A DNA stretch of 64,000 nucleotides from contig JAFRPY010000044.1 in assembly GCA_017428925.1 (NCBI GenBank), forward strand, positions 61,882 to 125,881. Direction: 5' to 3'. The stretch comes from Prevotella sp. Its GTDB lineage: Bacteria > Bacteroidota > Bacteroidia > Bacteroidales > Bacteroidaceae. This document shows positions 1 to 64,000 of this stretch, piece by piece; the first letter of the stretch is position 1, and each line of letters opens with the position of its first letter. The notes under the pieces were generated by a model that saw nothing but the letters and a program-made list of their open reading frames with translations, did no database searches and was not told the DNA's origin. The translations under genes and the position numbers were made by a program.

Positions 1-1560
1 TATAAGGATGTTGCACGCAAAATAGAAAAGCTCCACATCATCTTCGAGCATTCGGGGGTCGTTAAGGGAGACAAAATTGCCATTTGCGGCCGCAACTCCG
101 CCCATTGGGCTGTGACATTCCTGGCCACCCTCACATACGGAGCCGTTGCCGTTCCCATCCTCCACGAATTCAACGCTGAACAGATTCATAATATCGTGAA
201 CCACTCCGAAGCAAAACTTCTATTTGTTGGCGATGTGGTTGCTACTATGATAAAACCCGACGAAATGCCCGAATTAGAAGGCATCGTTTATATTCCCGAC
301 TTTTCGCTCGTTGTTTCGCGTTCCCAGAAACTGGATTATTCAAGGGAACACCTGAACGAACTCTATGGGCATAAATATCCGAAGTACTTCCGCCCCGAGC
401 ACGTACATTATTATAAAGACGAGGCTGAAGAGATGGCACTCATTAATTACACTTCAGGTACCACGGGTTTCTCGAAAGGTGTAATGCTTCCCTATCGTGC
501 CTTGTGGGGCAACTTGGACATTTGTTTCAATAAGTTGGATGAATATGCTAAGCGCGGGGAAAACCTGCTGAGCATTCTGCCTATGGCCCACATGTATGGA
601 ATGTCAATGGAGTTTATCTTTGCATTCTGCAACGGATGCCATCTGTTCTTCCTTACCCGACTGCCCTCTCCTGCCATCATTGCACAAGCTTTCCAAGACA
701 TAAAACCGCGGCTCATCATTTCTGTGCCATTGGTTATTGAAAAGATAATCCGCAAACGGGTTTTCCCAAAAATTCAGAGCAATGCCGTTCGCCTGTTGCT
801 AAATATGCCTGTAGTATCTAAAAAAGTAAAACAAACAATACTGAGACAAGTCATCGACGCCTTTGGCGGCAAACTACAGACTGTGATAGTAGGTGGAGCT
901 GCACTCAATCAGGAAATTGAACAATTCCTTGTAAGCATAGGATTTCCCATTACATGCGGTTACGGCACAACAGAATGTGCACCGCTTATCTCCTATTCCG
1001 ACTATAGGGACTTCATACCAACGGCCGTAGGTGTTCCCGTTGCCCGAATGGAGGTAAAGATACTTAGCAGCGATCCACAACACAAGCTGGGCGAGATTGT
1101 AACACGCGGAACGAATCTCATGCTCGGCTACTACAAAAATCCAGAAGCCACAAAGAATGCCATCGATGCTGAAGGATGGTATCATACGGGCGACTTAGGG
1201 CTGCAAGGTCCTACGGGCCACATCTTCATCAAAGGACGAATCAAGAACATGCTTCTCGGTGCCAATGGCCAGAACATTTATCCGGAAGAGATTGAGGATA
1301 AGCTAAACTCCATGACCTTGGTTAGCGAGTGCATCGTTGTTCAGCGCGACCAGAAACTTGTTGCACTTGTTCATCCTGACAAAGAAGAGTCGGGCAACTT
1401 AGGGTTTACCACAGAAGACCTGAACACGATTATGAAGGAAAACTTGAAGCAAGTCAACCTTCAACTACCAGCCTATTGCAAAATCAACTCGTTCGAGATT
1501 GTCGAAGAAGAGTTTGCGAAGACTCCCAAAAAGAGCATCAAACGCTACTTATACAAGTAG
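1..1560 (+). CDS. AMP-dependent acyl-CoA synthetase, 5' end outside window
   Basis: This is an ATP-dependent fatty-acid/carboxylate CoA ligase that forms an acyl-AMP and then an acyl-CoA. The frame is open from base 1, so the start lies outside the window; alignment to the next gene suggests about 32 N-terminal residues are missing. Visible motifs are the phosphate-binding loop YTSGTTGFSKG (near base 448), YGTTECAP (near 960) and the hinge motif YHTGDLG (near 1180). It lies 45 bases before a close paralogue on the same strand. The substrate chain length cannot be told from sequence; a long-chain fatty acid is the usual assignment for this family. Confidence 0.9.
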   Translation, partial: YKDVARKIEKLHIIFEHSGVVKGDKIAICGRNSAHWAVTFLATLTYGAVAVPILHEFNAEQIHNIVNHSEAKLLFVGDVVATMIKPDEMPELEGIVYIPDFSLVVSRSQKLDYSREHLNELYGHKYPKYFRPEHVHYYKDEAEEMALINYTSGTTGFSKGVMLPYRALWGNLDICFNKLDEYAKRGENLLSILPMAHMYGMSMEFIFAFCNGCHLFFLTRLPSPAIIAQAFQDIKPRLIISVPLVIEKIIRKRVFPKIQSNAVRLLLNMPVVSKKVKQTILRQVIDAFGGKLQTVIVGGAALNQEIEQFLVSIGFPITCGYGTTECAPLISYSDYRDFIPTAVGVPVARMEVKILSSDPQHKLGEIVTRGTNLMLGYYKNPEATKNAIDAEGWYHTGDLGLQGPTGHIFIKGRIKNMLLGANGQNIYPEEIEDKLNSMTLVSECIVVQRDQKLVALVHPDKEESGNLGFTTEDLNTIMKENLKQVNLQLPAYCKINSFEIVEEEFAKTPKKSIKRYLYK

Positions 1561-1605
1561 TTCGCATCATATATTCAGAAAACAAATAAATAAAATAAAG
1601 GACAC

Positions 1606-3267
1606 ATGGAAGTACCAAGTTTTAATGAACTCATACAGGAGAGCATCATCAAGAACTGGAACCGTGATGCACTTACTGACTATAAAGGCAGTACACTGCA
1701 GTATCATGACGTGGCACGCAAGATTGAAAAACTCCACATCATGTTCGAGAACTCAGGAGTTGTGCAGGGTGACAAGATTGCACTCTGTGGTCGCAACAGC
1801 GCCAACTGGGCAACAGCCTTCCTTGCCGTTCTCACGTATGGGGCCGTGGCTGTGCCCATACTTCATGAATTTACGCCCGACCAGGTGCACAACATCGTAA
1901 ACCATTCAGAGGCTAAGCTTCTCTTTGTAGGCGACATAGTGGCCACAACCATTGACCCCACAAAGATGATGGGACTTGAGGGAATCATCTACATTCCCGA
2001 CTACTCCCTTGTGGTGTCACGCACAGACAAACTCACCTATGCCCGTGAGCATCTCAACGAACTCTACGGACGCAAATTCCCGAAGTATTTCAGGAAAGAG
2101 CACGTCAGCTACTACATCGAGAAGAGTCCCGATGAGTTGGCGCTTATCAATTACACCTCGGGAACTACAGGTTTCTCAAAAGGCGTAATGATTCCTTACC
2201 GGGCACTTTGGAGCAACTATGACTTTGCCATGAATGTTCTCGGCAACAAGATTATCAAGGAGGGAGAGAACACGCTCAGCATACTTCCCATGGCCCACAT
2301 GTATGGAATGGCATTCGAGTTTATTTTCGAATTCCTCCACGGTTGCCATATCTTCTATCTTACCCGCGTTCCATCGCCTGCCATCATCGCACAGGCTTTC
2401 CAGGATGTGAAGCCGGCAATCATTATTGCCGTTCCGCTGGTCATCGAGAAAATCATCAGGAAGAAGGTCTTCCCAAAGATACAGAACAACCGCATGCGCC
2501 TGCTGCTCAACATGCCCGTCATCTCGAAAAAGGTGAAAGAGAAAATTTGCGAGCAAGTCGTGGCAGCCTTCGGCGGCAATTTCTATGAAGTCATCGTTGG
2601 CGGTGCTGCATTCAGCCAAGAAGTTGAACAATTCTTGCACAGCATCGATTTCCCATACACGGTAGGCTATGGTGCCACCGAGACGGCTCCCATCATCTGC
2701 TATCAGGACTGGAAATCGTTTGCTCCCGGCAGTTGCGGTAAAGCCGCTCTTCACATGGAAGTGAAGATTAAGAGTCCTGACCCAGAGAACATCCCCGGAG
2801 AGATTCTTGCACGCGGCCTAAACGTCATGCTCGGCTACTATAAGAACCCCGAAGCCACAGCAGAGACCATCGACTCAGAAGGCTGGTATCATACGGGTGA
2901 CCTGGGCACTATGGACCGCTACGGCAACGTCTTCATCAAGGGACGCTCAAAGAACATGCTCCTCGGAGCCAACGGCCAGAACATCTACCCAGAGGAAATC
3001 GAAGACAAACTCAATTCGATGGCACTTGTAATGGAGAGCGTCGTCGTCCAGCGCAACGAAAAGCTGGTGGCACTCATCCATCCTGACTACGACGAGGCCA
3101 AGTCGATGGCTTTCAGCAACTCAGACATCATAAACGTAATGGAGCAAAACCGCCAGAGCATCAACCAGGCCCTGCCTGCCTATTGCAAGATTACGGCCAT
3201 CGAGCTGCATGAAGAAGAATTTGAAAAGACACCCAAAAAGAGTATCAAGCGCTTCCTCTACAAATAA
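1606..3267 (+). CDS. AMP-dependent acyl-CoA synthetase, tandem paralogue
   Basis: A 553-residue adenylate-forming acyl-CoA ligase, full length for the family. The P-loop-like YTSGTTGFSKG lies at residues about 183-193, followed by YGATETAP and YHTGDLG, with the C-terminal lid domain ending in KTPKKSIKRFLYK. It is strongly similar over its whole length to the preceding truncated gene, including that same C-terminus, so the pair arose by tandem duplication. The ATG at 1606 starts directly at the conserved N-terminus. It is probably co-transcribed with its neighbour; no promoter was seen in the 45-base gap. Substrate unknown. Confidence 0.92.
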   Translation: MEVPSFNELIQESIIKNWNRDALTDYKGSTLQYHDVARKIEKLHIMFENSGVVQGDKIALCGRNSANWATAFLAVLTYGAVAVPILHEFTPDQVHNIVNHSEAKLLFVGDIVATTIDPTKMMGLEGIIYIPDYSLVVSRTDKLTYAREHLNELYGRKFPKYFRKEHVSYYIEKSPDELALINYTSGTTGFSKGVMIPYRALWSNYDFAMNVLGNKIIKEGENTLSILPMAHMYGMAFEFIFEFLHGCHIFYLTRVPSPAIIAQAFQDVKPAIIIAVPLVIEKIIRKKVFPKIQNNRMRLLLNMPVISKKVKEKICEQVVAAFGGNFYEVIVGGAAFSQEVEQFLHSIDFPYTVGYGATETAPIICYQDWKSFAPGSCGKAALHMEVKIKSPDPENIPGEILARGLNVMLGYYKNPEATAETIDSEGWYHTGDLGTMDRYGNVFIKGRSKNMLLGANGQNIYPEEIEDKLNSMALVMESVVVQRNEKLVALIHPDYDEAKSMAFSNSDIINVMEQNRQSINQALPAYCKITAIELHEEEFEKTPKKSIKRFLYK

Positions 3268-3318
3268 TCCGGAAATACTAATGCAATTTATCGGGAAAAA
3301 CAGCGTTATTAAAAACGT

Positions 3319-5694
3319 ATGAGAATTAAACTGCTGTTTCTCGCGATACTACTTTCATGCACTCTGCACATGAGTGCACAGAGCTTTACGCTTCAAGGCA
3401 AAGTAACCGACGAACAGATGAACCCCGTGGAACTTGCCACTGTGAGCGTTCTTTCACAGGGCAAGATTACCATGACAAACCTGAAGGGAGAATTCGAGAT
3501 GACGCTCCATTCAGAGGACTCGGTGGTCGTGAAATTCTCAATGGTTGGCTACAAAACAAAGACGCGCGTCCTGCGCCGGCCAAAAGGAAAGCAAACCCTG
3601 CTTATTCAGCTCTTCGACGATAACCAGCTTGCTGAAGTGACCGTAACGGAAAAACAACGCCAGACAACGGGAACCGAGCAGCTTTCCATAGAAGACATGA
3701 AACAGTCGCCTTCGATAACGGGCAACGTTGTCGAGGAGATGATTCAGTCGCAGGCTGGCGTAAGCACCCATTCCGAGCTTTCTTCTCAATATAATGTACG
3801 TGGCGGATCGTTCGACGAGAACTCTGTATATATAAATAATGTGGAAGTCTATCGCCCGTTCCTGGTGCGTAGCGGCCAGCAGGAAGGACTGTCCATCATC
3901 AACCCCGACATGGTGGAGCGCGTGGGATTCTCCACCGGCGGATTCGAAGCCAAATACGGCGACAAGATGTCGTCGGCACTCGATATTCAATACAAGAAGC
4001 CCCGGAAATTCGAAGCCACCCTTTCGGCCTCACTCCTGGGAGCTTCAGCCTATGTAGGGTTCTCCACCAAAAAGTTCTCGTGGAGCAACGGCATACGCTA
4101 TAAGACCAACAAGTATCTCTTGAATTCACTGGAGACCAAGGGAGAATACACCCCGAATTTCCTCGACTATCAGACGTATCTCACCTACGAGCCCAGCAAG
4201 CGTTGGACGCTGAAACTCATGGGAGACATCTCGGAAAACCACTACAACTTCACCCCCTCAGACCGCGAGACCACCTTCGGAACGCTGACCGACGTGAAAT
4301 CCTTCAAGGTCTACTTCGACGGCTGGGAGAAAGACATCTTCCGCACATACTTCGGAACAGCATCGCTCACCCGACACTTCGGCGAAAAGACCGATGTTTC
4401 CGTGATTGCTTCAGCCTTCTCGACGAACGAACAGGAGCGCTACGACATTCAGGGCCAATACTGGCTCAACCAGACGGAGACCTCAGAGAATCTCGGAGTT
4501 GGTTCGTACATGGAACATGCCCGCAACTATCTGAAAGGCCATGTGGAAAGCATCAAGCTGATGATTGAGCACAAAGGCAAGAAACACCGTCTGGAAGCGG
4601 GCTTCACCTACAAGATGGAGCACGTGAAAGAAATGCTCAAGGAATACGAAATGCGCGATTCGAGCGGCTACTCCATTCCCCACACCGGCCAAGACTTGAA
4701 CATGATTTACACCCTGAGCGCCAGCAACAAGCTTGACGCCCACAGAACGGAAGCCTACATTCAAGACACTTATAAATGGACCAACGCGGAACAAACCGCC
4801 TTCTTCACCTTAAACTATGGCGTCAGGTTCAGCCACTGGAGCTTTAATCGCGAAAGCATCTGCAGCCCTCGCCTCTCGCTGGCCATCGTGCCCGCATACA
4901 ACAACGACGTCACATGGCGCTTTGCCACCGGACTCTACTATCAGGCACCTTTCTTCAAGGAGCTGCGCGACACCACCACAACGAACGGCGTAACATACGC
5001 CACGCTCAACAACAAAGTGAAGAGCCAGCGAAGCATTCACTTCATCGTTGCCTACGACCATCGTTTCAAGATGATGCAGCGACCGTTCAAATTCACGGCC
5101 GAAGCCTACTACAAGATGCTCGGAAACCTGGTTCCCTATACCGTCAGCAATGTGAAAGTGGTCTACGATGCCTCGCAGCAAGTGTCTGGCCACGCTATGG
5201 GATTAGACCTGAAGCTCTATGGCGAATTTGTGCCCGGCAGCGATTCGTGGCTCACCTTCTCGCTGATGAATACGCGCATGAAGATTAACGGCAACAGCAT
5301 TCCGCTTCCTACAGACCAGCGTTACTCCGTTAACCTCTTCTTCACCGATTTCTTCCCGGGAACAGACCGCTGGAAGATGGCCTTGAAACTGGCCTTTGCC
5401 GACGGCCTTCCCTTCGGCGCTCCCCATCGCAGCCTCGACCAGACACCTTACCGAATGCCCGCCTATAAGCGTGTGGACATCGGAATGAGCTATCGGCTGC
5501 TCAACAACGAAAAACAAGAAAAGAAGAAAAGCATCTTCCGCAACATCTGGCTTGGCGTGGACGGACTCAACTTGTTCGGTATCAACAACGTGAACTCGTA
5601 CTATTGGATTTCCGACGTCACCAACCAGCAGTATGCCGTTCCCAACTATCTCACGGGCCGTCAGATTAACGCGAAGGTCACCTTCGAGTTCTAA
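3319..5694 (+). CDS. TonB-dependent outer-membrane receptor
   Basis: A 791-residue outer-membrane protein. Residues 1-20 form a signal peptide ending near SAQS. Residues about 22-100 are a carboxypeptidase-regulatory-like beta domain (FTLQGKVTDEQMNPVELATV). The plug domain follows at about 105-230 (YNVRGGSFDENSVYINN), then a long beta-barrel ending in VTFEF, with the terminal aromatic residue typical of OMPs. No SusD partner is present. The gene begins 51 bases after the acyl-CoA synthetase, so a lipid-related ligand is possible, but the ligand is not determined. Confidence 0.92.
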   Translation: MRIKLLFLAILLSCTLHMSAQSFTLQGKVTDEQMNPVELATVSVLSQGKITMTNLKGEFEMTLHSEDSVVVKFSMVGYKTKTRVLRRPKGKQTLLIQLFDDNQLAEVTVTEKQRQTTGTEQLSIEDMKQSPSITGNVVEEMIQSQAGVSTHSELSSQYNVRGGSFDENSVYINNVEVYRPFLVRSGQQEGLSIINPDMVERVGFSTGGFEAKYGDKMSSALDIQYKKPRKFEATLSASLLGASAYVGFSTKKFSWSNGIRYKTNKYLLNSLETKGEYTPNFLDYQTYLTYEPSKRWTLKLMGDISENHYNFTPSDRETTFGTLTDVKSFKVYFDGWEKDIFRTYFGTASLTRHFGEKTDVSVIASAFSTNEQERYDIQGQYWLNQTETSENLGVGSYMEHARNYLKGHVESIKLMIEHKGKKHRLEAGFTYKMEHVKEMLKEYEMRDSSGYSIPHTGQDLNMIYTLSASNKLDAHRTEAYIQDTYKWTNAEQTAFFTLNYGVRFSHWSFNRESICSPRLSLAIVPAYNNDVTWRFATGLYYQAPFFKELRDTTTTNGVTYATLNNKVKSQRSIHFIVAYDHRFKMMQRPFKFTAEAYYKMLGNLVPYTVSNVKVVYDASQQVSGHAMGLDLKLYGEFVPGSDSWLTFSLMNTRMKINGNSIPLPTDQRYSVNLFFTDFFPGTDRWKMALKLAFADGLPFGAPHRSLDQTPYRMPAYKRVDIGMSYRLLNNEKQEKKKSIFRNIWLGVDGLNLFGINNVNSYYWISDVTNQQYAVPNYLTGRQINAKVTFEF

Positions 5695-5740
5695 GCGAAA
5701 AATGCCCTCGATTCAGAACCGTTTCAATCAACCTTTAATT

Positions 5741-5817
5741 GAAATGCTTCCGCTCAGCGGATGGATTGTTTCCGCTCAGCGGATGGATTGCTTCCGCTGG
5801 TTAAATGGTTTCCAATC
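5741..5817. repeat. Short GC-richer tandem repeat before the 22-bp array
   Basis: Two near-identical copies of a 22-base unit containing CGCTCAGCGGATGGATTG follow each other after the receptor stop codon; a third copy breaks down after CGCT. The unit length equals that of the adjacent AT-rich array at 5818, but the sequence is different. Inside each unit CCGCTCAGCGG is a small imperfect inverted repeat. No gene is seen here. Confidence 0.7.
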
Positions 5818-5949
5818 AGACTTTATTTGGTGTGCAATCAGACTTTAATTGGACTCAAAATAGACTTTAATTGGACTCAAAATAGACTTTAATTGGACTC
5901 AAAATAGACTTTAATTGGACACCATTCAGACTTTGATTTAAGATAATCG
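5818..5949 (-). repeat. 22-bp intergenic tandem array D
   Basis: Six heads beginning AGACTTT occur at 5818, 5840, 5862, 5884, 5906 and 5928, an exact 22-base period; three middle units are identical. Read on the minus strand the shared core is TAAAGTCT, the same core found in the arrays at 31447 and 43530. The array ends 63 bases before the -33 box of the epimerase promoter. Its function is unknown. Confidence 0.85.
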
Positions 5950-6012
5950 TCAGTTGCGGAAAGAACGGTCTACTAACGGGGCAAAATATAGCGAACTAAA
6001 AAGAGTTAAACA

Positions 6013-6044
6013 TTTGGCAAAGCGACAAATTATTATTACCTTTG
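6013..6044 (+). promoter_or_regulatory. Promoter of the epimerase/decarboxylase operon
   Basis: TTTG at 6013-6016, 20 bases, then TACCTTTG at 6037-6044. This is an exact match to the Bacteroidetes primary sigma consensus and lies 29 bases before the ATG at 6074. Confidence 0.8.
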
Positions 6045-6073
6045 CAGCATTATTCATCTAATATTCAACGAAT

Positions 6074-6484
6074 ATGAAAATTTCACACATTGAACATTTG
6101 GGCATTGCTGTCCAGAGCATCGAGGAGAGCCTGCCGTATTTCGAAAACGTGCTGGGCTTGAAGTGTTACAACATTGAAGTGGTGGAAGACCAGAAAGTGA
6201 AGACGGCCTTCCTGAAGTGTGGCGAGGTGAAGCTGGAACTGCTTGAACCGACTTCTCCCGAAAGCACCATCCAGAAATGGCTCGACAAAGGTAACCACGG
6301 TGTTCATCACGTGGCTTTCTGCATCGAGGACGGAGTGGCCAACGCGCTTGCCGAATGCGACGGAAAGGGTGTTCGTCTGATTGACAAGGCACCAAGAAAG
6401 GGAGCTGAGCAGCTGAACATTGCCTTCCTTCACCCGAAGTCGACTTGCGGCATTCTGACCGAGCTCTGCGAGCATCCCGAATAA
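6074..6484 (+). CDS. mce: Methylmalonyl-CoA epimerase
   Basis: A 136-residue single-domain glyoxalase/VOC-fold protein, the usual length for the family. It interconverts the R and S forms of methylmalonyl-CoA, linking the B12-dependent mutase to the decarboxylase. Family landmarks visible are the N-terminal HIEHLGIAV (first metal-ligand His), GVHHVAFCIED (second His) and the C-terminal GILTELCE (Glu ligand). It is followed after 60 bases by the decarboxylase alpha subunit, the standard arrangement, and has its own strong promoter. The cognate mutase genes are 21 kb away at 27187-31230. Confidence 0.95.
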   Translation: MKISHIEHLGIAVQSIEESLPYFENVLGLKCYNIEVVEDQKVKTAFLKCGEVKLELLEPTSPESTIQKWLDKGNHGVHHVAFCIEDGVANALAECDGKGVRLIDKAPRKGAEQLNIAFLHPKSTCGILTELCEHPE

Positions 6485-6544
6485 ATTGAAATGTGGAAAT
6501 CAATATAATATTTCAGAAGTTTTAATCAAGTATCATAACAAACG

Positions 6545-8110
6545 ATGTCAAAACAATTTGAGAAGATTAAGGAGCTGATTGCAAAGCGCGAGAAGGCTCG
6601 TCTGGGTGGTGGTGAGAAAGCCATCGAGAAACAGCACGCACGCGGTAAATATACTGCACGCGAGCGTATCGACATGCTGCTCGACGAGGGTAGTTTTGAG
6701 GAAGTAGACATGTTCAAGCTCCACCGCTGCACCAATTTCGGCATGGAGAAAAAACAATACCTGGGCGACGGTGTCGTGGCCGGTAGTGGTACCATCGAGG
6801 GCCGCCTGGTATATGTCTTCGCACAAGACTTCACCGTAAACGGCGGTTCGCTCTCAGAGACGATGGCCGAGAAGATTTGCAAGGTGATGGACCTCGGCAT
6901 GAAGATGGGTGCTCCCGTCATCGGTATCAACGACTCTGGTGGTGCTCGCATTCAGGAAGGCATCAACGCATTGGCAGGCTACGCTGAGATTTTCGAGCGT
7001 AACATCCTCGCCAGCGGTGTGATTCCACAGATTTCAGGTATCTTCGGCCCTTGTGCCGGCGGTGCCGTCTACTCCCCTGCCCTCACCGACTTCACGCTGA
7101 TGATGGAGAACACATCATACATGTTCCTCACAGGTCCAAAGGTGGTGAAGAGCGTCACGGGTGAAGATGTAGACCAGGAGAGCCTTGGCGGAGCCAGCGT
7201 TCACTCTACGAAGAGTGGTGTCACCCACTTCACGGCAAAGACCGAGGAAGAGGCCATCGAGATGATCAAGACGCTGCTCAGCTATATTCCCCAGAACAAC
7301 ATGGAGGAAGCACCGCGCCGCGAGTGCACCGACCCCATCAACCGCATGGAGGATTCGCTGAACGAGATTCTTCCCGACGATCCCAACAAGGCATACGATA
7401 TGTACAAGGTGATTTCGGCCATTACCGACGACGGCGAGTTCTTCGAAGTACAGCCAAAGTTCGCCAAGAACATCATCGTCGGCTTTGCACGTTTCAACGG
7501 CCAGAGCGTGGGTATTGTGGCCAACCAGCCTTCTTGCTATGCTGGTGTGCTCGATGTGAATGCTTCTCGTAAGGGAGCCCGCTTCGTGCGTTTCTGCGAT
7601 GCGTTCAACATCCCCATTGTCAGCCTTGTCGACGTTCCCGGATTCTTGCCAGGCACTGGCCAGGAATACAATGCCGTCATTCTCCACGGAGCCCAGCTGC
7701 TCTATGCCTACGGTGAAGCTACCGTTCCCAAGATTACGGTCACCCTGCGCAAGTCGTATGGTGGAAGCCATATCGTGATGGGCTGTAAGCAGCTCCACAC
7801 CGACATCAACTATGCTTGGCCAAATGCTGAGATTGCCGTGATGGGTGCATCGGGTGCCGTTGCAGTGCTCTGTGCCAAGGAGGCAAAGGCCAAGAAGGAA
7901 GCAGGCGAAGACGTGAAGGCATTCCTTGCCGAGAAGGAAGACGAGTACAGCGACCTGTTCGCCAATCCTTACCAGGCAGCCAAGTATGGCTATATTGATG
8001 ACGTCATTGAGCCGCGCAATACACGTTTCCGCATTTGCCGCGCACTGGCTCAGCTTCAGACCAAGCGTGATGCGCTGCCCGCTAAGAAGCATGGCAACAT
8101 CCCCATGTAA
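6545..8110 (+). CDS. mmdA: Methylmalonyl-CoA decarboxylase alpha (carboxyltransferase) subunit
   Basis: A 521-residue acyl-CoA carboxyltransferase of the propionyl-CoA carboxylase beta / MmdA family. It moves the carboxyl group of methylmalonyl-CoA to biotin on the carrier subunit. Two crotonase-like halves are visible: the N-terminal half contains [12 protein letters not shown] and [16 protein letters not shown], the C-terminal half [13 protein letters not shown] and [10 protein letters not shown]. No biotin carboxylase gene is nearby, whereas a membrane beta subunit is encoded at 22638, which favours decarboxylation over carboxylation. An imperfect inverted repeat separates it from the small subunit downstream. 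Confidence 0.93.
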
Positions 8111-8123
8111 GCGAAGTTTCTAA

Positions 8124-8190
8124 GTCACTTGGGTTTTTGAGTTATCGGGTAACACCGTTAGCTTGAAAACTCAAGAAACTTGAATAACTT
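8124..8190. repeat. Imperfect inverted repeat between mmdA and the small subunit
   Basis: A left arm around CTTGGGTTTTTGAGTT and a right arm around AACTCAAGAAACTTGAATAACTT are imperfectly complementary around a loop near 8150-8160. In the transcript this could form a hairpin that tunes expression between mmdA and the genes behind it. No U-tract follows, so a terminator is unlikely. Confidence 0.5.
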
Positions 8191-8203
8191 AATAACTATA
8201 ATT

Positions 8204-8353
8204 ATGAACAACGAAGTTTATGCTGCCATTGCTATGGCGCTCCACGAGTTCCAGGGCAACAATGTGCACGACAAGGAGACGGGCATCATCACCATCAAGA
8301 AGCACCCCACCCAGTGGGACTCACATATTCTGACGATGACTCCGCACCCTTAA
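8204..8353 (+). CDS. mmdE: Small epsilon-like subunit of methylmalonyl-CoA decarboxylase
   Basis: A 49-residue ORF beginning MNNEVYAAIAMALHEFQ and ending LTMTPHP. It aligns with the cytoplasmic tail of the delta subunit encoded at 24290: NEVYAAIAMAL against REIYMAVIAMAL, then VHDKETGIITIK against VHDVESGIITIK, then an H/W-containing end. This matches what is known of Veillonella MmdE, a tiny subunit resembling the delta C-terminus that stabilises the complex. It sits between mmdA and the biotin carrier, as expected for a subunit. Its length makes it easy to miss in automated gene calls. Confidence 0.85.
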   Translation: MNNEVYAAIAMALHEFQGNNVHDKETGIITIKKHPTQWDSHILTMTPHP

Positions 8354-8392
8354 AATCTGCTGAGCAACTGATAAAAGTAAACCTGAAAGTAT

Positions 8393-8821
8393 ATGAAAGA
8401 ATACAAATATACCATCAATGGCAATAAGTATGAAGTGGCCATTGGAGACGTTGAGGAGAATATCGTTACTGTTACGGTAAACGGTGAAGAATTCAAAGTA
8501 GAGATGGAGAAAGAGGCTGAGCCTGAAAAGAAGAAGGTGGTGGTGAAACCCGCCGCTGCTGCTCCCGCTGCTGCCCCGTCAGCCGACTCTGCTGCAAAAG
8601 TGAATGTCAACAACGCCATCAAGGCTCCGCTTCCTGGCGTGGTGACCGAAGTGAAGGTTGCCGTTGGCGATGAAGTGAAGGCCGGCGACACCGTAGTCGT
8701 GCTTGAAGCCATGAAGATGGCCAACAACCTGGAAGCCGAGAACGACGGAAAGGTAACGGCTGTGCTGGTGAAAGAAGGCGACAGCGTGATGGAAGACACC
8801 CCGCTTGTCGTGATAGAATAA
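8393..8821 (+). CDS. mmdC: Biotin carrier subunit (gamma) of the decarboxylase, copy 1
   Basis: A 142-residue biotin carrier. A short N-terminal beta region (MKEYKYTINGNKYEVAI) is followed by an Ala/Pro-rich flexible linker at about 50-68 and a biotinyl domain at about 72-142. The biotinylation motif is EAMKM with the target Lys at 108. It shuttles the carboxyl group from the alpha subunit to the membrane beta subunit. A second, similar carrier is encoded at 23814 beside the beta subunit. It is the last gene of the cluster, just before a strong terminator. Confidence 0.93.
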   Translation: MKEYKYTINGNKYEVAIGDVEENIVTVTVNGEEFKVEMEKEAEPEKKKVVVKPAAAAPAAAPSADSAAKVNVNNAIKAPLPGVVTEVKVAVGDEVKAGDTVVVLEAMKMANNLEAENDGKVTAVLVKEGDSVMEDTPLVVIE

Positions 8822-8828
8822 ACATTAA

Positions 8829-8857
8829 GGCCCGCTCTTCTGAAGCGGGCCTTTTTT
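8829..8857 (+). terminator. Intrinsic terminator after the biotin carrier
   Basis: A perfect 8-bp stem GGCCCGCT / AGCGGGCC with a 7-base loop is followed by six T. It sits 8 bases after the stop codon and also separates this operon from the convergent panD gene. Confidence 0.92.
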
Positions 8858-8877
8858 ATGAATGTCGGAATTTAGTT

Positions 8878-9222
8878 CTAAAGCTTGTTGCCTGGCTTTG
8901 GGAATACTACCTTCGGCTTGAAGGTCTTGGCTTCCTCGAAATCCATCAAGGCGTATGAGATGATAATGACGGTGTCGCCAACCACACACTTACGTGCGGC
9001 GGCACCATTGAGACAGATGCACCCCGAACCGCGCTCACCTTTTATAATATAGGTTTCCAGCCGTTCCCCGTTGTTGTTGTTGACTACCTGCACCTTCTCT
9101 CCGGCAATCAGTCCGGCAGCGTCCATCAGGTCTTCGTCGATGGTAATGCTGCCCATATACCTGAGATTAGCCTCGGTAATCGTTGCGCAATGAAGTTTCG
9201 ACTTCAGTACTTCTATCATCAT
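8878..9222 (-). CDS. panD: Aspartate 1-decarboxylase
   Basis: Pyruvoyl-dependent decarboxylase that makes beta-alanine from aspartate for pantothenate and CoA synthesis. With the start at 9222 the protein has 114 residues, close to the usual ~117. The self-cleavage site is YMGSITID with Gly24-Ser25, at the family's conserved position, and Ser25 becomes the pyruvoyl group. An upstream in-frame ATG at 9276 would overlap panC and add 18 residues not typical of PanD, so it was rejected; 9219 is an alternative ATG. It follows panC closely and is probably co-transcribed with it. Confidence 0.95.
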
Positions 9223-9250
9223 TTTGCTTTTCGGATTTGGTGATTTGTAA

Positions 9251-10102
9251 TTACGATTTATACTTAATGTGATCAATCAGACGAATGGGAGTCTTGCCGC
9301 AATACACCGTAATGCAACCCACCACATAGGGAGAGTCTTCCCAATTCTCAACATCGAGTAGCGTATTGCCGTCGACGATGGCGAAATATTCCACTTCCAG
9401 CCCTTCAACGGCATTGATATCACTCACCACCTTCTCGTGAGTTTCCTTCAGCGTATGGCTCTTTGCATAGTCAACGCTTTCCTTCAGCACTTCATATATC
9501 TTAGGAGCAATGGCGCGCTCGTCGGCTGCCAGAAGTGTGTTGCGCGACGACTTTGCAAGTCCGTCCTTCTCGCGGATGATGGGGCACTCCACGATTTTCA
9601 CCTTGAGTCCCAGACTCTTCACCATCGCCTTGATGACGGCTATCTGCTGCCAGTCTTTCTCTCCGAAATAGGCACGGTCTGGACGAGTGATGTAGAACAG
9701 ACGGCTCACCACCTGGCATACGCCGTTGAAATGGCCCGGACGCTTGGCTCCTTCCATTACCGTTGTCACCGGGGAATACTCGAAATGGCGGGTGTCGGGA
9801 ATGGGATACATTTCCTCGACCGACGGTGCGAACACATAGTCGGCTCCCACCTTCTCCAGCAGCTTGCAGTCGGCATCCAGCGTGCGGGGATAGCGCTCCA
9901 AGTCGCCCTTGTCGTTGAATTGAGTGGGATTAAGGAAAACGCTCACCACAGTGACCCCATTTTCCTTTACGCTTCGTTCCACGAGCGAAGCATGTCCTTC
10001 GTGCAAAGCCCCCATCGTAGGGACCAATCCAATCTCTTTACCCTCCTTGCGAACCTTGAAAAGTTCGTTCTGAAGTTCAACAATTGTCTGATAAACTTTC
10101 AT
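9251..10102 (-). CDS. panC: Pantoate-beta-alanine ligase (pantothenate synthetase)
   Basis: A 283-residue ligase joining pantoate and beta-alanine with ATP. Class I-tRNA-synthetase-like motifs are visible: [15 protein letters not shown] near the N-terminus (HxGH), FLNPTQF, and the KMSKS-like region [13 protein letters not shown]. The start at 10102 ([10 protein letters not shown]) fits the family. The open frame extends 14 codons upstream, but that part covers the promoter region. It forms a two-gene unit with panD, with a promoter at 10134-10165. Confidence 0.95.
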
Positions 10103-10133
10103 TCTATAGTTAAATGATTCTGTAAATCGGGTG

Positions 10134-10165
10134 CAAAGTAACAAAGAATTTGTGAAATATGCAAA
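10134..10165 (-). promoter_or_regulatory. Promoter of panC-panD
   Basis: On the minus strand TTTG (10165-10162), 20 bases, TTACTTTG (10141-10134). The -7 box differs from TAnnTTTG at one base, the same variant seen before galM at 36623. Confidence 0.65.
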
Positions 10166-10236
10166 GAATATTTTTAAAATATGCCAATAATCATCTTAAT
10201 AAAACAAAAAGACAACCATTTTTCGGATTTTTTTTA

Positions 10237-10244
10237 TACCTTTG
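10237..10244 (+). promoter_or_regulatory. -7 box before the GT5-like gene
   Basis: TACCTTTG at 10237-10244 lies 19 bases before the ATG at 10264. No good TTTG -33 box is present; the upstream stretch is T-rich (TTTTTCGG). Confidence 0.55.
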
Positions 10245-10263
10245 CACATCAAATGTTATATAT

Positions 10264-11082
10264 ATGGCCGCAAAGAAAGTATTATTCATCAATCAGGAAA
10301 TAACTCCGTACGTACCCGATAGTGAACTGTCTACTCTCGGAAGGATGTTGCCGCAGGCAATTCAGGAAAAAGGATACGAAATCCGCACGTTCATGCCCAA
10401 GTGGGGAATCATCAACGAGCGCCGCGGACAGCTCCATGAAGTTATCCGCCTGTCGCGAATGATGCTTATCATCGATGAGACCGACCATCCGCTCATCATC
10501 AAGGTGGCCTCTATTCCACAGACGCGCATCCAGGTATACTTTATCGACAACGATGACTACTTCACCAAGCGCCAGATGGAATTCGACGAGAACGGCAATG
10601 AATATGCCGACAACGGCGAGCGCGCGGTGTTCTTCGCCCGTGGTGTGCTGGAAACCGTGAAGAAGCTTCGTTGGACTCCCGACATCATCCACTGCCAAGG
10701 ATGGATGAGCTCCATCATTCCGCTCTACGTGAAGACGGCCTATCACGAGGAGCCGTCGTTCAGCAACACTAAGGTTATCACCTCACTGTTCAGCAAGGAA
10801 CTCAAGAGCGAACTGGGCGAAAGTTTCAAGAAGAGCATAGAGTTTAAAGACACCAAGATGAAAATCTTCGACGACTACAACAAGAAATTCAACTTCACCG
10901 AACTTGGCAAGCTGGCCATCGACTATAGCGACGGAATTGTTGAAGCCGGCACTGAAGTCAATCCCGAGCTGCTGAAGTATGCCGCCGACAAACAGAAGCC
11001 GTTGCTGAAATATCCCGGTGCCGAGAACTTCGGCGATGCCTACAAGGAGTTCTACGAGCAGTTCTTCGCCGATGCCGAATAG
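10264..11082 (+). CDS. Starch/glycogen synthase N-terminal (GT5) domain protein, single domain
   Basis: A 272-residue protein with the Rossmann-like N-terminal domain of GT5 glycogen/starch synthases. MAAKKVLFINQEITPYV is the start of the fold and PDIIHCQGWMSSIIPLYVK matches the conserved PDI-HxHDWH-type segment. The C-terminal GT1 domain of a normal ~480-residue GlgA is absent, and the ADP-glucose-binding KxGGL near the N-terminus is replaced by PDSELSTLGRMLP. A classical glycogen synthase activity is therefore doubtful. The in-frame extension to 10159 was rejected because it runs through the -7 box. It is followed by the DUF4270 gene. Confidence 0.8.
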   Translation: MAAKKVLFINQEITPYVPDSELSTLGRMLPQAIQEKGYEIRTFMPKWGIINERRGQLHEVIRLSRMMLIIDETDHPLIIKVASIPQTRIQVYFIDNDDYFTKRQMEFDENGNEYADNGERAVFFARGVLETVKKLRWTPDIIHCQGWMSSIIPLYVKTAYHEEPSFSNTKVITSLFSKELKSELGESFKKSIEFKDTKMKIFDDYNKKFNFTELGKLAIDYSDGIVEAGTEVNPELLKYAADKQKPLLKYPGAENFGDAYKEFYEQFFADAE

Positions 11083-11115
11083 CACATACAATGATAAATT
11101 TCCATTATAATTGAA

Positions 11116-12531
11116 ATGAAACTGAAACACTTAGCAGCACTATCGCTGCTCTTCTCGATGACGTTTGCCGCATGCAGCGACAACACCGATACCATTGGAC
11201 AATCACTCACGGATAACATGGACCATGTGCAGATTTATACCGACACATTCACCGTCACCACAAGGTCCATCGAGGCAGGGGCCGTCGTTTCAAGAACACA
11301 GACAGGCCTCATAGGAAGAATCAAAGACCCCGAGACGGGAGCCTATATCACGGGCGACATGATGACTCAGTTGCACATACCTGAAGGATTCTACATGATC
11401 TCGAAAGACTCACTTATCAACGTATCACCCGACGGACAGATATATGCCGACTCTTGCAGCATCAGGTACTACTACAACTCCTTCCTTGGCGACTCACTGG
11501 CCACCATGAAGGCCACGCTCTACGAGCTGGAGAAACCCGTGGAAGAAGGCCAGCGCTACTACTCTGACTTCGACCCGATTGAGAAAGGCTACATCAGAAC
11601 CGCCGAAGGTGCCATCAAAAAGCAGAAGTCGTACACACTTCACGACTATACCATCGGGAAATCCGGCAGCATCAAGATCAGTCTCAACGATCCCTACACC
11701 GACCGCAACGGCAAAACCTACAACAACTACGGAACCTACCTGATGCGGTCCTACTACGAGCATCCCGAATATTACAAGAACTCGCAGAAGTTCATCTACA
11801 ACGTATGCCCGGGATTCTTCCTCAAGACAGACGCGGGCATCGGCAGCATGGCCAACATCGTTTTCACCGAGATTGACATCTACTTTCACACCTATCGTAA
11901 CGACAGCACCATCGTCAACACCATACCCATCTCGGGCACCGAGGAAGTGCTCCAGCTGACGAAAGTCAGTAACGACAACGAGGCCATCAAGCAACTGGTC
12001 AGCGACAACACCTGCACCTACCTGAAGACTCCGGCAGGAATCTTCACCGAGATGACCATTCCCGTTGAGAAAATCATGAATGGCCACGCCAATGACACCC
12101 TGAACACGGCGAAAGTCGCCCTTACCCGCATCAACAACATCATCAAGGACAACAACCAGATGAAGACCCCTTCGACGGTGATGATGATACTGAAGGACAG
12201 CGTCGATGTCTTTTTCGACAAGAACAAGGTGCCCAACAACAGGGATTCCTTCCTTGCGCTGACCAGCGGAAACACTTACACCTTCAACAACATTTCCAAC
12301 CTCATCCGCCTCATGTACAGGCACAAGCAGGAAGGAAAGGCTTCAGAAGACTGGGACAAGGTGCTCATCATTCCTGTGACCACGACCACTCAAACGCTCA
12401 ACAACACCACGACAATCGTCAAGGTGGACTACGACATGTCGCTGACAAGCACCAGGCTTGTGGGCGGAAGCGAGAATCCCCACAACGATATCACGCTTAG
12501 CGTCATCTACAGTAAATTCTCCGACCATTAG
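11116..12531 (+). CDS. DUF4270 family lipoprotein
   Basis: A 471-residue predicted lipoprotein. Its signal peptide MKLKHLAALSLLFSMTFAAC ends in a lipobox with Cys at 20, followed by SDNTDTIGQSL, a typical DUF4270 beginning. The rest is beta-rich (YADSCSIRYYYNSFLGDS, PGFFLKTDAGIGSM). The family is widespread in Bacteroidetes and its function is not established; a surface or periplasmic role is inferred from the lipobox. It is 33 bases downstream of the GT5-like gene and probably in the same operon. Confidence 0.85.
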   Translation: MKLKHLAALSLLFSMTFAACSDNTDTIGQSLTDNMDHVQIYTDTFTVTTRSIEAGAVVSRTQTGLIGRIKDPETGAYITGDMMTQLHIPEGFYMISKDSLINVSPDGQIYADSCSIRYYYNSFLGDSLATMKATLYELEKPVEEGQRYYSDFDPIEKGYIRTAEGAIKKQKSYTLHDYTIGKSGSIKISLNDPYTDRNGKTYNNYGTYLMRSYYEHPEYYKNSQKFIYNVCPGFFLKTDAGIGSMANIVFTEIDIYFHTYRNDSTIVNTIPISGTEEVLQLTKVSNDNEAIKQLVSDNTCTYLKTPAGIFTEMTIPVEKIMNGHANDTLNTAKVALTRINNIIKDNNQMKTPSTVMMILKDSVDVFFDKNKVPNNRDSFLALTSGNTYTFNNISNLIRLMYRHKQEGKASEDWDKVLIIPVTTTTQTLNNTTTIVKVDYDMSLTSTRLVGGSENPHNDITLSVIYSKFSDH

Positions 12532-12537
12532 AATACC

Positions 12538-12660
12538 ATGGCCGACGGTTATCTGGAATCTCGCCAGCAAGAATACGAGAAACGCAAGCAGGTGTGGCTG
12601 AAGAAGAAACGCAAAGACATACATAGAAACGTACAGCGCCCCGATGATGAGTCACTCTGA
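12538..12660 (+). CDS. Small basic conserved-looking protein (40 aa)
   Basis: A 40-residue ORF, MADGYLESRQQEYEKRKQVW followed by LKKKRKDIHRNV. It starts 6 bases after the DUF4270 stop and is very rich in Lys/Arg with an amphipathic helix pattern. I recall similar MADxYLE-type tiny proteins in Bacteroidales, but cannot verify this. The codon pattern looks coding, and its last 22 bases also form the 5' part of the terminator stem. Function unknown. Confidence 0.6.
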   Translation: MADGYLESRQQEYEKRKQVWLKKKRKDIHRNVQRPDDESL

Positions 12661-12676
12661 TCACCGGGGATTTTTT
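12639..12676 (+). terminator. Terminator overlapping the end of the small basic gene
   Basis: CCCCG (12639-12643) pairs with CGGGG (12665-12669), with further TGAT/ATCA pairing inside, followed by six T (12671-12676). The stop codon lies in the hairpin, so translation to the end would interfere with hairpin folding. Confidence 0.7.
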
Positions 12677-12717
12677 ATGTCCGAAAAAGAGGATGGAAAC
12701 GCTTGGCATAAGGGAAT

Positions 12718-12807
12718 AAAAAAAATGCCTGGCACTTCACAGCGCGAGACATTTAACCTCAATAGGTATTAGCCTTTTTTAAGGTAAAAAGATTGTATTC
12801 AGGATAA
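12718..12807 (-). ncRNA. Candidate small RNA, about 90 nt
   Basis: A minus-strand unit with its own promoter (12845-12814) and a likely intrinsic terminator: a short GC-rich stem around CUG/CAG near 12745-12726 followed by eight U (12725-12718). Inside are two small hairpins, CCTT-AAAA-AAGG and ACCT-ATTG-AGGT. There is no convincing ORF. It lies between the 3' ends of the small basic gene and maf. I do not recognise the family. Confidence 0.55.
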
Positions 12808-12813
12808 CGGGTG

Positions 12814-12845
12814 CAAAGATACTGACTTTTTAGTGCTTCAGCAAA
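12814..12845 (-). promoter_or_regulatory. Promoter of the candidate small RNA
   Basis: Minus strand TTTG (12845-12842), exactly 20 bases, TATCTTTG (12821-12814). This is a full consensus match although no protein gene lies downstream in that direction before the convergent gene end at 12660. Confidence 0.75.
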
Positions 12846-12905
12846 AAAGAAATGATGTTCTATAACATATTTGCCTGAAAATAGCACTTTTCTTGCGATT
12901 TATAG

Positions 12906-13475
12906 TCAGAATTTCTGCATTTCCGTGTAAATTCGCTGGACGGGAAGCCCCATCACGTTGAAATAGCTGCCGTTGAGCGCCGTCACCCCGATATGCCCTA
13001 TCCATTCCTGAATACCATAGGCACCAGCCTTGTCGAGCGGATGGTAGCGGTCTACGTAGTACTCGATTTCTTCCTCAGTAAACGCCTTGAAAGTAACGTC
13101 GGTATTCACCGCGAAAACACTCTGCTTGTCGTGTGCCGTCAGACAAACGCCCGTAATCACCTGGTGCGTCCTGCCGCTCAGCTTGTGAAGCATCCGTCGG
13201 GCGTCATCATCGTCGGCAGGCTTGCCCAGAATCTCATCGTCGAGCACCACCACCGTATCGGCCGTTATCACCAGCGTATCAGCGTCAATCATGTCGAGAT
13301 AGGCATCGGCCTTAGCCTTGGCGATGAATTGCGGCACTTCGTCCACACTCAGGCCATCGGGGAAACTCTCGTCGATGTCGGGCAGCACCTTCACCTCGAA
13401 GTCGATATCGAGTCCTGCAAGCAGTTCGCGCCGCCTGGGACTGTTCGATGCCAGTATAATCTTCTTTGCCTTCAT
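12906..13475 (-). CDS. maf: Maf family nucleotide pyrophosphatase
   Basis: A 189-residue Maf/Ham1-like nucleoside triphosphate pyrophosphatase; relatives hydrolyse dTTP/UTP or modified nucleotides. Visible are the N-terminal ASNSPRRRELL, TADTVVVLDDEILGKP (the conserved catalytic Asp region) and KAGAYGIQEWIG. It is the last gene of a four-gene minus-strand unit with the KdsC-like phosphatase 19 bases upstream. Whether it prefers dTTP/UTP or m7GTP cannot be decided by eye. Confidence 0.93.
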   Translation of the reverse strand: MKAKKIILASNSPRRRELLAGLDIDFEVKVLPDIDESFPDGLSVDEVPQFIAKAKADAYLDMIDADTLVITADTVVVLDDEILGKPADDDDARRMLHKLSGRTHQVITGVCLTAHDKQSVFAVNTDVTFKAFTEEEIEYYVDRYHPLDKAGAYGIQEWIGHIGVTALNGSYFNVMGLPVQRIYTEMQKF

Positions 13476-13494
13476 ACGCTCATGGAAATAAAAT

Positions 13495-14034
13495 TTACCA
13501 CCCGAAGGCCTTTGCGTCGGCCATCCATTTGCCCTGCGCCTTCAGCACCTGCTCAATCACGTCGCGGGCGCAGCCATGGCCGCCGTTCTTCTGGCTGATG
13601 TAGACGCTGATGTCCTTGATTTCAGCACAGGCATCGGCAGGACAGCAGGGACAGCCCGAACGCTGCATCACGGGCAGGTCGGGGATGTCGTCGCCCATGT
13701 AGATTATCTCCTCGTCGCCGAGCGAATACTTGGCCTTGAAATCCTCGTAGGCGTTCAGCTTCACGGCAGCACCCATGTAGATGTCTTCCATGCCCAGCCG
13801 CTCATAGCGCAGACGGACGCTCTTGGTGGTCCCTCCAGTGATGAGGGCGATGCGGATGCCCACCTTCATGGCCAGCTGAATGGCATAGCCGTCCTTGATG
13901 TTCACCGTCCGCATAGGCTGGCCGTCGTCGCTGTCAAGGGGGTTGACTGCTGGCAGCGGAATGGTCTCGGCCGAGAGCACACCGTCAACATCAAAGACGA
14001 TGGCCCTTATCTTTTTCAAATCATAGTTTATCAT
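13495..14034 (-). CDS. kdsC: KdsC-like HAD phosphatase (KDO 8-phosphate phosphatase)
   Basis: A 179-residue HAD-superfamily protein without a cap domain, as in KdsC. The nucleophile motif is VFDVDGVL, followed by [13 protein letters not shown] (motif II) and [13 protein letters not shown] (motif IV). KdsC removes phosphate from KDO 8-phosphate in lipopolysaccharide core synthesis. The ATG at 14034 overlaps the end of the DUF2520 gene by 14 bases, indicating translational coupling. A sialic-acid 9-phosphatase-type activity is a less likely alternative. Confidence 0.85.
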
Positions 14035-14788
14035 GTATGCTCTTGCTTAGTATTTTGTATATTTGTCTGATTTTTTCATCTTCAATCAATGCCATCTGCC
14101 GCTCCATCACATTCTTGTCGTAGCGCACCGCAGGGCCCGTCTGAGCATCGTGCGGCGACAGCTGGTGAACCTTTCGCGCGGTCTCGTCGATGAGGGGCAG
14201 CATCACGCTGAACGGAATGCCCTGAGGCTCCAGCAGACAGGCCGCCAAGTGGTAGCAATGGTTGGCGAAGTTGCAGGCAAAGACAGCCGCCAGATGAAGG
14301 TAGCGGCGCTTGTCGGTGGACAGCGGGTAGACGTTGTCGCTGACGGTATTTGCCAGCTGGTTGATGACGTCGGAAGCGTGTTCATCGTTTGCTTCAACAA
14401 AGACGGGTATTTCGCTGAAGTCCACCTCCTTGTCCTTCGAGAAGGTTTGCATCGGATAAAGCACTCCGTAGTGCCTGGCATGACCGCCGAACACCTCCAT
14501 AGGCATCGAGCCTGCCGTGTGGATAAACACCGCTTCGGGATGCTGACGGGCAATCACGGGGATGACCGATTCCAGGGCGCTGTCTTTCACGGCAACAATG
14601 TAGGCATCGGCTTCGGCAAGGTTGTCAAGGTCGGTCGTCGAACCAACGCCCAGACGCTCTGCCAATGTGGTGGCCGAAGCCTCCGTTCGGCTCCATACCT
14701 GGGTGATGCAAATATCGTTTCGGCCAGCCAATGCCTTACCGAGATTTGTCATCAAATTTCCTGCTCCGACGAGTGCGACTTTCATCAT
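14021..14788 (-). CDS. Rossmann-fold and DUF2520 domain protein
   Basis: About 255 residues. The N-terminal Rossmann dinucleotide-binding fold has [14 protein letters not shown], then [13 protein letters not shown] and [11 protein letters not shown], all like F420/NADP oxidoreductases. The C-terminal helical DUF2520 domain carries [17 protein letters not shown]. The start at 14788 ([10 protein letters not shown]) was chosen because the longer frame from 14827 overlaps the nitroreductase and places 13 unrelated residues before the fold. An NAD(P)-dependent reductase is likely; the substrate is unknown. Confidence 0.82.
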
Positions 14789-14804
14789 GCGCTGTCCAAT
14801 GTTT

Positions 14805-15332
14805 TCAGAACTTTCCAACATGCACATTCTCCCATTTCAGGCGGTCTTCGTTCTGGGGTTTCCGCTCGTCGGCCTTGTGCCCGAATCCGATGATACAGAG
14901 GCACGACAGGTTCTCGGGAATGTCCAGTATGCCGCGAATCACGGTGTCGGCACTCGTCCCGTCGGTCAGTCCCCTTCCGCGCATCTGCGCCCAGCACGAG
15001 CCGATGCCGAGGTCTTCAGCCTGGTACTGCATCGAGATGGCTGCTATCGAGCCGTCTTCCACCCAGCAGTCGTTCTGCATCGGTTCGCCAAGCACGACGA
15101 CCACCATCTTGGCCCCTTTCAGGAACTGGCTGCCCAGGTCTTTGGCATCGGCCAGTTTCTCTATGTCGGCAGCATCGTCGCTGACCACGAACTGCCATGC
15201 GCGCTGCCCTTTCGAGGTGGGCGACATCAGCCCAGCCCTGAGTATCAGTTTCACATCGTCGGCATCAATTTCCTCGTCGGTAAATTTCCGGTGCGAGCGG
15301 CGCATCTGCACCAAATCCTTGAAGTCTTTCAT
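14805..15332 (-). CDS. Nitroreductase family FMN oxidoreductase
   Basis: A 175-residue nitroreductase-fold protein. It has RRSHRKFTDEEI near the N-terminus (FMN phosphate-binding arginines), PTSKGQRAWQFVV, and GIGSCWAQMRG in the active-site region. Proteins of this family reduce nitro compounds, quinones or flavins with NAD(P)H. The start at 15332 (MKDFKDLVQMRRS) is used because the frame upstream runs through the promoter at 15399-15367. It is the first gene of the minus-strand unit ending with maf. Confidence 0.88.
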   Translation of the reverse strand: MKDFKDLVQMRRSHRKFTDEEIDADDVKLILRAGLMSPTSKGQRAWQFVVSDDAADIEKLADAKDLGSQFLKGAKMVVVVLGEPMQNDCWVEDGSIAAISMQYQAEDLGIGSCWAQMRGRGLTDGTSADTVIRGILDIPENLSCLCIIGFGHKADERKPQNEDRLKWENVHVGKF

Positions 15333-15366
15333 ACTATTCACTTGTTTTATCAATCCATTTATCGAG

Positions 15367-15399
15367 CAAAGGTAACAAATTTCACTTAAAAAGTGCAAA
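15367..15399 (-). promoter_or_regulatory. Promoter of the nitroreductase-DUF2520-kdsC-maf unit
   Basis: Minus strand TTTG (15399-15396), 21 bases, TACCTTTG (15374-15367), 35 bases upstream of the ATG at 15332. Confidence 0.75.
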
Positions 15400-15438
15400 G
15401 AAATTGCACATTTTAAAAAGATTTATTATTTTCGCAGG

Positions 15439-16407
15439 GTGATTAAGGTGCACATCATCACCCAGAGCGAAGAGTTGCCGCAGATGTCGTGCGTCAATTT
15501 CTTCCACAGTGCCGAGTTGTTCCGCATTTGCGAGATGACATCGGGGCTCTCTCCTTTTATGGCCGTTGCCGAGGAGGAGGGCCGTGTGGTGGCCCACATG
15601 CTGGGCACGCTGAGGCGCCGCGGTTCGCTCGTGCCCCCCTATCTGTTTACCCAGGGGCGCATCTATGGCGAGGGAGAGTACGAAAAGGGCGTCAACCGCG
15701 AAGAGGTGTTCACCATGATGTTCAACCGCATCACCCACAGCATGAGGCGCAAGCGCTGCCTGTATATCGAGCTGAGCGACCTGTCGCAGAAGATGTTCGG
15801 CTACAAAAACCTTCGCCAGCGAGGCTTCTTTCCCGTGCACTGGATGGAAGTGCACAACTCGCTCCATTCCATGCCCCCCGAGGAACGGCTCGACGAGAAG
15901 ATGAAGGCCCGCATTGCCCATGCGCGCGAACAGGGTGTGGAATTCCGCCGTGTGGCCGACTACGACGAGTTCCGCTCGTTCTACCGCATGCTTAACCGCT
16001 ACATGACGCTTAAGGTGAGACGCTACCTGCCGCCCGAGCGCATGTTCTGGGAGATGGGCCAGAGTGAGAACTGCCGGCTGTTCGTCACCCGCTGGCACCA
16101 GAAGACCATCGGCGGCTGCGCCTGTATCTGCTCCGGAACGAGCATCTACCTCTGGTATCTCGCCTCGAAGCGGAAGAGCCACCCTATCCTCCAGCCCGAG
16201 ACTGCCACCGTATGGGGTGCCATCGACCACGCCTACCAAAAACATTTCCGCCATATCTTCTTCATGGACGTCGGCCTGCCGTTCAAGAAGAGCCGGTTCC
16301 GCGACTTCATCCTCAGCTTCGGCGGCAAGGAAGTAAGCAGTTACCGGTGGTTCTTTTTCACGTTCCCCCCAATCAACCGTCTGCTCACCTGGATATATAA
16401 GGAGTGA
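15439..16407 (+). CDS. GNAT-fold (FemAB/acetyltransferase-6-like) protein
   Basis: A 322-residue protein with an acyl-transferase-like fold. Visible parts are an N-terminal half with MAVAEEEGRVVAHMLG and a C-terminal half with TIGGCACICSGTSIYLWYLAS, then FFMDVGLPFKKSRFRDF. These resemble Bacteroidetes GNAT proteins related to peptidoglycan-bridge (FemAB) transferases. The frame starts at a GTG, with no good ATG near the start. The substrate is unknown. It is divergent from the nitroreductase unit; only a poor -7 match (TATTTTCG) lies upstream. Confidence 0.72.
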   Translation: MIKVHIITQSEELPQMSCVNFFHSAELFRICEMTSGLSPFMAVAEEEGRVVAHMLGTLRRRGSLVPPYLFTQGRIYGEGEYEKGVNREEVFTMMFNRITHSMRRKRCLYIELSDLSQKMFGYKNLRQRGFFPVHWMEVHNSLHSMPPEERLDEKMKARIAHAREQGVEFRRVADYDEFRSFYRMLNRYMTLKVRRYLPPERMFWEMGQSENCRLFVTRWHQKTIGGCACICSGTSIYLWYLASKRKSHPILQPETATVWGAIDHAYQKHFRHIFFMDVGLPFKKSRFRDFILSFGGKEVSSYRWFFFTFPPINRLLTWIYKE

Positions 16408-16420
16408 TGGTATAACCCCC

Positions 16421-16596
16421 ATGCCAAAACTCCTCGGGCCCCCTCCAAACCTCCCCCGAAGGGAGAGGCTTTCTTATCGGCGGATTCTATCTTTCCCTCA
16501 CGAGAAAACCGATAATTTCATTTGTCAAAGAACGAATTGCAAGAGAACGCTTTCTCGTGCTGAGATGCATCTGATTTTTTTTGTTTTTCTGTACTG
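16421..16596 (-). other. Possible leftward transcript with GC-rich hairpin and tiny ORF
   Basis: Downstream of a minus-strand promoter-like sequence at 16628-16597 lies a 27-codon frame beginning MHLSTRKRSLAIRSLTNE. It is followed, near 16474-16456, by a hairpin of CCTCTCCC and GGGGGAGG with a UUC loop. Neither the ORF nor an RNA family is recognised. It could be a dispersed intergenic repeat rather than a gene. Confidence 0.3.
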
Positions 16597-16628
16597 CAAA
16601 GATACATATAAAAATTGAATCCTCCAAT
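16597..16628 (-). promoter_or_regulatory. Promoter-like sequence pointing left
   Basis: Minus strand ATTG (16628-16625), 20 bases, TATCTTTG (16604-16597). The -7 box is a full match and the -33 box has one mismatch. It points into non-coding sequence and towards the 3' end of the GNAT gene. Confidence 0.45.
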
Positions 16629-16699
16629 TCTGAAGTGCACAAAATGGCTGTTGAACATGCGCAAAAGCACGGCCAAACATCGGATTTTTTCGTTCTGCA

Positions 16700-16853
16700 C
16701 AGGGATTTTAGTTTCTTATCTTCTTAATTTCTTATCTTTTAGCTTTTAAAAAAAGAAAAAAAATATATAAATATATAAATTTTTCTCTCTTCAAAATCGC
16801 AAAAGATAAGAATATAAGAATATAAGAAACTAAGAAACTAAGGTTTTGCCCTG
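16700..16853. repeat. Long inverted repeat (hairpin element A)
   Basis: Arms 16708-16740 and 16801-16833 match at 30 of 33 positions as an inverted repeat (TTAGTTTCTTAT...TTATCTTTT), with a 60-base AT-rich loop. Outer CAGGG (16700) and CCCTG (16849) add a second complementary step. The loop is homologous to the loop of the element at 31320, but in the reverse orientation. No transposase or ORF lies inside. Confidence 0.88.
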
Positions 16854-16885
16854 TACCAGCGGGCTGAAGCCCTGCATAAGGCTTT

Positions 16886-17017
16886 TCATAGTATGCATAA
16901 TATCGGTACATAGTCTGCATATTGTCGGTGCATAGTCTGCATATTGTCGGCGCATAGTCTGCACAACGTCGGTGCGCTATCTGGATGCGCGCGTTCTAAA
17001 GTCTGCACGCCATTTGC
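16886..17017 (+). repeat. 22-bp intergenic tandem array A
   Basis: Heads of the form nCATAGTCTG occur at 16886, 16908, 16930, 16952, 16974 and 16996, an exact 22-base period. The last head is CTAAAGTCTG, identical to those in the arrays at 31447 and 43530, and is followed by CACGCCA as at the end of the 31447 array. It starts 33 bases after hairpin element A. Confidence 0.85.
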
Positions 17018-17126
17018 CTAATATGCCGGCGCGGCGCGTCGAAAACCGAAAAGTTTTACCCGTTATCTTAGCCTGATAAACAACGGCAAAAAGCGCACTT
17101 TCCAGGTGAAAAAATCGGCCGAAATA

Positions 17127-17158
17127 TTTGCACATTTCCAAGAAAAGTTGTATCTTTG
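17127..17158 (+). promoter_or_regulatory. Promoter before the candidate structured RNA
   Basis: TTTG at 17127-17130, exactly 20 bases, TATCTTTG at 17151-17158. This is a full consensus match. The nearest start codon with a signal peptide is 235 bases downstream, leaving room for an RNA of about 180 nt. Confidence 0.75.
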
Positions 17159-17163
17159 CAAAG

Positions 17164-17342
17164 TAATCAGTTACCCCCCCCGATACTGAATATTTTTGAG
17201 GTAGAATGACCTGACGAAAATCCGCATGATGCTGGCTTTATCCCCCTGCTTGCCAGCATTTCCCGATTATGGCCACAGGGTTCGGACGGGCAGGCCACGA
17301 GCAGCGCCAAAAGCCATTTATTTCTTTTTAACCTCTGATTTA
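17164..17342 (+). ncRNA. Candidate structured RNA or long leader
   Basis: Possible pairings seen by eye are: TCAGT 17167-17171 with ACTGA 17185-17189 around eight C; GAGGT 17198-17202 with ACCTC 17331-17335; ATGCTGGC 17229-17236 with GCCAGCAT 17252-17259; TGGCC 17270-17274 with GGCCA 17293-17297. CCCTG (17244-17248) and CAGGG (17276-17280) in the two hairpin loops could kiss. A second -7 box for the next gene follows at 17365, so this may be a free RNA rather than a leader. I do not recognise the family. Confidence 0.5.
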
Positions 17343-17364
17343 GCGGTTTTCCAGATTAATTACT

Positions 17365-17372
17365 TAACTTTG
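17365..17372 (+). promoter_or_regulatory. -7 box of the DUF3298-like gene
   Basis: TAACTTTG at 17365-17372, with a weak TTTA 22 bases upstream, 21 bases before the ATG at 17394. Confidence 0.55.
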
Positions 17373-17393
17373 CACCGCAATACGCGCGCATAT

Positions 17394-18194
17394 ATGAAAA
17401 GAAATATCATGGTTTGGATTGCCGCCCTGGCTATTGCAGCCTGCGGCAACGAAGGACAACGCACGGTGACCAAGGCCGGCAGCATCGATCTGGACAGCAT
17501 CACGGTGGACACTACGGTGGCACTCACCGACGATGCCGACGCACCCAAGGCCCACATCCACCTGAGCATGGTCTACGGCAAGGGCGATGAGAGCAAGGCG
17601 CTGAACAAGACCATCGTGCACGCCGCCCTGATTGCTCCCGACTACATGGGAATGCTGAGCGACGACGTGACCGTAAGACAGGCCGTAGACTCGTTTGTTA
17701 TCAACTATATCAGCGACTACCTGAGGGACTATGCCCCACTCTACCGCGGCGACCGCGAGCACCGCCAGTCGTATGAGTCGGAATTCACGTGCCATTGCAC
17801 GGTGGAGAACAACCGCGACGGCATCGTCAGCTATATCGCCCACAGCAACACCTACGGCGGCGGCGAGCACAGCGTGAGTTCGACCATCGTGAAGAACATC
17901 GAGCTGAAGACGGGAAAGATTCTGACCTTGGAGGACATCTTCGTGCCCGGCTACGAGCAGCCGCTGAAGGACCTCATCGTCGAGGAACTGTGCCACCGGC
18001 AAGACGCCAGCTCGCTCACGGATTTGCAGGAGAAAGGCTTCTTCTCGGGCATCGAGCCCTATGCCACCGACAACTTTGTACTGGGCGACGGCGAAATCAG
18101 GTTCGTCTACGTCGACTCTGAGATTGCGCCCCACGAGACGGGTGAAATCACGGTGGTGCTGGACGACAGTAAAATTAAACAACTGATGAAATGA
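17394..18194 (+). CDS. DUF3298/RsiV-like lipoprotein
   Basis: A 266-residue predicted lipoprotein: MKRNIMVWIAALAIAACGNE contains a short hydrophobic segment and a lipobox Cys at 17. The C-terminal half has TYGGGEHSVSS and IELKTGKILTLEDIF, then EIAPHETGEITVVL, the pattern of DUF3298 (RsiV C-terminal-like) domains, preceded by a DUF4163-like region. The start at 17394 was preferred to the open frame from 17226, whose first 56 codons cover a promoter and the candidate RNA. It overlaps rsmG by 4 bases (ATGA). Function unknown. Confidence 0.8.
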   Translation: MKRNIMVWIAALAIAACGNEGQRTVTKAGSIDLDSITVDTTVALTDDADAPKAHIHLSMVYGKGDESKALNKTIVHAALIAPDYMGMLSDDVTVRQAVDSFVINYISDYLRDYAPLYRGDREHRQSYESEFTCHCTVENNRDGIVSYIAHSNTYGGGEHSVSSTIVKNIELKTGKILTLEDIFVPGYEQPLKDLIVEELCHRQDASSLTDLQEKGFFSGIEPYATDNFVLGDGEIRFVYVDSEIAPHETGEITVVLDDSKIKQLMK

Positions 18195-18817
18195 GCATCG
18201 ACATCCTGCTGAAATACTTCCCAACACTTACCGACGAGCAGCAAAGGCAATACGAGGCTCTCTACGACCTCTACGCCGACTGGAACGCGAAAATCAACGT
18301 CATTTCGCGCAAGGACATCGAGAACCTCTACGAGCACCACGTGCTCCACTCGCTGGCCATTGCCAAGGCGCTGCGATTCGTGCCAGGCACCCGCATACTC
18401 GACTTCGGCACAGGCGGCGGTTTCCCCGGAATCCCCCTGGCCATCATGTTCCCCGAATGCCAGTTCAAGCTTATCGACGGCACGGGAAAGAAAATCCGTG
18501 TGGCCAACGAGGTGGCTGCGGCCATCGGACTGAAGAACTGCCAGGCGGTTCACCTCAGGGGCGAGGAAGAGAAGGAGCGGTTCGACTTCGTGGTGTCGCG
18601 TGCCGTGATGCCCCTGCCCGATTTGATGAAGATTGTCCGCAAGAACATCTCGGGCAAGCAGAAGAATGCGATGGGCAACGGCATCATCGTGCTGAAAGGC
18701 GGTGATGTACAGGGCGAGACACATCCCTTCAGGAAAATTGCCGAGACCTACGGAATCAGCCAGTGGTTCCAGGAAGAATGGTTTAAGGAGAAACACTTAA
18801 TATACGTGCCATGCTGA
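18191..18817 (+). CDS. rsmG: 16S rRNA (guanine527-N7) methyltransferase
   Basis: A 208-residue SAM-dependent methyltransferase modifying G527 of 16S rRNA. Visible are NVISRKDIENLYEHHVLHSL (the RsmG N-terminal signature), the SAM-binding ILDFGTGGGFPGIPLAI, and DFVVSRAVMPL. The start overlaps the lipoprotein stop as ATGA, and its end overlaps the next gene by 7 bases, so the genes are tightly coupled. Length is normal. Confidence 0.95.
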   Translation: MSIDILLKYFPTLTDEQQRQYEALYDLYADWNAKINVISRKDIENLYEHHVLHSLAIAKALRFVPGTRILDFGTGGGFPGIPLAIMFPECQFKLIDGTGKKIRVANEVAAAIGLKNCQAVHLRGEEEKERFDFVVSRAVMPLPDLMKIVRKNISGKQKNAMGNGIIVLKGGDVQGETHPFRKIAETYGISQWFQEEWFKEKHLIYVPC

Positions 18818-19458
18818 AAGTACAGAGATTCGTCTGCAATATGTTCGCCGAGAACACCTACCTGGTGTGGGACGACACCCGCGAGTGCGTCATCATCGAC
18901 TGCGGCGCCTTCTATCCCGAAGAGCGCACGGCCATCGAGAACTTCATCCGCCGCGAGGAACTGAAACCCGTACACCTGCTTTGCACCCACGGACACATCG
19001 ACCACGTGATGGGCAACGGCTTCATCAGCAAGACCTACGGACTGAATCCCGAGGTGCATGCCAACGACGAGTACCTGATGAGGGACATTGCCGGGCAGGC
19101 GCGCTCGATGGTGGGAATGGACTACACGGAATACGTGCCGCGAGTGGGCAAATACCTGCACTCGACGGACAAGATAAGCTTTGGCAACCACACGCTGGAG
19201 CTGATACACACACCGGGACACACACCCGGAGGCATCGTCATCTGGTGCAAGGAGGAGAAAATCGCCTTCACGGGCGACACGCTCTTCAACATGTCGGTGG
19301 GAAGAACCGACTTCCCCGGAGGCTCATGGGAGCAGCTGATGGACAGCCTGAAGCGGCTGGCACGTGAACTGCCACCCGAGACTACGCTCCTCAGCGGCCA
19401 CGGCAACCAGACGACTATGGACTACGAGCTGCAATGGAACCTTTACATGAAGGCTTAA
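18811..19458 (+). CDS. MBL-fold metallo-hydrolase (glyoxalase II-like)
   Basis: A 215-residue metallo-beta-lactamase-fold hydrolase. The zinc motif is THGHIDH (HxHxDH), followed by TPGHTPGGIVIW (ligand His), FTGDTLF (bridging Asp) and LLSGHGNQTT (last ligand His). Proteins of this kind hydrolyse S-lactoylglutathione-like thioesters or persulfides; the exact substrate is unknown. The gene starts inside the end of rsmG and is followed by ruvC. Confidence 0.9.
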   Translation: MLKVQRFVCNMFAENTYLVWDDTRECVIIDCGAFYPEERTAIENFIRREELKPVHLLCTHGHIDHVMGNGFISKTYGLNPEVHANDEYLMRDIAGQARSMVGMDYTEYVPRVGKYLHSTDKISFGNHTLELIHTPGHTPGGIVIWCKEEKIAFTGDTLFNMSVGRTDFPGGSWEQLMDSLKRLARELPPETTLLSGHGNQTTMDYELQWNLYMKA

Positions 19459-19476
19459 CAGTTAACTGAGGCGACA

Positions 19477-20040
19477 GTGGGCAGCGAGAAAATCATATTG
19501 GGCATCGACCCCGGAACCAACATGATGGGGTACGGACTGCTGAAGGTCAGCGGCAACCGCGCCGAGATGATGGCTATGGGCGTCATCGACATGAGGAAGC
19601 AAAGCGACCCCTATCTGCGGCTGGGCTACATCTTCGAGCGCGTCACGGGAATCATCAACGAGTTCCTGCCCGACGAAATGGCCATCGAGGCCCCATTCTT
19701 CGGCAAGAACGTGCAGTCGATGCTGAAACTCGGACGGGCACAGGGAGTGGCCATTGCTGCCGCCATCCACCGCGACATTCCCATCCACGAATATGCGCCG
19801 CTGAAAATAAAGATGGCCATCACGGGCAACGGCTCGGCATCGAAGGAACAGGTGGCCGGTATGCTGCAAAGGCTGCTCAACCTGAAGGCCGACGACATGC
19901 CCCAGTTCATGGATGCCACCGATGCGCTGGGAGCCGCCTACTGCCACTTCATGCAGGCTTCAAGGCCAGAGAGCGGCGCACGCCACTACTCGTCGTGGAA
20001 GGATTTTGCACAGAAGAACGAAAATAGAGTGAAGAGATAG
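19477..20040 (+). CDS. ruvC: Holliday junction endonuclease RuvC
   Basis: A 187-residue RNase H-fold resolvase. Acidic active-site motifs are visible: [14 protein letters not shown] (first Asp), [14 protein letters not shown] (Glu) and [12 protein letters not shown] (C-terminal Asp pair). The start appears to be a GTG at 19477, since no ATG precedes the first strand. It resolves four-way junctions with RuvAB. It is part of the rsmG-MBL-ruvC-ABC run. Confidence 0.94.
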
Positions 20041-20045
20041 CTGTG

Positions 20046-21524
20046 ATGCAGGTGATTATCAAGATAAAAGACGGAGTGACGCGTATGCCCGGCTGGCGAC
20101 TGAAAGAGCCTGCACAGTTTGAGCTTTGCGACGGCGAGCACATTGCCATTGTGGGGCCCAACGGCGGCGGAAAGACGATGCTCGTCGACATGATTACCTG
20201 CGCACACCCGCTGGTGATGAACGACCCTGAATACGACTTCAGGCCTTCGGAAAAGCCGCTGGTGAGCGACAACATCCAGTACATCACCTTCCGCGACTCG
20301 TATGGTACGAAAAGCGCCTACTACCTGCAGCAGCGATGGAACCAGACGGAGATAGACAACGAGACGCCGACGGTGGGCAGCGTGCTGGAAGAGGCTTTCC
20401 TGCAAACGGGCGACGACACACCAGAGCGCCGCACGATGCAGCAGCACCTGTACCAACTGTTCCACCTGGAGCACTTGATGGACAAGTACGTCATCCTGAT
20501 GTCGAGCGGTGAGACAAGGAAATTCCAGCTGGTGGAGACTTTGCTGAGAAACCCCAGGGTGCTCATCATGGACAATCCGTTCATCGGCCTCGACGCCGAG
20601 ACGCGCGACCAGCTACGTGACCTGCTCACCGCACTCTCTGAGGAACGCGCCCTGCAAATCATACTGGTGCTCTCGAAGACCGACGACATTCCGCCCTTCA
20701 TCACCCATGTGGTGGAAGTGAGCGACATGAAGACCAGCCGGAAGAAGACCATCGCCGACTATCTCGCTACAAGGGTTCCCTACCCTGCCCGGGTGTTGAG
20801 CCGCGAGAAGGAAGAGCGGATTCTGAGCCTCCCCTATAGCGAGAGCGAATACAAGTCGCGTGAGGTGGTGAAGATGAACAAAGTGAGCATCCGCTATGGT
20901 GAGCGTACCATACTGAGCGAACTCGACTGGACGGTGAACAACGGCGAGCGGTGGGCACTGAGTGGACCAAACGGTGCCGGAAAGTCAACGCTGCTCTCGC
21001 TGATATGCGCCGACAATCCCCAAAGCTATGCGTGCGACATCGCACTATTCGGCGTTCCACGGGGCTCTGGCGAAACCATCTGGGACATCAAGAAGCACAT
21101 CGGCTATGTGTCGCCCGAGATGCACCGCGCCTACATGCGCGACCTGCCCGTCATCCGCATTGTTGCAAGCGGCCTGAAAGACTCCATCGGACTCTACGTA
21201 AAACCCGACGAGAGCGAATATGGTATTTGCCGGTTCTGGATGGACATCTTCGGGCTGAAGGGAATGGAGGAACGCACGTTCATGAAACTATCGAGCGGCG
21301 AGCAGCGGCTGGTATTGCTGGCAAGGGCATTCGTGAAAGACCCCGAGCTGCTGATACTCGACGAACCGCTTCACGGACTCGACAACAGCAACCGAAGGCT
21401 TGTGAAGGACGTCATCGAAGCCTTCTGCCGACGCCGCAACAAGACCATGATCATGGTCACCCACTATCAAGAAGAATTACCCGATTGTATAACTCATCAA
21501 ATAAAATTAAAAAGACACGTATGA
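20046..21524 (+). CDS. Double ATP-binding ABC protein (ModF/YjjK-like)
   Basis: About 492 residues with two fused ABC ATPase domains and no membrane segment. Domain 1 has Walker A GPNGGGKTML, signature MSSGETRKF and Walker B VLIMDNPFIGLD. Domain 2 has [17 protein letters not shown] and LLILDEPLHGLD. This fits the ModF (photorepair-like) group rather than ABC-F, which has a long inter-domain linker. The ATG at 20046 is used; a GTG one codon upstream at 20043 is equally possible. Its stop overlaps the next gene's ATG. Function unknown. Confidence 0.85.
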   Translation: MQVIIKIKDGVTRMPGWRLKEPAQFELCDGEHIAIVGPNGGGKTMLVDMITCAHPLVMNDPEYDFRPSEKPLVSDNIQYITFRDSYGTKSAYYLQQRWNQTEIDNETPTVGSVLEEAFLQTGDDTPERRTMQQHLYQLFHLEHLMDKYVILMSSGETRKFQLVETLLRNPRVLIMDNPFIGLDAETRDQLRDLLTALSEERALQIILVLSKTDDIPPFITHVVEVSDMKTSRKKTIADYLATRVPYPARVLSREKEERILSLPYSESEYKSREVVKMNKVSIRYGERTILSELDWTVNNGERWALSGPNGAGKSTLLSLICADNPQSYACDIALFGVPRGSGETIWDIKKHIGYVSPEMHRAYMRDLPVIRIVASGLKDSIGLYVKPDESEYGICRFWMDIFGLKGMEERTFMKLSSGEQRLVLLARAFVKDPELLILDEPLHGLDNSNRRLVKDVIEAFCRRRNKTMIMVTHYQEELPDCITHQIKLKRHV

Positions 21525-22018
21525 AAAAATTTGCTTTAATGATTTTGCTCAGCTGCACATTTGCCCTGAGCACTCAGGCACAAGAAGTGTGGAAGGAAGT
21601 CAGAAGACTGTCGAAGCAGGTGGCCGACAACACCGACAAGGACATTCAGACGCGCAAGATTGCCACCTTCAAGATTGACGCGCTCGACTACATGAAGCAG
21701 CGCTACTACGAGCAGATGCAAGACAGCAGCGTCTCGGTGTTCTACAACAAGCTCGACCACCAGGCTTACGCACTCTATGACTACGTCAACCAGTTCATCG
21801 ACCAAATTGCAAAGGCCGAGAAGAAAAAGGATAAGAAGGCTGTGGTAGACCTCTTCAAGCGCACCAGCCTGGAGAACTGCAAGTTCTTCGATACCGACGA
21901 AGACCTGGTGAACGCCTACATGAAGACAGAAGGCTACATCACCCAGTTCTCGCTCGATACTGACTGGGAAAAGGCCAACGAGGCCATTAAGATAAAGCTA
22001 AAGCTGAAAGCCTACTAA
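21521..22018 (+). CDS. Small secreted protein of unknown function
   Basis: A 165-residue protein with a clear signal peptide (MKKFALMILLSCTFALSTQAQ) and a helical, charged mature part (LSKQVADNTDKDIQTRKIA, LDYMKQRYYEQMQ). No catalytic motif was recognised. The ATG overlaps the ABC gene stop (ATGA), so it is translationally coupled to it. Its stop is only 7 bases from the convergent LuxR-type gene's stop. Related hypothetical proteins are probably common in Bacteroidales, but no function can be given. Confidence 0.8.
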   Translation: MKKFALMILLSCTFALSTQAQEVWKEVRRLSKQVADNTDKDIQTRKIATFKIDALDYMKQRYYEQMQDSSVSVFYNKLDHQAYALYDYVNQFIDQIAKAEKKKDKKAVVDLFKRTSLENCKFFDTDEDLVNAYMKTEGYITQFSLDTDWEKANEAIKIKLKLKAY

Positions 22019-22025
22019 GCGGGCG

Positions 22026-22613
22026 TCAGATCTTGCTGATGTCAACGTAGCCGTGCGTAACGGCATAGATGGTAAGCGCTGAAACCGACTTCACGCCGAG
22101 TTTCTCCATGATGTTCCGGCGATGCGTTACCACCGTTGACAAGGCAATGTTCAGTTGCTCGGCAATTTCTTTGTTGATGAACCCCTGTACAATCAGGTTC
22201 ATCACCTCAATCTCACGGTCGGAAAGTACCTTCTGCTGGAATACCTTAGGCAGTTCGGGTAAGTTCCGGCCGTTTGCATGAGCACCCTGCTGCAAGGAAA
22301 GCAGCGAGTGGATAAGTTGTTTTTCGGGGACATTGGTGCAGATGCAATGAAAGCCGTCAATCCACGACTCTGGCGAGACGGTGAGCACAATTGTACGGCG
22401 GCGACAGTCCATAAAGAAATCGCGATTGTCGAGCACAATACTCATGGCAACGAAGTAATGTACGTATTCTTCGGGATGATTCATCTGGAGCTCAGCCAAC
22501 GAGCCATAGGAATCAACGGTCATAATGGGCATGACATTCTGGAGAATGTCCTTCAGCCCGATGACGGCCAGGGTATTGGGATCGACAATCGCGATTTTAG
22601 GTGCCTTCTGCAT
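22026..22613 (-). CDS. LuxR-type transcriptional regulator with receiver-like N-terminus
   Basis: A 195-residue regulator. The C-terminal HTH (about 128-190) is classical LuxR: LSDREIEVMNLIVQGFINKE and LNIALSTVVTHRRNIMEKLG. The N-terminus resembles a response-regulator receiver (KIAIVDPNTLAVIGLKDIL), but the strand that should carry the phospho-acceptor Asp reads YFVAMSIVL with no obvious Asp at the normal place. It may therefore not be controlled by phosphorylation. It begins 24 bases after the decarboxylase beta subunit, so it is probably the last gene of that operon. Confidence 0.85.
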   Translation of the reverse strand: MQKAPKIAIVDPNTLAVIGLKDILQNVMPIMTVDSYGSLAELQMNHPEEYVHYFVAMSIVLDNRDFFMDCRRRTIVLTVSPESWIDGFHCICTNVPEKQLIHSLLSLQQGAHANGRNLPELPKVFQQKVLSDREIEVMNLIVQGFINKEIAEQLNIALSTVVTHRRNIMEKLGVKSVSALTIYAVTHGYVDISKI

Positions 22614-22637
22614 AGACGATTCCAGTCGTATTTCAGA

Positions 22638-23795
22638 TTACGAGAGGAAGCCGAGCAAGGCACCTGCTGCAACGGCTGAACCGATAACGCCGGCAACATT
22701 CGGGCCCATGGCGTGCATAAGCAGGAAGTTGTGGCGGTCGTATTCAAGGCCGAGGTTGTTGGATATACGTGCGGCCATTGGCACAGCACTCACGCCCGCA
22801 TTACCAATGAGCGGGTTGATTTTCTTGTCTTTCGAGAGGAAGAGGTTCATGAACTTCACGAACAGCACGCCGCTCATCGTGGCAACAATGAACGCACAGG
22901 CGCCGATGAAGAAGATGAAGATGGTGTTCATCGTCAGGAACTCACTGGCCTGAGTGGAACAGCCCACAGTAAGACCGAGCAACATCACGACGATGTCGTT
23001 AAGTGCGCTGCCTGCAGTCTTTGCAAGACGGGTAGTTTTTCCCGACTCCTTCAGCAGGTTACCGAAGAAAAGCATACCGAGAAGCGGAAGGCCTGAAGGC
23101 ACGATGAACGCCGTCAGCAGCAAGCCGATAATCGGGAACAGAATGCGCTCCGTCTGGCTGACGTGACGCGGAGCCTTCATCTTGATGACGCGCTCCTTCT
23201 TGGTGGTGAGCAAACGCATCAGTACGGGCTGAATCACGGGAACCAAGGCCATGTAGGAATAAGCGCAGACGGCAATGGCACCCATCAGGTTTGGTGCGGT
23301 CTTCGACGAAAGGAAGATGGCCGTAGGACCGTCGGCACCACCGATGATGGCGATACCAGCAGCCTGATTAGGCTCGAAGCCCAAGGCAAGGGCAGTCATA
23401 TAGGCCCCGAAGATACCGAACTGTGCGGCAGCACCGATAAGGATAAGCTTGGGGTTGGAAATGAGCGCCGAGAAGTCGGTCATGGCTCCGATACCCAGGA
23501 ACACCAACGGAGGATACCATCCCTGGCGAACACCCTGATAGAAGATGTTCAAGACGGAGTTGTCCTCGTAGAGACCAATCTCAAGTCCAGCGTCGGCCCT
23601 GAAGGGTATATTGCCGAGGATGATGCCAAGACCAATGGGAACAAGCAACAGTGGTTCGAAGTCTTTCCTGATGGCAAGCCAGATGAAGAAGGCTCCCACA
23701 GCAATCATAATGAGGTTGGGTATAGTGGCATTCGAGAAGCCAGTATACGTCAGGAACTCATTGAAGTTGTTTATGATGAATTCAGTAAACGACAT
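22638..23795 (-). CDS. mmdB: Sodium-translocating decarboxylase beta subunit
   Basis: A 385-residue polytopic membrane protein of the OadB/MmdB/GcdB family. It decarboxylates carboxybiotin and exports sodium ions. Landmarks are GIGAMTDFSALISNPKLILIGAAAQ, the diagnostic IIGGADGPTAIFLSSK, and the C-terminal NPLIGNAGVSAVPMAARI with HNFLLMHAMGPNVAGVIGSA. It is encoded with a biotin carrier and the delta subunit, 15 kb from the alpha subunit at 6545. Confidence 0.95.
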   Translation of the reverse strand: MSFTEFIINNFNEFLTYTGFSNATIPNLIMIAVGAFFIWLAIRKDFEPLLLVPIGLGIILGNIPFRADAGLEIGLYEDNSVLNIFYQGVRQGWYPPLVFLGIGAMTDFSALISNPKLILIGAAAQFGIFGAYMTALALGFEPNQAAGIAIIGGADGPTAIFLSSKTAPNLMGAIAVCAYSYMALVPVIQPVLMRLLTTKKERVIKMKAPRHVSQTERILFPIIGLLLTAFIVPSGLPLLGMLFFGNLLKESGKTTRLAKTAGSALNDIVVMLLGLTVGCSTQASEFLTMNTIFIFFIGACAFIVATMSGVLFVKFMNLFLSKDKKINPLIGNAGVSAVPMAARISNNLGLEYDRHNFLLMHAMGPNVAGVIGSAVAAGALLGFLS

Positions 23796-23813
23796 TTTTC
23801 TTCGTTTTTTCTT

Positions 23814-24266
23814 TTATCCAATAGTAACGAGAACGGTGCCTTCCATCACAGTGTCACCCTTGTTGACCATTACAGAAGTCACGGTGCCGGAATTCTCGGC
23901 CTCGATGTTGTTCTGCATCTTCATAGCCTCAAGAATAACCACTACGTCGCCAGCATTGACCGACTGGCCTACGGCCACCTTGACATCGGTGATGGTGCCT
24001 GGCAGCGGAGCCGTCACCTTGGCACCGGCGCCGGGAGTTGCAGCAGCTGCGGGAGCTGCCACTGGAGCGGCGGCAGGAGTAGCAACCTTCGAAGCTTCCA
24101 CCTTTGCAGGCTCCACCTTCTTCACCTTCGGAGCAGCCTTGATGGGTTGCTTCATTTCCACTTCGAATGGAATGCCATTCACATTGACCTTTGCGATGTT
24201 ACCTTCAACATCTTCAATCTCTACGGTGTAGTCGACACCCTGTACTTTATATTCGTATTTGTTCAT
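23814..24266 (-). CDS. Biotin carrier subunit of the decarboxylase, copy 2
   Basis: A 150-residue biotin carrier with the same layout as the one at 8393. The N-terminus is MNKYEYKVQGVDYTVEIEDV, the linker at about 42-82 is rich in Ala/Pro/Lys, and the biotinyl domain carries EAMKM with the target Lys at 116. It lies between the delta and beta subunit genes with short gaps. Having two carriers suggests either two exchangeable subunits or two complexes; the sequence alone does not decide. Confidence 0.93.
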   Translation of the reverse strand: MNKYEYKVQGVDYTVEIEDVEGNIAKVNVNGIPFEVEMKQPIKAAPKVKKVEPAKVEASKVATPAAAPVAAPAAAATPGAGAKVTAPLPGTITDVKVAVGQSVNAGDVVVILEAMKMQNNIEAENSGTVTSVMVNKGDTVMEGTVLVTIG

Positions 24267-24289
24267 TTTTCCTTAAGTTTATAAATTGA

Positions 24290-25246
24290 TTAGATGTCAT
24301 GATTCCACATGGTGTGATGGGGCTTGATGGTAATGATGCCGCTCTCCACGTCGTGCACGTCCTCCTGATACTGTTTCAGGGCCATAGCGATGACGGCCAT
24401 GTAAATCTCGCGGTCGATGCCCTTCGTGTGGAGTCCGTCCTTCAGCACGACATTGGTCTTGTGGGCAACCTCAACGGCTTTCTCTGTGGTCTTCACGGCT
24501 ACCCTTACAGGCTGTACGCTGGCCGCCTTCTGACCGGCTTTCTTAATGCCTCGCTGGTGCATGATAAACATACCGAACACGCGGAAGAATACATAGAGCA
24601 ACGCAAGACAGAAGAACACAATACCCATGGAAAGCACCGTGATACCGAAGCCATGAGGGTCATCACGCTTTAGTTTGGCTATCTTGCTCTCGTTGATTTC
24701 AATATAGTTGCCGATACCAGGTGTTACGGCTTCAGCGGGCTTCACGTCCCATTGCTGGAAACCGTCCTTAATGCGGGCAAACGATTTGTCGGCAGCAAGT
24801 ACGGGAACGCTGACGGAGTCGATAAGGTCGATGCCGTTGCCATCATAGAGAGCAATCCACGTGGGTTCCTCAGGATTCACCTTCACGTTGAAATGCAGGA
24901 ATCCCTTAGTAGGATTGGAATTAAGGAAGATTAGAAGATGCTGACGAGCCGACATCGAGGAACGACTGTCGCCGTTGGGGATGGGACTCATGAGCGCAAT
25001 ACGCTGAGGTGCAGTAAGGTTCTTGTCGAGCGCTTTCCTGTTTGTAGTGATGAACATTCCCCTCACATTGTACGTGCTGAAGGAAGTATTCACCAGCTCC
25101 ACCCAAGGCAAGTGCTGCCCAAACTCGTCCTGCACGCTGGTCTTGTTGTCAATCAGTACCTCATTGATTTTGATGTTCTTGGCTCCTTGTCCAAACATCA
25201 TCACAGAGGATGAGAGCAAGACCGCTGCAATTAGTATTTTTTTCAT
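24290..25246 (-). CDS. mmdD: Decarboxylase delta subunit (OadG-like) with lamin-tail-like domain
   Basis: A 318-residue membrane protein. A signal peptide (MKKILIAAVLLSSSVMMFG) is followed by an extracytoplasmic beta domain resembling a lamin-tail domain (INEVLIDNK, LPWVELVNTSFSTYNV). A single membrane helix (GITVLSMGIVFFCLALLYVF) is typical of OadG, and the cytoplasmic tail ends in VESGIITIKPHHTMWNHDI. The tail matches the 49-residue subunit at 8204. It anchors the decarboxylase complex. The start at 25246 is fixed by the signal peptide; the longer frame was rejected. Confidence 0.88.
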   Translation of the reverse strand: MKKILIAAVLLSSSVMMFGQGAKNIKINEVLIDNKTSVQDEFGQHLPWVELVNTSFSTYNVRGMFITTNRKALDKNLTAPQRIALMSPIPNGDSRSSMSARQHLLIFLNSNPTKGFLHFNVKVNPEEPTWIALYDGNGIDLIDSVSVPVLAADKSFARIKDGFQQWDVKPAEAVTPGIGNYIEINESKIAKLKRDDPHGFGITVLSMGIVFFCLALLYVFFRVFGMFIMHQRGIKKAGQKAASVQPVRVAVKTTEKAVEVAHKTNVVLKDGLHTKGIDREIYMAVIAMALKQYQEDVHDVESGIITIKPHHTMWNHDI

Positions 25247-25269
25247 TGAGTAAGTATTATATAAATATG

Positions 25270-26955
25270 TTAAGCTCCACAGAAAAATAGTACGATGATC
25301 TGCGCCGTCAGGATGCGCAGGAACATGGATAGCGGGTAAACCGTCGAATAGCCTACGGCAGGGGCTTCCTTCGAGCACACGGAATTGGCGTAGGCCAATG
25401 CAGGAGGATCGGTATATGTGCCAGCAAGCATTCCCATTATCGTGAAATAGTTGAATTTATAACGCATGCGGGCTATGGTTCCAATAATCAGAATAGGAAT
25501 GATGGTAATCAGGAAACCCGTGGCCACATAAAGCAGACCGTCGCCCTGTACAACGGTTTCCCAGAACCCTGCTCCAGCCTTTATGCCCACCGAGGCAAGG
25601 AAGAGCACAAGACCTATCTCGCGCAGCATCATGTTGGCAGATGTCGTCGTATAGGTGACAAGATGCACCTTGTAACCATAGCGTCCGATAAGAATAGCGA
25701 TGATAAGCGGACCACCGGCGATACCAAGTTTCATGGGAACGGGCATTCCGGGGATGGCAATGGGAAGCGAGCCAAACAGGATACCGATAACAATACCGAT
25801 GAAGATGGTGGCAATGTTCGGGGCATCAAGTCGGCGAATGGAGTTACCCATCATATTAGAGACGCGGTTGACGGCATCCTCAGGACCTACTACCATGATG
25901 CGGTCGCCCACCTGCAGCGGAAGTGTTGCCGAGGCAAAGATGTCCATGCCCTGACGGGTTACACGAGTCACATTAACGCCATGCACTCTCGAGAGGTGAA
26001 GCTGTCCCAGCGTCTTGCCGTTCATCGAAGAACGTGTCACCAGCACGCGCCTGCTCACCATCGGCTGGTCTTGTTGTTCCCAGTCCACTTGAATCTGAGG
26101 ACCAATGAATGCGATGATGGCTTCAGCATCGGCTTCGGCACATACAATATAGAGCTGGTCGCCGACATGAAAGAGTGTGTCGCGATTAGGGATGCTCACA
26201 TGACCGTCATGAAGATAGCGCGAGCAGACGAAGTCGCGGTTCAGGAAGTTGTGCACCTGCATCAGCGTCTTGCCCTCCAGATAGGCATTCGATACCTGAA
26301 CGTGCATCTTGTGGGGCTTCACGTTGGCGTTGTCGCCTTCCTGCCTAAGCAGGTCTTCTTCCTCCTTGTCCAGACGTATGCTGCAAATATAGCGCACGGC
26401 AATGGTGGCACCGATGATGCCCAGCACACCAAGCGGATATGCACAGGCGTAGCCCGATGCTATCTGCGGAAGGTTGTCGGAGAATACGGTGTTCAGCGCC
26501 TCGTTGGCAGCACCAAGACCAGGTGTGTTAGTAACAGCACCATAGAGCGTACCCACCATCATGGGCAGGTTATGGGGATTGCTCGTGTCGAAGAACAGGT
26601 AATAGCATCCGAACATCACGAGAATATTCAGCAAGATAGCCGATGCCGAGAGTGCGTTCAGTTTCACGCCAGTGGCTCCGAAACTTTCAAAGAAACCAGG
26701 ACCCACCTGCAAACCAATCATAAAGACGAACAGCACGAGTCCGAAATCCTGAATAAATGTAAGAATGTTCAAAGGAGCCGTAAAACCGATATGACCGGCA
26801 AGAATTCCGGCAAAAAGCACGAATGTAACGCCCAGCGAAATGCCTCCGAACTTGATTTTGCCCAGAAGGACGCCTATGGCAATGACAATAGAATACAGCA
26901 ACACAATGTGTGCCACAGAATCAGTTGTCAGGAACAAATCTATTAGCCAATCCAT
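25270..26955 (-). CDS. AspT/YidE-YbjL family transporter with two TrkA-C domains
   Basis: A 561-residue membrane transporter. Two blocks of hydrophobic helices (N- and C-terminal repeats of the AspT family) flank two RCK/TrkA-C regulatory domains ([17 protein letters not shown] and [17 protein letters not shown] with GDRIMVVG). AspT members exchange aspartate and alanine; other members are poorly known. As first gene of the decarboxylase operon it could move a C4-dicarboxylate or propionate, which is inference from context. The start at 26955 fits the first helix. A promoter -7 box and palindrome precede it. Confidence 0.85.
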
Positions 26956-26987
26956 AACCTTAATGAAACTAACGTGAAAATTTGGCG

Positions 26988-27016
26988 CAAAGGTACTTAA
27001 TTTATTGCGCAATAAA
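26988..27016 (-). promoter_or_regulatory. Promoter -7 box and 16-bp palindrome before the transporter operon
   Basis: TACCTTTG on the minus strand at 26995-26988. Six bases upstream of it lies TTTATTGCGCAATAAA (27001-27016), a perfect 16-base palindrome between the -7 and -33 regions, a good place for a repressor to bind. No TTTG -33 box was found. The binding protein is unknown; the operon's own LuxR-type regulator is one possibility. Confidence 0.6.
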
Positions 27017-27120
27017 TAATTTTTGTGCAATTATTTTGTTCTAAACCAATAACTTTTTGAATTTTTCACGGTTAAAAATTTATTTTCCCCATTTTCTTTT
27101 AGTATATTCAAAAAATATGT

Positions 27121-27128
27121 TATATTTG
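27121..27128 (+). promoter_or_regulatory. -7 box of the mutase operon
   Basis: TATATTTG at 27121-27128, with TTTT instead of TTTG 20 bases upstream, 58 bases before the ATG at 27187. The rest of 27017-27186 is AT-rich; no cobalamin riboswitch-like box was seen although the mutase needs B12. Confidence 0.55.
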
Positions 27129-27186
27129 CAACGGATTTTATGGGATTGCCTATATCTATTTAAACAACTTATATATTAAAATCATT

Positions 27187-29049
27187 ATGGCAAACAACAA
27201 AGAGAAACTCTTTACCGAGTTTCAGGCTCCCACCCGTCAGGAGTGGCTCGACAAGATTCAAGTCGACCTGAAGGGCGCGGATTTCCAGAAACGTTTGGTA
27301 TGGAGAACCAACGAAGGTTTCAACCTTCAGCCTTTCTATCGCCGTGAAGACTTGCAGGAACTCAAGACTCCCGACGCACTGCCAGGCGAGTTCCCGTTCG
27401 TTAGAGGTAACAAAAAAGAAGACAACGCCTGGTATGTCCGTCAAGACATCAAAGCTGACGATGCCGCTGCCGCCAACGCAAAGGCCCTCGACATCCTCAA
27501 CAAGGGTATCGATTCCCTGGGATTCAAGATTCCACACAAGCTCGTCAGTGCTGAGTTCATCGAGACGTTGCTGAAAGACATTCGTTGCGACATCGTTGAA
27601 GTAAACTTCAAGACCTGTCCCAAGAGCGCAGTAGAGCTCGCCGAAATCCTTAGGGACTATTTCCAGAAGCAAGGCTACGACAAGGAAAAGGTCGTTGGCT
27701 CCATCAACTGGGACCCCATGAAGAAAATGGTGATGAAGGGAAAAGACGTTCAGCCTATTCTTTCATTGGCTCCACAACTGGTGGAGACGATGAAGGAGTA
27801 CCCCAATTTCCGCTGCATCGGCGTGAATACCATCGCGCTCAACAATGCCGGTGCCTACATCGTTCAGGAACTCGGCTATGCCCTCGCTTGGGGTAACGAG
27901 TACCTCCAGCAGTTGGTGGATGCTGGAATCGACGTTGACCTCGCCGCGAAGAGCATCAAGTTCAACATGGGCATCTCGGAAAACTACTTTATGGAACTGG
28001 CTAAGTTCCGTGCTGCCCGTCTGCTTTGGGCACAAATTGTAAAGCAGTATGAGCCGAAGTGCGACTGCGCTTGCAAGATGGTTGTAAATGCCATTACATC
28101 AAAGTATAACCAGACTTTGTTCGACTCCTACGTGAATCTGCTTCGTTCGCAAACCGAGACGATGAGTGCTGCCCTTGGCGGTGTTCATTCCATCGTGGTT
28201 ACGCCGTTCAATGTCACTTACGAGGAGCCCAACGACTTCTCCGAGCGCATTGCCCGCAACCAGCAGTTGCTCTGCAAGGAAGAGAGTCATTTCGACAAAG
28301 TGGTCGATCCCGGTGCAGGTTCCTATTTCATCGAGACACTCACCAACTCTCTCGCCGTTGAAGGCTGGAAGATATTCCTCAAGGTGGAAGAGGAAGGCGG
28401 TTTCCTCGAGGCTGTCAAGAAAGGCACCGTTCAGGACGATATCAACGCTACCAACGTGAAGCGCCACGGCGATGCCGCCAAGCGCAAGGAGTTCCTGCTG
28501 GGTACCAATCAGTTCCCCAACTTCACCGAGAAGAGCGAAGGAAAGCGTCCCGTAGGTAAAGCCTGTTGCTGTGCCACAGCAACACACCACGACTGCGAGG
28601 CTCCCTTCAAGGCTATCGAGAGCACCCGCCTGGCTGCCGACTACGAGAACCTCCGCATCCACACCGAGGAGACGCGCGTTCCTACAGCCTTCATGCTGAC
28701 CATCGGAAACCTCGCCATGCGCCAGGCCCGTGCCCAGTTCTCTTGCAACTTCCTCGCCACCGCAGGCTGGACCGTGAAGGACAACCTCGGCTTCAAGACC
28801 GTTGAGGAAGGCGTTGACGCCGCTTTGGAGGCAGGTGCCGACGTGATTGTCATCTGCTCCAGCGACGACGAGTATGCGGAGTATGCCATTCCTGCCTTCA
28901 AGTATCTGGATGGCCGCGCTATGTTCGTTGTGGCAGGTGCTCCTGCATGTATGGACGACCTCAAGGCCGCAGGCATTGAGAACTTCATCCACGTGCGCTG
29001 CAATGTGCTTGAGACTATGAAAGAATATAATCAGAAACTTGGCATTTAA
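27187..29049 (+). CDS. mutA: Methylmalonyl-CoA mutase small subunit
   Basis: A 620-residue MutA protein, partner of MutB in the heterodimeric B12-dependent mutase interconverting succinyl-CoA and methylmalonyl-CoA. It keeps the TIM-barrel part and a degenerate C-terminal B12-like domain (VIVICSSDDEYAEYAIPAF) without the DxHxxG cobalt ligand motif, as normal for the small subunit. An unusual Cys/His-rich stretch GKACCCATATHHDCE occurs between the two domains. It is followed after 18 bases by mutB. Confidence 0.94.
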   Translation: MANNKEKLFTEFQAPTRQEWLDKIQVDLKGADFQKRLVWRTNEGFNLQPFYRREDLQELKTPDALPGEFPFVRGNKKEDNAWYVRQDIKADDAAAANAKALDILNKGIDSLGFKIPHKLVSAEFIETLLKDIRCDIVEVNFKTCPKSAVELAEILRDYFQKQGYDKEKVVGSINWDPMKKMVMKGKDVQPILSLAPQLVETMKEYPNFRCIGVNTIALNNAGAYIVQELGYALAWGNEYLQQLVDAGIDVDLAAKSIKFNMGISENYFMELAKFRAARLLWAQIVKQYEPKCDCACKMVVNAITSKYNQTLFDSYVNLLRSQTETMSAALGGVHSIVVTPFNVTYEEPNDFSERIARNQQLLCKEESHFDKVVDPGAGSYFIETLTNSLAVEGWKIFLKVEEEGGFLEAVKKGTVQDDINATNVKRHGDAAKRKEFLLGTNQFPNFTEKSEGKRPVGKACCCATATHHDCEAPFKAIESTRLAADYENLRIHTEETRVPTAFMLTIGNLAMRQARAQFSCNFLATAGWTVKDNLGFKTVEEGVDAALEAGADVIVICSSDDEYAEYAIPAFKYLDGRAMFVVAGAPACMDDLKAAGIENFIHVRCNVLETMKEYNQKLGI

Positions 29050-29067
29050 AACAGGAGGACTTGAATT

Positions 29068-31230
<2,163 letters not shown>

Positions 31231-31261
31231 GAAAGTCCCCTTCGTGGGAGCAACTATCCAG

Positions 31262-31298
31262 GAAGTGCACAGAAGTCCCTCTTCGGTGCACTTCTTTT
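31262..31298 (+). terminator. Terminator after mutB
   Basis: A perfect 9-bp stem GAAGTGCAC (31262-31270) / GTGCACTTC (31286-31294) followed by four T. A run of eight G (31301-31308) lies just behind it. Confidence 0.8.
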
Positions 31299-31319
31299 AT
31301 GGGGGGGGATAAACGGTTT

Positions 31320-31443
31320 CTTAGTTTCTTATATTCTTAATTTCTTATCTTTTGCGATTTTGAAGAGAGAATAATTTATATATTTATTCTTCCTCCCCCC
31401 CAAAAAGCTAAAAGATAAGAAATTAAGAATATAAGAAACTAAG
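31320..31443. repeat. Long perfect inverted repeat (hairpin element B)
   Basis: Arms 31320-31353 and 31410-31443 are perfect 34-base inverted copies (CTTAGTTTCTTATATT... to ...TTATCTTTT) around a 56-base loop. The arms match those of element A at 16708 almost exactly. The loop is element A's loop in reverse orientation: GCGATTTTGAAGAGAGA at the left here, its complement at the right there. No protein is encoded in it. Confidence 0.92.
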
Positions 31444-31446
31444 ATT

Positions 31447-31578
31447 GAAGATTCTGCACGACTGGCTTCTAAAGCCTGCACGACTGGTTTCTAAAGTCTG
31501 GATGACTGGCTTCCAAAGTCTAAACAATAGGCTTCTAAAGTCTGAACAATAGGCTTCTAAAGTCTGAACGCCACATAT
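31447..31578 (+). repeat. 22-bp intergenic tandem array B
   Basis: Heads CTAAAGCCTG, CTAAAGTCTG, CCAAAGTCTA, CTAAAGTCTG and CTAAAGTCTG start at 31469, 31491, 31513, 31535 and 31557, exactly 22 bases apart, with a degenerate unit at 31447. It begins 4 bases after hairpin element B and ends with AACGCCA, matching the end of array A (CACGCCA). The rest of 31579-31710 is AT-rich and contains the palindrome CCAAATATATTTGG (31615-31628). Confidence 0.88.
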
Positions 31579-31610
31579 TTGGTATATCGGCCACAAAGTG
31601 GGAATGATAA

Positions 31611-33368
<1,758 letters not shown>

Positions 33369-33423
33369 AGCCCGTGGCATGGATTTTGCAATGAGGTTCT
33401 TCAGAAACAAAAAACATAAAGAC

Positions 33424-34017
33424 ATGAAGGAAGAAAAGATTGAAAAAGAATTCCAGGAAAACCAGGAAGACACCGAACTGAACACCGAGAATACCGAGGT
33501 GGAGGAACAAGAACCCGCACAGGAGGAAACCGACACCGAGGAAACCGAGGAGGCACCGGCAGAGAAAACCCCGCTGGAAGCCGCCCAAGAAGAAATCGCC
33601 CAGCTGAAAGAGCAGATGCTCTACAAGGCTGCCGAGTTTGACAACTACCGCAAGCGCACCATCAAGGAGAAGGCCGAACTGCTGCTGAACGGTGCTGAAA
33701 AGACCGTGGTGGCCATACTTCCCGTCATCGACGACATGGAGCGTGCCATAGCCGAAGGCAAGAAGACGGAGGACCCCGTGGTGATTCGCGAGGGCATGGA
33801 ACTCATCTTCCAGAAGTTCCAGAAGGTGCTCGAAGGACTCGGTGTGAAGAAGATTGAGACGGAAAAACAGGACTTCAACGTCGATGTGCACGAGGCCATT
33901 GCAATGGTTCCGGGCATGGGCGACGAGAACAAGGGCAAGGTCATCGACTGTGTGCTGACCGGATATACGCTGAACGACAAGGTAATCAGGCACGCCAAAG
34001 TGGCAGTCGGACAATAA
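33424..34017 (+). CDS. grpE: Nucleotide exchange factor GrpE
   Basis: A 197-residue GrpE, the nucleotide exchange factor of DnaK. A long Glu/Thr-rich acidic N-terminus forms about the first 65 residues, followed by the coiled-coil and head (LYKAAEFDNYRKRTIKEKAEL, DDMERAIAEG). The C-terminal beta domain is VHEAIAMVPGMGDENKGKVI. The ATG at 33424 starts the acidic tail; an earlier ATG at 33379 in the same frame adds 15 basic residues and cannot be excluded. It is followed by dnaJ, the usual chaperone pair. Confidence 0.93.
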   Translation: MKEEKIEKEFQENQEDTELNTENTEVEEQEPAQEETDTEETEEAPAEKTPLEAAQEEIAQLKEQMLYKAAEFDNYRKRTIKEKAELLLNGAEKTVVAILPVIDDMERAIAEGKKTEDPVVIREGMELIFQKFQKVLEGLGVKKIETEKQDFNVDVHEAIAMVPGMGDENKGKVIDCVLTGYTLNDKVIRHAKVAVGQ

Positions 34018-34076
34018 CGGCTCCGCATGGCGAGGTTGACAATCTGTCGGACATTCATTTTTAGGAAGTAAGACAC

Positions 34077-35240
34077 ATGGCAAAGAGAGACTATTACGAA
34101 GTACTTGGCGTTGACAAGAAAGCTTCTGAGGACGAAATCAAGAAGGCATATCGGAAGATTGCCATCAAATACCACCCTGACAGAAACCCTGGCAGCAAGG
34201 AGGCCGAGGAGAAATTCAAGGAGGCGGCAGAGGCATACGACGTGCTGCACGACCCGCAGAAGCGCCAGCAATACGACCAGTTCGGATTCGATGCCGGAAA
34301 GATGGGCGGATTCGGCGGCGGATTCAGCTCCGACTTCTCGATGGAAGACATCTTCTCGATGTTCGGCGACGTCTTCGGAGGACGAGGCGGATTCGGCGGA
34401 TTCAGCGGATTCGGAGGCTCGCAGCGGCAATCCACACGCCAGCACCGAGGCAACGACCTGAGACTGAAGGTGAAACTGACGCTGCAGGATATTGCCACGG
34501 GCACCACGAAGAAATTCAAGGTGCGCAAGGACATTGCATGCCCCCACTGTCACGGATCGGGTGCCGAGGGTAACAGCGGAAGCGAAACTTGTCCAACGTG
34601 TCACGGCCAGGGTTATGTAATCCGTACAAGCCAGAGCCTGTTTGGCATGATGCAGAGTCAGACCACCTGCCCCACCTGCCACGGCGAGGGAAAGGTAATC
34701 AAGAACAAATGTACGCATTGCCACGGCGACGGCGTAGTGAAAGGTGAGGAAGTGGTGGAAATCAATATCCCCGCAGGTGTAGCCGAAGGCATGGTGGTGA
34801 ACGTTCCCGGAAAGGGAAATGCCGGAAAGCACAACGGACTGAACGGCAACATTCAGGTGCTGATTGAGGAAGAACCCAATGACACCTTCGTGCGCGACGG
34901 ACAGGACATTATCTACAACCTGCTGCTCGACTTCCCAACGGCTGCACTGGGTGGACAAGTTGACATCCCGACCATCGACGGGCAGAAGGTTCGTATAAAG
35001 ATTGAGCCCGGAACACAGCCGGGAAAGACGCTGCGACTGAGAAGCAAGGGACTGCCCGCCGTACAAGGCTACGGAAGAGGTATGGGCGATTTGATTGTGA
35101 ACGTCAGCGTCTATGTGCCGAAGACACTCTCGCGCCAGGAGAAGGAAATGCTGGAAAGCATGAAGGACAGCGACAACTTCAAAGGCGACTCACTGACGAA
35201 GAAGAGCATCTTCGACAAGTTCCGGAACTATTTTTCATAA
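34077..35240 (+). CDS. dnaJ: Chaperone DnaJ
   Basis: A 387-residue type I Hsp40 that delivers clients to DnaK and stimulates its ATPase. The J domain (1-70) has YHPDRNP, with the HPD motif. It is followed by a Gly/Phe-rich region ([19 protein letters not shown]), four CxxCxGxG zinc repeats ([32 protein letters not shown]) and the C-terminal substrate-binding domains. It is 59 bases after grpE; dnaK is not in this window. Confidence 0.96.
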
Positions 35241-35256
35241 TTAACAACCAATACAG

Positions 35257-35289
35257 GAAAGCGCAATACCACTGAGGTTGCGCTTTCTT
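35257..35289 (+). terminator. Terminator-like hairpin after dnaJ
   Basis: A perfect 10-bp stem GAAAGCGCAA / TTGCGCTTTC with an 11-base loop is followed by a short TTG. The U-tract is poor, so termination may be partial. Confidence 0.6.
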
Positions 35290-35312
35290 GCATCATACAA
35301 AAACCAAATCCC

Positions 35313-36560
35313 ATGAACTACAAGCAAACCGTAGAATACCTTTACAACGTGGTGCCAAGTTTCCAGAAAGTGGGCACTGCAGGCTACAAAGAGGGACTCA
35401 GCAACACGCTGGCACTCGATGAGCATTTCGGGCATCCCCACAGGAAATTCAAGACCATCCACGTGGCCGGAACTAACGGCAAGGGTTCTTGCTCGCACAC
35501 ACTGGCGGCAATGCTGCAGGCAATGGGATTGAAGGTTGGTTTGTATACGTCGCCACACCTTGTAGACTTTCGTGAACGAATTAGGGTTAACGGCAAGTGT
35601 GTCAGTAAGAAACGGGTGGTTGACTTTGTAAAGGATGAACATGAATTCTTTGAGCCCCTCCACCCTTCTTTCTTCGAACTGACAACGGCGCTCGCCTTCA
35701 AGTATTTTGCCGAGAAGAAGGTGGATATCGCCGTCGTGGAAGTGGGACTTGGCGGACGCCTGGACTGTACCAACATCATTACACCTGAACTCTGCGTCAT
35801 AACTAATATCAGCTTCGACCACACCCAGTTCTTAGGAAACACGCTGGAGGAAATAGCCGGCGAGAAGGCAGGTATTATTAAGCCTTGCGTTCCGGTGGTT
35901 ATCGGTGAGACAACGCCAGAGACAAAACCCGTATTCGAGCGGAAGGCAGCCGAGAAGCATGCTCCCATCTACTTCGCTGAGGAGGGACTTTGTACGACCG
36001 ATATTTCGGAAAAAGTAAGGGAACAGCTCCCCTACTTCGAACTGAAAGGAAGCTATCAGGAAAAGAACCTCCATACCATCCTCACCGCCACAAAAGTGCT
36101 CAGCATCCCCGAGAAGGCTATTATGGAAGGACTACAGCACGTCAGCGAGATGACGGGACTGCAGGGACGCTGGCAAACGCTGCAAAAGAGTCCGCTCGTC
36201 ATTTGTGACGCCGGGCACAACGTTGGAGGATGGCAATACGTCAGCAAGCAGATTGCCGAACAGCCCTGCAAGCAACTGAGAATAGTCTTCGGCATGGTAG
36301 ACGACAAGGACATCGACACGGTGATGGGCATGCTGCCCCATAATGCCATCTACTATTGGACGCAGGCATCAACGAAGCGCGCCATACCCGCCCAGAAAGT
36401 GAAGGAAAAGGGAGAGGCACACCATCTGAATGGCACTATATATGATAAGGTGGAAGACGCCTACAAGGCCGCCATCGAAGAATCCGGCAAGGAGGATTTC
36501 ATCTTCGTGGGGGGAAGCAGCTATATCGTTTCAGATTTGTTCGAATACCTGAATTTTTAA
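35313..36560 (+). CDS. folC: Folylpolyglutamate / dihydrofolate synthase
   Basis: A 415-residue Mur-ligase-like enzyme adding glutamate to folates (and to dihydropteroate if bifunctional). The ATP-binding motif is VAGTNGKGSCSHTLA, followed by GLYTSPHLVDFRERI, VEVGLGGRLDCTNI and the C-terminal VICDAGHNVGGW. Length is normal. It is 72 bases after dnaJ with a terminator hairpin between, so it may have its own promoter, which I could not identify. Confidence 0.94.
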   Translation: MNYKQTVEYLYNVVPSFQKVGTAGYKEGLSNTLALDEHFGHPHRKFKTIHVAGTNGKGSCSHTLAAMLQAMGLKVGLYTSPHLVDFRERIRVNGKCVSKKRVVDFVKDEHEFFEPLHPSFFELTTALAFKYFAEKKVDIAVVEVGLGGRLDCTNIITPELCVITNISFDHTQFLGNTLEEIAGEKAGIIKPCVPVVIGETTPETKPVFERKAAEKHAPIYFAEEGLCTTDISEKVREQLPYFELKGSYQEKNLHTILTATKVLSIPEKAIMEGLQHVSEMTGLQGRWQTLQKSPLVICDAGHNVGGWQYVSKQIAEQPCKQLRIVFGMVDDKDIDTVMGMLPHNAIYYWTQASTKRAIPAQKVKEKGEAHHLNGTIYDKVEDAYKAAIEESGKEDFIFVGGSSYIVSDLFEYLNF

Positions 36561-36598
36561 TTTTTAACTTTTCGTTTTCATTATTTCAGCATGTTTCC

Positions 36599-36630
36599 TT
36601 TGGCTTTCTCAATTTTTTTAGCTTACTTTG
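36599..36630 (+). promoter_or_regulatory. Promoter of galM-galK
   Basis: TTTG at 36599-36602, 20 bases, TTACTTTG at 36623-36630 (one mismatch to TAnnTTTG), 36 bases before the ATG at 36667. Confidence 0.65.
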
Positions 36631-36666
36631 CACCTATCATATTTAACAACTAAAAACTGAGATATT

Positions 36667-37755
36667 ATGAGCACAACAGAAACACCAAGCCTCTGTGGTC
36701 TGGAAAGAAAAGATTTTCAGACCACAATTAACGGGAAAAATACAGATTTATACATCCTGAGGAACAATGCAGGATACGAGGTAGCCGTAACGAACTACGG
36801 TGGAGCCATCGTGGCCATCATGGTTCCCGACAAGGACGGCAACGTGGCCAACGTCATTCAGGGTCACGACAACATCCAGGATGTCATCAACTCGCCGGAG
36901 CCTTACCTCTCGACGCTGATTGGACGCTACGGCAACCGCATTAAGGAAGGAAAGTTCAAACTCAACGGCAAGGAATACCAGCTGGCCATCAACAACGGGC
37001 CCAACGCCCTGCACGGAGGCCCCACGGGATTCCACGCTCAGGTGTGGGACGCTTTCCAGATGCACGAGAACACGCTGATACTGAACCACGTATCTCCTTA
37101 TCTGCATGAGAACTTCACGGGAGAGATGAAGGTCACGGTGGCTTACACCTTTACCGATGACAACGAACTGGTCATCGGTTACATGGCAACGGCCAACAAG
37201 AAGACCATTATCAACCTCACTCACCATGCTTTCTTCTCGCTGCAAGGTATTGCCAATCCTACGCCGACTATCGACGATCAGGAGTTGCTCATCAATGCCG
37301 ACTTCTATATCCCCATCGACGAGACTTGCATCCCCACGGGTGAAATCCTGAAAGTGGCCGATACTCCGTTCGACTTCCGTTCTGAGAAGGCCATCGGAAA
37401 GGACATCGACGCCGACCATGAGCAGATTAAGAATGGCGCTGGCTACGACCACTGCTTCGTGCTCAACAAGCAGGAAGAGGGCGAGCTGTCGTTTGCTGCA
37501 AGACTCAGGGACCCGAAGAGCGGACGCACGCTCGATGTATATACCACTGAGCCAGGCATGCAGGTGTACTCAGACAACTGGGCTACAGGCTATCCAGGAC
37601 AGCACGGTGCCACATTCCCACGCAGAAGTGCCATCTGCTTCGAATGCCAACACTTCCCCGATTCTCCGAACCGTCACTATTTCCCCTCTGTCATCCTGCG
37701 TCCAGGCGAGCAGTATAAGCAGAAGACGGTCTACAAATTTGGCGTTCAGAAATAA
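36667..37755 (+). CDS. galM: Aldose 1-epimerase (mutarotase)
   Basis: A 362-residue cytoplasmic-type mutarotase converting beta- to alpha-galactose before phosphorylation. The family motif set is visible: TLIGRYGNRIKEGKF (Asn/Arg), NNGPNALHGGPTGFHAQVW (His), NLTHHAFFSL (His) and a late ECQHFPDSPN (Glu). There is no signal peptide, unlike the second mutarotase at 39160. It is directly followed by galK. Confidence 0.94.
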   Translation: MSTTETPSLCGLERKDFQTTINGKNTDLYILRNNAGYEVAVTNYGGAIVAIMVPDKDGNVANVIQGHDNIQDVINSPEPYLSTLIGRYGNRIKEGKFKLNGKEYQLAINNGPNALHGGPTGFHAQVWDAFQMHENTLILNHVSPYLHENFTGEMKVTVAYTFTDDNELVIGYMATANKKTIINLTHHAFFSLQGIANPTPTIDDQELLINADFYIPIDETCIPTGEILKVADTPFDFRSEKAIGKDIDADHEQIKNGAGYDHCFVLNKQEEGELSFAARLRDPKSGRTLDVYTTEPGMQVYSDNWATGYPGQHGATFPRRSAICFECQHFPDSPNRHYFPSVILRPGEQYKQKTVYKFGVQK

Positions 37756-37786
37756 GACTACGTTTAATTAAATAAATCTTTGAATT

Positions 37787-38953
37787 ATGGAAATTGAATT
37801 CGTAAGAAGCAGATTCATCAAGCATTTTGACGGGAAGACTGGAAAAATCTATCATTCTCCAGGACGTATCAACCTGATTGGCGAGCATACGGACTATAAT
37901 GGTGGCTTCGTTTTCCCAGGCGCCGTTGACTGTGGCATTATGGCAGAAATGCGTCCCAACGGAACGGAAGATACCATCATGGCTTACGCCATCGACCTGA
38001 AGGACCGCGTGGACTTCAAGCTTAGCGATCCCAACGGGCCACGTACAAGCTGGGCACGATATATCTACGGTATCTCGAAGGAGATGCAGAAACTGGGTGT
38101 TCCCGTAAAAGGATACAACATTGCCTTTGCAGGTGATGTTCCCCTCGGAGCCGGTATGTCTTCGTCGGCTGCTATGGAGAGCTGCTTCGCCTGCGGACTG
38201 AACGACCTCTTCGGAGAGAACAAGGTAAGCAAATGGGACATCGTATTGGCAGGACAGGCTACGGAGCACAACTACTGTGGCGTGAACTGCGGTATCATGG
38301 ACCAGTTTGCAAGCGTCTTCGGACAAGCAGGAAAGCTGATGCGCCTGGATTGCCGCAGCCGTGAGTTTGAGTACTATCCGTTCAATCCCCAGGGATACAA
38401 ACTTGTGCTGCTGAACTCTTGCGTAAAGCATGAACTGGCAGGATCTCCCTACAACGACCGTCGCAACTCTTGCGAGAACGTTGTAAAGCACATTGCCGCC
38501 AAGCATCCGGAAGGAAAGTTTGAAACATTGCGCGACTGCACATGGGAACAACTTGAGGAAGTGAAGGACGAGGTAGGACAGGAAGACTACATCCGCGCTA
38601 AGTTCGTTCTTGGCGAGAAAGACCGCGTGCTGGCTGTTTGCGATGCCTTAGTGGCAGGCGACTACGAGACCGTTGGAAAGAAGATGTATGAAACCCACGA
38701 GGGACTGTCGAAAGACTATGAGGTTTCTTGCGAGGAACTCGACTTCCTGAACGATATCGCCAAGGAATGTGGCGTTACCGGCAGCCGTATCATGGGCGGC
38801 GGTTTCGGAGGATGCACCATCAACCTCGTGAAGGATGAACTTTACGACAATTTCATCAAGACGGCAAAAGAGAAATATGCTGCCAAGTATGGAAAGATGC
38901 CGAAGGTTTACGATGTTGTCATTGGTGACGGTTCAAGGAAGCTTTCTGACTAA
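37787..38953 (+). CDS. galK: Galactokinase
   Basis: A 388-residue GHMP kinase that phosphorylates alpha-galactose at C1 (Leloir pathway). The galactokinase signature GRINLIGEHTDYNGGFVFP is near the N-terminus. The ATP-binding motif is PLGAGMSSSAAMES and the C-terminal motif is GSRIMGGGFGGCTINLV. It is 31 bases after galM. galT and galE are not seen nearby. Confidence 0.96.
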   Translation: MEIEFVRSRFIKHFDGKTGKIYHSPGRINLIGEHTDYNGGFVFPGAVDCGIMAEMRPNGTEDTIMAYAIDLKDRVDFKLSDPNGPRTSWARYIYGISKEMQKLGVPVKGYNIAFAGDVPLGAGMSSSAAMESCFACGLNDLFGENKVSKWDIVLAGQATEHNYCGVNCGIMDQFASVFGQAGKLMRLDCRSREFEYYPFNPQGYKLVLLNSCVKHELAGSPYNDRRNSCENVVKHIAAKHPEGKFETLRDCTWEQLEEVKDEVGQEDYIRAKFVLGEKDRVLAVCDALVAGDYETVGKKMYETHEGLSKDYEVSCEELDFLNDIAKECGVTGSRIMGGGFGGCTINLVKDELYDNFIKTAKEKYAAKYGKMPKVYDVVIGDGSRKLSD

Positions 38954-38989
38954 AATCAGTGTCGTCTTCTAAGACGCAAAAAAGACATG

Positions 38990-39026
38990 AAAAGGAACGG
39001 GAAAACACTCCGTTCCTTTTCTTTTT
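38990..39026 (+). terminator. Terminator after galK
   Basis: A perfect 11-bp stem AAAAGGAACGG (38990-39000) / CCGTTCCTTTT (39010-39020) followed by CTTTTT. It cleanly separates the gal pair from the arabinose operon. Confidence 0.93.
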
Positions 39027-39059
39027 ATTTAAAAAGTGTAAAATAAACACCGAGAGGCT

Positions 39060-39125
39060 CGTTTTATGTTGTAAAACATATTAATAAAAAGTACAACGTA
39101 GTGAAAAAAGTAGTAATTTTACACC
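39060..39125 (+). promoter_or_regulatory. Upstream control region of the arabinose operon
   Basis: The region between the galK terminator and the ATG at 39160 contains GTTTTATGTTGTAAAAC (from about 39060), an imperfect palindrome, and TAATTTTA as the nearest -7-like box (one mismatch). It is a likely site for the operon's regulator, but the operator is not proven by sequence. Confidence 0.4.
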
Positions 39126-39159
39126 CAAATCAAAAACTATAATTCCTAAATACAATCAC

Positions 39160-40323
39160 ATGAAGCGCTTTACTAAAATTTTTGGAGCAATCGGAATGGC
39201 AGCCATTCTATTCTCCGCATGCTCAAACGAGCCTCAGTTAACAGGTTCAGGTCTTAATCCTACTGCTTTTGACACAGTAATCAACGACAAGCCGGTAGCA
39301 CTCTACACGCTGAAGAATGCCAACGGTATGGAGGTGTGCATCACCAACTTTGGCGGACGCATCGTTTCCATTATGGTGCCTGACAAGGACAACAATCTGC
39401 AAGACGTCGTACTTGGTTTCGACAACATCAAGCAGTATGCCGACATCGAGAACTCTCCCTCTGACTTCGGTGCCGCCATCGGACGCTATGCAAACCGCAT
39501 CAAGAACGGCAAGATTACCATTGACGGTAAGGAAATCCAACTTCCTCAGAACAACTTCGGCCACTGTCTCCACGGAGGTCCTACAGGTTGGCAGTATCAG
39601 GTTTATGAGGCTCAGCAGCTTGACGACCATACACTTCAACTGACCATGAAGAGCCCGGATGGCGACAACAACTTCCCCGGAAATGTTACTGCAGTGGTTA
39701 CTTATCAGCTGAAGGATGACAACAGCATCGACATCGGCTACAGCGCCACTACCGACGCCAAGACCGTCATTAACATGACCAACCACAGTTACTTCAACCT
39801 GAGTGGCGATGCCAACAAGAACATCGAGGACCACGTGCTTTACGTAAACTCCTACATCTACACTCCAACAGACGACACTTATATGACCACTGGCGACACC
39901 GCATGGGTGAAGGGTACTCCGATGGACTTTATGGAGCCCGTACCGGTAGGAAAGGAAGTGAACAATTTCGACTACAAGCCCATCAAGAACGCCAATGGTT
40001 TCGACCACAACTGGTGCCTGGCCTCATACAAAGACGGCAAGGGTAACGACAAGCAACTGGCAGCAAGCCTTTATTGTCCTTCTACAGGAATCCGCCTCGA
40101 AGTTTATACCAACGAGCCCGGTATTCAGGTTTATTCAGGAAACTTCCTCGACGGAACACTCACCGGCAAGAAAGGCATCGTCTATCAGAAGCACGCTGGT
40201 ATCTGTCTGGAAACCCAGAAATATCCCGATTCTCCCAACAAGAAGAACTGGCCGTCACCTTATCTTGAGCCGGGACAGAAATACTTCTCACATTGTATCT
40301 TCAAGTTCGGTGTCGTGAAATAA
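39160..40323 (+). CDS. Lipoprotein aldose 1-epimerase of the arabinose operon
   Basis: A 387-residue mutarotase with a lipoprotein signal (MKRFTKIFGAIGMAAILFSAC, lipobox Cys about 21), so it acts outside the cytoplasm. Family motifs: AIGRYANRIKNGKI, NNFGHCLHGGPTGWQYQV (His), NMTNHSYFNLSGD and CLETQKYPDSPN (Glu). It is the first gene of the run leading to araA/araB. Mutarotases at this position in Bacteroides arabinose loci are thought to act on L-arabinose released at the cell surface. Confidence 0.9.
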   Translation: MKRFTKIFGAIGMAAILFSACSNEPQLTGSGLNPTAFDTVINDKPVALYTLKNANGMEVCITNFGGRIVSIMVPDKDNNLQDVVLGFDNIKQYADIENSPSDFGAAIGRYANRIKNGKITIDGKEIQLPQNNFGHCLHGGPTGWQYQVYEAQQLDDHTLQLTMKSPDGDNNFPGNVTAVVTYQLKDDNSIDIGYSATTDAKTVINMTNHSYFNLSGDANKNIEDHVLYVNSYIYTPTDDTYMTTGDTAWVKGTPMDFMEPVPVGKEVNNFDYKPIKNANGFDHNWCLASYKDGKGNDKQLAASLYCPSTGIRLEVYTNEPGIQVYSGNFLDGTLTGKKGIVYQKHAGICLETQKYPDSPNKKNWPSPYLEPGQKYFSHCIFKFGVVK

Positions 40324-40369
40324 CAAAAAGAATAAATTATAAATCATACATTTTAAACTATCTAACAAC

Positions 40370-42061
40370 ATGCAATTATTAGATTGGATTGTCATCGGCG
40401 CCTTCTGCTGCGCGCTGGTTGGCATCGTATTATGGGTCGTAAGCCAGAAAAACGACAACTCGGCAGACTATTTCTTGGGTGGTAAGGATGCAACATGGAT
40501 TGCCATCGGTGCATCAATCTTTGCCTCAAACATCGGTTCTGAACACCTGATCGGTCTTGCTGGTGCAGGTGCATCTTCGGGTATGGCTATGGCCCACTGG
40601 GAGATTCAGGGATGGATGATCCTGATTCTCGGTTGGGTATTCGTTCCGTTCTACACGCGAAGCATGGTCTATACCATGCCTGAGTTCCTGGAGCGCCGCT
40701 ACAACACGCAGAGCCGTACCATTCTGAGTGTCATCTCGCTCATCAGTTATGTACTCACCAAGGTGGCCGTTACCGTGTATGCCGGCGGTCTGGTGTTCCA
40801 GCAGGTGTTCGGCATCAAGGAACTCTGGGGAATCGACTTCTTCTGGATTGCCGCCATCGGCCTGGTTGTCATCACCGCTATCTACACTATCTTCGGCGGT
40901 ATGAAGAGTGTGCTCTACACCTCCGTGCTCCAGACGCCTATCCTGCTTCTGGGTTCACTGATTATCCTCGTTTTGGGAATGAAGGCCCTGGGCAGTTGGG
41001 ATCAGATGCTGGAACTCTGCAATGTGAAGCCTAACTACGAAGGAGCCACAGGTACGATGATTCACCTGATGCGTTCCAACAGCGACCCGCAGTATCCCTG
41101 GCTGGGTGCTCTGATTGGCTCTGCCGTTATCGGTTTCTGGTATTGGTGTACCGACCAGTACATCGTTCAGCGTGTGCTGTCGGGTAAGAACGAGAAAGAG
41201 AGCCGCCGCGGTACTATCTTCGGTGCTTACCTGAAGTTGTTGCCCGTGTTCCTGTTCCTCATCCCTGGCATGATTGCCTTTGCCCTGCATCAGAAGTATG
41301 CCGGCGACGGTGGATTCCTGCCCCTGCTTGCCGACGGCACTCCTAATGCCGACGCAGCCTTCCCCACCCTTGTGGCCAAGATTCTGCCTGCCGGTGTGAA
41401 AGGTCTCGTTGTCTGCGGTATCCTTGCAGCCCTGATGTCATCACTGGCTTCTTTGTTTAACTCTTCAGCCATGCTGTTCACCATCGACTTCTGGAAGCGC
41501 CTGAAACCCGAAACCTCCGAGAAGAGCCTCGTGCGCATCGGTCAGACGGCTACCGTGGTCATCGTGATTCTTGGTATCCTATGGATTCCCATCATGCGTT
41601 CGGTAGGTAACGTACTCTATAACTACCTACAGGATGTTCAGTCGGTACTGGCTCCTGGTATCGCCGCAGCCTTCCTGCTGGGTATCACCTGGAAACGCGC
41701 CTCGGCTAAGGGTGGTATGTGGGGTTTGCTCTCAGGTATCATCATTGGTCTGACCCGCCTGGGGGCAAAGGTTTACTACAGCAATACCCCCGATGCCGCC
41801 GACAGTTGGTTCAAGGCCGTGTTCTACGACTTCAACTGGCTGTTCTTCTGCGGTGTGATGCTGGTGGTTTGCTGCCTGGTGGTCATCGTTGTGTCACTCT
41901 GCACGGAAGCTCCCTCGAAGGAGAAAATCCAGGGACTTGTGTTCGGTACTTCTACTCCTGAGCAGATTGAGGCCACCCGTAACAGCTGGAATTACTGGGA
42001 TGTAATCCACACCATCATCATCCTTGGTTTCACCGTTGCATTCTACATCTATTTCTGGTAA
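40370..42061 (+). CDS. Sodium:solute symporter (SSS family), likely L-arabinose uptake
   Basis: A 563-residue transporter of the SGLT-like SSS family with about 14 hydrophobic helices. It begins LDWIVIGAFCCALVGIVLWV and contains NIGSEHLIGLAGAGASSGMA and WYWCTDQYIVQRVLSGKNEKESRRG, the latter two being typical SSS signatures. It lies 46 bases after the mutarotase and 24 before the regulator. The arabinose substrate is inferred from context only; galactose or glucose remain possible. Confidence 0.88.
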   Translation: MQLLDWIVIGAFCCALVGIVLWVVSQKNDNSADYFLGGKDATWIAIGASIFASNIGSEHLIGLAGAGASSGMAMAHWEIQGWMILILGWVFVPFYTRSMVYTMPEFLERRYNTQSRTILSVISLISYVLTKVAVTVYAGGLVFQQVFGIKELWGIDFFWIAAIGLVVITAIYTIFGGMKSVLYTSVLQTPILLLGSLIILVLGMKALGSWDQMLELCNVKPNYEGATGTMIHLMRSNSDPQYPWLGALIGSAVIGFWYWCTDQYIVQRVLSGKNEKESRRGTIFGAYLKLLPVFLFLIPGMIAFALHQKYAGDGGFLPLLADGTPNADAAFPTLVAKILPAGVKGLVVCGILAALMSSLASLFNSSAMLFTIDFWKRLKPETSEKSLVRIGQTATVVIVILGILWIPIMRSVGNVLYNYLQDVQSVLAPGIAAAFLLGITWKRASAKGGMWGLLSGIIIGLTRLGAKVYYSNTPDAADSWFKAVFYDFNWLFFCGVMLVVCCLVVIVVSLCTEAPSKEKIQGLVFGTSTPEQIEATRNSWNYWDVIHTIIILGFTVAFYIYFW

Positions 42062-42085
42062 AATAAAAAACCCCGATAAAAGAAA

Positions 42086-42763
42086 ATGACTGAATTCTAT
42101 TCTGGAGTACACAAAGCGTTTGTCTCGGTAGACTGCATCATATTCGGTTTCGAAGACAACAAGCTCAAGTTACTGTTAGGCAAGCGCCAAATGGATCCAG
42201 GGCGTGGTGAGTGGGCTCTCTACGGCGGCTTTGTCGGCACTGACGAAAGTGTCGACGAGGCTGCCCACAGGGTGCTTTGCGAACTGACCGGATTAAAGAA
42301 CCTTTACATGAAACAGGTGCACACCTTCGGTGCCATCGACCGTGACCCCGGAGAGCGCGTCATCTCGGTAGCCTACTGTGCCCTCATCAATGTGAAGGAC
42401 TACGACGAATCGCTGCTGCAGGAGCATGGCGTGCAATGGGTGGAACTGAACAAGATTCCCCAACTCTATTCCGACCACAACGAGATGGTGAACCGCGCCA
42501 TCTCCATGCTTCGCCGGCGCATCAGCACCGAGCCGCTCAGTTTCAACCTGCTGCCCGATTTGTTCACGCTCACCCAGCTGCAGCATGTCTATGAGGCTGT
42601 ACTCGGCGGAGAAATCGACAAGCGCAACTTCCGCAAGCGTATCAAGAGCATCGACTTCATTGAGAAGACCGAGCTCATAGACAAACTCACCAGCAAGCGA
42701 GGGGCTGCTCTCTACCGTTTCAACAAGCGGATGTATGAAGAAGACCCCAGTTTCAAATTATAA
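42086..42763 (+). CDS. araR: Nudix-type transcriptional regulator, AraR-like
   Basis: A 225-residue protein with an N-terminal Nudix fold (about 10-140) and a C-terminal winged-helix domain (about 150-225, LFTLTQLQHVYEAVLGGEID followed by KRNFRKRIKS). The Nudix box reads GFVGTDESVDEAAHRVLCEL, where the catalytic REXXEE is changed to RVLCEL, so hydrolysis is unlikely. Nudix-related regulators (NrtR/AraR) control arabinose genes in Bacteroides thetaiotaomicron, and the same neighbours occur here. It is inferred to sense L-arabinose and repress this operon. Confidence 0.83.
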   Translation: MTEFYSGVHKAFVSVDCIIFGFEDNKLKLLLGKRQMDPGRGEWALYGGFVGTDESVDEAAHRVLCELTGLKNLYMKQVHTFGAIDRDPGERVISVAYCALINVKDYDESLLQEHGVQWVELNKIPQLYSDHNEMVNRAISMLRRRISTEPLSFNLLPDLFTLTQLQHVYEAVLGGEIDKRNFRKRIKSIDFIEKTELIDKLTSKRGAALYRFNKRMYEEDPSFKL

Positions 42764-42793
42764 ACACAAAAAAGTAAAAAGATTAAAAACAAT

Positions 42794-43492
42794 ATGCTTG
42801 AAGAACTGAAAGAAAAAGTGTTTCGTGCCAACTTGGATTTGGTGAAGCACAACCTCGTAATCTTCACGTGGGGTAACGTTTCGGCCATCGACCGCGAAAA
42901 GGGACTGGTCGTGATTAAGCCTTCCGGTGTGGAATACGATAAGATGAAAGCCTCCGATATGGTGGTTGTTGACCTCGAGACGGGTAAAGTGGTGGATGGC
43001 GACCTGAATCCTTCCAGCGACACACCCACACACCTTATATTATATAGGGAGTTCCCAGAAATCGGAGGCGTGGTTCACACCCACTCCACCTATGCCACCG
43101 CTTGGGCTCAGGCCGGCAAGGACATTCCCAACATCGGAACCACGCATGCCGACTATTTCCACGACTGCATCCCCTGCACCGACGATATGACGGCCGAGCA
43201 GATGCCCGAATACGAGAAAAATACGGGCGTGGTCATCGTTGACCGTTTTCGTCGCGACAACATCAATCCCGTACACACCCCAGCCGTTCTGGTGAAGAAC
43301 CACGGTCCTTTCTCTTGGGGCAAGGATGCCGACCAGGCCGTCTATCATGCCGTAGTGACTGAGCAGGTGGCCAAGATGGCCTTCGTTTCGTTCTGCGTGA
43401 ATCCCGGAACAACCATGAATCCGCTGCTCGTTGAGAAGCATTTCAGCCGCAAGCACGGCCCCAATGCCTATTACGGACAAAAGAAGAAATAA
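42794..43492 (+). CDS. araD: L-ribulose-5-phosphate 4-epimerase
   Basis: A 232-residue class II aldolase-fold enzyme converting L-ribulose 5-phosphate to D-xylulose 5-phosphate. Motifs: [44 protein letters not shown] (zinc His pair), and [20 protein letters not shown]. The start lies 30 bases after the regulator. A 197-base gap with a 22-bp repeat array separates it from araA. Confidence 0.95.
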
Positions 43493-43529
43493 ACTGACGA
43501 AATTCAATTAGGCTTTAAATGCGATGCTT

Positions 43530-43661
43530 CTAAAGTCTGGAAGGAATGCTTCCAAAGTCTAAAAGGAATGCTTCCAAAGCCTAAAAGGAATGCTTCCAAA
43601 GCCTGGAAGCAACCTTTCCAGACTTCAGAAAGAAAGCGTCTAAAGTATGGAAACAAACAAT
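43530..43661 (+). repeat. 22-bp intergenic tandem array C inside the arabinose operon
   Basis: Six units at 43530, 43552, 43574, 43596, 43618 and 43640, exact 22-base period. Heads are CTAAAGTCTG, CCAAAGTCTA, CCAAAGCCTA, CCAAAGCCTG, CCAGACTTCA and CTAAAGTATG; most tails are GAAGGAATGCTT-like. It has no hairpin element next to it and ends 28 bases before the araA start codon. Confidence 0.88.
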
Positions 43662-43689
43662 ATAACTATTTAATATAAAACAAACAATT

Positions 43690-45228
43690 ATGAAAGCATT
43701 TGATAACTATGAAATTTGGTGGGTGACTGGTGCACAGTTGCTCTATGGAGGTGACGCAGTCGTACAGGTAGACGCTCACTCCAAGGAAATGGTGGATGGC
43801 CTGAACAATAGTGGAAACATTCCCGTAAAGGTAGTTTATAAAGGTACAGCCAACAGCTCTAACGAAGTGGAAGCCGTGATGAAGGCTGCCAACAACGATG
43901 AGAAGTGCGTGGGTATCATCACCTGGATGCACACTTTCTCTCCCGCAAAAATGTGGATTAAGGGTCTACAGGACTTACAGAAGCCGCTGCTCCACTTCCA
44001 CACTCAGTATAATGCTGAAATTCCCTGGGAGACCATGGACATGGACTTCATGAACCTGAACCAGAGTGCTCACGGCGACATCGAGTTCGGCCATATCTGC
44101 ACCCGTATGCGCGTTCCACGCAAGGTGGTTTGCGGCTACTGGAAGAACGAAGAGGCCCAGAAGAAGATTGCCGTTTGGGCTCGCGTGGCCGTTGGTGTTG
44201 CCGACAGCCGTAACGTACGCTGCCTGATGTTCGGCATGAACATGAACAACGTGGCCGTGACCGACGGTGACCGCGTAGAGTTCGAACAGCGTTTGGGCTA
44301 CCATGTTGACTACTATCCCGTAAGCTCGCTGATGGACTACTTCAAGAAGGTAACCGACGCAGAGGCTGATGCCCTCGTGGAGGAGTACAAGAAGGAATAC
44401 ACCATCAAGATTGACGAGAGCGGTGAAGAAGTATATTGGGAGAAGGTGAAGAATGCCGCCAAGGCTGAAATTGCACTCCGCCGCGTATTGAAGGACGAAG
44501 GTGCCACCGCATTCACCACCAACTTCGACGACCTTGGTGATGCCGACATCGACGATCCGAACTTCGTTGGCTTCGACCAGATTCCAGGTCTTGCCTCTCA
44601 GCGTCTGATGGCCGAAGGTATCGGTTTCGGTGCCGAAGGTGACTGGAAGACAGCCTGCCTCTATCGCACGCTTTGGGTAATGTCACAGGGTCTGCCCACA
44701 GGCTGCTCGTTCCTCGAGGACTACACCCTCAACTTCGCCGGCAACCGCAGCTCTTGCCTCCAGAGCCACATGCTCGAGGTTTGTCCGCTGATTGCCGTCG
44801 ACAAGCCTAAGCTGGAAGTTCACTTCCTCGGCATCGGTATCCGCAAGCAACAGACTGCCCGTCTCGTATTCACCTCAAAGGTTGGACACGGCATCAAGGC
44901 TACTGTTGTTGACCTCGGCAACCGCTTCCGCCTGATTTCACAGGAAGTGGAGTGCATCGAGCCGAAGCCCATGCCTAACCTCCCCGTGGCTTCTGCCCTT
45001 TGGGTGCCGCAGCCCACATTCGAGATTGGCGCAGGTGCATGGATTCTGGCTGGTGGTACTCACCACAGTGCTTTCTCTTACGATATCACCGAAGAGTATT
45101 GGGAAGACTTCGCCGAAATCCTCGGCATCGAGTATGTCAAGATTAACAAGAGCACCAATACCTTCGACTTCAAGCAGACGCTCCGCAACAACGAGATCTA
45201 TCACATGTTGAACAAGGCGTTGATGTAA
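43690..45228 (+). CDS. araA: L-arabinose isomerase
   Basis: A 512-residue metal-dependent isomerase converting L-arabinose to L-ribulose. Conserved parts visible: EIWWVTGAQLLYGGDAVVQV, WMHTFSPAKMWI, LLHFHTQYNAEIPW, GFDQIPGLASQRLMAEGIGF (metal Glu), LEDYTLNF (metal Glu), and GAWILAGGTHHSAFSYD (His). Length is slightly above the usual 500. It is followed after 16 bases by the kinase. Confidence 0.97.
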   Translation: MKAFDNYEIWWVTGAQLLYGGDAVVQVDAHSKEMVDGLNNSGNIPVKVVYKGTANSSNEVEAVMKAANNDEKCVGIITWMHTFSPAKMWIKGLQDLQKPLLHFHTQYNAEIPWETMDMDFMNLNQSAHGDIEFGHICTRMRVPRKVVCGYWKNEEAQKKIAVWARVAVGVADSRNVRCLMFGMNMNNVAVTDGDRVEFEQRLGYHVDYYPVSSLMDYFKKVTDAEADALVEEYKKEYTIKIDESGEEVYWEKVKNAAKAEIALRRVLKDEGATAFTTNFDDLGDADIDDPNFVGFDQIPGLASQRLMAEGIGFGAEGDWKTACLYRTLWVMSQGLPTGCSFLEDYTLNFAGNRSSCLQSHMLEVCPLIAVDKPKLEVHFLGIGIRKQQTARLVFTSKVGHGIKATVVDLGNRFRLISQEVECIEPKPMPNLPVASALWVPQPTFEIGAGAWILAGGTHHSAFSYDITEEYWEDFAEILGIEYVKINKSTNTFDFKQTLRNNEIYHMLNKALM

Positions 45229-45244
45229 TTGAAAACATACAATT

Positions 45245-46837
45245 ATGACAGCAAAAGAAACCATCCAACAGGGTAAGGCCATTCTCGGTATCGAGTTTGG
45301 CTCTACCCGTATCAAGGCCGTCCTCATCGACCAGGAGAACAAGCCCATCGCCCAGGGCAGCCACACCTGGGAAAATCAGTTGGTCGACGGACTCTGGACC
45401 TATAGCACCGAGGCCATCTGGTATGGTCTGCAGGACTGCTATGCCGATCTCCGCAAGGATGTGCTCAAGCAATACGACACGGAGCTCGAGATTCTCGCCG
45501 GTATCGGCATCTCGGCCATGATGCACGGCTACATGGCCTTCAACGAGAAGAACGAAATACTGGTGCCCTTCCGCACTTGGCGCAACACCAATACCGGAAA
45601 GGCTGCCGCTGAACTCTCCAAGCTCTTCAACTACAACATCCCGCTCCGCTGGAGCATCTCTCATCTCTACCAGTGCATTCTCGACAACGAGGAGCACGTA
45701 GGCGACATCAAGTTCCAGACCACGCTGGCCGGTTATATCCACTGGCAGCTCACGGGCGAGAAGGTTCTTGGCGTAGGCGATGCTTCGGGTATGATGCCCA
45801 TCGATCCCGACACCAAGAACTACAACGCCACAATGGTGGAGAAGTTCAACAAGCTCATTGAGCCTAAGGGATACAGTTGGACGCTGATGGACATCTTCCC
45901 CAAGGTGCTCGTGGCTGGCAAGAACGCCGGTTTCCTCACTCAGGAAGGAGCGAAGAAACTCGACATCTCCGGTCATCTGAAGGCTGGTATCCCCTTCTGT
46001 CCTCCTGAGGGTGATGCAGGCACAGGCATGGCCGCCACCAATGCCGTAAAGCAGCGCACGGGTAATGTATCTGCCGGAACCAGTTCGTTCTCGATGATTG
46101 TGCTCGAGAAAGACCTCTCCAAGCCTTACGAGCCCATCGACATCGTGACTACCCCCGACGGTTCACTCGTGGCCATGGTGCATTGCAACAACTGCACTTC
46201 CGACATCAACGCCTGGGTGAACATCTTCAAGGAATACCAGGAACTGATGGGCTTCCCCGTTGACATGAACGAGATTTATACCCGTCTCTTCAACAAGGCA
46301 CTCGAAGGACAAGCCGACTGCGGCGGACTGATGGCCTACAACTATGTGTCAGGCGAACCCGTTGCCGGACTATCCGACGGACGTCCTCTCTTTGTTCGTT
46401 CTGCCAACGACAAGTTCACTCTGGCCAACTTCATGCGCACCCAGCTCTATGGTGCCATCGGCGTGCTCAAGCTCGGCAACGACATCCTGCTGAAGGAAGA
46501 GAACGTGAAGGTGGACCGCATCACGGGCCACGGTGGCTACTTCAAGACAAAGGGCGTGGGCCAGCGCATGCTTGCCGCTGCACTCAACTCTCCTATCTCC
46601 GTAATGGAGACTGCCGGAGAAGGCGGTGCCTGGGGTATCGCCCTGCTTGCATCCTACGTGGTGAACAACGACAAGCAGCAGAACCTGGCCGACTGGCTCG
46701 AAGAGAAGGTGTTTGCCGGTGATGCCGGTGTGGAGATTGCTCCCACGGCAGAAGACGTGGCCGGCTTCAATGCCTACATCGAGAACTACAAGGCAGGTCT
46801 GGCCATCGAGCAGGCTGCCGTAGAAGCCAAGAAATAA
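45245..46837 (+). CDS. araB: FGGY-family L-ribulokinase
   Basis: A 530-residue carbohydrate kinase of the FGGY fold phosphorylating L-ribulose. Visible: ILGIEFGSTRIKAVLID (phosphate 1), MMHGYMAFNEKNEILVPFR, VLGVGDASGMMPIDPDT, VSAGTSSFSMIV and ITGHGGYFKTKGVGQRMLA (adenosine motif). Bacteroides enzymes at this locus are often labelled xylulokinase, but the position between araA and a GH51 gene points to ribulose as substrate. A GC-rich hairpin follows. Confidence 0.88.
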   Translation: MTAKETIQQGKAILGIEFGSTRIKAVLIDQENKPIAQGSHTWENQLVDGLWTYSTEAIWYGLQDCYADLRKDVLKQYDTELEILAGIGISAMMHGYMAFNEKNEILVPFRTWRNTNTGKAAAELSKLFNYNIPLRWSISHLYQCILDNEEHVGDIKFQTTLAGYIHWQLTGEKVLGVGDASGMMPIDPDTKNYNATMVEKFNKLIEPKGYSWTLMDIFPKVLVAGKNAGFLTQEGAKKLDISGHLKAGIPFCPPEGDAGTGMAATNAVKQRTGNVSAGTSSFSMIVLEKDLSKPYEPIDIVTTPDGSLVAMVHCNNCTSDINAWVNIFKEYQELMGFPVDMNEIYTRLFNKALEGQADCGGLMAYNYVSGEPVAGLSDGRPLFVRSANDKFTLANFMRTQLYGAIGVLKLGNDILLKEENVKVDRITGHGGYFKTKGVGQRMLAAALNSPISVMETAGEGGAWGIALLASYVVNNDKQQNLADWLEEKVFAGDAGVEIAPTAEDVAGFNAYIENYKAGLAIEQAAVEAKK

Positions 46838-46843
46838 ATAACC

Positions 46844-46876
46844 CGGACAGGCAGGGGGATTCCCCCTGTTTGTCCG
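46844..46876 (+). other. Stable hairpin between ribulokinase and arabinofuranosidase genes
   Basis: CGGACA (46844-46849) pairs with TGTCCG (46871-46876), and inside it CAGGGGG pairs with CCCCCTG around a three-base loop. No U-tract follows. It may stabilise the upstream mRNA or act as an attenuator within the operon. Confidence 0.7.
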
Positions 46877-46904
46877 TATTATAATTAATAACACATACAA
46901 TCAG

Positions 46905-48500
46905 ATGAAGCAATTATTCATTATGTCATTCGCGCTTGCCGCATTCCTGCTCCCCTCGAATGCTGCCGAGCCCGCTACAGTTACCATTCATGCTGATCAG
47001 GCTGGTGCAAAGATTAACAAGGAAATCTACGGACAGTTTTCCGAGCATCTCGGTTCGTGCATCTACGGCGGACTTTGGGTGGGCGAGAACTCTCAGATTC
47101 CCAACATCAACGGCTATCGCAAAGACGTGTTCGAGGCCCTGAAGGCGCTGAAGATTCCCGTGCTCCGCTGGCCCGGCGGCTGCTTTGCCGACGACTATCA
47201 TTGGATGGACGGCATCGGCCCGAAAGACAAGCGCCCCTCCCTGCGCAACAACAACTGGGGCGGAACCATCGAGGACAACTCTTTCGGCACCCACGAGTTC
47301 CTGAATCTCTGCGAGATGCTGGGCTGCGAACCCTATATCAGCGGAAACGTAGGCTCTGGCACGGTGAAGGAAATGGCCCAGTGGGTGGAGTATATGACAA
47401 GCGACGGTGACACACCCATGGCCCGTCTGCGCCGCCAGAACGGTCGCGAGAAGGCATGGAAAGTGAAATACTTCGGTATCGGCAACGAGGCCTGGGGCTG
47501 CGGCGGTAACATGACGCCGGAATACTATTCCGACGAATACCGCAAGTTCAACACCTACCTGCGCGACCAGGGCAAGAACCGCCTCTACCGCATTGCATCA
47601 GGTGCAAGCGACTATGATTACAACTGGACCAAAGTGCTGATGGAAAAGATTGGCAACCGCATGCAGGGTGTCAGTCTGCATTATTACACCTGCACGGGTT
47701 GGAACGGCTCGAAAGGCTCTGCCATCAACTTCGACAACGACCAGTACTACTGGGCACTGGGCAAATGTCTGGAGATTGAGGAAGTAATCAAGAAGCACAA
47801 GGCCATCATGGACGAGAAAGACCCCAAGGGACGCATTGGACTGCTCGTTGACGAGTGGGGAACATGGTGGGACGAAGAGCCCGGCACCATTCCCGGACAC
47901 CTCTATCAGCAGAACGCCCTTCGCGATGCTTTCGTGGCCGCACTCTCGCTGAACGTTTTCCATAAATACACCGACCGCGTGAAGATGGCCAACATCGCTC
48001 AGGTGGTGAACGTGCTGCAGTCGATGATTCTCACCGACCAGGAAGGCACGGGCCACATGGTGCTGACGCCCACCTACCACGTGTTCGAAATGTACACCCC
48101 GTTCCAGGAGGCCACCTATCTCCCCATCGACCTTGAAACCGAGATCATGCAGGTAAGCAAGGCCTACTTCAAGGAGAAGGAAGGCGCCCAGGACGCTGGC
48201 TACCGCCCCTGCCCCATGCTCTCAGCCTCTGCCGCCAAGACGCAGGATGGTAGCATTGTCTTCGCTCTGACTAATGTCAGTCTCGACAAGGCACAGACCG
48301 TTGAGGTCAATATCGACGGATTCAATGCCAAGAAGGTCAGCGGTCGCATCCTCACTTCCAAGAATGCTTCCGACTTTAATGACTTCCAGAATTCCGACAA
48401 GGTGGCTCCCGCAGAGTTCAAGGACGCAAAATTATCCAAGAAGGGTATCCTCACCGTGAAGATTCCCGCAAAATCGATTATTGTTTTAAATATCAAATAA
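46905..48500 (+). CDS. abfA: Alpha-L-arabinofuranosidase (GH51)
   Basis: A 531-residue glycoside hydrolase with a signal peptide ([20 protein letters not shown]), so it acts outside the cytoplasm. GH51 hallmarks: [35 protein letters not shown], the acid/base motif [12 protein letters not shown], and the nucleophile region [15 protein letters not shown]. It removes terminal L-arabinofuranose from arabinan or arabinoxylan pieces, feeding the isomerase pathway of the same operon. It is 4 bases from the transketolase gene. Confidence 0.93.
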
Positions 48501-48504
48501 GAAT

Positions 48505-50517
48505 ATGAACGACAACAAGATTATGAACCGCGCAGCGGATAACATCCGTATCCTTGCTGCTGCAATGGTTGAAAAAGCCAAGAGTGGCCACCCCGGTGGT
48601 GCCATGGGTGGTGCTGACTTCATCAACACCCTCTACAGCGAGTTCCTCGTTTACGATCCCGAAAATCCCGATTGGGAAGGTCGCGACCGTTTCTTCCTCG
48701 ATCCCGGCCACATGGCTCCAATGCTCTATGCACAGCTCGCCCTCATCGGCAAGTACAGTCTGGAAGAGCTCCAGCAGCTCCGTCAGTGGGGATCTCCTAC
48801 TCACGGACACCCCGAGCGTAATCTTGCCCGTGGCATTGAGAACACCAGCGGTCCTCTCGGACAGGGACATGCCTATGCCGTTGGTGCTGCCATCGCAGCT
48901 AAGTTCCTCAAGGCCCGTCTCGGCAATGTGATGAACCAGAACATCTATGCCTATATTTCCGACGGTGGCGTAGAAGAAGAAATTTCTCAGGGCACAGGCC
49001 GTATCGCCGGTACACTGGGTCTCGACAACCTCATCATGTTCTACGATGCCAACGCTATCCAGCTCTCTACGAAGGTAGAAGACGTGATGAACGAAGACAC
49101 CGCCAAGAAGTATGAGGCTTGGGGATGGTACGTTCAGAAGATCAATGGTAACGACGTTGACGAAATCCGTGCTGCCATCAAGAACGCACAGGCCGAGACA
49201 GAGCGTCCTTCGCTCATCATCGGTGCCTGCGTGATGGGAAAGGGTGCCCGCAAGGCCGACGGTTCCAGCTACGAGTCGAACTGCGCTACACACGGTGCTC
49301 CCCTCGGTGGCGACAACTTCGTGCAGACCATGAAGAACCTCGGTGCCGATCCCGAGAATCCTTTCCAGATCTTCCCCGAAGTGCAGGAACTCTACGCAAA
49401 GCGTGCTGCCGAACTGAAGCAGATTTGCGCTGAGCGCTATGCTGCCAAGGCAGAATGGGCAAAGGGACATCCCGTACAGGCTGCCCAGATGGAGCAGTGG
49501 TTCAAGGGCGAGGCTCCCAAGGTTGACTGGAGCAAGGTTGAACAGAAGGCCGGTGCTGCTACCCGCGGTGCAAGTGCTACCGTTCTGAGCGTACTTGCCG
49601 AGCAGGTGCCCAACATGATCTGTGCTTCTGCCGACCTGTCTAACTCAGACAAGACCGACGGATTCCTGAAGAAGACCCACGCTTTCGTGAAGGGCGACTT
49701 CAGCGGCGCATTCTTCCAGGCTGGTGTTGCTGAGCTTACCATGGCTTGCTGCTGCATCGGTATGGCTCTCCACGGCGGTGTTATCCCCGCTTGCGGAACC
49801 TTCTTCGTATTCTCCGACTATATGAAGCCCGCCGTTCGTATGGCTGCCCTGATGGAGCTTCCCGTGAAGTTCATCTGGACCCACGATGCATTCCGCGTAG
49901 GTGAGGATGGTCCTACCCATGAGCCCGTTGAGCAGGAGGCACAGATCCGTCTGATGGAAAAACTGAAGAACCACAGCGGCAAGAACTCAATGCTCGTTGT
50001 TCGTCCCGCCGATGCCGAGGAGACTACCGTCTGCTGGCGCATGGCCATGGAGAACACAACCACTCCTACAGCACTTATCTTCTCTCGTCAGAACATAGAT
50101 ATGCTCCCCGAGGGCAACGACTACAACCAGGCCGAAAAGGGTGCTTATGTAGTGGCTGGCAGCGATGAGGACTACGACGTAATTCTCCTGGCTTCCGGTT
50201 CTGAGGTATCTACCCTCGAGGCTGGTGCAAAACTGCTGAAGGCCGACGGCATCAAGGTTCGCGTGGTGAGCGTTCCTTCTGAGGGTCTCTTCCGTTCACA
50301 GTCGAAGGAGTACCAGCAGAGCGTGCTGCCTGTAGGCAAGAAGAAGTTCGGTATGACCGCTGGTCTGCCTGTCACCCTCGAAGGTCTCGTAGGTGCCGAC
50401 GGTTGCGTATGGGGTCTCGAAAGCTTTGGTTTCTCTGCTCCCTACAAGGTGCTCGACGAGAAACTCGGCTACACTGGTCAGAACGTCTACGACCAAGTGA
50501 AGAAGCTGCTGGCATAA
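48505..50517 (+). CDS. tkt: Transketolase
   Basis: A 670-residue thiamine-diphosphate enzyme that processes the xylulose 5-phosphate produced by the arabinose pathway. Visible: AKSGHPGGAMGGADF, NTSGPLGQGHAYAVG (TPP/substrate region), the TPP-Mg stretch AYISDGGVEEE, and the pyrimidine domain THDAFRVGEDGPTHEPVEQ. Length is normal. It ends the operon, followed by a perfect palindromic terminator. Confidence 0.96.
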   Translation: MNDNKIMNRAADNIRILAAAMVEKAKSGHPGGAMGGADFINTLYSEFLVYDPENPDWEGRDRFFLDPGHMAPMLYAQLALIGKYSLEELQQLRQWGSPTHGHPERNLARGIENTSGPLGQGHAYAVGAAIAAKFLKARLGNVMNQNIYAYISDGGVEEEISQGTGRIAGTLGLDNLIMFYDANAIQLSTKVEDVMNEDTAKKYEAWGWYVQKINGNDVDEIRAAIKNAQAETERPSLIIGACVMGKGARKADGSSYESNCATHGAPLGGDNFVQTMKNLGADPENPFQIFPEVQELYAKRAAELKQICAERYAAKAEWAKGHPVQAAQMEQWFKGEAPKVDWSKVEQKAGAATRGASATVLSVLAEQVPNMICASADLSNSDKTDGFLKKTHAFVKGDFSGAFFQAGVAELTMACCCIGMALHGGVIPACGTFFVFSDYMKPAVRMAALMELPVKFIWTHDAFRVGEDGPTHEPVEQEAQIRLMEKLKNHSGKNSMLVVRPADAEETTVCWRMAMENTTTPTALIFSRQNIDMLPEGNDYNQAEKGAYVVAGSDEDYDVILLASGSEVSTLEAGAKLLKADGIKVRVVSVPSEGLFRSQSKEYQQSVLPVGKKKFGMTAGLPVTLEGLVGADGCVWGLESFGFSAPYKVLDEKLGYTGQNVYDQVKKLLA

Positions 50518-50576
50518 CGGCAGTCTGATTCCACATATTACAAAAGGTTTACGCCTACTCAAACAACATTAACACA

Positions 50577-50608
50577 GAATCCGTGCTGTTAACAGCACGG
50601 ATTCTTTT
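50577..50608 (+). terminator. Terminator after transketolase
   Basis: A perfect 28-base palindrome (GAATCCGTGCTGTT and its complement, 50577-50604) followed by TTTT. It closes the arabinose operon and faces the end of the MACPF gene. Confidence 0.88.
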
Positions 50609-50635
50609 ATGTCCAGTCTATATGGGTGTTCGCGC

Positions 50636-53044
50636 TTAATTTGCCACGAGGCGGACGGCCATGACTTTCTTCACTGTATTGCCCCACTTGACGATGTCAA
50701 AAGTACCGTCGGTCTTGACGCAGATGTGGTGTTCGTCGGAGGTCATGTACTCCATGTGACCGTCCTCATGGTTGGTGGTCCACTCGTCTACGCCCTTGTA
50801 CGTCTGCCATATTCCGTAGTCATTGTCAACCTCCTTATGGGTATCCCAGCTATACCAGCTGCGTACGATGGCATTAAAGCCTGATAGGTTGTCGTCGAAG
50901 AGGCGCTTGGCCGGTGTAGCGTAGCTGTTAGTCGAGAGCAGGCTCTTCACTGCCTGATAGTCCTGACTGGTGGCCACCTTCCATCCTGCGGGGATGTTGT
51001 TGCCGTTCTTAGCCTGCAAGTCGGTGTAATATGAGCACAGGGTAATGAACGTTATCTGCGGCTTGTTCTTGTCCTCGTTGGTGTCGTACTTCTTATGGCA
51101 GTCGCCCTTGATTTCAGCGGCATAGTCCTCACGGATCCAGAGCTTGGTGGCAATCTTCACCAGCGGATAGTTGTACTTTGCGTCAGTCCAGGCCATTTTA
51201 GATTTCTTGCTGTTCGGATCAATGACGGAGCCGTAGACGCGCCGCGTGCCTTCCATATACTTGCCTTTCACCTGTGTGCTAATAACTTCAGACTCGGCCA
51301 CCATGCCACTGTGATACTCCTTTGTGAAGAGTTTGTTGTCGCGAACATAGACTGTGGAGAGTTGCCCCTTCTTAGCGCCTTCGATGCGGGTGTAGGTGAT
51401 GCTGCCGTCGTTGTTCCAGTTGATGTACTGTGGAGCGTAGTCGGCATTGCCGATGAAGAGGCCGTTGCTATAGACAGGCTTGCCGCTGACTACGGGGTAG
51501 ACCACTGTGACACGTCCTGAGGGGTTAATGTCGGGGAGGTACTCGTTGCAGATCTGGGCCACCACCTTATTCTTGCTATACACTTCTTGGACCAGCGTGG
51601 TGCGGGCGTCGTTGTTGAAGGTGGGGATGGTGAACATGGCCATCTCGCCAGTCTTCACGATGTTGCTCTCAGGGTTCAGGTCGTACTCGGCCATGCCGCT
51701 CTCGATGTAGTCACGCAACTTCTGCTGGCGCTCGGGGTACTTAGCATCTACAAGCTCCAAGATGGGCATCATCTCCATGTCGTACTTGCCGTTGGTGCCT
51801 ACCACTACCAGGTTCGACTCGTTGTCCAGTGAGTTGATCCAATTCTGCATGTACTGGGTGCTATCGTTGCCTATGCCGCTGATGGCTATCACTGCATCGT
51901 AGGAGCCGCCTTCTGCGCTGACGCGTACACTGCCCTTCTCGTCTGTCATCTGGTGCGATTTTTTCTGTTCAACTGATACCTGGGTGTCAGACTCAATGAA
52001 CTTGTTCTTGTAGTTGGCGTTGGCCCACATCTTCAGGTCGTTCTCTGACTGCACGTGCTTCTTGTCGATAGTAGTGGCGTAGCGCAAGCGACCGCCAAGG
52101 GGAGCCTTCACAAGCAAGTGGGTGCCGTAGGAATTGATGACGTCCTGGAAGTTCTTGGTGTCGATGCTGCCGTTGCCGTCGATGACGCGCTTGGCATCAT
52201 CGGTCATGTAGTTGCGCACATTATTCTTTTGGATACCTCCCAGGTAAGCCTGTGTCAAGGCCACATCGACCGTACCCAATGCGAACGTGTTCTCCGTGCG
52301 GCTCACATCCTCGTGGGTGAACGATGCGCCGACCTCGGCCTTGAAGCCTCCGAACGAGCCCTTCAGAGTGCTTGATGACTCCATCTTGCGGGCTATCTCG
52401 TCGATGGTGTTGCCCGTGTGGGTGGTAATCTTAAAGTCAGCAGTCACACCGGCGGTGTAGCGTCCGTAGTTGCTACCTGCGGCAGCCAGCTTTTCAATGG
52501 CGATGATGGGACAATGCATCACGGCTCCCCTGCCTGGCTGGCGGCAGATGTTGTAGCCGTAGCCTACACCCCAGATGATGTCGCCCTTTGGGATGTCGCC
52601 GTCAGCCACTCCCGAGGCGCGTGTCAGGCTGGGATTATCGAGGTTGCACTTCTGGCCGAGATGGATGGTCTTATTGTTCTCAGGGTGCTGCAAGTCGCTG
52701 ATGCACAACTCGGCGGCATTGCGCTCATCAGTCCAGTTGTCGAGCACGCAGAGCTTCACCGTCTGGCGGCCCACGCCCTCACTGGGCAGTGCATAGCAGA
52801 AGTGGTGATCGTCGTTCTGGAAATTGATATCAATCTTCCATGCACCGTCGGTCTGAACCTCCAAGGGAACGGTGTAACTGTACTGTTCCAGATTCATCAT
52901 GTTGCTGCCGACGGCGATGGCATCGCCATGGTTGTTGTCCAATTCGTTCAGGTCGTCTGAACATGCTGTGAAACCGAAACCGGAAATACCTGCGGTCAGG
53001 ATGCTCATAAGCATCGTCTTGACCAAATTCTTCTTTGTCTTCAT
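50636..53044 (-). CDS. MACPF-domain surface lipoprotein with FISUMP-like C-terminus
   Basis: An 802-residue lipoprotein: signal peptide with lipobox FTAC (Cys28), then SDDLNE, an acidic stretch like the Bacteroidetes surface-export signal. Residues about 55-130 look like a BACON-type beta domain (DGAWKIDINF). The MACPF core lies at about 150-450, with the signature SYGTHLLVKAPLGGRL at 305-320. The end, about 650-800, resembles a FISUMP domain (KIATKLWIRED, IPAGWKVATSQDY, GFNAIVRSWYSW). Bacteroidales antimicrobial BSAP proteins are MACPF pore formers, so a role in killing relatives is possible; a host- or glycan-binding role is an alternative. Confidence 0.85.
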   Translation of the reverse strand: MKTKKNLVKTMLMSILTAGISGFGFTACSDDLNELDNNHGDAIAVGSNMMNLEQYSYTVPLEVQTDGAWKIDINFQNDDHHFCYALPSEGVGRQTVKLCVLDNWTDERNAAELCISDLQHPENNKTIHLGQKCNLDNPSLTRASGVADGDIPKGDIIWGVGYGYNICRQPGRGAVMHCPIIAIEKLAAAGSNYGRYTAGVTADFKITTHTGNTIDEIARKMESSSTLKGSFGGFKAEVGASFTHEDVSRTENTFALGTVDVALTQAYLGGIQKNNVRNYMTDDAKRVIDGNGSIDTKNFQDVINSYGTHLLVKAPLGGRLRYATTIDKKHVQSENDLKMWANANYKNKFIESDTQVSVEQKKSHQMTDEKGSVRVSAEGGSYDAVIAISGIGNDSTQYMQNWINSLDNESNLVVVGTNGKYDMEMMPILELVDAKYPERQQKLRDYIESGMAEYDLNPESNIVKTGEMAMFTIPTFNNDARTTLVQEVYSKNKVVAQICNEYLPDINPSGRVTVVYPVVSGKPVYSNGLFIGNADYAPQYINWNNDGSITYTRIEGAKKGQLSTVYVRDNKLFTKEYHSGMVAESEVISTQVKGKYMEGTRRVYGSVIDPNSKKSKMAWTDAKYNYPLVKIATKLWIREDYAAEIKGDCHKKYDTNEDKNKPQITFITLCSYYTDLQAKNGNNIPAGWKVATSQDYQAVKSLLSTNSYATPAKRLFDDNLSGFNAIVRSWYSWDTHKEVDNDYGIWQTYKGVDEWTTNHEDGHMEYMTSDEHHICVKTDGTFDIVKWGNTVKKVMAVRLVAN

Positions 53045-53129
53045 AATCGTGAAATTTTAAATGATTTATTATTTTCTTGTTACTTACTATTTTTATCGCC
53101 AGGAAGGTTGTTTGTTCCTTTTGACATTG

Positions 53130-53161
53130 CAAAAGTAGGTTGATTTACAACACGAAACAAG
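53130..53161 (-). promoter_or_regulatory. Promoter of the MACPF gene
   Basis: Minus strand CTTG (53161-53158), 20 bases, TACTTTTG (53137-53130). The -7 box matches TAnnTTTG; the -33 box has one mismatch, which fits a gene needing an activator. Confidence 0.65.
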
Positions 53162-53203
53162 AAATCTCACGATTTTTGATGAAGGTTGTAGCGTCTCACG
53201 ACG
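53162..53203 (-). promoter_or_regulatory. Paired TCGTGAGA sites upstream of the MACPF promoter
   Basis: AAATCTCACGATTT (53162-53175) and CGTCTCACGACG (53192-53203) share TCTCACGA 29 bases apart. In each, the flanking arms are complementary (AAATC/GATTT and CGTC/GACG) though the arms differ. They lie directly upstream of the -33 box, where an activator such as the neighbouring AraC-type protein could bind. Confidence 0.5.
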
Positions 53204-53253
53204 GAGAAAGCGTCATCCGTTGGAAGGTGTTGCCAAATTTGACGCATGGGGGT

Positions 53254-53844
53254 CTATTCGTCGCGCATAAAAAGCATTCGGTACTCCACAGGGGTCATAC
53301 CTATGACGTCCTGTATGCGTCGCTGCAGGGTGCGCACCTTGCCCAGTCCGCTCTCTTCGGCGATGGCAGCAATGCTGTACTGCGGCATTTCACGCAGCAG
53401 GCGCATGGCCTCCATCGTGCGCAGATGGTCTATATATGCCTCTGGTGTCCGGTGCATTGAACGGTTGCGGAACAGTTTCGCCAGTCTGACTTGACTGATT
53501 CCTAAGAGTTCGGCCAGCTGTGGCGGACCGAAGTCAGGGTCGAGATGACGGTGGCTCTCCTCCAGCTTCAGTTCGATGAGTGCCATCAACTGACTGTCGT
53601 CCTGAAGGTCGGCATTGCGCTGCCGTTTGGCGTTGCCCTCCATCAGTTCTCGGGCCACCTCGGCACGTCGGCGCAACTCCACATCCTCCTCCAGTTGTTC
53701 ACTGAGGGCAAGGTTGCGATTCATCAGTCGGAAGAACTGGTCCTTTAGCTCTTCTATCTGTCGCCGTAGGCCGGCAACCTCAGCCTGCAGTCTCTGGTTG
53801 TCAGCCTGAAGCTGCTTAATCTCTTCCTCCGTCATTATCGGCAT
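53254..53844 (-). CDS. AraC-type regulator with N-terminal coiled coil
   Basis: A 196-residue protein. Residues about 5-75 form a heptad-rich coiled coil (EEIKQLQADNQRLQAEVAGL). The C-terminal AraC/XylS DNA-binding domain, about 95-192, has two HTHs: LAELLGISQVRLAKLFRNR and IAAIAEESGLGKVRTLQRRI, ending IGMTPVEYRML. There is no sugar-binding or receiver domain. Its start overlaps the STAS gene by 10 bases, so the switch module and the regulator are coupled. It likely controls the MACPF gene that begins 209 bases downstream. Confidence 0.82.
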   Translation of the reverse strand: MPIMTEEEIKQLQADNQRLQAEVAGLRRQIEELKDQFFRLMNRNLALSEQLEEDVELRRRAEVARELMEGNAKRQRNADLQDDSQLMALIELKLEESHRHLDPDFGPPQLAELLGISQVRLAKLFRNRSMHRTPEAYIDHLRTMEAMRLLREMPQYSIAAIAEESGLGKVRTLQRRIQDVIGMTPVEYRMLFMRDE

Positions 53845-54140
53845 ATCTTAAAAAGTTGGTCGAACCCTGTCTCTACAAACACGTCATACATCTCGTCGTT
53901 CATTCCTGAAATAATGGTCTGGCTACCTTTGCTGCGGGCATTCTTCAGCACAGCGAGAAACAGGCGCAGTCCGCTGCTGCAGATGTATGTCAGCTGGCTG
54001 CAGTCGAGGATGATGTCGTGGCCTTCACAGTTGTCGAGCACTTGGATGTCCTTCTTTACCTGTGCTGTGGCACCAGTGTCGAGGCGGCCTTCGAAAGTCA
54101 TCACGAAGTTCTGGTCTTCTTCTCTGAATGTTGTCTTCAT
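53835..54140 (-). CDS. STAS-domain anti-sigma factor antagonist-like protein
   Basis: A 101-residue single STAS domain. The phosphorylatable serine lies in LTYICSSGLRLFLAVL, as in SpoIIAA/RsbV. In partner switching, the kinase phosphorylates this Ser and the SpoIIE phosphatase removes it. Here both activities are encoded by the gene immediately upstream (7 bases away). The target released by the switch is not a sigma factor gene in this window; the AraC-type protein is the obvious candidate effector. Confidence 0.88.
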   Translation of the reverse strand: MKTTFREEDQNFVMTFEGRLDTGATAQVKKDIQVLDNCEGHDIILDCSQLTYICSSGLRLFLAVLKNARSKGSQTIISGMNDEMYDVFVETGFDQLFKICR

Positions 54141-54147
54141 AATCTTC

Positions 54148-56522
54148 TTATACCTTATTTAATATATTACTTGATTGATTCTGTCTTTTTACAAGCGTTA
54201 GTATGTTGCAGCCGTCCCGCCGCTCATAGCTGACACCGTCGGTGTAGCGGTGCATCAGGTGAATGCCCAGTCCGCCGATGGGACGCGCGTCGGCATCAAG
54301 ACTGGTGTCGGCAGGGCTGGCTGTTGTGGGATCGAAGGGGCGTCCTCTGTCGCTGATGATAATCGTTAGAAGGTTATCAGCGATGAAGGCATCGATACGC
54401 ACCTCGCCATCAGCATCGGGCGGATAGGCGTAGTTCATCACATTGACAACAGCCTCCTCTACGGCAATGTTCAGTTTGGTGGCCGAGGCATTGTCAATAC
54501 CAGCCTGCTCACAGATCTGCTCCATCAACTCGCCCAGGCGCTCCGTCTGGGACACGTCGCATGGGAGTGTGAGGGTGAAAGGCGGATGGTGGTGGGAAGA
54601 GGGAGGAGAATAGCGTAGGGCAAACATGGTGAGGTCATCGCTCTGCTCGGTATTGCCGACAAACTCATGGACGGCCCGTTCCATGCTTTCAACCAGTCGT
54701 TGAGGATCGTCGCCGGAAGTCTTGAGTTGCTGCTTCATACGCCCCTCGCCGAACAACTGCCGGTTGACGTCTTCCGCCTCAGTCAGTCCGTCGGTATAGA
54801 CGAAGAGCATGCTGCCTGAGGCAAGTATGGTTTCCTGCGCCTTAAACTCCCAGTAGGGCATGGCTCCCACGGGCAGGTTACGCTCAACGTGCAGAGGCTG
54901 GCCGTTGATGTAAGGCTTTTTATGACCGGCATTACAATAGCAAAGCCTTCCCGTGTCAAGGTCAAAAATACCCACGAAAAGAGTGATGAACGCCTCCAGG
55001 TCGCTGTGCCCCGTCATGTTGTCGTTCATACGCATTACGATGCGCTCAGGTTCAGTCTCGTTTTCAGCCAAGAGGCGGAACGCGCTGCAGGCCATTGTCA
55101 TCACCAGGGCGGCAGGCACTCCTTTGCCCGACACGTCGCCTACGCAAAAGTATAGTCTGTTGGCATACTGGAAGTAATCGTAGAAATCGCCGCCCACAGC
55201 CTTGGCCGGTGTCAGCGAGGCGTACAGTGTATATGCGGGAAACGATGCTGAACAAGAAGCAAAAGCGGGCAGCATGGCCATCTGGATCTGCCGCGCAATG
55301 GTAAGCTCGCTCTCAATGGATGCCTTCTCGGCTGTAGTAGCCTTGAGGTCATTGATATATTGCCTGAGTGACTGTTGCATATTGCTAAAGGAGTCGCGCA
55401 GCTGGCGTATCTCATCGTTGTGGGGGATGACGGGCAGCGGTGCGTTGAAGTTACCCTTGGCCACTTCGTCGACCGACTTGGACAAATCTTGTAGAGGAAG
55501 TGTTGACTTGCGGATGGTGAAGCGGCATAAAAAGTAGATGGCCACACGGCCAAGGAAGATGAACACGGCAATCAGTATGAAGAAAAAAAATGGAGGGGAT
55601 GACGATCTTCAGTTGCGGCACGATGATAGCTACCGTCCATCCGGTATGCTCCAGCGGAGCATAGAACACGTATGACGTAACACCTTCAATGGCGGTCTTG
55701 ATGACGCCTCGCTTACCCTTGCCCATTTCGCGGGCCAAGTTGTGGGCTACAGAGTCTGGCTGCTGGCGCAGCGACTCGTAGAAGTTGCCGTTCAAGATGC
55801 GTTTCTCGTCAGGATGAACGATGAAAGTGCCGTCGGGGGTCAACGATGATGCTATATGCAAGTCCGCCTGCCCATAGCCTTTCGCTGTTCAACGTTAGGT
55901 CGAGCTGCTGCAGCTGGGTATGCAGCCAGTTGAGCGACACGTCAGCACCGAAGATGCCCACCTCGCGGCCCTGACTGTTGCGGATGGGCATCGAGTAGGA
56001 ACACACCACCGCCTTGGCTCCTTCATGGTCGTAATAGGGCTGTGTCCAATAGCCGCCATTGGCAGCACAGGCCTTGGCATACCACCCCTGGCTCAGGTAG
56101 TCGTGCGAGGCTGAACCCAGTTGCACGGTGTCTATCCGTCCATCGCGCCAAACGGCGTATGGCTCAAACAACCGTCCTTGTTCAGGATAGTAGTCGGCCT
56201 CGAAAGCGGCGAATACCCCTGCAATCTGAGGGTTCTGCTGCAGAAAGTCTGTGAGGGCGCCATAGACGGCCTGTGGCGTGGCCAGCCGTTCTTCTACGTC
56301 GACAATATTGTTAGTCGTAGCCACCTCTACACCGTTCAGCACCTTCTCCACCGACAGGTTCACCGTCTCCATCAATGCTTCATAGTAATCCTGTGTCTTG
56401 AGGTTCATCACCTTGGTCGAGATCAGGAAAATACAGACGCTGACGGCAATCAGTGTCACCATCATAGCCCACACGATGCGACTGGTCAGGCGGTTGGAGA
56501 AAGAGCGGAAAGATTGTTTCAT
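54148..56522 (-). pseudogene. Membrane sensor with HAMP, SpoIIE phosphatase and HATPase kinase domains; two frameshifts
   Basis: Read through both frameshifts this is a protein of about 790 residues: TM helix, dCache-like periplasmic sensor (about 40-290), second TM, HAMP (STLPLQDLSKSVDEVAKGNF), PP2C/SpoIIE phosphatase (VGGDFYDYFQ, GDVSGKGVPAALVM) and a C-terminal HATPase like RsbW/SpoIIAB (KLNIAVEEAVVNVMNYAY, ISDRGRPFDP). It would set the phosphorylation of the STAS protein. The frame breaks at a run of five G (55835-55839; four would restore it) and again at eight A (55583-55590; seven would restore it). Sequencing error, decay or phase variation are all possible. Confidence 0.85.
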
Positions 56523-56545
56523 GTTTAAAGTAGCAATTACGTAGG

Positions 56546-56553
56546 CAAAATTA
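56546..56553 (-). promoter_or_regulatory. -7 box of the sensor/STAS/AraC operon
   Basis: TAATTTTG on the minus strand at 56553-56546, 24 bases before the ATG at 56522. The nearest -33-like box (ATTG) is 23 bases away, so the promoter is weak or needs help. Confidence 0.5.
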
Positions 56554-56706
56554 CACTATTTTTTGGAAACTCGTTACAATTTGCCTCACCTTTTTTCGTA
56601 TTTTTGGCTGATATGGGCAGGAATCAAGTGGCGCGGGAGGTAATCGGAGTCGGACGGGCCACCAAGTATCAAAAAAAGAAACATATTGAGGAAAGTGGCC
56701 GAAAAA

Positions 56707-56738
56707 TTTGTTTATTCATGAGGATTGCTGTACCTTTG
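56707..56738 (+). promoter_or_regulatory. Promoter of rpiB
   Basis: TTTG at 56707-56710, exactly 20 bases, TACCTTTG at 56731-56738; a full consensus match 33 bases before the ATG. Confidence 0.8.
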
Positions 56739-56770
56739 CACATGTTTACTAAACTAAAAGATAAACAAGT

Positions 56771-57214
56771 ATGGAAGTAAAAAAAGTTGGCATTGCCAGC
56801 GACCACGCCGGCTTTGCATTGAAACAATTCGTGAAAAAGTATCTGGAGGAGAAAGGATACGAGTATAAGGACTATGGCACCTACAGCGAGGACTCATGCG
56901 ACTACTCAGACTTCGGCCATGCGCTGGCCCGAGGCATCGAGCAAGAGGAGGTTTATCCCGGCATTGCCATCTGCGGCTCGGGCGAGGGCATTAACATGAC
57001 GCTGAACAAGCACCAGTCAATCCGTGCCGGCTTGTGCTGGATTCCCGAGATAGCCCATCTCATCCGTCAGCACAACGATGCCAACGTGCTCGTGATGCCA
57101 GGCCGTTTCATCGACAACAACACTGCCCGTGCCATCATGGACAAGTTCTTTACGGTTCCCTTTGAAGGCGGTCGCCACCAGCGTCGCGTAGAAAAGATTC
57201 CCGTACAGAAATAA
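56771..57214 (+). CDS. rpiB: Ribose-5-phosphate isomerase B
   Basis: A 147-residue RpiB/LacA-fold isomerase of ribose 5-phosphate and ribulose 5-phosphate. Visible: KVGIASDHAGFALKQFVKKY, the active-site AICGSGEGINMTLNKH (Cys in GxG context, then Asn), and VLVMPGRFIDNN. Length fits the family. It stands alone between a strong promoter and a terminator and complements the transketolase of the pentose block. Confidence 0.95.
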   Translation: MEVKKVGIASDHAGFALKQFVKKYLEEKGYEYKDYGTYSEDSCDYSDFGHALARGIEQEEVYPGIAICGSGEGINMTLNKHQSIRAGLCWIPEIAHLIRQHNDANVLVMPGRFIDNNTARAIMDKFFTVPFEGGRHQRRVEKIPVQK

Positions 57215-57234
57215 CTTCAGTACATCTTTATCCC

Positions 57235-57272
57235 AGGAGTCAGGCATTCATTGTCTGGCTCCTGTTGTTTTT
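57235..57272 (+). terminator. Terminator after rpiB
   Basis: AGGAGTCAG (57235-57243) pairs with CTGGCTCCT (57255-57263), with one G-U pair, followed by GTTGTTTTT. Confidence 0.78.
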
Positions 57273-57304
57273 GTGTTCCATCCAATTATTTGTAACTTTC
57301 AATT

Positions 57305-57336
57305 CTTGGAGTTTTCGTGGAAAAGTAGTATCTTTG
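57305..57336 (+). promoter_or_regulatory. Promoter of radA
   Basis: CTTG at 57305-57308, 20 bases, TATCTTTG at 57329-57336, 25 bases before the ATG at 57361. Confidence 0.68.
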
Positions 57337-57360
57337 CCCGAAATATTAGATGCGACTCTT

Positions 57361-58770
57361 ATGGCAAAAGACAAAATAGCGTATGTATGCGAGAACTGCG
57401 GACAGGAATCAGCCAAATGGATTGGTAAATGCCCGGCTTGCGGACAATGGAACACCTATAAGGAAATACGTATAGCTAATGATAGCGGACAGATGGCTGC
57501 CCATGCGGCCGCTTCTTCGGTACGCTCGTCAAAACTCCAAGGCAAGAACCGTCCGATGAAGTTGCACGAGATTTCGGGACAGGAAGAGCCGCGCATCAAT
57601 ATGCACGACGAAGAATTGAATCGTGTCCTTGGTGGCGGACTTGTTCAAGGCAGCATCGTGTTATTAGGAGGTGAACCAGGAATCGGAAAAAGTACGCTTA
57701 CCCTGCAGACCATTCTTAATCTGCCCGATAAACGCATTTTGTATATTAGTGGTGAAGAAAGCAGCCATCAATTGAAGATGAGGGCAGAAAGACTCTTGTC
57801 GAAAGCCCAGCACCCGGACATCCAACAAGACAACTTGCAGATTCTGACCGAAACATCGCTTGAGAACATCTTCAACTGCATTAAAGAGGTAAAACCCGAA
57901 ATCGTCATCATCGACTCCATCCAAACGATTTCAACAGAAGACGTCGACTCTTCGCCAGGCAGCATCACCCAAGTTCGCGAATGCGCTTCTGCCCTACTCC
58001 GTTTTGCCAAGTCAAGCAACGTTCCCGTCATACTCATCGGACACATCAACAAAGAAGGTTCGCTGGCCGGGCCGAAGATTCTTGAACACATCGTGGATAC
58101 GGTCATCCAGTTCGAGGGCGACCAACATTACATGTACCGCATTCTCCGCGCCATGAAAAACCGCTTCGGCTCCACTTCCGAATTAGGTATCTATGAAATG
58201 CAGCAAAACGGACTTCGCCAGGTGAGCAATCCGTCGGAATTATTATTGACACAAGACCATGATGGGCTTTCCGGCATCGCCATATCGAGTGCCATCGAAG
58301 GCGTCAGACCATTCCTCGTCGAGACTCAGGCCTTGGTTTCCACGGCGGCATACGGTACTCCCCAGCGCGCAGCTACAGGTTTCGACCAGCGGCGTCTCAA
58401 CATGCTTTTAGCCGTACTCGAAAAGCGCGTGGGATTCAAGCTCATTCAGAAAGATGTCTTCATCAACATTGCAGGAGGTTTGCGCGTCACCGACCTTGCC
58501 ACCGACCTTAGTGTGATAGCCGCCGTACTGTCATCAAACGTAGATACTCCCATCGAAAGCGGATGGTGTATGGCAGGCGAGGTGGGACTCTCGGGTGAGG
58601 TACGTCCCGTAAGCCGCATCGAACAGCGCATTGCCGAAGCCGAGAAATTGGGATTCAGCCACATGATTGTTCCCAAATACAACATGCAGGGACTCGTCCA
58701 GCAGCGTTACCAGATAGAACTCCATCCCGTGCGCAAGGTGGAAGAAGCGCTGCGTTGCCTCTTTGGCTAA
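57361..58770 (+). CDS. radA: DNA repair protein RadA
   Basis: A 469-residue RecA-like branch-migration helicase. The N-terminal zinc finger is CENCGQESAKWIGKCPACG. Walker A is GGEPGIGKSTL, the diagnostic KNRFG motif is present as RAMKNRFGSTSE, and a Lon-like C-terminal domain follows (AGEVGLSGEVRPVSRIEQRI). The start at 57361 fits the family; the 32 extra codons of the open frame cover the promoter and were rejected. Confidence 0.96.
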   Translation: MAKDKIAYVCENCGQESAKWIGKCPACGQWNTYKEIRIANDSGQMAAHAAASSVRSSKLQGKNRPMKLHEISGQEEPRINMHDEELNRVLGGGLVQGSIVLLGGEPGIGKSTLTLQTILNLPDKRILYISGEESSHQLKMRAERLLSKAQHPDIQQDNLQILTETSLENIFNCIKEVKPEIVIIDSIQTISTEDVDSSPGSITQVRECASALLRFAKSSNVPVILIGHINKEGSLAGPKILEHIVDTVIQFEGDQHYMYRILRAMKNRFGSTSELGIYEMQQNGLRQVSNPSELLLTQDHDGLSGIAISSAIEGVRPFLVETQALVSTAAYGTPQRAATGFDQRRLNMLLAVLEKRVGFKLIQKDVFINIAGGLRVTDLATDLSVIAAVLSSNVDTPIESGWCMAGEVGLSGEVRPVSRIEQRIAEAEKLGFSHMIVPKYNMQGLVQQRYQIELHPVRKVEEALRCLFG

Positions 58771-58832
58771 CCACCGCAAACCTTTACGTTAAAATCTCAA
58801 GATTATTTGCACCAACAATGCAAAGATTTTTA

Positions 58833-58840
58833 TACCTTTG
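58833..58840 (+). promoter_or_regulatory. -7 box of the tagaturonate reductase gene
   Basis: TACCTTTG at 58833-58840 lies 40 bases before the ATG at 58881. A TTTG occurs at 58806-58809, but the 23-base spacing is longer than usual. Confidence 0.6.
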
Positions 58841-58880
58841 CACAAGAAATCAAATATCTATTTAAAACAATAAACAAATC

Positions 58881-60368
58881 ATGAAAAAATTGCAAGCTTT
58901 GAACAAGCGCACGGCTCCAAAGAGCGTGATGCCCGAGAAAATCATTCAGTTTGGTGAGGGTAATTTCCTCCGTGCTTTCGTTGACTGGATTGTATGGAAC
59001 ATGGACCAGAAAACCGATTTCAATGGCTCTGTCGTCGTTGTACAGCCCATCGAACGCGGTATGGTCGACTGGCTCAACGGCCAAGATTGTCTGTATCATG
59101 TCAACCTGCAGGGCCGCCAGAACGGTGAGTCCGTAAACTCTCTCACCCGCATCGATGTCATCAGCCGTGCCCTGAATCCTTATAGCCAGAATGCTGCCTA
59201 TATGGCATTGGCCGACCAGCCCGAGATTCGTTTCGTTATCTCCAACACTACCGAGGCCGGTATTGCCTTCGACCCTGCCTGCAAGCTCTCCGACGCTCCT
59301 GCCAGCAGTTATCCCGGCAAACTGGTTCAGTTGCTTTATCGCCGCTACCAGACGTTCAACGGCTGTCCTTCGAAGGGACTTATCATCATGCCTTGCGAGC
59401 TGATCTTCCTGAACGGCCATCATCTGAAGGAGTGCATTGAGAAGTACATTGAGCTTTGGAAAGACGACTTCGGTGCCGACTATGAAGGCTTCAAAGAGTG
59501 GTTCGAAAAGTACAACTACGTTTGTGCCACACTCGTCGACCGCATCGTTCCCGGATTCCCCCGCAAGGAGATTGCCGACATCCAGCAGAAGATATCCTAC
59601 GCCGACAACCTCGTTGTTCAGGCCGAGATTTTCCACCTCTGGGTAATCGAGAAGCCCACCAACATGAGCATCGAAGAACTCCGTGCCGAGTTCCCCGCCG
59701 AAAAGGCCGGCCTGCATGTGCTCATCGCTGAGAGCGAGAAACCATACCACGAGCGCAAGGTTACCCTGCTCAATGGTCCTCACACGGTTCTCTCGCCCGT
59801 GGCTTATCTCTCGGGTGTCGACATCGTCCGCGATGCCTGCAACCACGAGGTCATCGGCAAATACATTCACAAGGTTCAGTTCGACGAACTGATGCAGACG
59901 CTCAACCTGCCTATGGACGAACTCCAGCAGTTTGCCGGCGATGTTCTGGAGCGCTTTAACAACCCGTACGTTGACCATCTGGTGACCAGCATCATGCTGA
60001 ACTCCTTCCCCAAGTTCCAGACTCGAGACCTGCCCGGCCTGAAGACTTATCTCGAGCGCAAGGGCGAACTGCCTAAGGGTCTCGTACTCGGTCTTGCAGC
60101 AATCATTACTTATTATAAGGGTGGCACACGCGCCGACGGTGCTCCCATCCAGCCCAACGACGACCAGAAGATTATGGACTTGCTCACCGAACTCTGGGCA
60201 ACGGGCGACACCCGCAAGGTGGCCGAGGGTGTGCTGGCAGCCAAGGACCTCATCTGGGGCGAGCATGGCGACCTGAACCAGATTCCGGGACTTACCAATA
60301 TGATTACCGAATTCCTCGACAGCATCCAGAAGAACGGAATGCTGGAAACCGTGAAGGGAATCCTGTAA
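58881..60368 (+). CDS. uxaB: Tagaturonate reductase (altronate oxidoreductase)
   Basis: A 495-residue member of the mannitol/altronate dehydrogenase family. The N-terminal Rossmann start is IIQFGEGNFLRAFVDWIVWN, then RFVISNTTEAGI. The catalytic domain has LHVLIAESEKPYHERKVTLL and LNGPHTVLSPVAYLSG, followed by DHLVTSIMLNSFPKFQTRDL. It reduces tagaturonate to altronate with NADH in galacturonate breakdown. Fructuronate reductase is an alternative. The other uronate genes are not in this window, so pathway membership rests on the family alone. Confidence 0.85.
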   Translation: MKKLQALNKRTAPKSVMPEKIIQFGEGNFLRAFVDWIVWNMDQKTDFNGSVVVVQPIERGMVDWLNGQDCLYHVNLQGRQNGESVNSLTRIDVISRALNPYSQNAAYMALADQPEIRFVISNTTEAGIAFDPACKLSDAPASSYPGKLVQLLYRRYQTFNGCPSKGLIIMPCELIFLNGHHLKECIEKYIELWKDDFGADYEGFKEWFEKYNYVCATLVDRIVPGFPRKEIADIQQKISYADNLVVQAEIFHLWVIEKPTNMSIEELRAEFPAEKAGLHVLIAESEKPYHERKVTLLNGPHTVLSPVAYLSGVDIVRDACNHEVIGKYIHKVQFDELMQTLNLPMDELQQFAGDVLERFNNPYVDHLVTSIMLNSFPKFQTRDLPGLKTYLERKGELPKGLVLGLAAIITYYKGGTRADGAPIQPNDDQKIMDLLTELWATGDTRKVAEGVLAAKDLIWGEHGDLNQIPGLTNMITEFLDSIQKNGMLETVKGIL

Positions 60369-60395
60369 AACGACGAAGTAAATCTTATTTATCTA

Positions 60396-60434
60396 GGATT
60401 GAAGCAACCCCTCAAGGCACTTCAATCCTTTTTT
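60396..60434 (+). terminator. Terminator after uxaB
   Basis: A perfect 9-bp stem GGATTGAAG (60396-60404) / CTTCAATCC (60420-60428) followed by six T. Its right arm overlaps the 3' end of the convergent methyltransferase gene. Confidence 0.88.
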
Positions 60435-61234
60435 ATTTGCCGTTGCCTGACGGCTTCGAAGAGCAAGATTGCGGCACTTACCGATACGTTCAGCGAATCC
60501 AGCTGACCAAGCATCGGAATACGGATATGGGCATCGGCAGCCTCACGCCATTTGTTGGTAAGTCCTGTTGCCTCAGTTCCCATCACGATGGCCGTTCCCC
60601 CCGTCATATCAGTATCATAATAAAGATGTGAATCCTGCAACTGGGCCGTCAGAATGCGAATTCCCTTTCTTTTCAAGAAATCGATACACTCGTCCGAATC
60701 GCAGGCCACAACAGGAACGGTAAACACCGCACCGATGGAACTTCTGATAAGGTTCGGATTATAAAGGTCGGTCAATGGGTCGCAAACCACGACAGCATCG
60801 GCACCCGAAGCATCGGCACTACGCAACACCGCCCCCAGGTTGCCGGGCTTCTCAACGCTTTCCAAAACGACAATAAGCGGATTTTCTTTCAGCTCCAGGT
60901 CATTAAGCACATGCGTCCTCACCTTCATCTCGGCAACCAGTCCCTCTGTCGTTCCGCGATAGGCAATCTTCTGATAGACGTCTTCTGATACCTCAAAGAC
61001 TCTTTTGCCTTCAAGATGACGCCTCAGATTATCAGCATACTCCCCCGAATCAAACAATTCGCGGCAAAGGAAAAACGTATCAGCCTCGAATCCGGCTTCT
61101 ATACAATGCAGTATCTCGCGCTGCCCTTCAACCACAAAGAGTCCCTCTTTGCGCCGTTCTGAAGATTTCTGCTGAAGGTGCAACAACTTCTTAATCTTCG
61201 GGTTCTGAATGCTTGATATACTGTTTTCCATCAT
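60422..61234 (-). CDS. TrmH/SpoU-family RNA 2'-O-methyltransferase
   Basis: A 270-residue RNA methyltransferase with an N-terminal substrate-binding domain (SIQNPKIKKLLHLQQKSSER) and a C-terminal SPOUT knot. The SPOUT motifs are VVLESVEKPGNLGAVLRSAD (motif 1), AIVMGTEATGLTNKW (motif 2) and IPMLGQLDSLNVSVSAAILL (motif 3). It adds a 2'-O-methyl group to tRNA or rRNA; the position cannot be read from sequence. It lies downstream of two tRNA genes, separated from them by a terminator. Confidence 0.9.
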   Translation of the reverse strand: MMENSISSIQNPKIKKLLHLQQKSSERRKEGLFVVEGQREILHCIEAGFEADTFFLCRELFDSGEYADNLRRHLEGKRVFEVSEDVYQKIAYRGTTEGLVAEMKVRTHVLNDLELKENPLIVVLESVEKPGNLGAVLRSADASGADAVVVCDPLTDLYNPNLIRSSIGAVFTVPVVACDSDECIDFLKRKGIRILTAQLQDSHLYYDTDMTGGTAIVMGTEATGLTNKWREAADAHIRIPMLGQLDSLNVSVSAAILLFEAVRQRQIKKD

Positions 61235-61246
61235 CAGCCTTAAACG

Positions 61247-61277
61247 AAAAAACCGCCAACTTTCAAGAAGTCAGCGG
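61247..61277 (-). terminator. Terminator after the tRNA genes
   Basis: On the minus strand CCGCTGACTT (61277-61268) pairs with AAGTTGGCGG (61262-61253) through 10 pairs including two G-U, followed by six U (61252-61247). It ends the tRNA-Ser/tRNA-Glu transcript. Confidence 0.8.
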
Positions 61278-61284
61278 ATTTCAG

Positions 61285-61356
61285 TAGTCGGTAAGGGAAT
61301 CGAACCCTTATGCCAAGATTGAGAATCTTGTATCCTAACCGTTAGATGAACCGACC
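61285..61356 (-). tRNA. tRNA-Glu(CTC)
   Basis: A 72-nt cloverleaf on the minus strand: acceptor GGTCGGT/ACCGACT (first pair G-U), D arm with CTAACGGTTAGG, anticodon stem CAAGA/TCTTG around TTCTCAA (anticodon CTC), T arm GGGTTCGATTCCC. The CCA end is not encoded. Confidence 0.93.
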
Positions 61357-61385
61357 ATCTTTGTTAGTCTTCGGCATCCCCTCTG

Positions 61386-61472
61386 CGGAAGGAGGGGGAT
61401 TCGAACCCCCGGTACGGTAATCCGTACGGCAGTTTAGCAAACTGCTGGTTTCAGCCACTCACCCATCCTTCC
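61386..61472 (-). tRNA. tRNA-Ser(GCT)
   Basis: An 87-nt class II tRNA on the minus strand. Acceptor GGAAGGA/TCCTTCC with discriminator G, D arm GAGTGGCTGAAACC, anticodon stem GCAGT/ACTGC around TTGCTAA (anticodon GCT), variable arm CCGTACGG..CCGTACC, T arm GGGGGTTCGAATCCCCC. CCA is not encoded. Confidence 0.95.
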
Positions 61473-61522
61473 AAGGAGGTTCGTCAAACATGCCGAAACA
61501 ACTGATTTCTCAATTGCGAGTG

Positions 61523-61554
61523 CAAAGGTACATGAAAGTTTTTAATTCTCCAAA
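61523..61554 (-). promoter_or_regulatory. Promoter of the tRNA-Ser/tRNA-Glu unit
   Basis: Minus strand TTTG (61554-61551), exactly 20 bases, TACCTTTG (61530-61523); full consensus, about 50 bases before the tRNA-Ser 5' end. Confidence 0.8.
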
Positions 61555-61626
61555 TATTTTCTGAAATATTTTTTTAATTCCCAGACTAACGCTTGGTAAC
61601 AACTCAGCACCCATCACTTTCTTAAA

Positions 61627-61741
61627 CAAAAATCTTCAAAAATCTAACACAAATCTTCTCTTTATACCTAATTTTAGCGCACAATATGGCAAGAAAGAGC
61701 AGTTACGTCCAACATTTTTGTAGGATTTTTGAAGATTTTTG
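61627..61741. repeat. Perfect 18-bp inverted repeat with 79-base spacer
   Basis: CAAAAATCTTCAAAAATC (61627-61644) and its exact reverse complement (61724-61741) flank 79 bases without an ORF. Each arm also contains AAAAATC twice. It lies between the tRNA promoter and the end of the phosphoglucomutase gene; its nature is unknown. Confidence 0.8.
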
Positions 61742-61758
61742 TCCATAGGATTATTAAA

Positions 61759-61789
61759 TATGGGAGCAGACATTTCATCCGCTCCCATA
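61759..61789 (-). terminator. Hairpin after phosphoglucomutase
   Basis: A perfect 9-bp stem TATGGGAGC / GCTCCCATA with a 13-base loop lies 31 bases past the stop codon of the minus-strand gene. The following minus-strand bases (TTTAATAAT) are only moderately T-rich. Confidence 0.6.
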
Positions 61790-61819
61790 CGACGTTCAAA
61801 ACTTTCCAAAAGATGATTC

Positions 61820-63565
61820 TTAGAGGTTCAAGCCCTTCTTGATAGCCTCAATCTTGGCGTTGGCATCATTCAGGCAACGCTCGTAGCAGCCGGCGCACTT
61901 CATCGAAGGATCCTTCACCTCGGTGTAGAACTTGATCTTGGGCTCCGTGCCTGAAGGACGCACGCTCACCTTTGTGCCGTCCTCGCAGAACCACTGCAGC
62001 ACGTTCGAGGTGTCGGGCATGTCGATCTTGGTCTTCGTGCCGTCGGCATTGGTCTGCTCCAGCGTCTTGTAGTCCTTCCATACGCACACCTTCGAACCGC
62101 CGAGTTCCTGCGGAGGATTGGCGCGGAAGTTCTCCATCATGGCCTTGATCTCGTCGGCTCCGGTCTTGCCCGGACGAACCACATTGATGGTGGTTTCCTT
62201 CGAGAAGCCGTACTCGGTGTAGATGTCCATGAGCAGGTCGTAGAGTGTCTTGCCGTTGTCGCGTGCCCATGCTGCAATCTCGCAGATCAGACAGATGGAA
62301 GCGGGTGAATCCTTGTCGCGCACCTTGTCGAACGGCAGGAATCCGAACGACTCCTCACCGCCGCCGATATACTTCTTCTTGCCCTCGTTGATGCGGATCT
62401 CGTTGGCAATCCACTTGAAGCCCGTGTAGCAGTCCTTGTACTCCACCTGGTTCTTCTTGGCAATCTCGGCAATCACCTCGGTGGTCACGATGGTCTTCAC
62501 CAGGAACTCGTTGCCCTTCAACTGGCCGAGTTTCTTCTTGTTGGCGATGATATACCACGAGAACATCATGCAGGTCTGGTTGCCGTTCAGAATCTCCCAC
62601 TCGCCCTTCGGGTTGCGGCAGACGATGGCTAGACGGTCGGCATCGGGGTCGGATGCAATCACAAGGTCAGCATTGAGTTTCGTTCCGAGTTTCATGCCCA
62701 GCGTCATGGCCTCGGCATTCTCTGGATTCGGGCTGACGACGGTTGGGAAGTTGCCGTCAATCACCATCTGCTCGGGCACCACGTGGATGTTCTGGAATCC
62801 CCATGAGCGCAGGGCCATCGGGATGATGACGCGGCCCGTGCCGTGCATGGGCGAATAGACGATGTTGAGGTCCTTCTGGCGCAGGATGACATCCTGATCC
62901 ACCATAGCCTCCTTCACGGCCTGGATATAGTCCCAGTCCATCTCACCGCCGATAATCTCGATAAGGTCCTTGTTGCCCTCGAACTTCACGTCTTCGATCT
63001 TCACCTTGTTCACCTCGTCGATGATGCCCTTGTCGTGGGGAGCCAGCACCTGTGCGCCGTCGTCCCAGTAGGCCTTGTAGCCGTTGTATTCACGCGGATT
63101 GTGCGATGCGGTCACATTCACTCCTGCCTGTGCACCCAACTGGCGGATGGCGAACGAGATTTCAGGAGTCGGGCGGAGACTCTCGAAGAGATAGGCCTTG
63201 ATGCCGTTGGCAGAGAAGATGTCGGCCACCGACTCAGCGAACATACGTCCATTGTTGCGACAGTCGTGACCTACCACCACAGAGCACTGCTTTCCCGGGA
63301 AAGCTTTCAGGATATAGTTGGCAAAGCCCTGTGTGGCCATGCCCACGATATACTTGTTCATGCGGTTGGTGCCGGCACCCATGATACCGCGCAGACCGCC
63401 GGTACCGAATTCCAGGTTCTGGTAGAAAGCATCGATGAGGGCCGTCTTGTCCTCGTTGTCAAGCATGGCCTGTACTTCCTTACGTGTTTCTTCGTCGAAT
63501 GCTGGCGAGAGCCACTCTTTGGCCTTGGCCTCACATTGTTTAATTAGTTCTAAGTTTTGTTCCAT
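61820..63565 (-). CDS. pgm: Phosphoglucomutase / phosphomannomutase
   Basis: A 581-residue alpha-D-phosphohexomutase. GTGGLRGIMGAGTNRMNKY opens the fold. The phosphoserine loop is VTASHNPREYNGYK, the metal loop DPDADRLAI, the sugar-binding loop GGGEESFGF, and the phosphate-binding loop SVRPSGTEPKIKFY is at the end. It interconverts hexose 1- and 6-phosphates; the length fits the PGM2-like group found in Bacteroidetes. A -7 box lies upstream at 63612. Confidence 0.95.
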   Translation of the reverse strand: MEQNLELIKQCEAKAKEWLSPAFDEETRKEVQAMLDNEDKTALIDAFYQNLEFGTGGLRGIMGAGTNRMNKYIVGMATQGFANYILKAFPGKQCSVVVGHDCRNNGRMFAESVADIFSANGIKAYLFESLRPTPEISFAIRQLGAQAGVNVTASHNPREYNGYKAYWDDGAQVLAPHDKGIIDEVNKVKIEDVKFEGNKDLIEIIGGEMDWDYIQAVKEAMVDQDVILRQKDLNIVYSPMHGTGRVIIPMALRSWGFQNIHVVPEQMVIDGNFPTVVSPNPENAEAMTLGMKLGTKLNADLVIASDPDADRLAIVCRNPKGEWEILNGNQTCMMFSWYIIANKKKLGQLKGNEFLVKTIVTTEVIAEIAKKNQVEYKDCYTGFKWIANEIRINEGKKKYIGGGEESFGFLPFDKVRDKDSPASICLICEIAAWARDNGKTLYDLLMDIYTEYGFSKETTINVVRPGKTGADEIKAMMENFRANPPQELGGSKVCVWKDYKTLEQTNADGTKTKIDMPDTSNVLQWFCEDGTKVSVRPSGTEPKIKFYTEVKDPSMKCAGCYERCLNDANAKIEAIKKGLNL

Positions 63566-63611
63566 AATTTAATCAATAGATTTAGTTTGATTATTAATTC
63601 CGATTATGGCA

Positions 63612-63643
63612 CAAAGATAATAATTTTTTTTCTTCGAAGCAAT
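63612..63643 (-). promoter_or_regulatory. Promoter of phosphoglucomutase
   Basis: Minus strand ATTG (63643-63640), 20 bases, TATCTTTG (63619-63612), 47 bases upstream of the ATG at 63565. The -33 box has one mismatch. Confidence 0.62.
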
Positions 63644-63944
63644 CATATCGCGGAATATTTTTTCCCGTTTGCTTTTTTCTGTTAAAAAGAACAAAATCTT
63701 ACATCCCCGTCTTTGTCATATTATCGTTGTCGAATGCCTGAAGAAGAACGTTAAGGTTTTCTTAAAGTTTTTGAGGCAACTTCCCGTAGATTCAATTCAT
63801 TGATTATCAAGAAGATGCACTTCCTATTTAAGGTTTTTGCGAATTTTCTTTCATAACTTGGTTCTGCGTCAATTTGGGTGGTAACTTATTGTTGTATTAT
63901 TTAACTAAATACTTGATAATCAACATATTAGTTAACAAAATAAA
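63644..63944. other. AT-rich stretch without a recognised gene
   Basis: No ORF, RNA gene or clear hairpin was seen in these 301 bases. It is the upstream region of whatever gene begins beyond the right edge. Confidence 0.6.
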
Positions 63945-63976
63945 GTTGCAGATGTGCATTATTTTTCGTATCTTTG
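63945..63976 (+). promoter_or_regulatory. Promoter at the right edge
   Basis: GTTG at 63945-63948, 20 bases, TATCTTTG at 63969-63976. The transcript would enter a gene outside the window. Confidence 0.55.
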
Positions 63977-64000
63977 TATGTGACCCCAAATCAGAAAAAA

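Follow-up and report, generated by a model that had tools for sequence, protein, structure and literature searches.

A composite of a long hairpin, an array of 22-bp units and a tail ending in ACGCCA occurs as a three-copy intergenic element with a conserved right boundary in one Prevotella genome, and its array half belongs to a larger class of 22-bp arrays that extends beyond the composite. Members of this class are rows of species-specific, often dyad-symmetric sites with centres exactly 22 bp apart; we found them in the source genome and in the relatives G016, G070 and G024, with thinner sampling elsewhere in the genus, and in G016 the centre spacing held whatever the orientation of the sites. 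The reading that we favour, with a probability of roughly 45%, combines the three-copy composite with an array class that would represent rows of putative dimeric-protein sites two helical turns apart. The source genome is a draft (3.56 Mb, 122 contigs, 85% complete), G016 is a single contig at 99% completeness, and G024, G070 and G026 are also 99% complete. The source-genome sample includes the window, that is, the whole 64-kb stretch analysed, where the elements El1 and El2 were first noticed.

Reading, folding and period calls all confirmed the first-pass annotation's description of an inverted repeat followed by an array of 22-base period at two places in the window. The long hairpin of El1 (16708..16841) has arms made of steps of about 8 nt (TTAGTTTC TTATCTTC TTAATTTC TTATCTTT) and an AT-rich loop; the arms, 16708-16738 and 16811-16841, are 31 nt long and 84% complementary, or alternatively 62 nt at 76%. 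Its plus-strand array (16875..17005) consists of CATAGTCTGCATATTGTCGGTG and relatives and ends in the unit CTAAAGTCTG, the period-22 call covering 16887-16975 (4.0 copies, score 122), and the tail TAAAGTCTGCACGCCA (16997..17012, plus strand) forms the right boundary common to the three composites. El2 follows closely on the methylmalonyl-CoA mutase gene mutB (29068-31230), directly behind an inverted repeat 3' of that gene that is terminator-like by eye (31262..31294, plus strand). The El2 hairpin (31319..31444) is of the El1 family, with arms at 31319-31362 and 31401-31444 that are 91% complementary and, at 44 nt, longer than the 33-34 bases originally given for the arms. The array of TTCTAAAGTCTG-type units (31453..31570, plus strand; period 22, 5.4 copies, score 138) and the tail TAAAGTCTGAACGCCA (31558..31573, plus strand) complete the element.

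Folded as single-stranded DNA, El2 and El1 gave z scores of -13.3 and -7.2 against shuffles, and none of 200 shuffles was as good for either. With at most one mismatch, the arm motif TTAGTTTCTTAT occurred 8 times in the window (0.17 expected) and CTAAAGTCTG 10 times (3.1 expected). The array core had been described as common to both elements, which is true of the last El1 unit, CTAAAGTCTG, but not of the other El1 units, which are CATAGTCTGC-like. Rfam at gathering score yielded two tRNAs elsewhere in the window and no family at the elements; sub-threshold matches on the long hairpins were mostly to miRNA-precursor families. Separately, a short GC-rich inverted repeat at 16439-16465 of the window (CTCCCCCGAAGGGAG) matches the source-genome stretch L201, which also matches L086 and L152, and similar CCCTCC/GGAGGG inverted repeats are present in the samples of G000, G016 and G003.

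Searching the source genome with the El2 hairpin gave 14 matches, which fall into seven loci: El1 and El2 themselves, the terminus of contig C84, two sites in C44, the beginning of C18, and C53. At C84, half a hairpin runs to the contig end with a 22-bp array beside it in the same relative order, and the El1 array aligns to the C84 array at 72% over 71 nt (E 0.004). The element had been described as present twice; this partly sequenced third copy, together with array-less hairpin halves at the C44 end and C18 start, corrects that count, and it also means that the two copies do align to something else, contrary to the outcome that the first-pass annotation had named as refuting its view. The C44 end and the C18 start both lie inside a hairpin of the El1/El2 family, no 22-bp array adjoins either, and they may be two halves of one hairpin. 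Single arms lacking both loop and array lie at C53:59897 and C44:5375. Counting C44/C18 as one, an array adjoins three of four hairpins and neither of two single arms; two of those three hairpins, El1 and El2, constitute the original finding, and the independent confirmation is C84. Three contig ends fall inside long hairpins of this family (L150 5888-5975, L151 10493-10582 and L092 1-81), so more hairpin copies may be hidden by assembly breaks of the draft genome.

All three composites share one order: hairpin, 22-bp array, tail TAAAGTYTKMACGCCA, then a same-strand open frame. ACGCCA closes the array in El1, El2 and C84 alike, and these three copies with one order and one tail support the picture of a composite that is dispersed and keeps its right boundary. 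No further perfect match to TAAAGTYTKMACGCCA was found in the source genome beyond these three, from which the pattern itself was written; with up to two mismatches there were 16 matches and 16 in controls, and so only perfect matches were counted. The frame after El1 is a DUF3298 gene (17226-18194) and that after El2 an ABC-type ATPase gene; at C84 it is a 262-aa frame judged by length only, which overlaps another frame. A motif of the form TANNTTTG, which we take to be the Bacteroidota -7 promoter element with a putative promoter role, starts 139, 138 and 73 bp after the tails of El1, El2 and C84, respectively, and the motif is a common one. The instances before the DUF3298 gene (TATCTTTG, 17151..17158, plus strand) and the ATPase gene (TAATTTTG, 31711..31718, plus strand) are presumed by us to have such a role. 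The composite has no protein of its own. It is real and small.

The hairpin is not placed uniformly within this plan. The El1 hairpin matches that of El2 better on the reverse strand (86%, 152 bits) than on the forward strand (78%, 99 bits), so that the reported correspondence of the loops holds after reversal and not as placed. Relative to the array, El1 and C84 agree and El2 is flipped; since the arms are palindromic, this flip amounts to an inversion of the loop. Beyond the source genome, 59 others were searched with the hairpin, and none gave a match at E ≤ 1e-8. In a contig collection, from which the source record was possibly left out, two stretches had one exact match each to the arm pattern. 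G024, G026, G028 and G070 each showed one long inverted repeat that lies no more than 200 bp from a 22-bp array and does not overlap it, and in G016 one long inverted repeat abuts an array; by a rough estimate rather than a computation these are too few to exceed chance, and we rejected a hairpin-plus-array composite as a habit of other species.

One explanation for the three copies, also raised in the first-pass annotation, is a mobile, MITE-like unit in which hairpin, array and tail move together by means of a transposase encoded elsewhere, as in BrickBuilt. The copies do share their order and right end, and the modular plan resembles the leader, 23-nt array and tail of BrickBuilt in the part of the source available to us (PMC4596501). 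Against movement of this kind, neither El1 nor El2 has ends that mirror one another as inverted repeats, taking the hairpin start as the left boundary; El2 lacks a target-site duplication of at least 4 nt, and one of the ATTT kind seen at El1 arose at 521 of 2,000 random placements. The IS5-type terminal inverted repeat (GAGACC..TTGCA, up to two mismatches) is absent at both elements and occurs 16 times in the window against 19.8 expected. The reversal of the El2 hairpin relative to its array also tells against a unit moved whole, as does the lack of the El-family hairpin at all 15 further source-genome array loci examined. After mutB, no clean empty site was found in 29 relatives, gene order differing where it was read, and the hairpin was absent from all 29, the best match being 16 nt (E 0.43). 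We consider a mobile composite unlikely.

The arrays extend well beyond the composite. In the window alone, two 22-bp arrays, of TGCTTCCGCTCAGCGGATGGAT type and then AAGTCT type, abut each other on the minus strand at 5728..5949 with no long hairpin, and another, also lacking an El-family hairpin, lies on the plus strand (43508..43650, array site 43508-43631) between an aldolase-II gene (42794-43492) and araA (43690-45228). Units were also seen to switch type in register: those with ATGGG, CTGAG, CTGAT and ATAAG centres keep the 22-bp phase beside AAGTC units, at 5728-5949 of the window and at L145 2848-3017, L143 2918-3097 and L136 2863-2936. Across the source genome, AAGTCTG three times at 22-bp steps gave 41 matches against 18 for the reversed pattern, and another form gave 58 against 2; matches within one array overlap, so that 41 and 58 are not array counts.

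Elsewhere, AAAGTCT at 22-bp steps matched 13 of 99 other genomes, with 22 matches in G070 against none in its control. The idea that the source unit is widespread in other species was dropped, as the 98 genomes outside G070 gave 24 matches against 36 for reversed-pattern controls. With Tandem Repeats Finder, periods of 22, 44 or 66 accounted for 12 of the 30 non-coding arrays sampled from the source genome, 6 of 17 from G024 and 7 of 31 from G016. Period 22 was the commonest single non-coding period in all three samples, and the unit sequences differ between the three genomes. Among coding arrays, period 22 made up 1 of 12 (source genome), 0 of 11 (G024) and 2 of 6 (G016), a division that rests on crude gene calls. 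Counted by lag in 1.38 Mb from the genus, 41 arrays fell at 22 and 32 at 44, the next lag, 14, having 19. Within this total, eleven thinly sampled other genomes of the genus (270 kb pooled) gave 7 at lag 22, 8 at lag 14 and 6 at lag 21. Outside the genus, 0.34 Mb sampled across the order's other families gave one array at 22 and three at 23. The 23-bp arrays in these other families, at L185 8226-8305 and 9626-9762 (G053) and L176 156-237 (G037), have the period of BrickBuilt.

The step is not 22 everywhere in the genus, as shown by 21-bp arrays with palindrome-like units in G003 (L156 3190-3287) and, after mutB, in G146 (L213). Heptamer microsatellites of the CTGTCAA and CTCTCAA types, in L160 (G009) and at L167 3128-3193 (G028), are the source of several lag-21 signals and probably account for lags 14 and 28 as well. 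After mutB itself, 3 of 29 relatives (G006, G028 and G075) have a 22-bp array with its own unit; the G146 array there has a TTAGGCTAA unit, and 21-bp lag signals also appear in G019 and, further on, in G006. One low-complexity stretch with signal at all lags (L217) was dropped from this survey.

The spacing rule was clearest in G016, where the units have GACGC within the dyad GTAATYT-GACGC-ARATTAC, the search pattern itself dictating the letters next to the core. Of 89 pairs of GACGC cores found genome-wide in the same orientation and 14-43 bp apart, 80 were spaced by exactly 22 bp and none by 21 or 23 (10 matches in the reversed-pattern control). Opposite pairs, GCGTC then GACGC, were 22 bp apart centre to centre in 29 of 33 cases, again with none at 21 or 23; this count is genome-wide for that arrangement, with each pair, found on both strands among 66 rows, counted once, and its control gave 4 rows, or 2 pairs. 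When both opposite arrangements were taken in the G016 samples, 32 TGACGC pairs lay at 22, 44, 66 or 88, none one base off and two elsewhere. Of the 119 AAAGTC pairs in G070, 87 were listed: 55 lay at 22, 13 lay at 44 and 17 fell elsewhere, while of the distances one base off 22, 21 had two pairs and 23 had none. As a control, AAAGTC pairs in genomes where it is not the unit fell at 22 in 0 of 32 cases (G024) and 0 of 31 (G016, with one at 44). AACGTT pairs in the G024 sample gave 27 at multiples of 22, none one base off and two elsewhere. For AAGTCT, a source-genome sample not chosen for spacing gave 9 pairs at 22, 6 at 44 and 4 at 66 against an average of 0.19 per distance; with loci chosen for spacing included, the count rose to 105 pairs at 22 or its multiples, no pair being off by a single base. 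We regard the phase rule as well supported, by genome-wide counts in two relatives that are 99% complete, those for G070 coming from the pairs listed.

Neutral minisatellites would be the simplest source of such rows, as functionless products of slippage with a mutational bias towards period 22. Source-genome arrays clearly expand locally, neighbouring units being 0.75 alike against 0.50, which makes local duplication evident, and the differences in unit sequence between sampled species are what neutral change would give. Slippage does not readily account for G016, in which units of only about 55% likeness, and units facing opposite ways, keep exact phase and distances of 21 and 23 are absent. 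There, the sequence between cores comes in 78 distinct 17-nt stretches with a mean likeness of 56%, 2 of the 17 letters being fixed by the pattern, and unit likeness is 0.61 for same-orientation neighbours (n = 19, p 0.03), 0.53 for opposite neighbours (n = 11) and 0.53 between arrays. Opposite pairs at the same 22-bp step cannot be produced by head-to-tail duplication, and by our own estimate neutral divergence to this level should leave some 21s and 23s. The rarity of dyad symmetry in arrays of other periods also counts against a neutral origin: in the genus, 2 of 63 such arrays were palindromic at p ≤ 0.05, against 12 of 41 period-22 arrays, where some arrays were entered in two pieces and two source-genome arrays are near copies. 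A neutral origin thus seems very unlikely.

Dyad symmetry could reflect either a protein site or a stem. Dyad sites number scores in G016; none of nine G024 arrays passed the dyad test, and the excess at 22 of perfect or near-perfect 17-bp dyads came mainly from the source-genome and G070 samples, not from G016 or G024. The spacing of near-perfect dyads as such carried little signal and was set aside as a measure. If the units were transcribed stem-loops with conserved loops (AAGUC, GACGC), binding an RNA-binding protein or stabilizing 3' ends, the arms should pair. Source-genome units do fit stems of 6+5+6 with several arm types (CAATT/AATTG, CTTCC/GGAAG and GTTCC/GGAAC), with weakly positive arm covariation (29 and 50 of 2,000 permutations reach the observed value), and convergent positions are common in the source-genome set. 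G016 arms, by contrast, showed no covariation (1,653 of 2,000 permutations reach the observed pairing), and of the 53 distinct G070 units listed that carry G at position 5, 72% have G and 8% have C opposite it, at position 13, placing G.G in the would-be stem. Orientations are mixed within arrays, and two array segments showed no folding advantage over shuffles (z -0.15 and -0.97) and matched no Rfam family at gathering score. A dyad without arm covariation in G016, together with G.G in G070, points to a protein-type dyad rather than a conserved stem; source-genome arrays are less clear on this point. Hairpins of RNA or single-stranded DNA were accordingly rejected as a general explanation, on the lack of covariation in G016 and the mostly G.G mismatches in G070, and we hold RNA hairpin arrays to be improbable.

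Array position relative to genes differed by species. Between convergent genes lay 11 of 29 source-genome array regions, 17 of the stretches behind this set having been selected because they contain AAGTC arrays or hairpins; the G016 figures were 1 of 11 convergent and 4 of 11 divergent. The gene calls behind these counts are crude and wrong for at least El1. Because position varies by species, neither a terminator role nor a promoter role is uniform.

Arrays that are species-specific, mostly non-coding in the samples, numerous and present in both orientations also recall REP sequences, in which units would act as single-stranded DNA hairpins copied by a tyrosine (Y1/RAYT) transposase that recognizes the loop. 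In G016, all three Y1_Tnp loci (L196, L200 and L202) are flanked by TGACGC sites at multiples of 22 bp. Two proteins of the NHVH/YIHQNP type are encoded in the source genome, 287 and 299 aa long from stop to stop, and their Y motif is that of the Bacteroidetes subclass 2.6; as far as the source at hand describes them, proteins of this subclass average 179 aa and their genes are flanked by atypical secondary structures (PMC6006769). Mismatches of the G.T kind exceed A.C on the core strand (25.6 against 10.6 in G016 and 10.2 against 5.2 in the source genome; array-weighted, arm positions 2-6), a suggestive count, but one that follows largely from column consensus and is not taken as proof. Opposing evidence comes from G024, G070 and G026, which have 22-bp arrays yet no PF01797 match at 1e-5, in searches that covered 8 and 150 genomes. 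Nor does a 22-bp array lie beside either Y1 gene of the source genome (0 of 2), and 37 Y1 loci (117 kb) contained seven arrays at lag 22, in five loci, against 3.5 expected. Of the three G016 Y1 proteins, one is broken and the two that were read have a YQYIYQQ motif, unlike the subclass 2.6 signature, and we know of no REP system with spacing locked to 22 bp. RAYT mobilization was also discarded as a candidate when the flanking sites of G016 did not extend clearly to other species. Copying by such an enzyme appears quite unlikely.

We therefore return to rows of protein sites, the reading given at the outset. Each unit would be a putative site for a dimeric, sequence-specific DNA-binding protein, and with sites two helical turns apart the proteins may line up next to each other along the same face of the DNA. 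The site sequence would drift between species together with its protein. The long hairpin is probably a separate dispersed repeat that became joined to an array and was copied with it; as the composite shows, such joint copying of array and hairpin module can occur. An earlier suggestion that the elements are kept as regulatory sites comes close to this reading of the arrays, as putative sites. Exact two-turn spacing between unlike units and opposite orientations is hard to explain by drift, and the 22-bp rule suggests that some protein or process measures out 22 bp along these chromosomes. As the unit varies by species and the spacing is constant, a partner factor must be genus-wide yet change its specificity, a contrast that offers a direct route to finding it. 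That all this amounts to an undescribed, genus-wide chromosomal system of 22-bp-locked dyad rows, with a putative species-specific reader protein and, here, a hairpin partner module, is a tentative proposal that we rate well short of even odds.

Several known systems share parts of this organization. Iterons, the direct repeats of plasmid origins, measure about two helical turns and bind a single protein in phase; they are confined to one origin next to a rep gene, whereas the arrays here are scattered over the chromosome. CRISPR arrays consist of short, regularly spaced identical repeats separated by unique spacers; here, by contrast, the 22-nt units abut and the whole unit is the repeat, with no unique spacers. 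REP/BIME sequences and their RAYTs are closer, being species-specific intergenic palindromes with many copies and clusters in both orientations in the sources as available to us (PMC3733652; PMC6006769). The sites described here differ in being locked to 22 bp, in having arms without covariation in G016, and in occurring also in genomes (G024, G070 and G026) where no Y1 enzyme was found at 1e-5; flanking of the Y1 gene by repeats was seen at 3 of 3 loci in G016 and 0 of 2 in the source genome. A CGTC resembling the REP foot lies within the G016 core GCGTC/GACGC, but centrally, and the source core is AAGTC. These observations do not establish the arrays as REP/RAYT members.

Porphyromonas gingivalis is, like Prevotella, a member of the Bacteroidales. 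Its MITE with a minisatellite, BrickBuilt, has 23-nt units between leader and tail, predicted stem-loops, 19 copies in one strain and a range limited to the species and a close relative, with IS5-like terminal inverted repeats of which both are intact in 4 of 19 copies, according to the portion of the source consulted (PMC4596501). Like BrickBuilt, in which leader and tail are shared between copies, El1, El2 and C84 are intergenic composites with a hairpin and an ACGCCA tail in common, a likeness of plan. The period is 23 there and 22 at El1 and El2, and the same portion of that account describes neither a separate long hairpin module nor phase-locking of unlike units (PMC4596501). By period and by terminal repeats the elements fall outside BrickBuilt, and the MITE traits sought at El1 and El2 gave unrelated ends and no target-site duplication beyond chance, which leaves the suggested transposase movement without its expected marks. 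PINSR, a 188-bp repeat of the Prevotella intermedia/nigrescens group with 177 and 184 copies, is likewise lineage-specific, intergenic, probably non-coding and without terminal inverted repeats, and it too occurs in Prevotella; it is set apart by its description as a 188-bp repeat, which mentions no 22-bp structure in the part available (PMC4755523). BrickBuilt and PINSR are thus the closest known systems, BrickBuilt in plan and PINSR in lineage-specificity within Prevotella.
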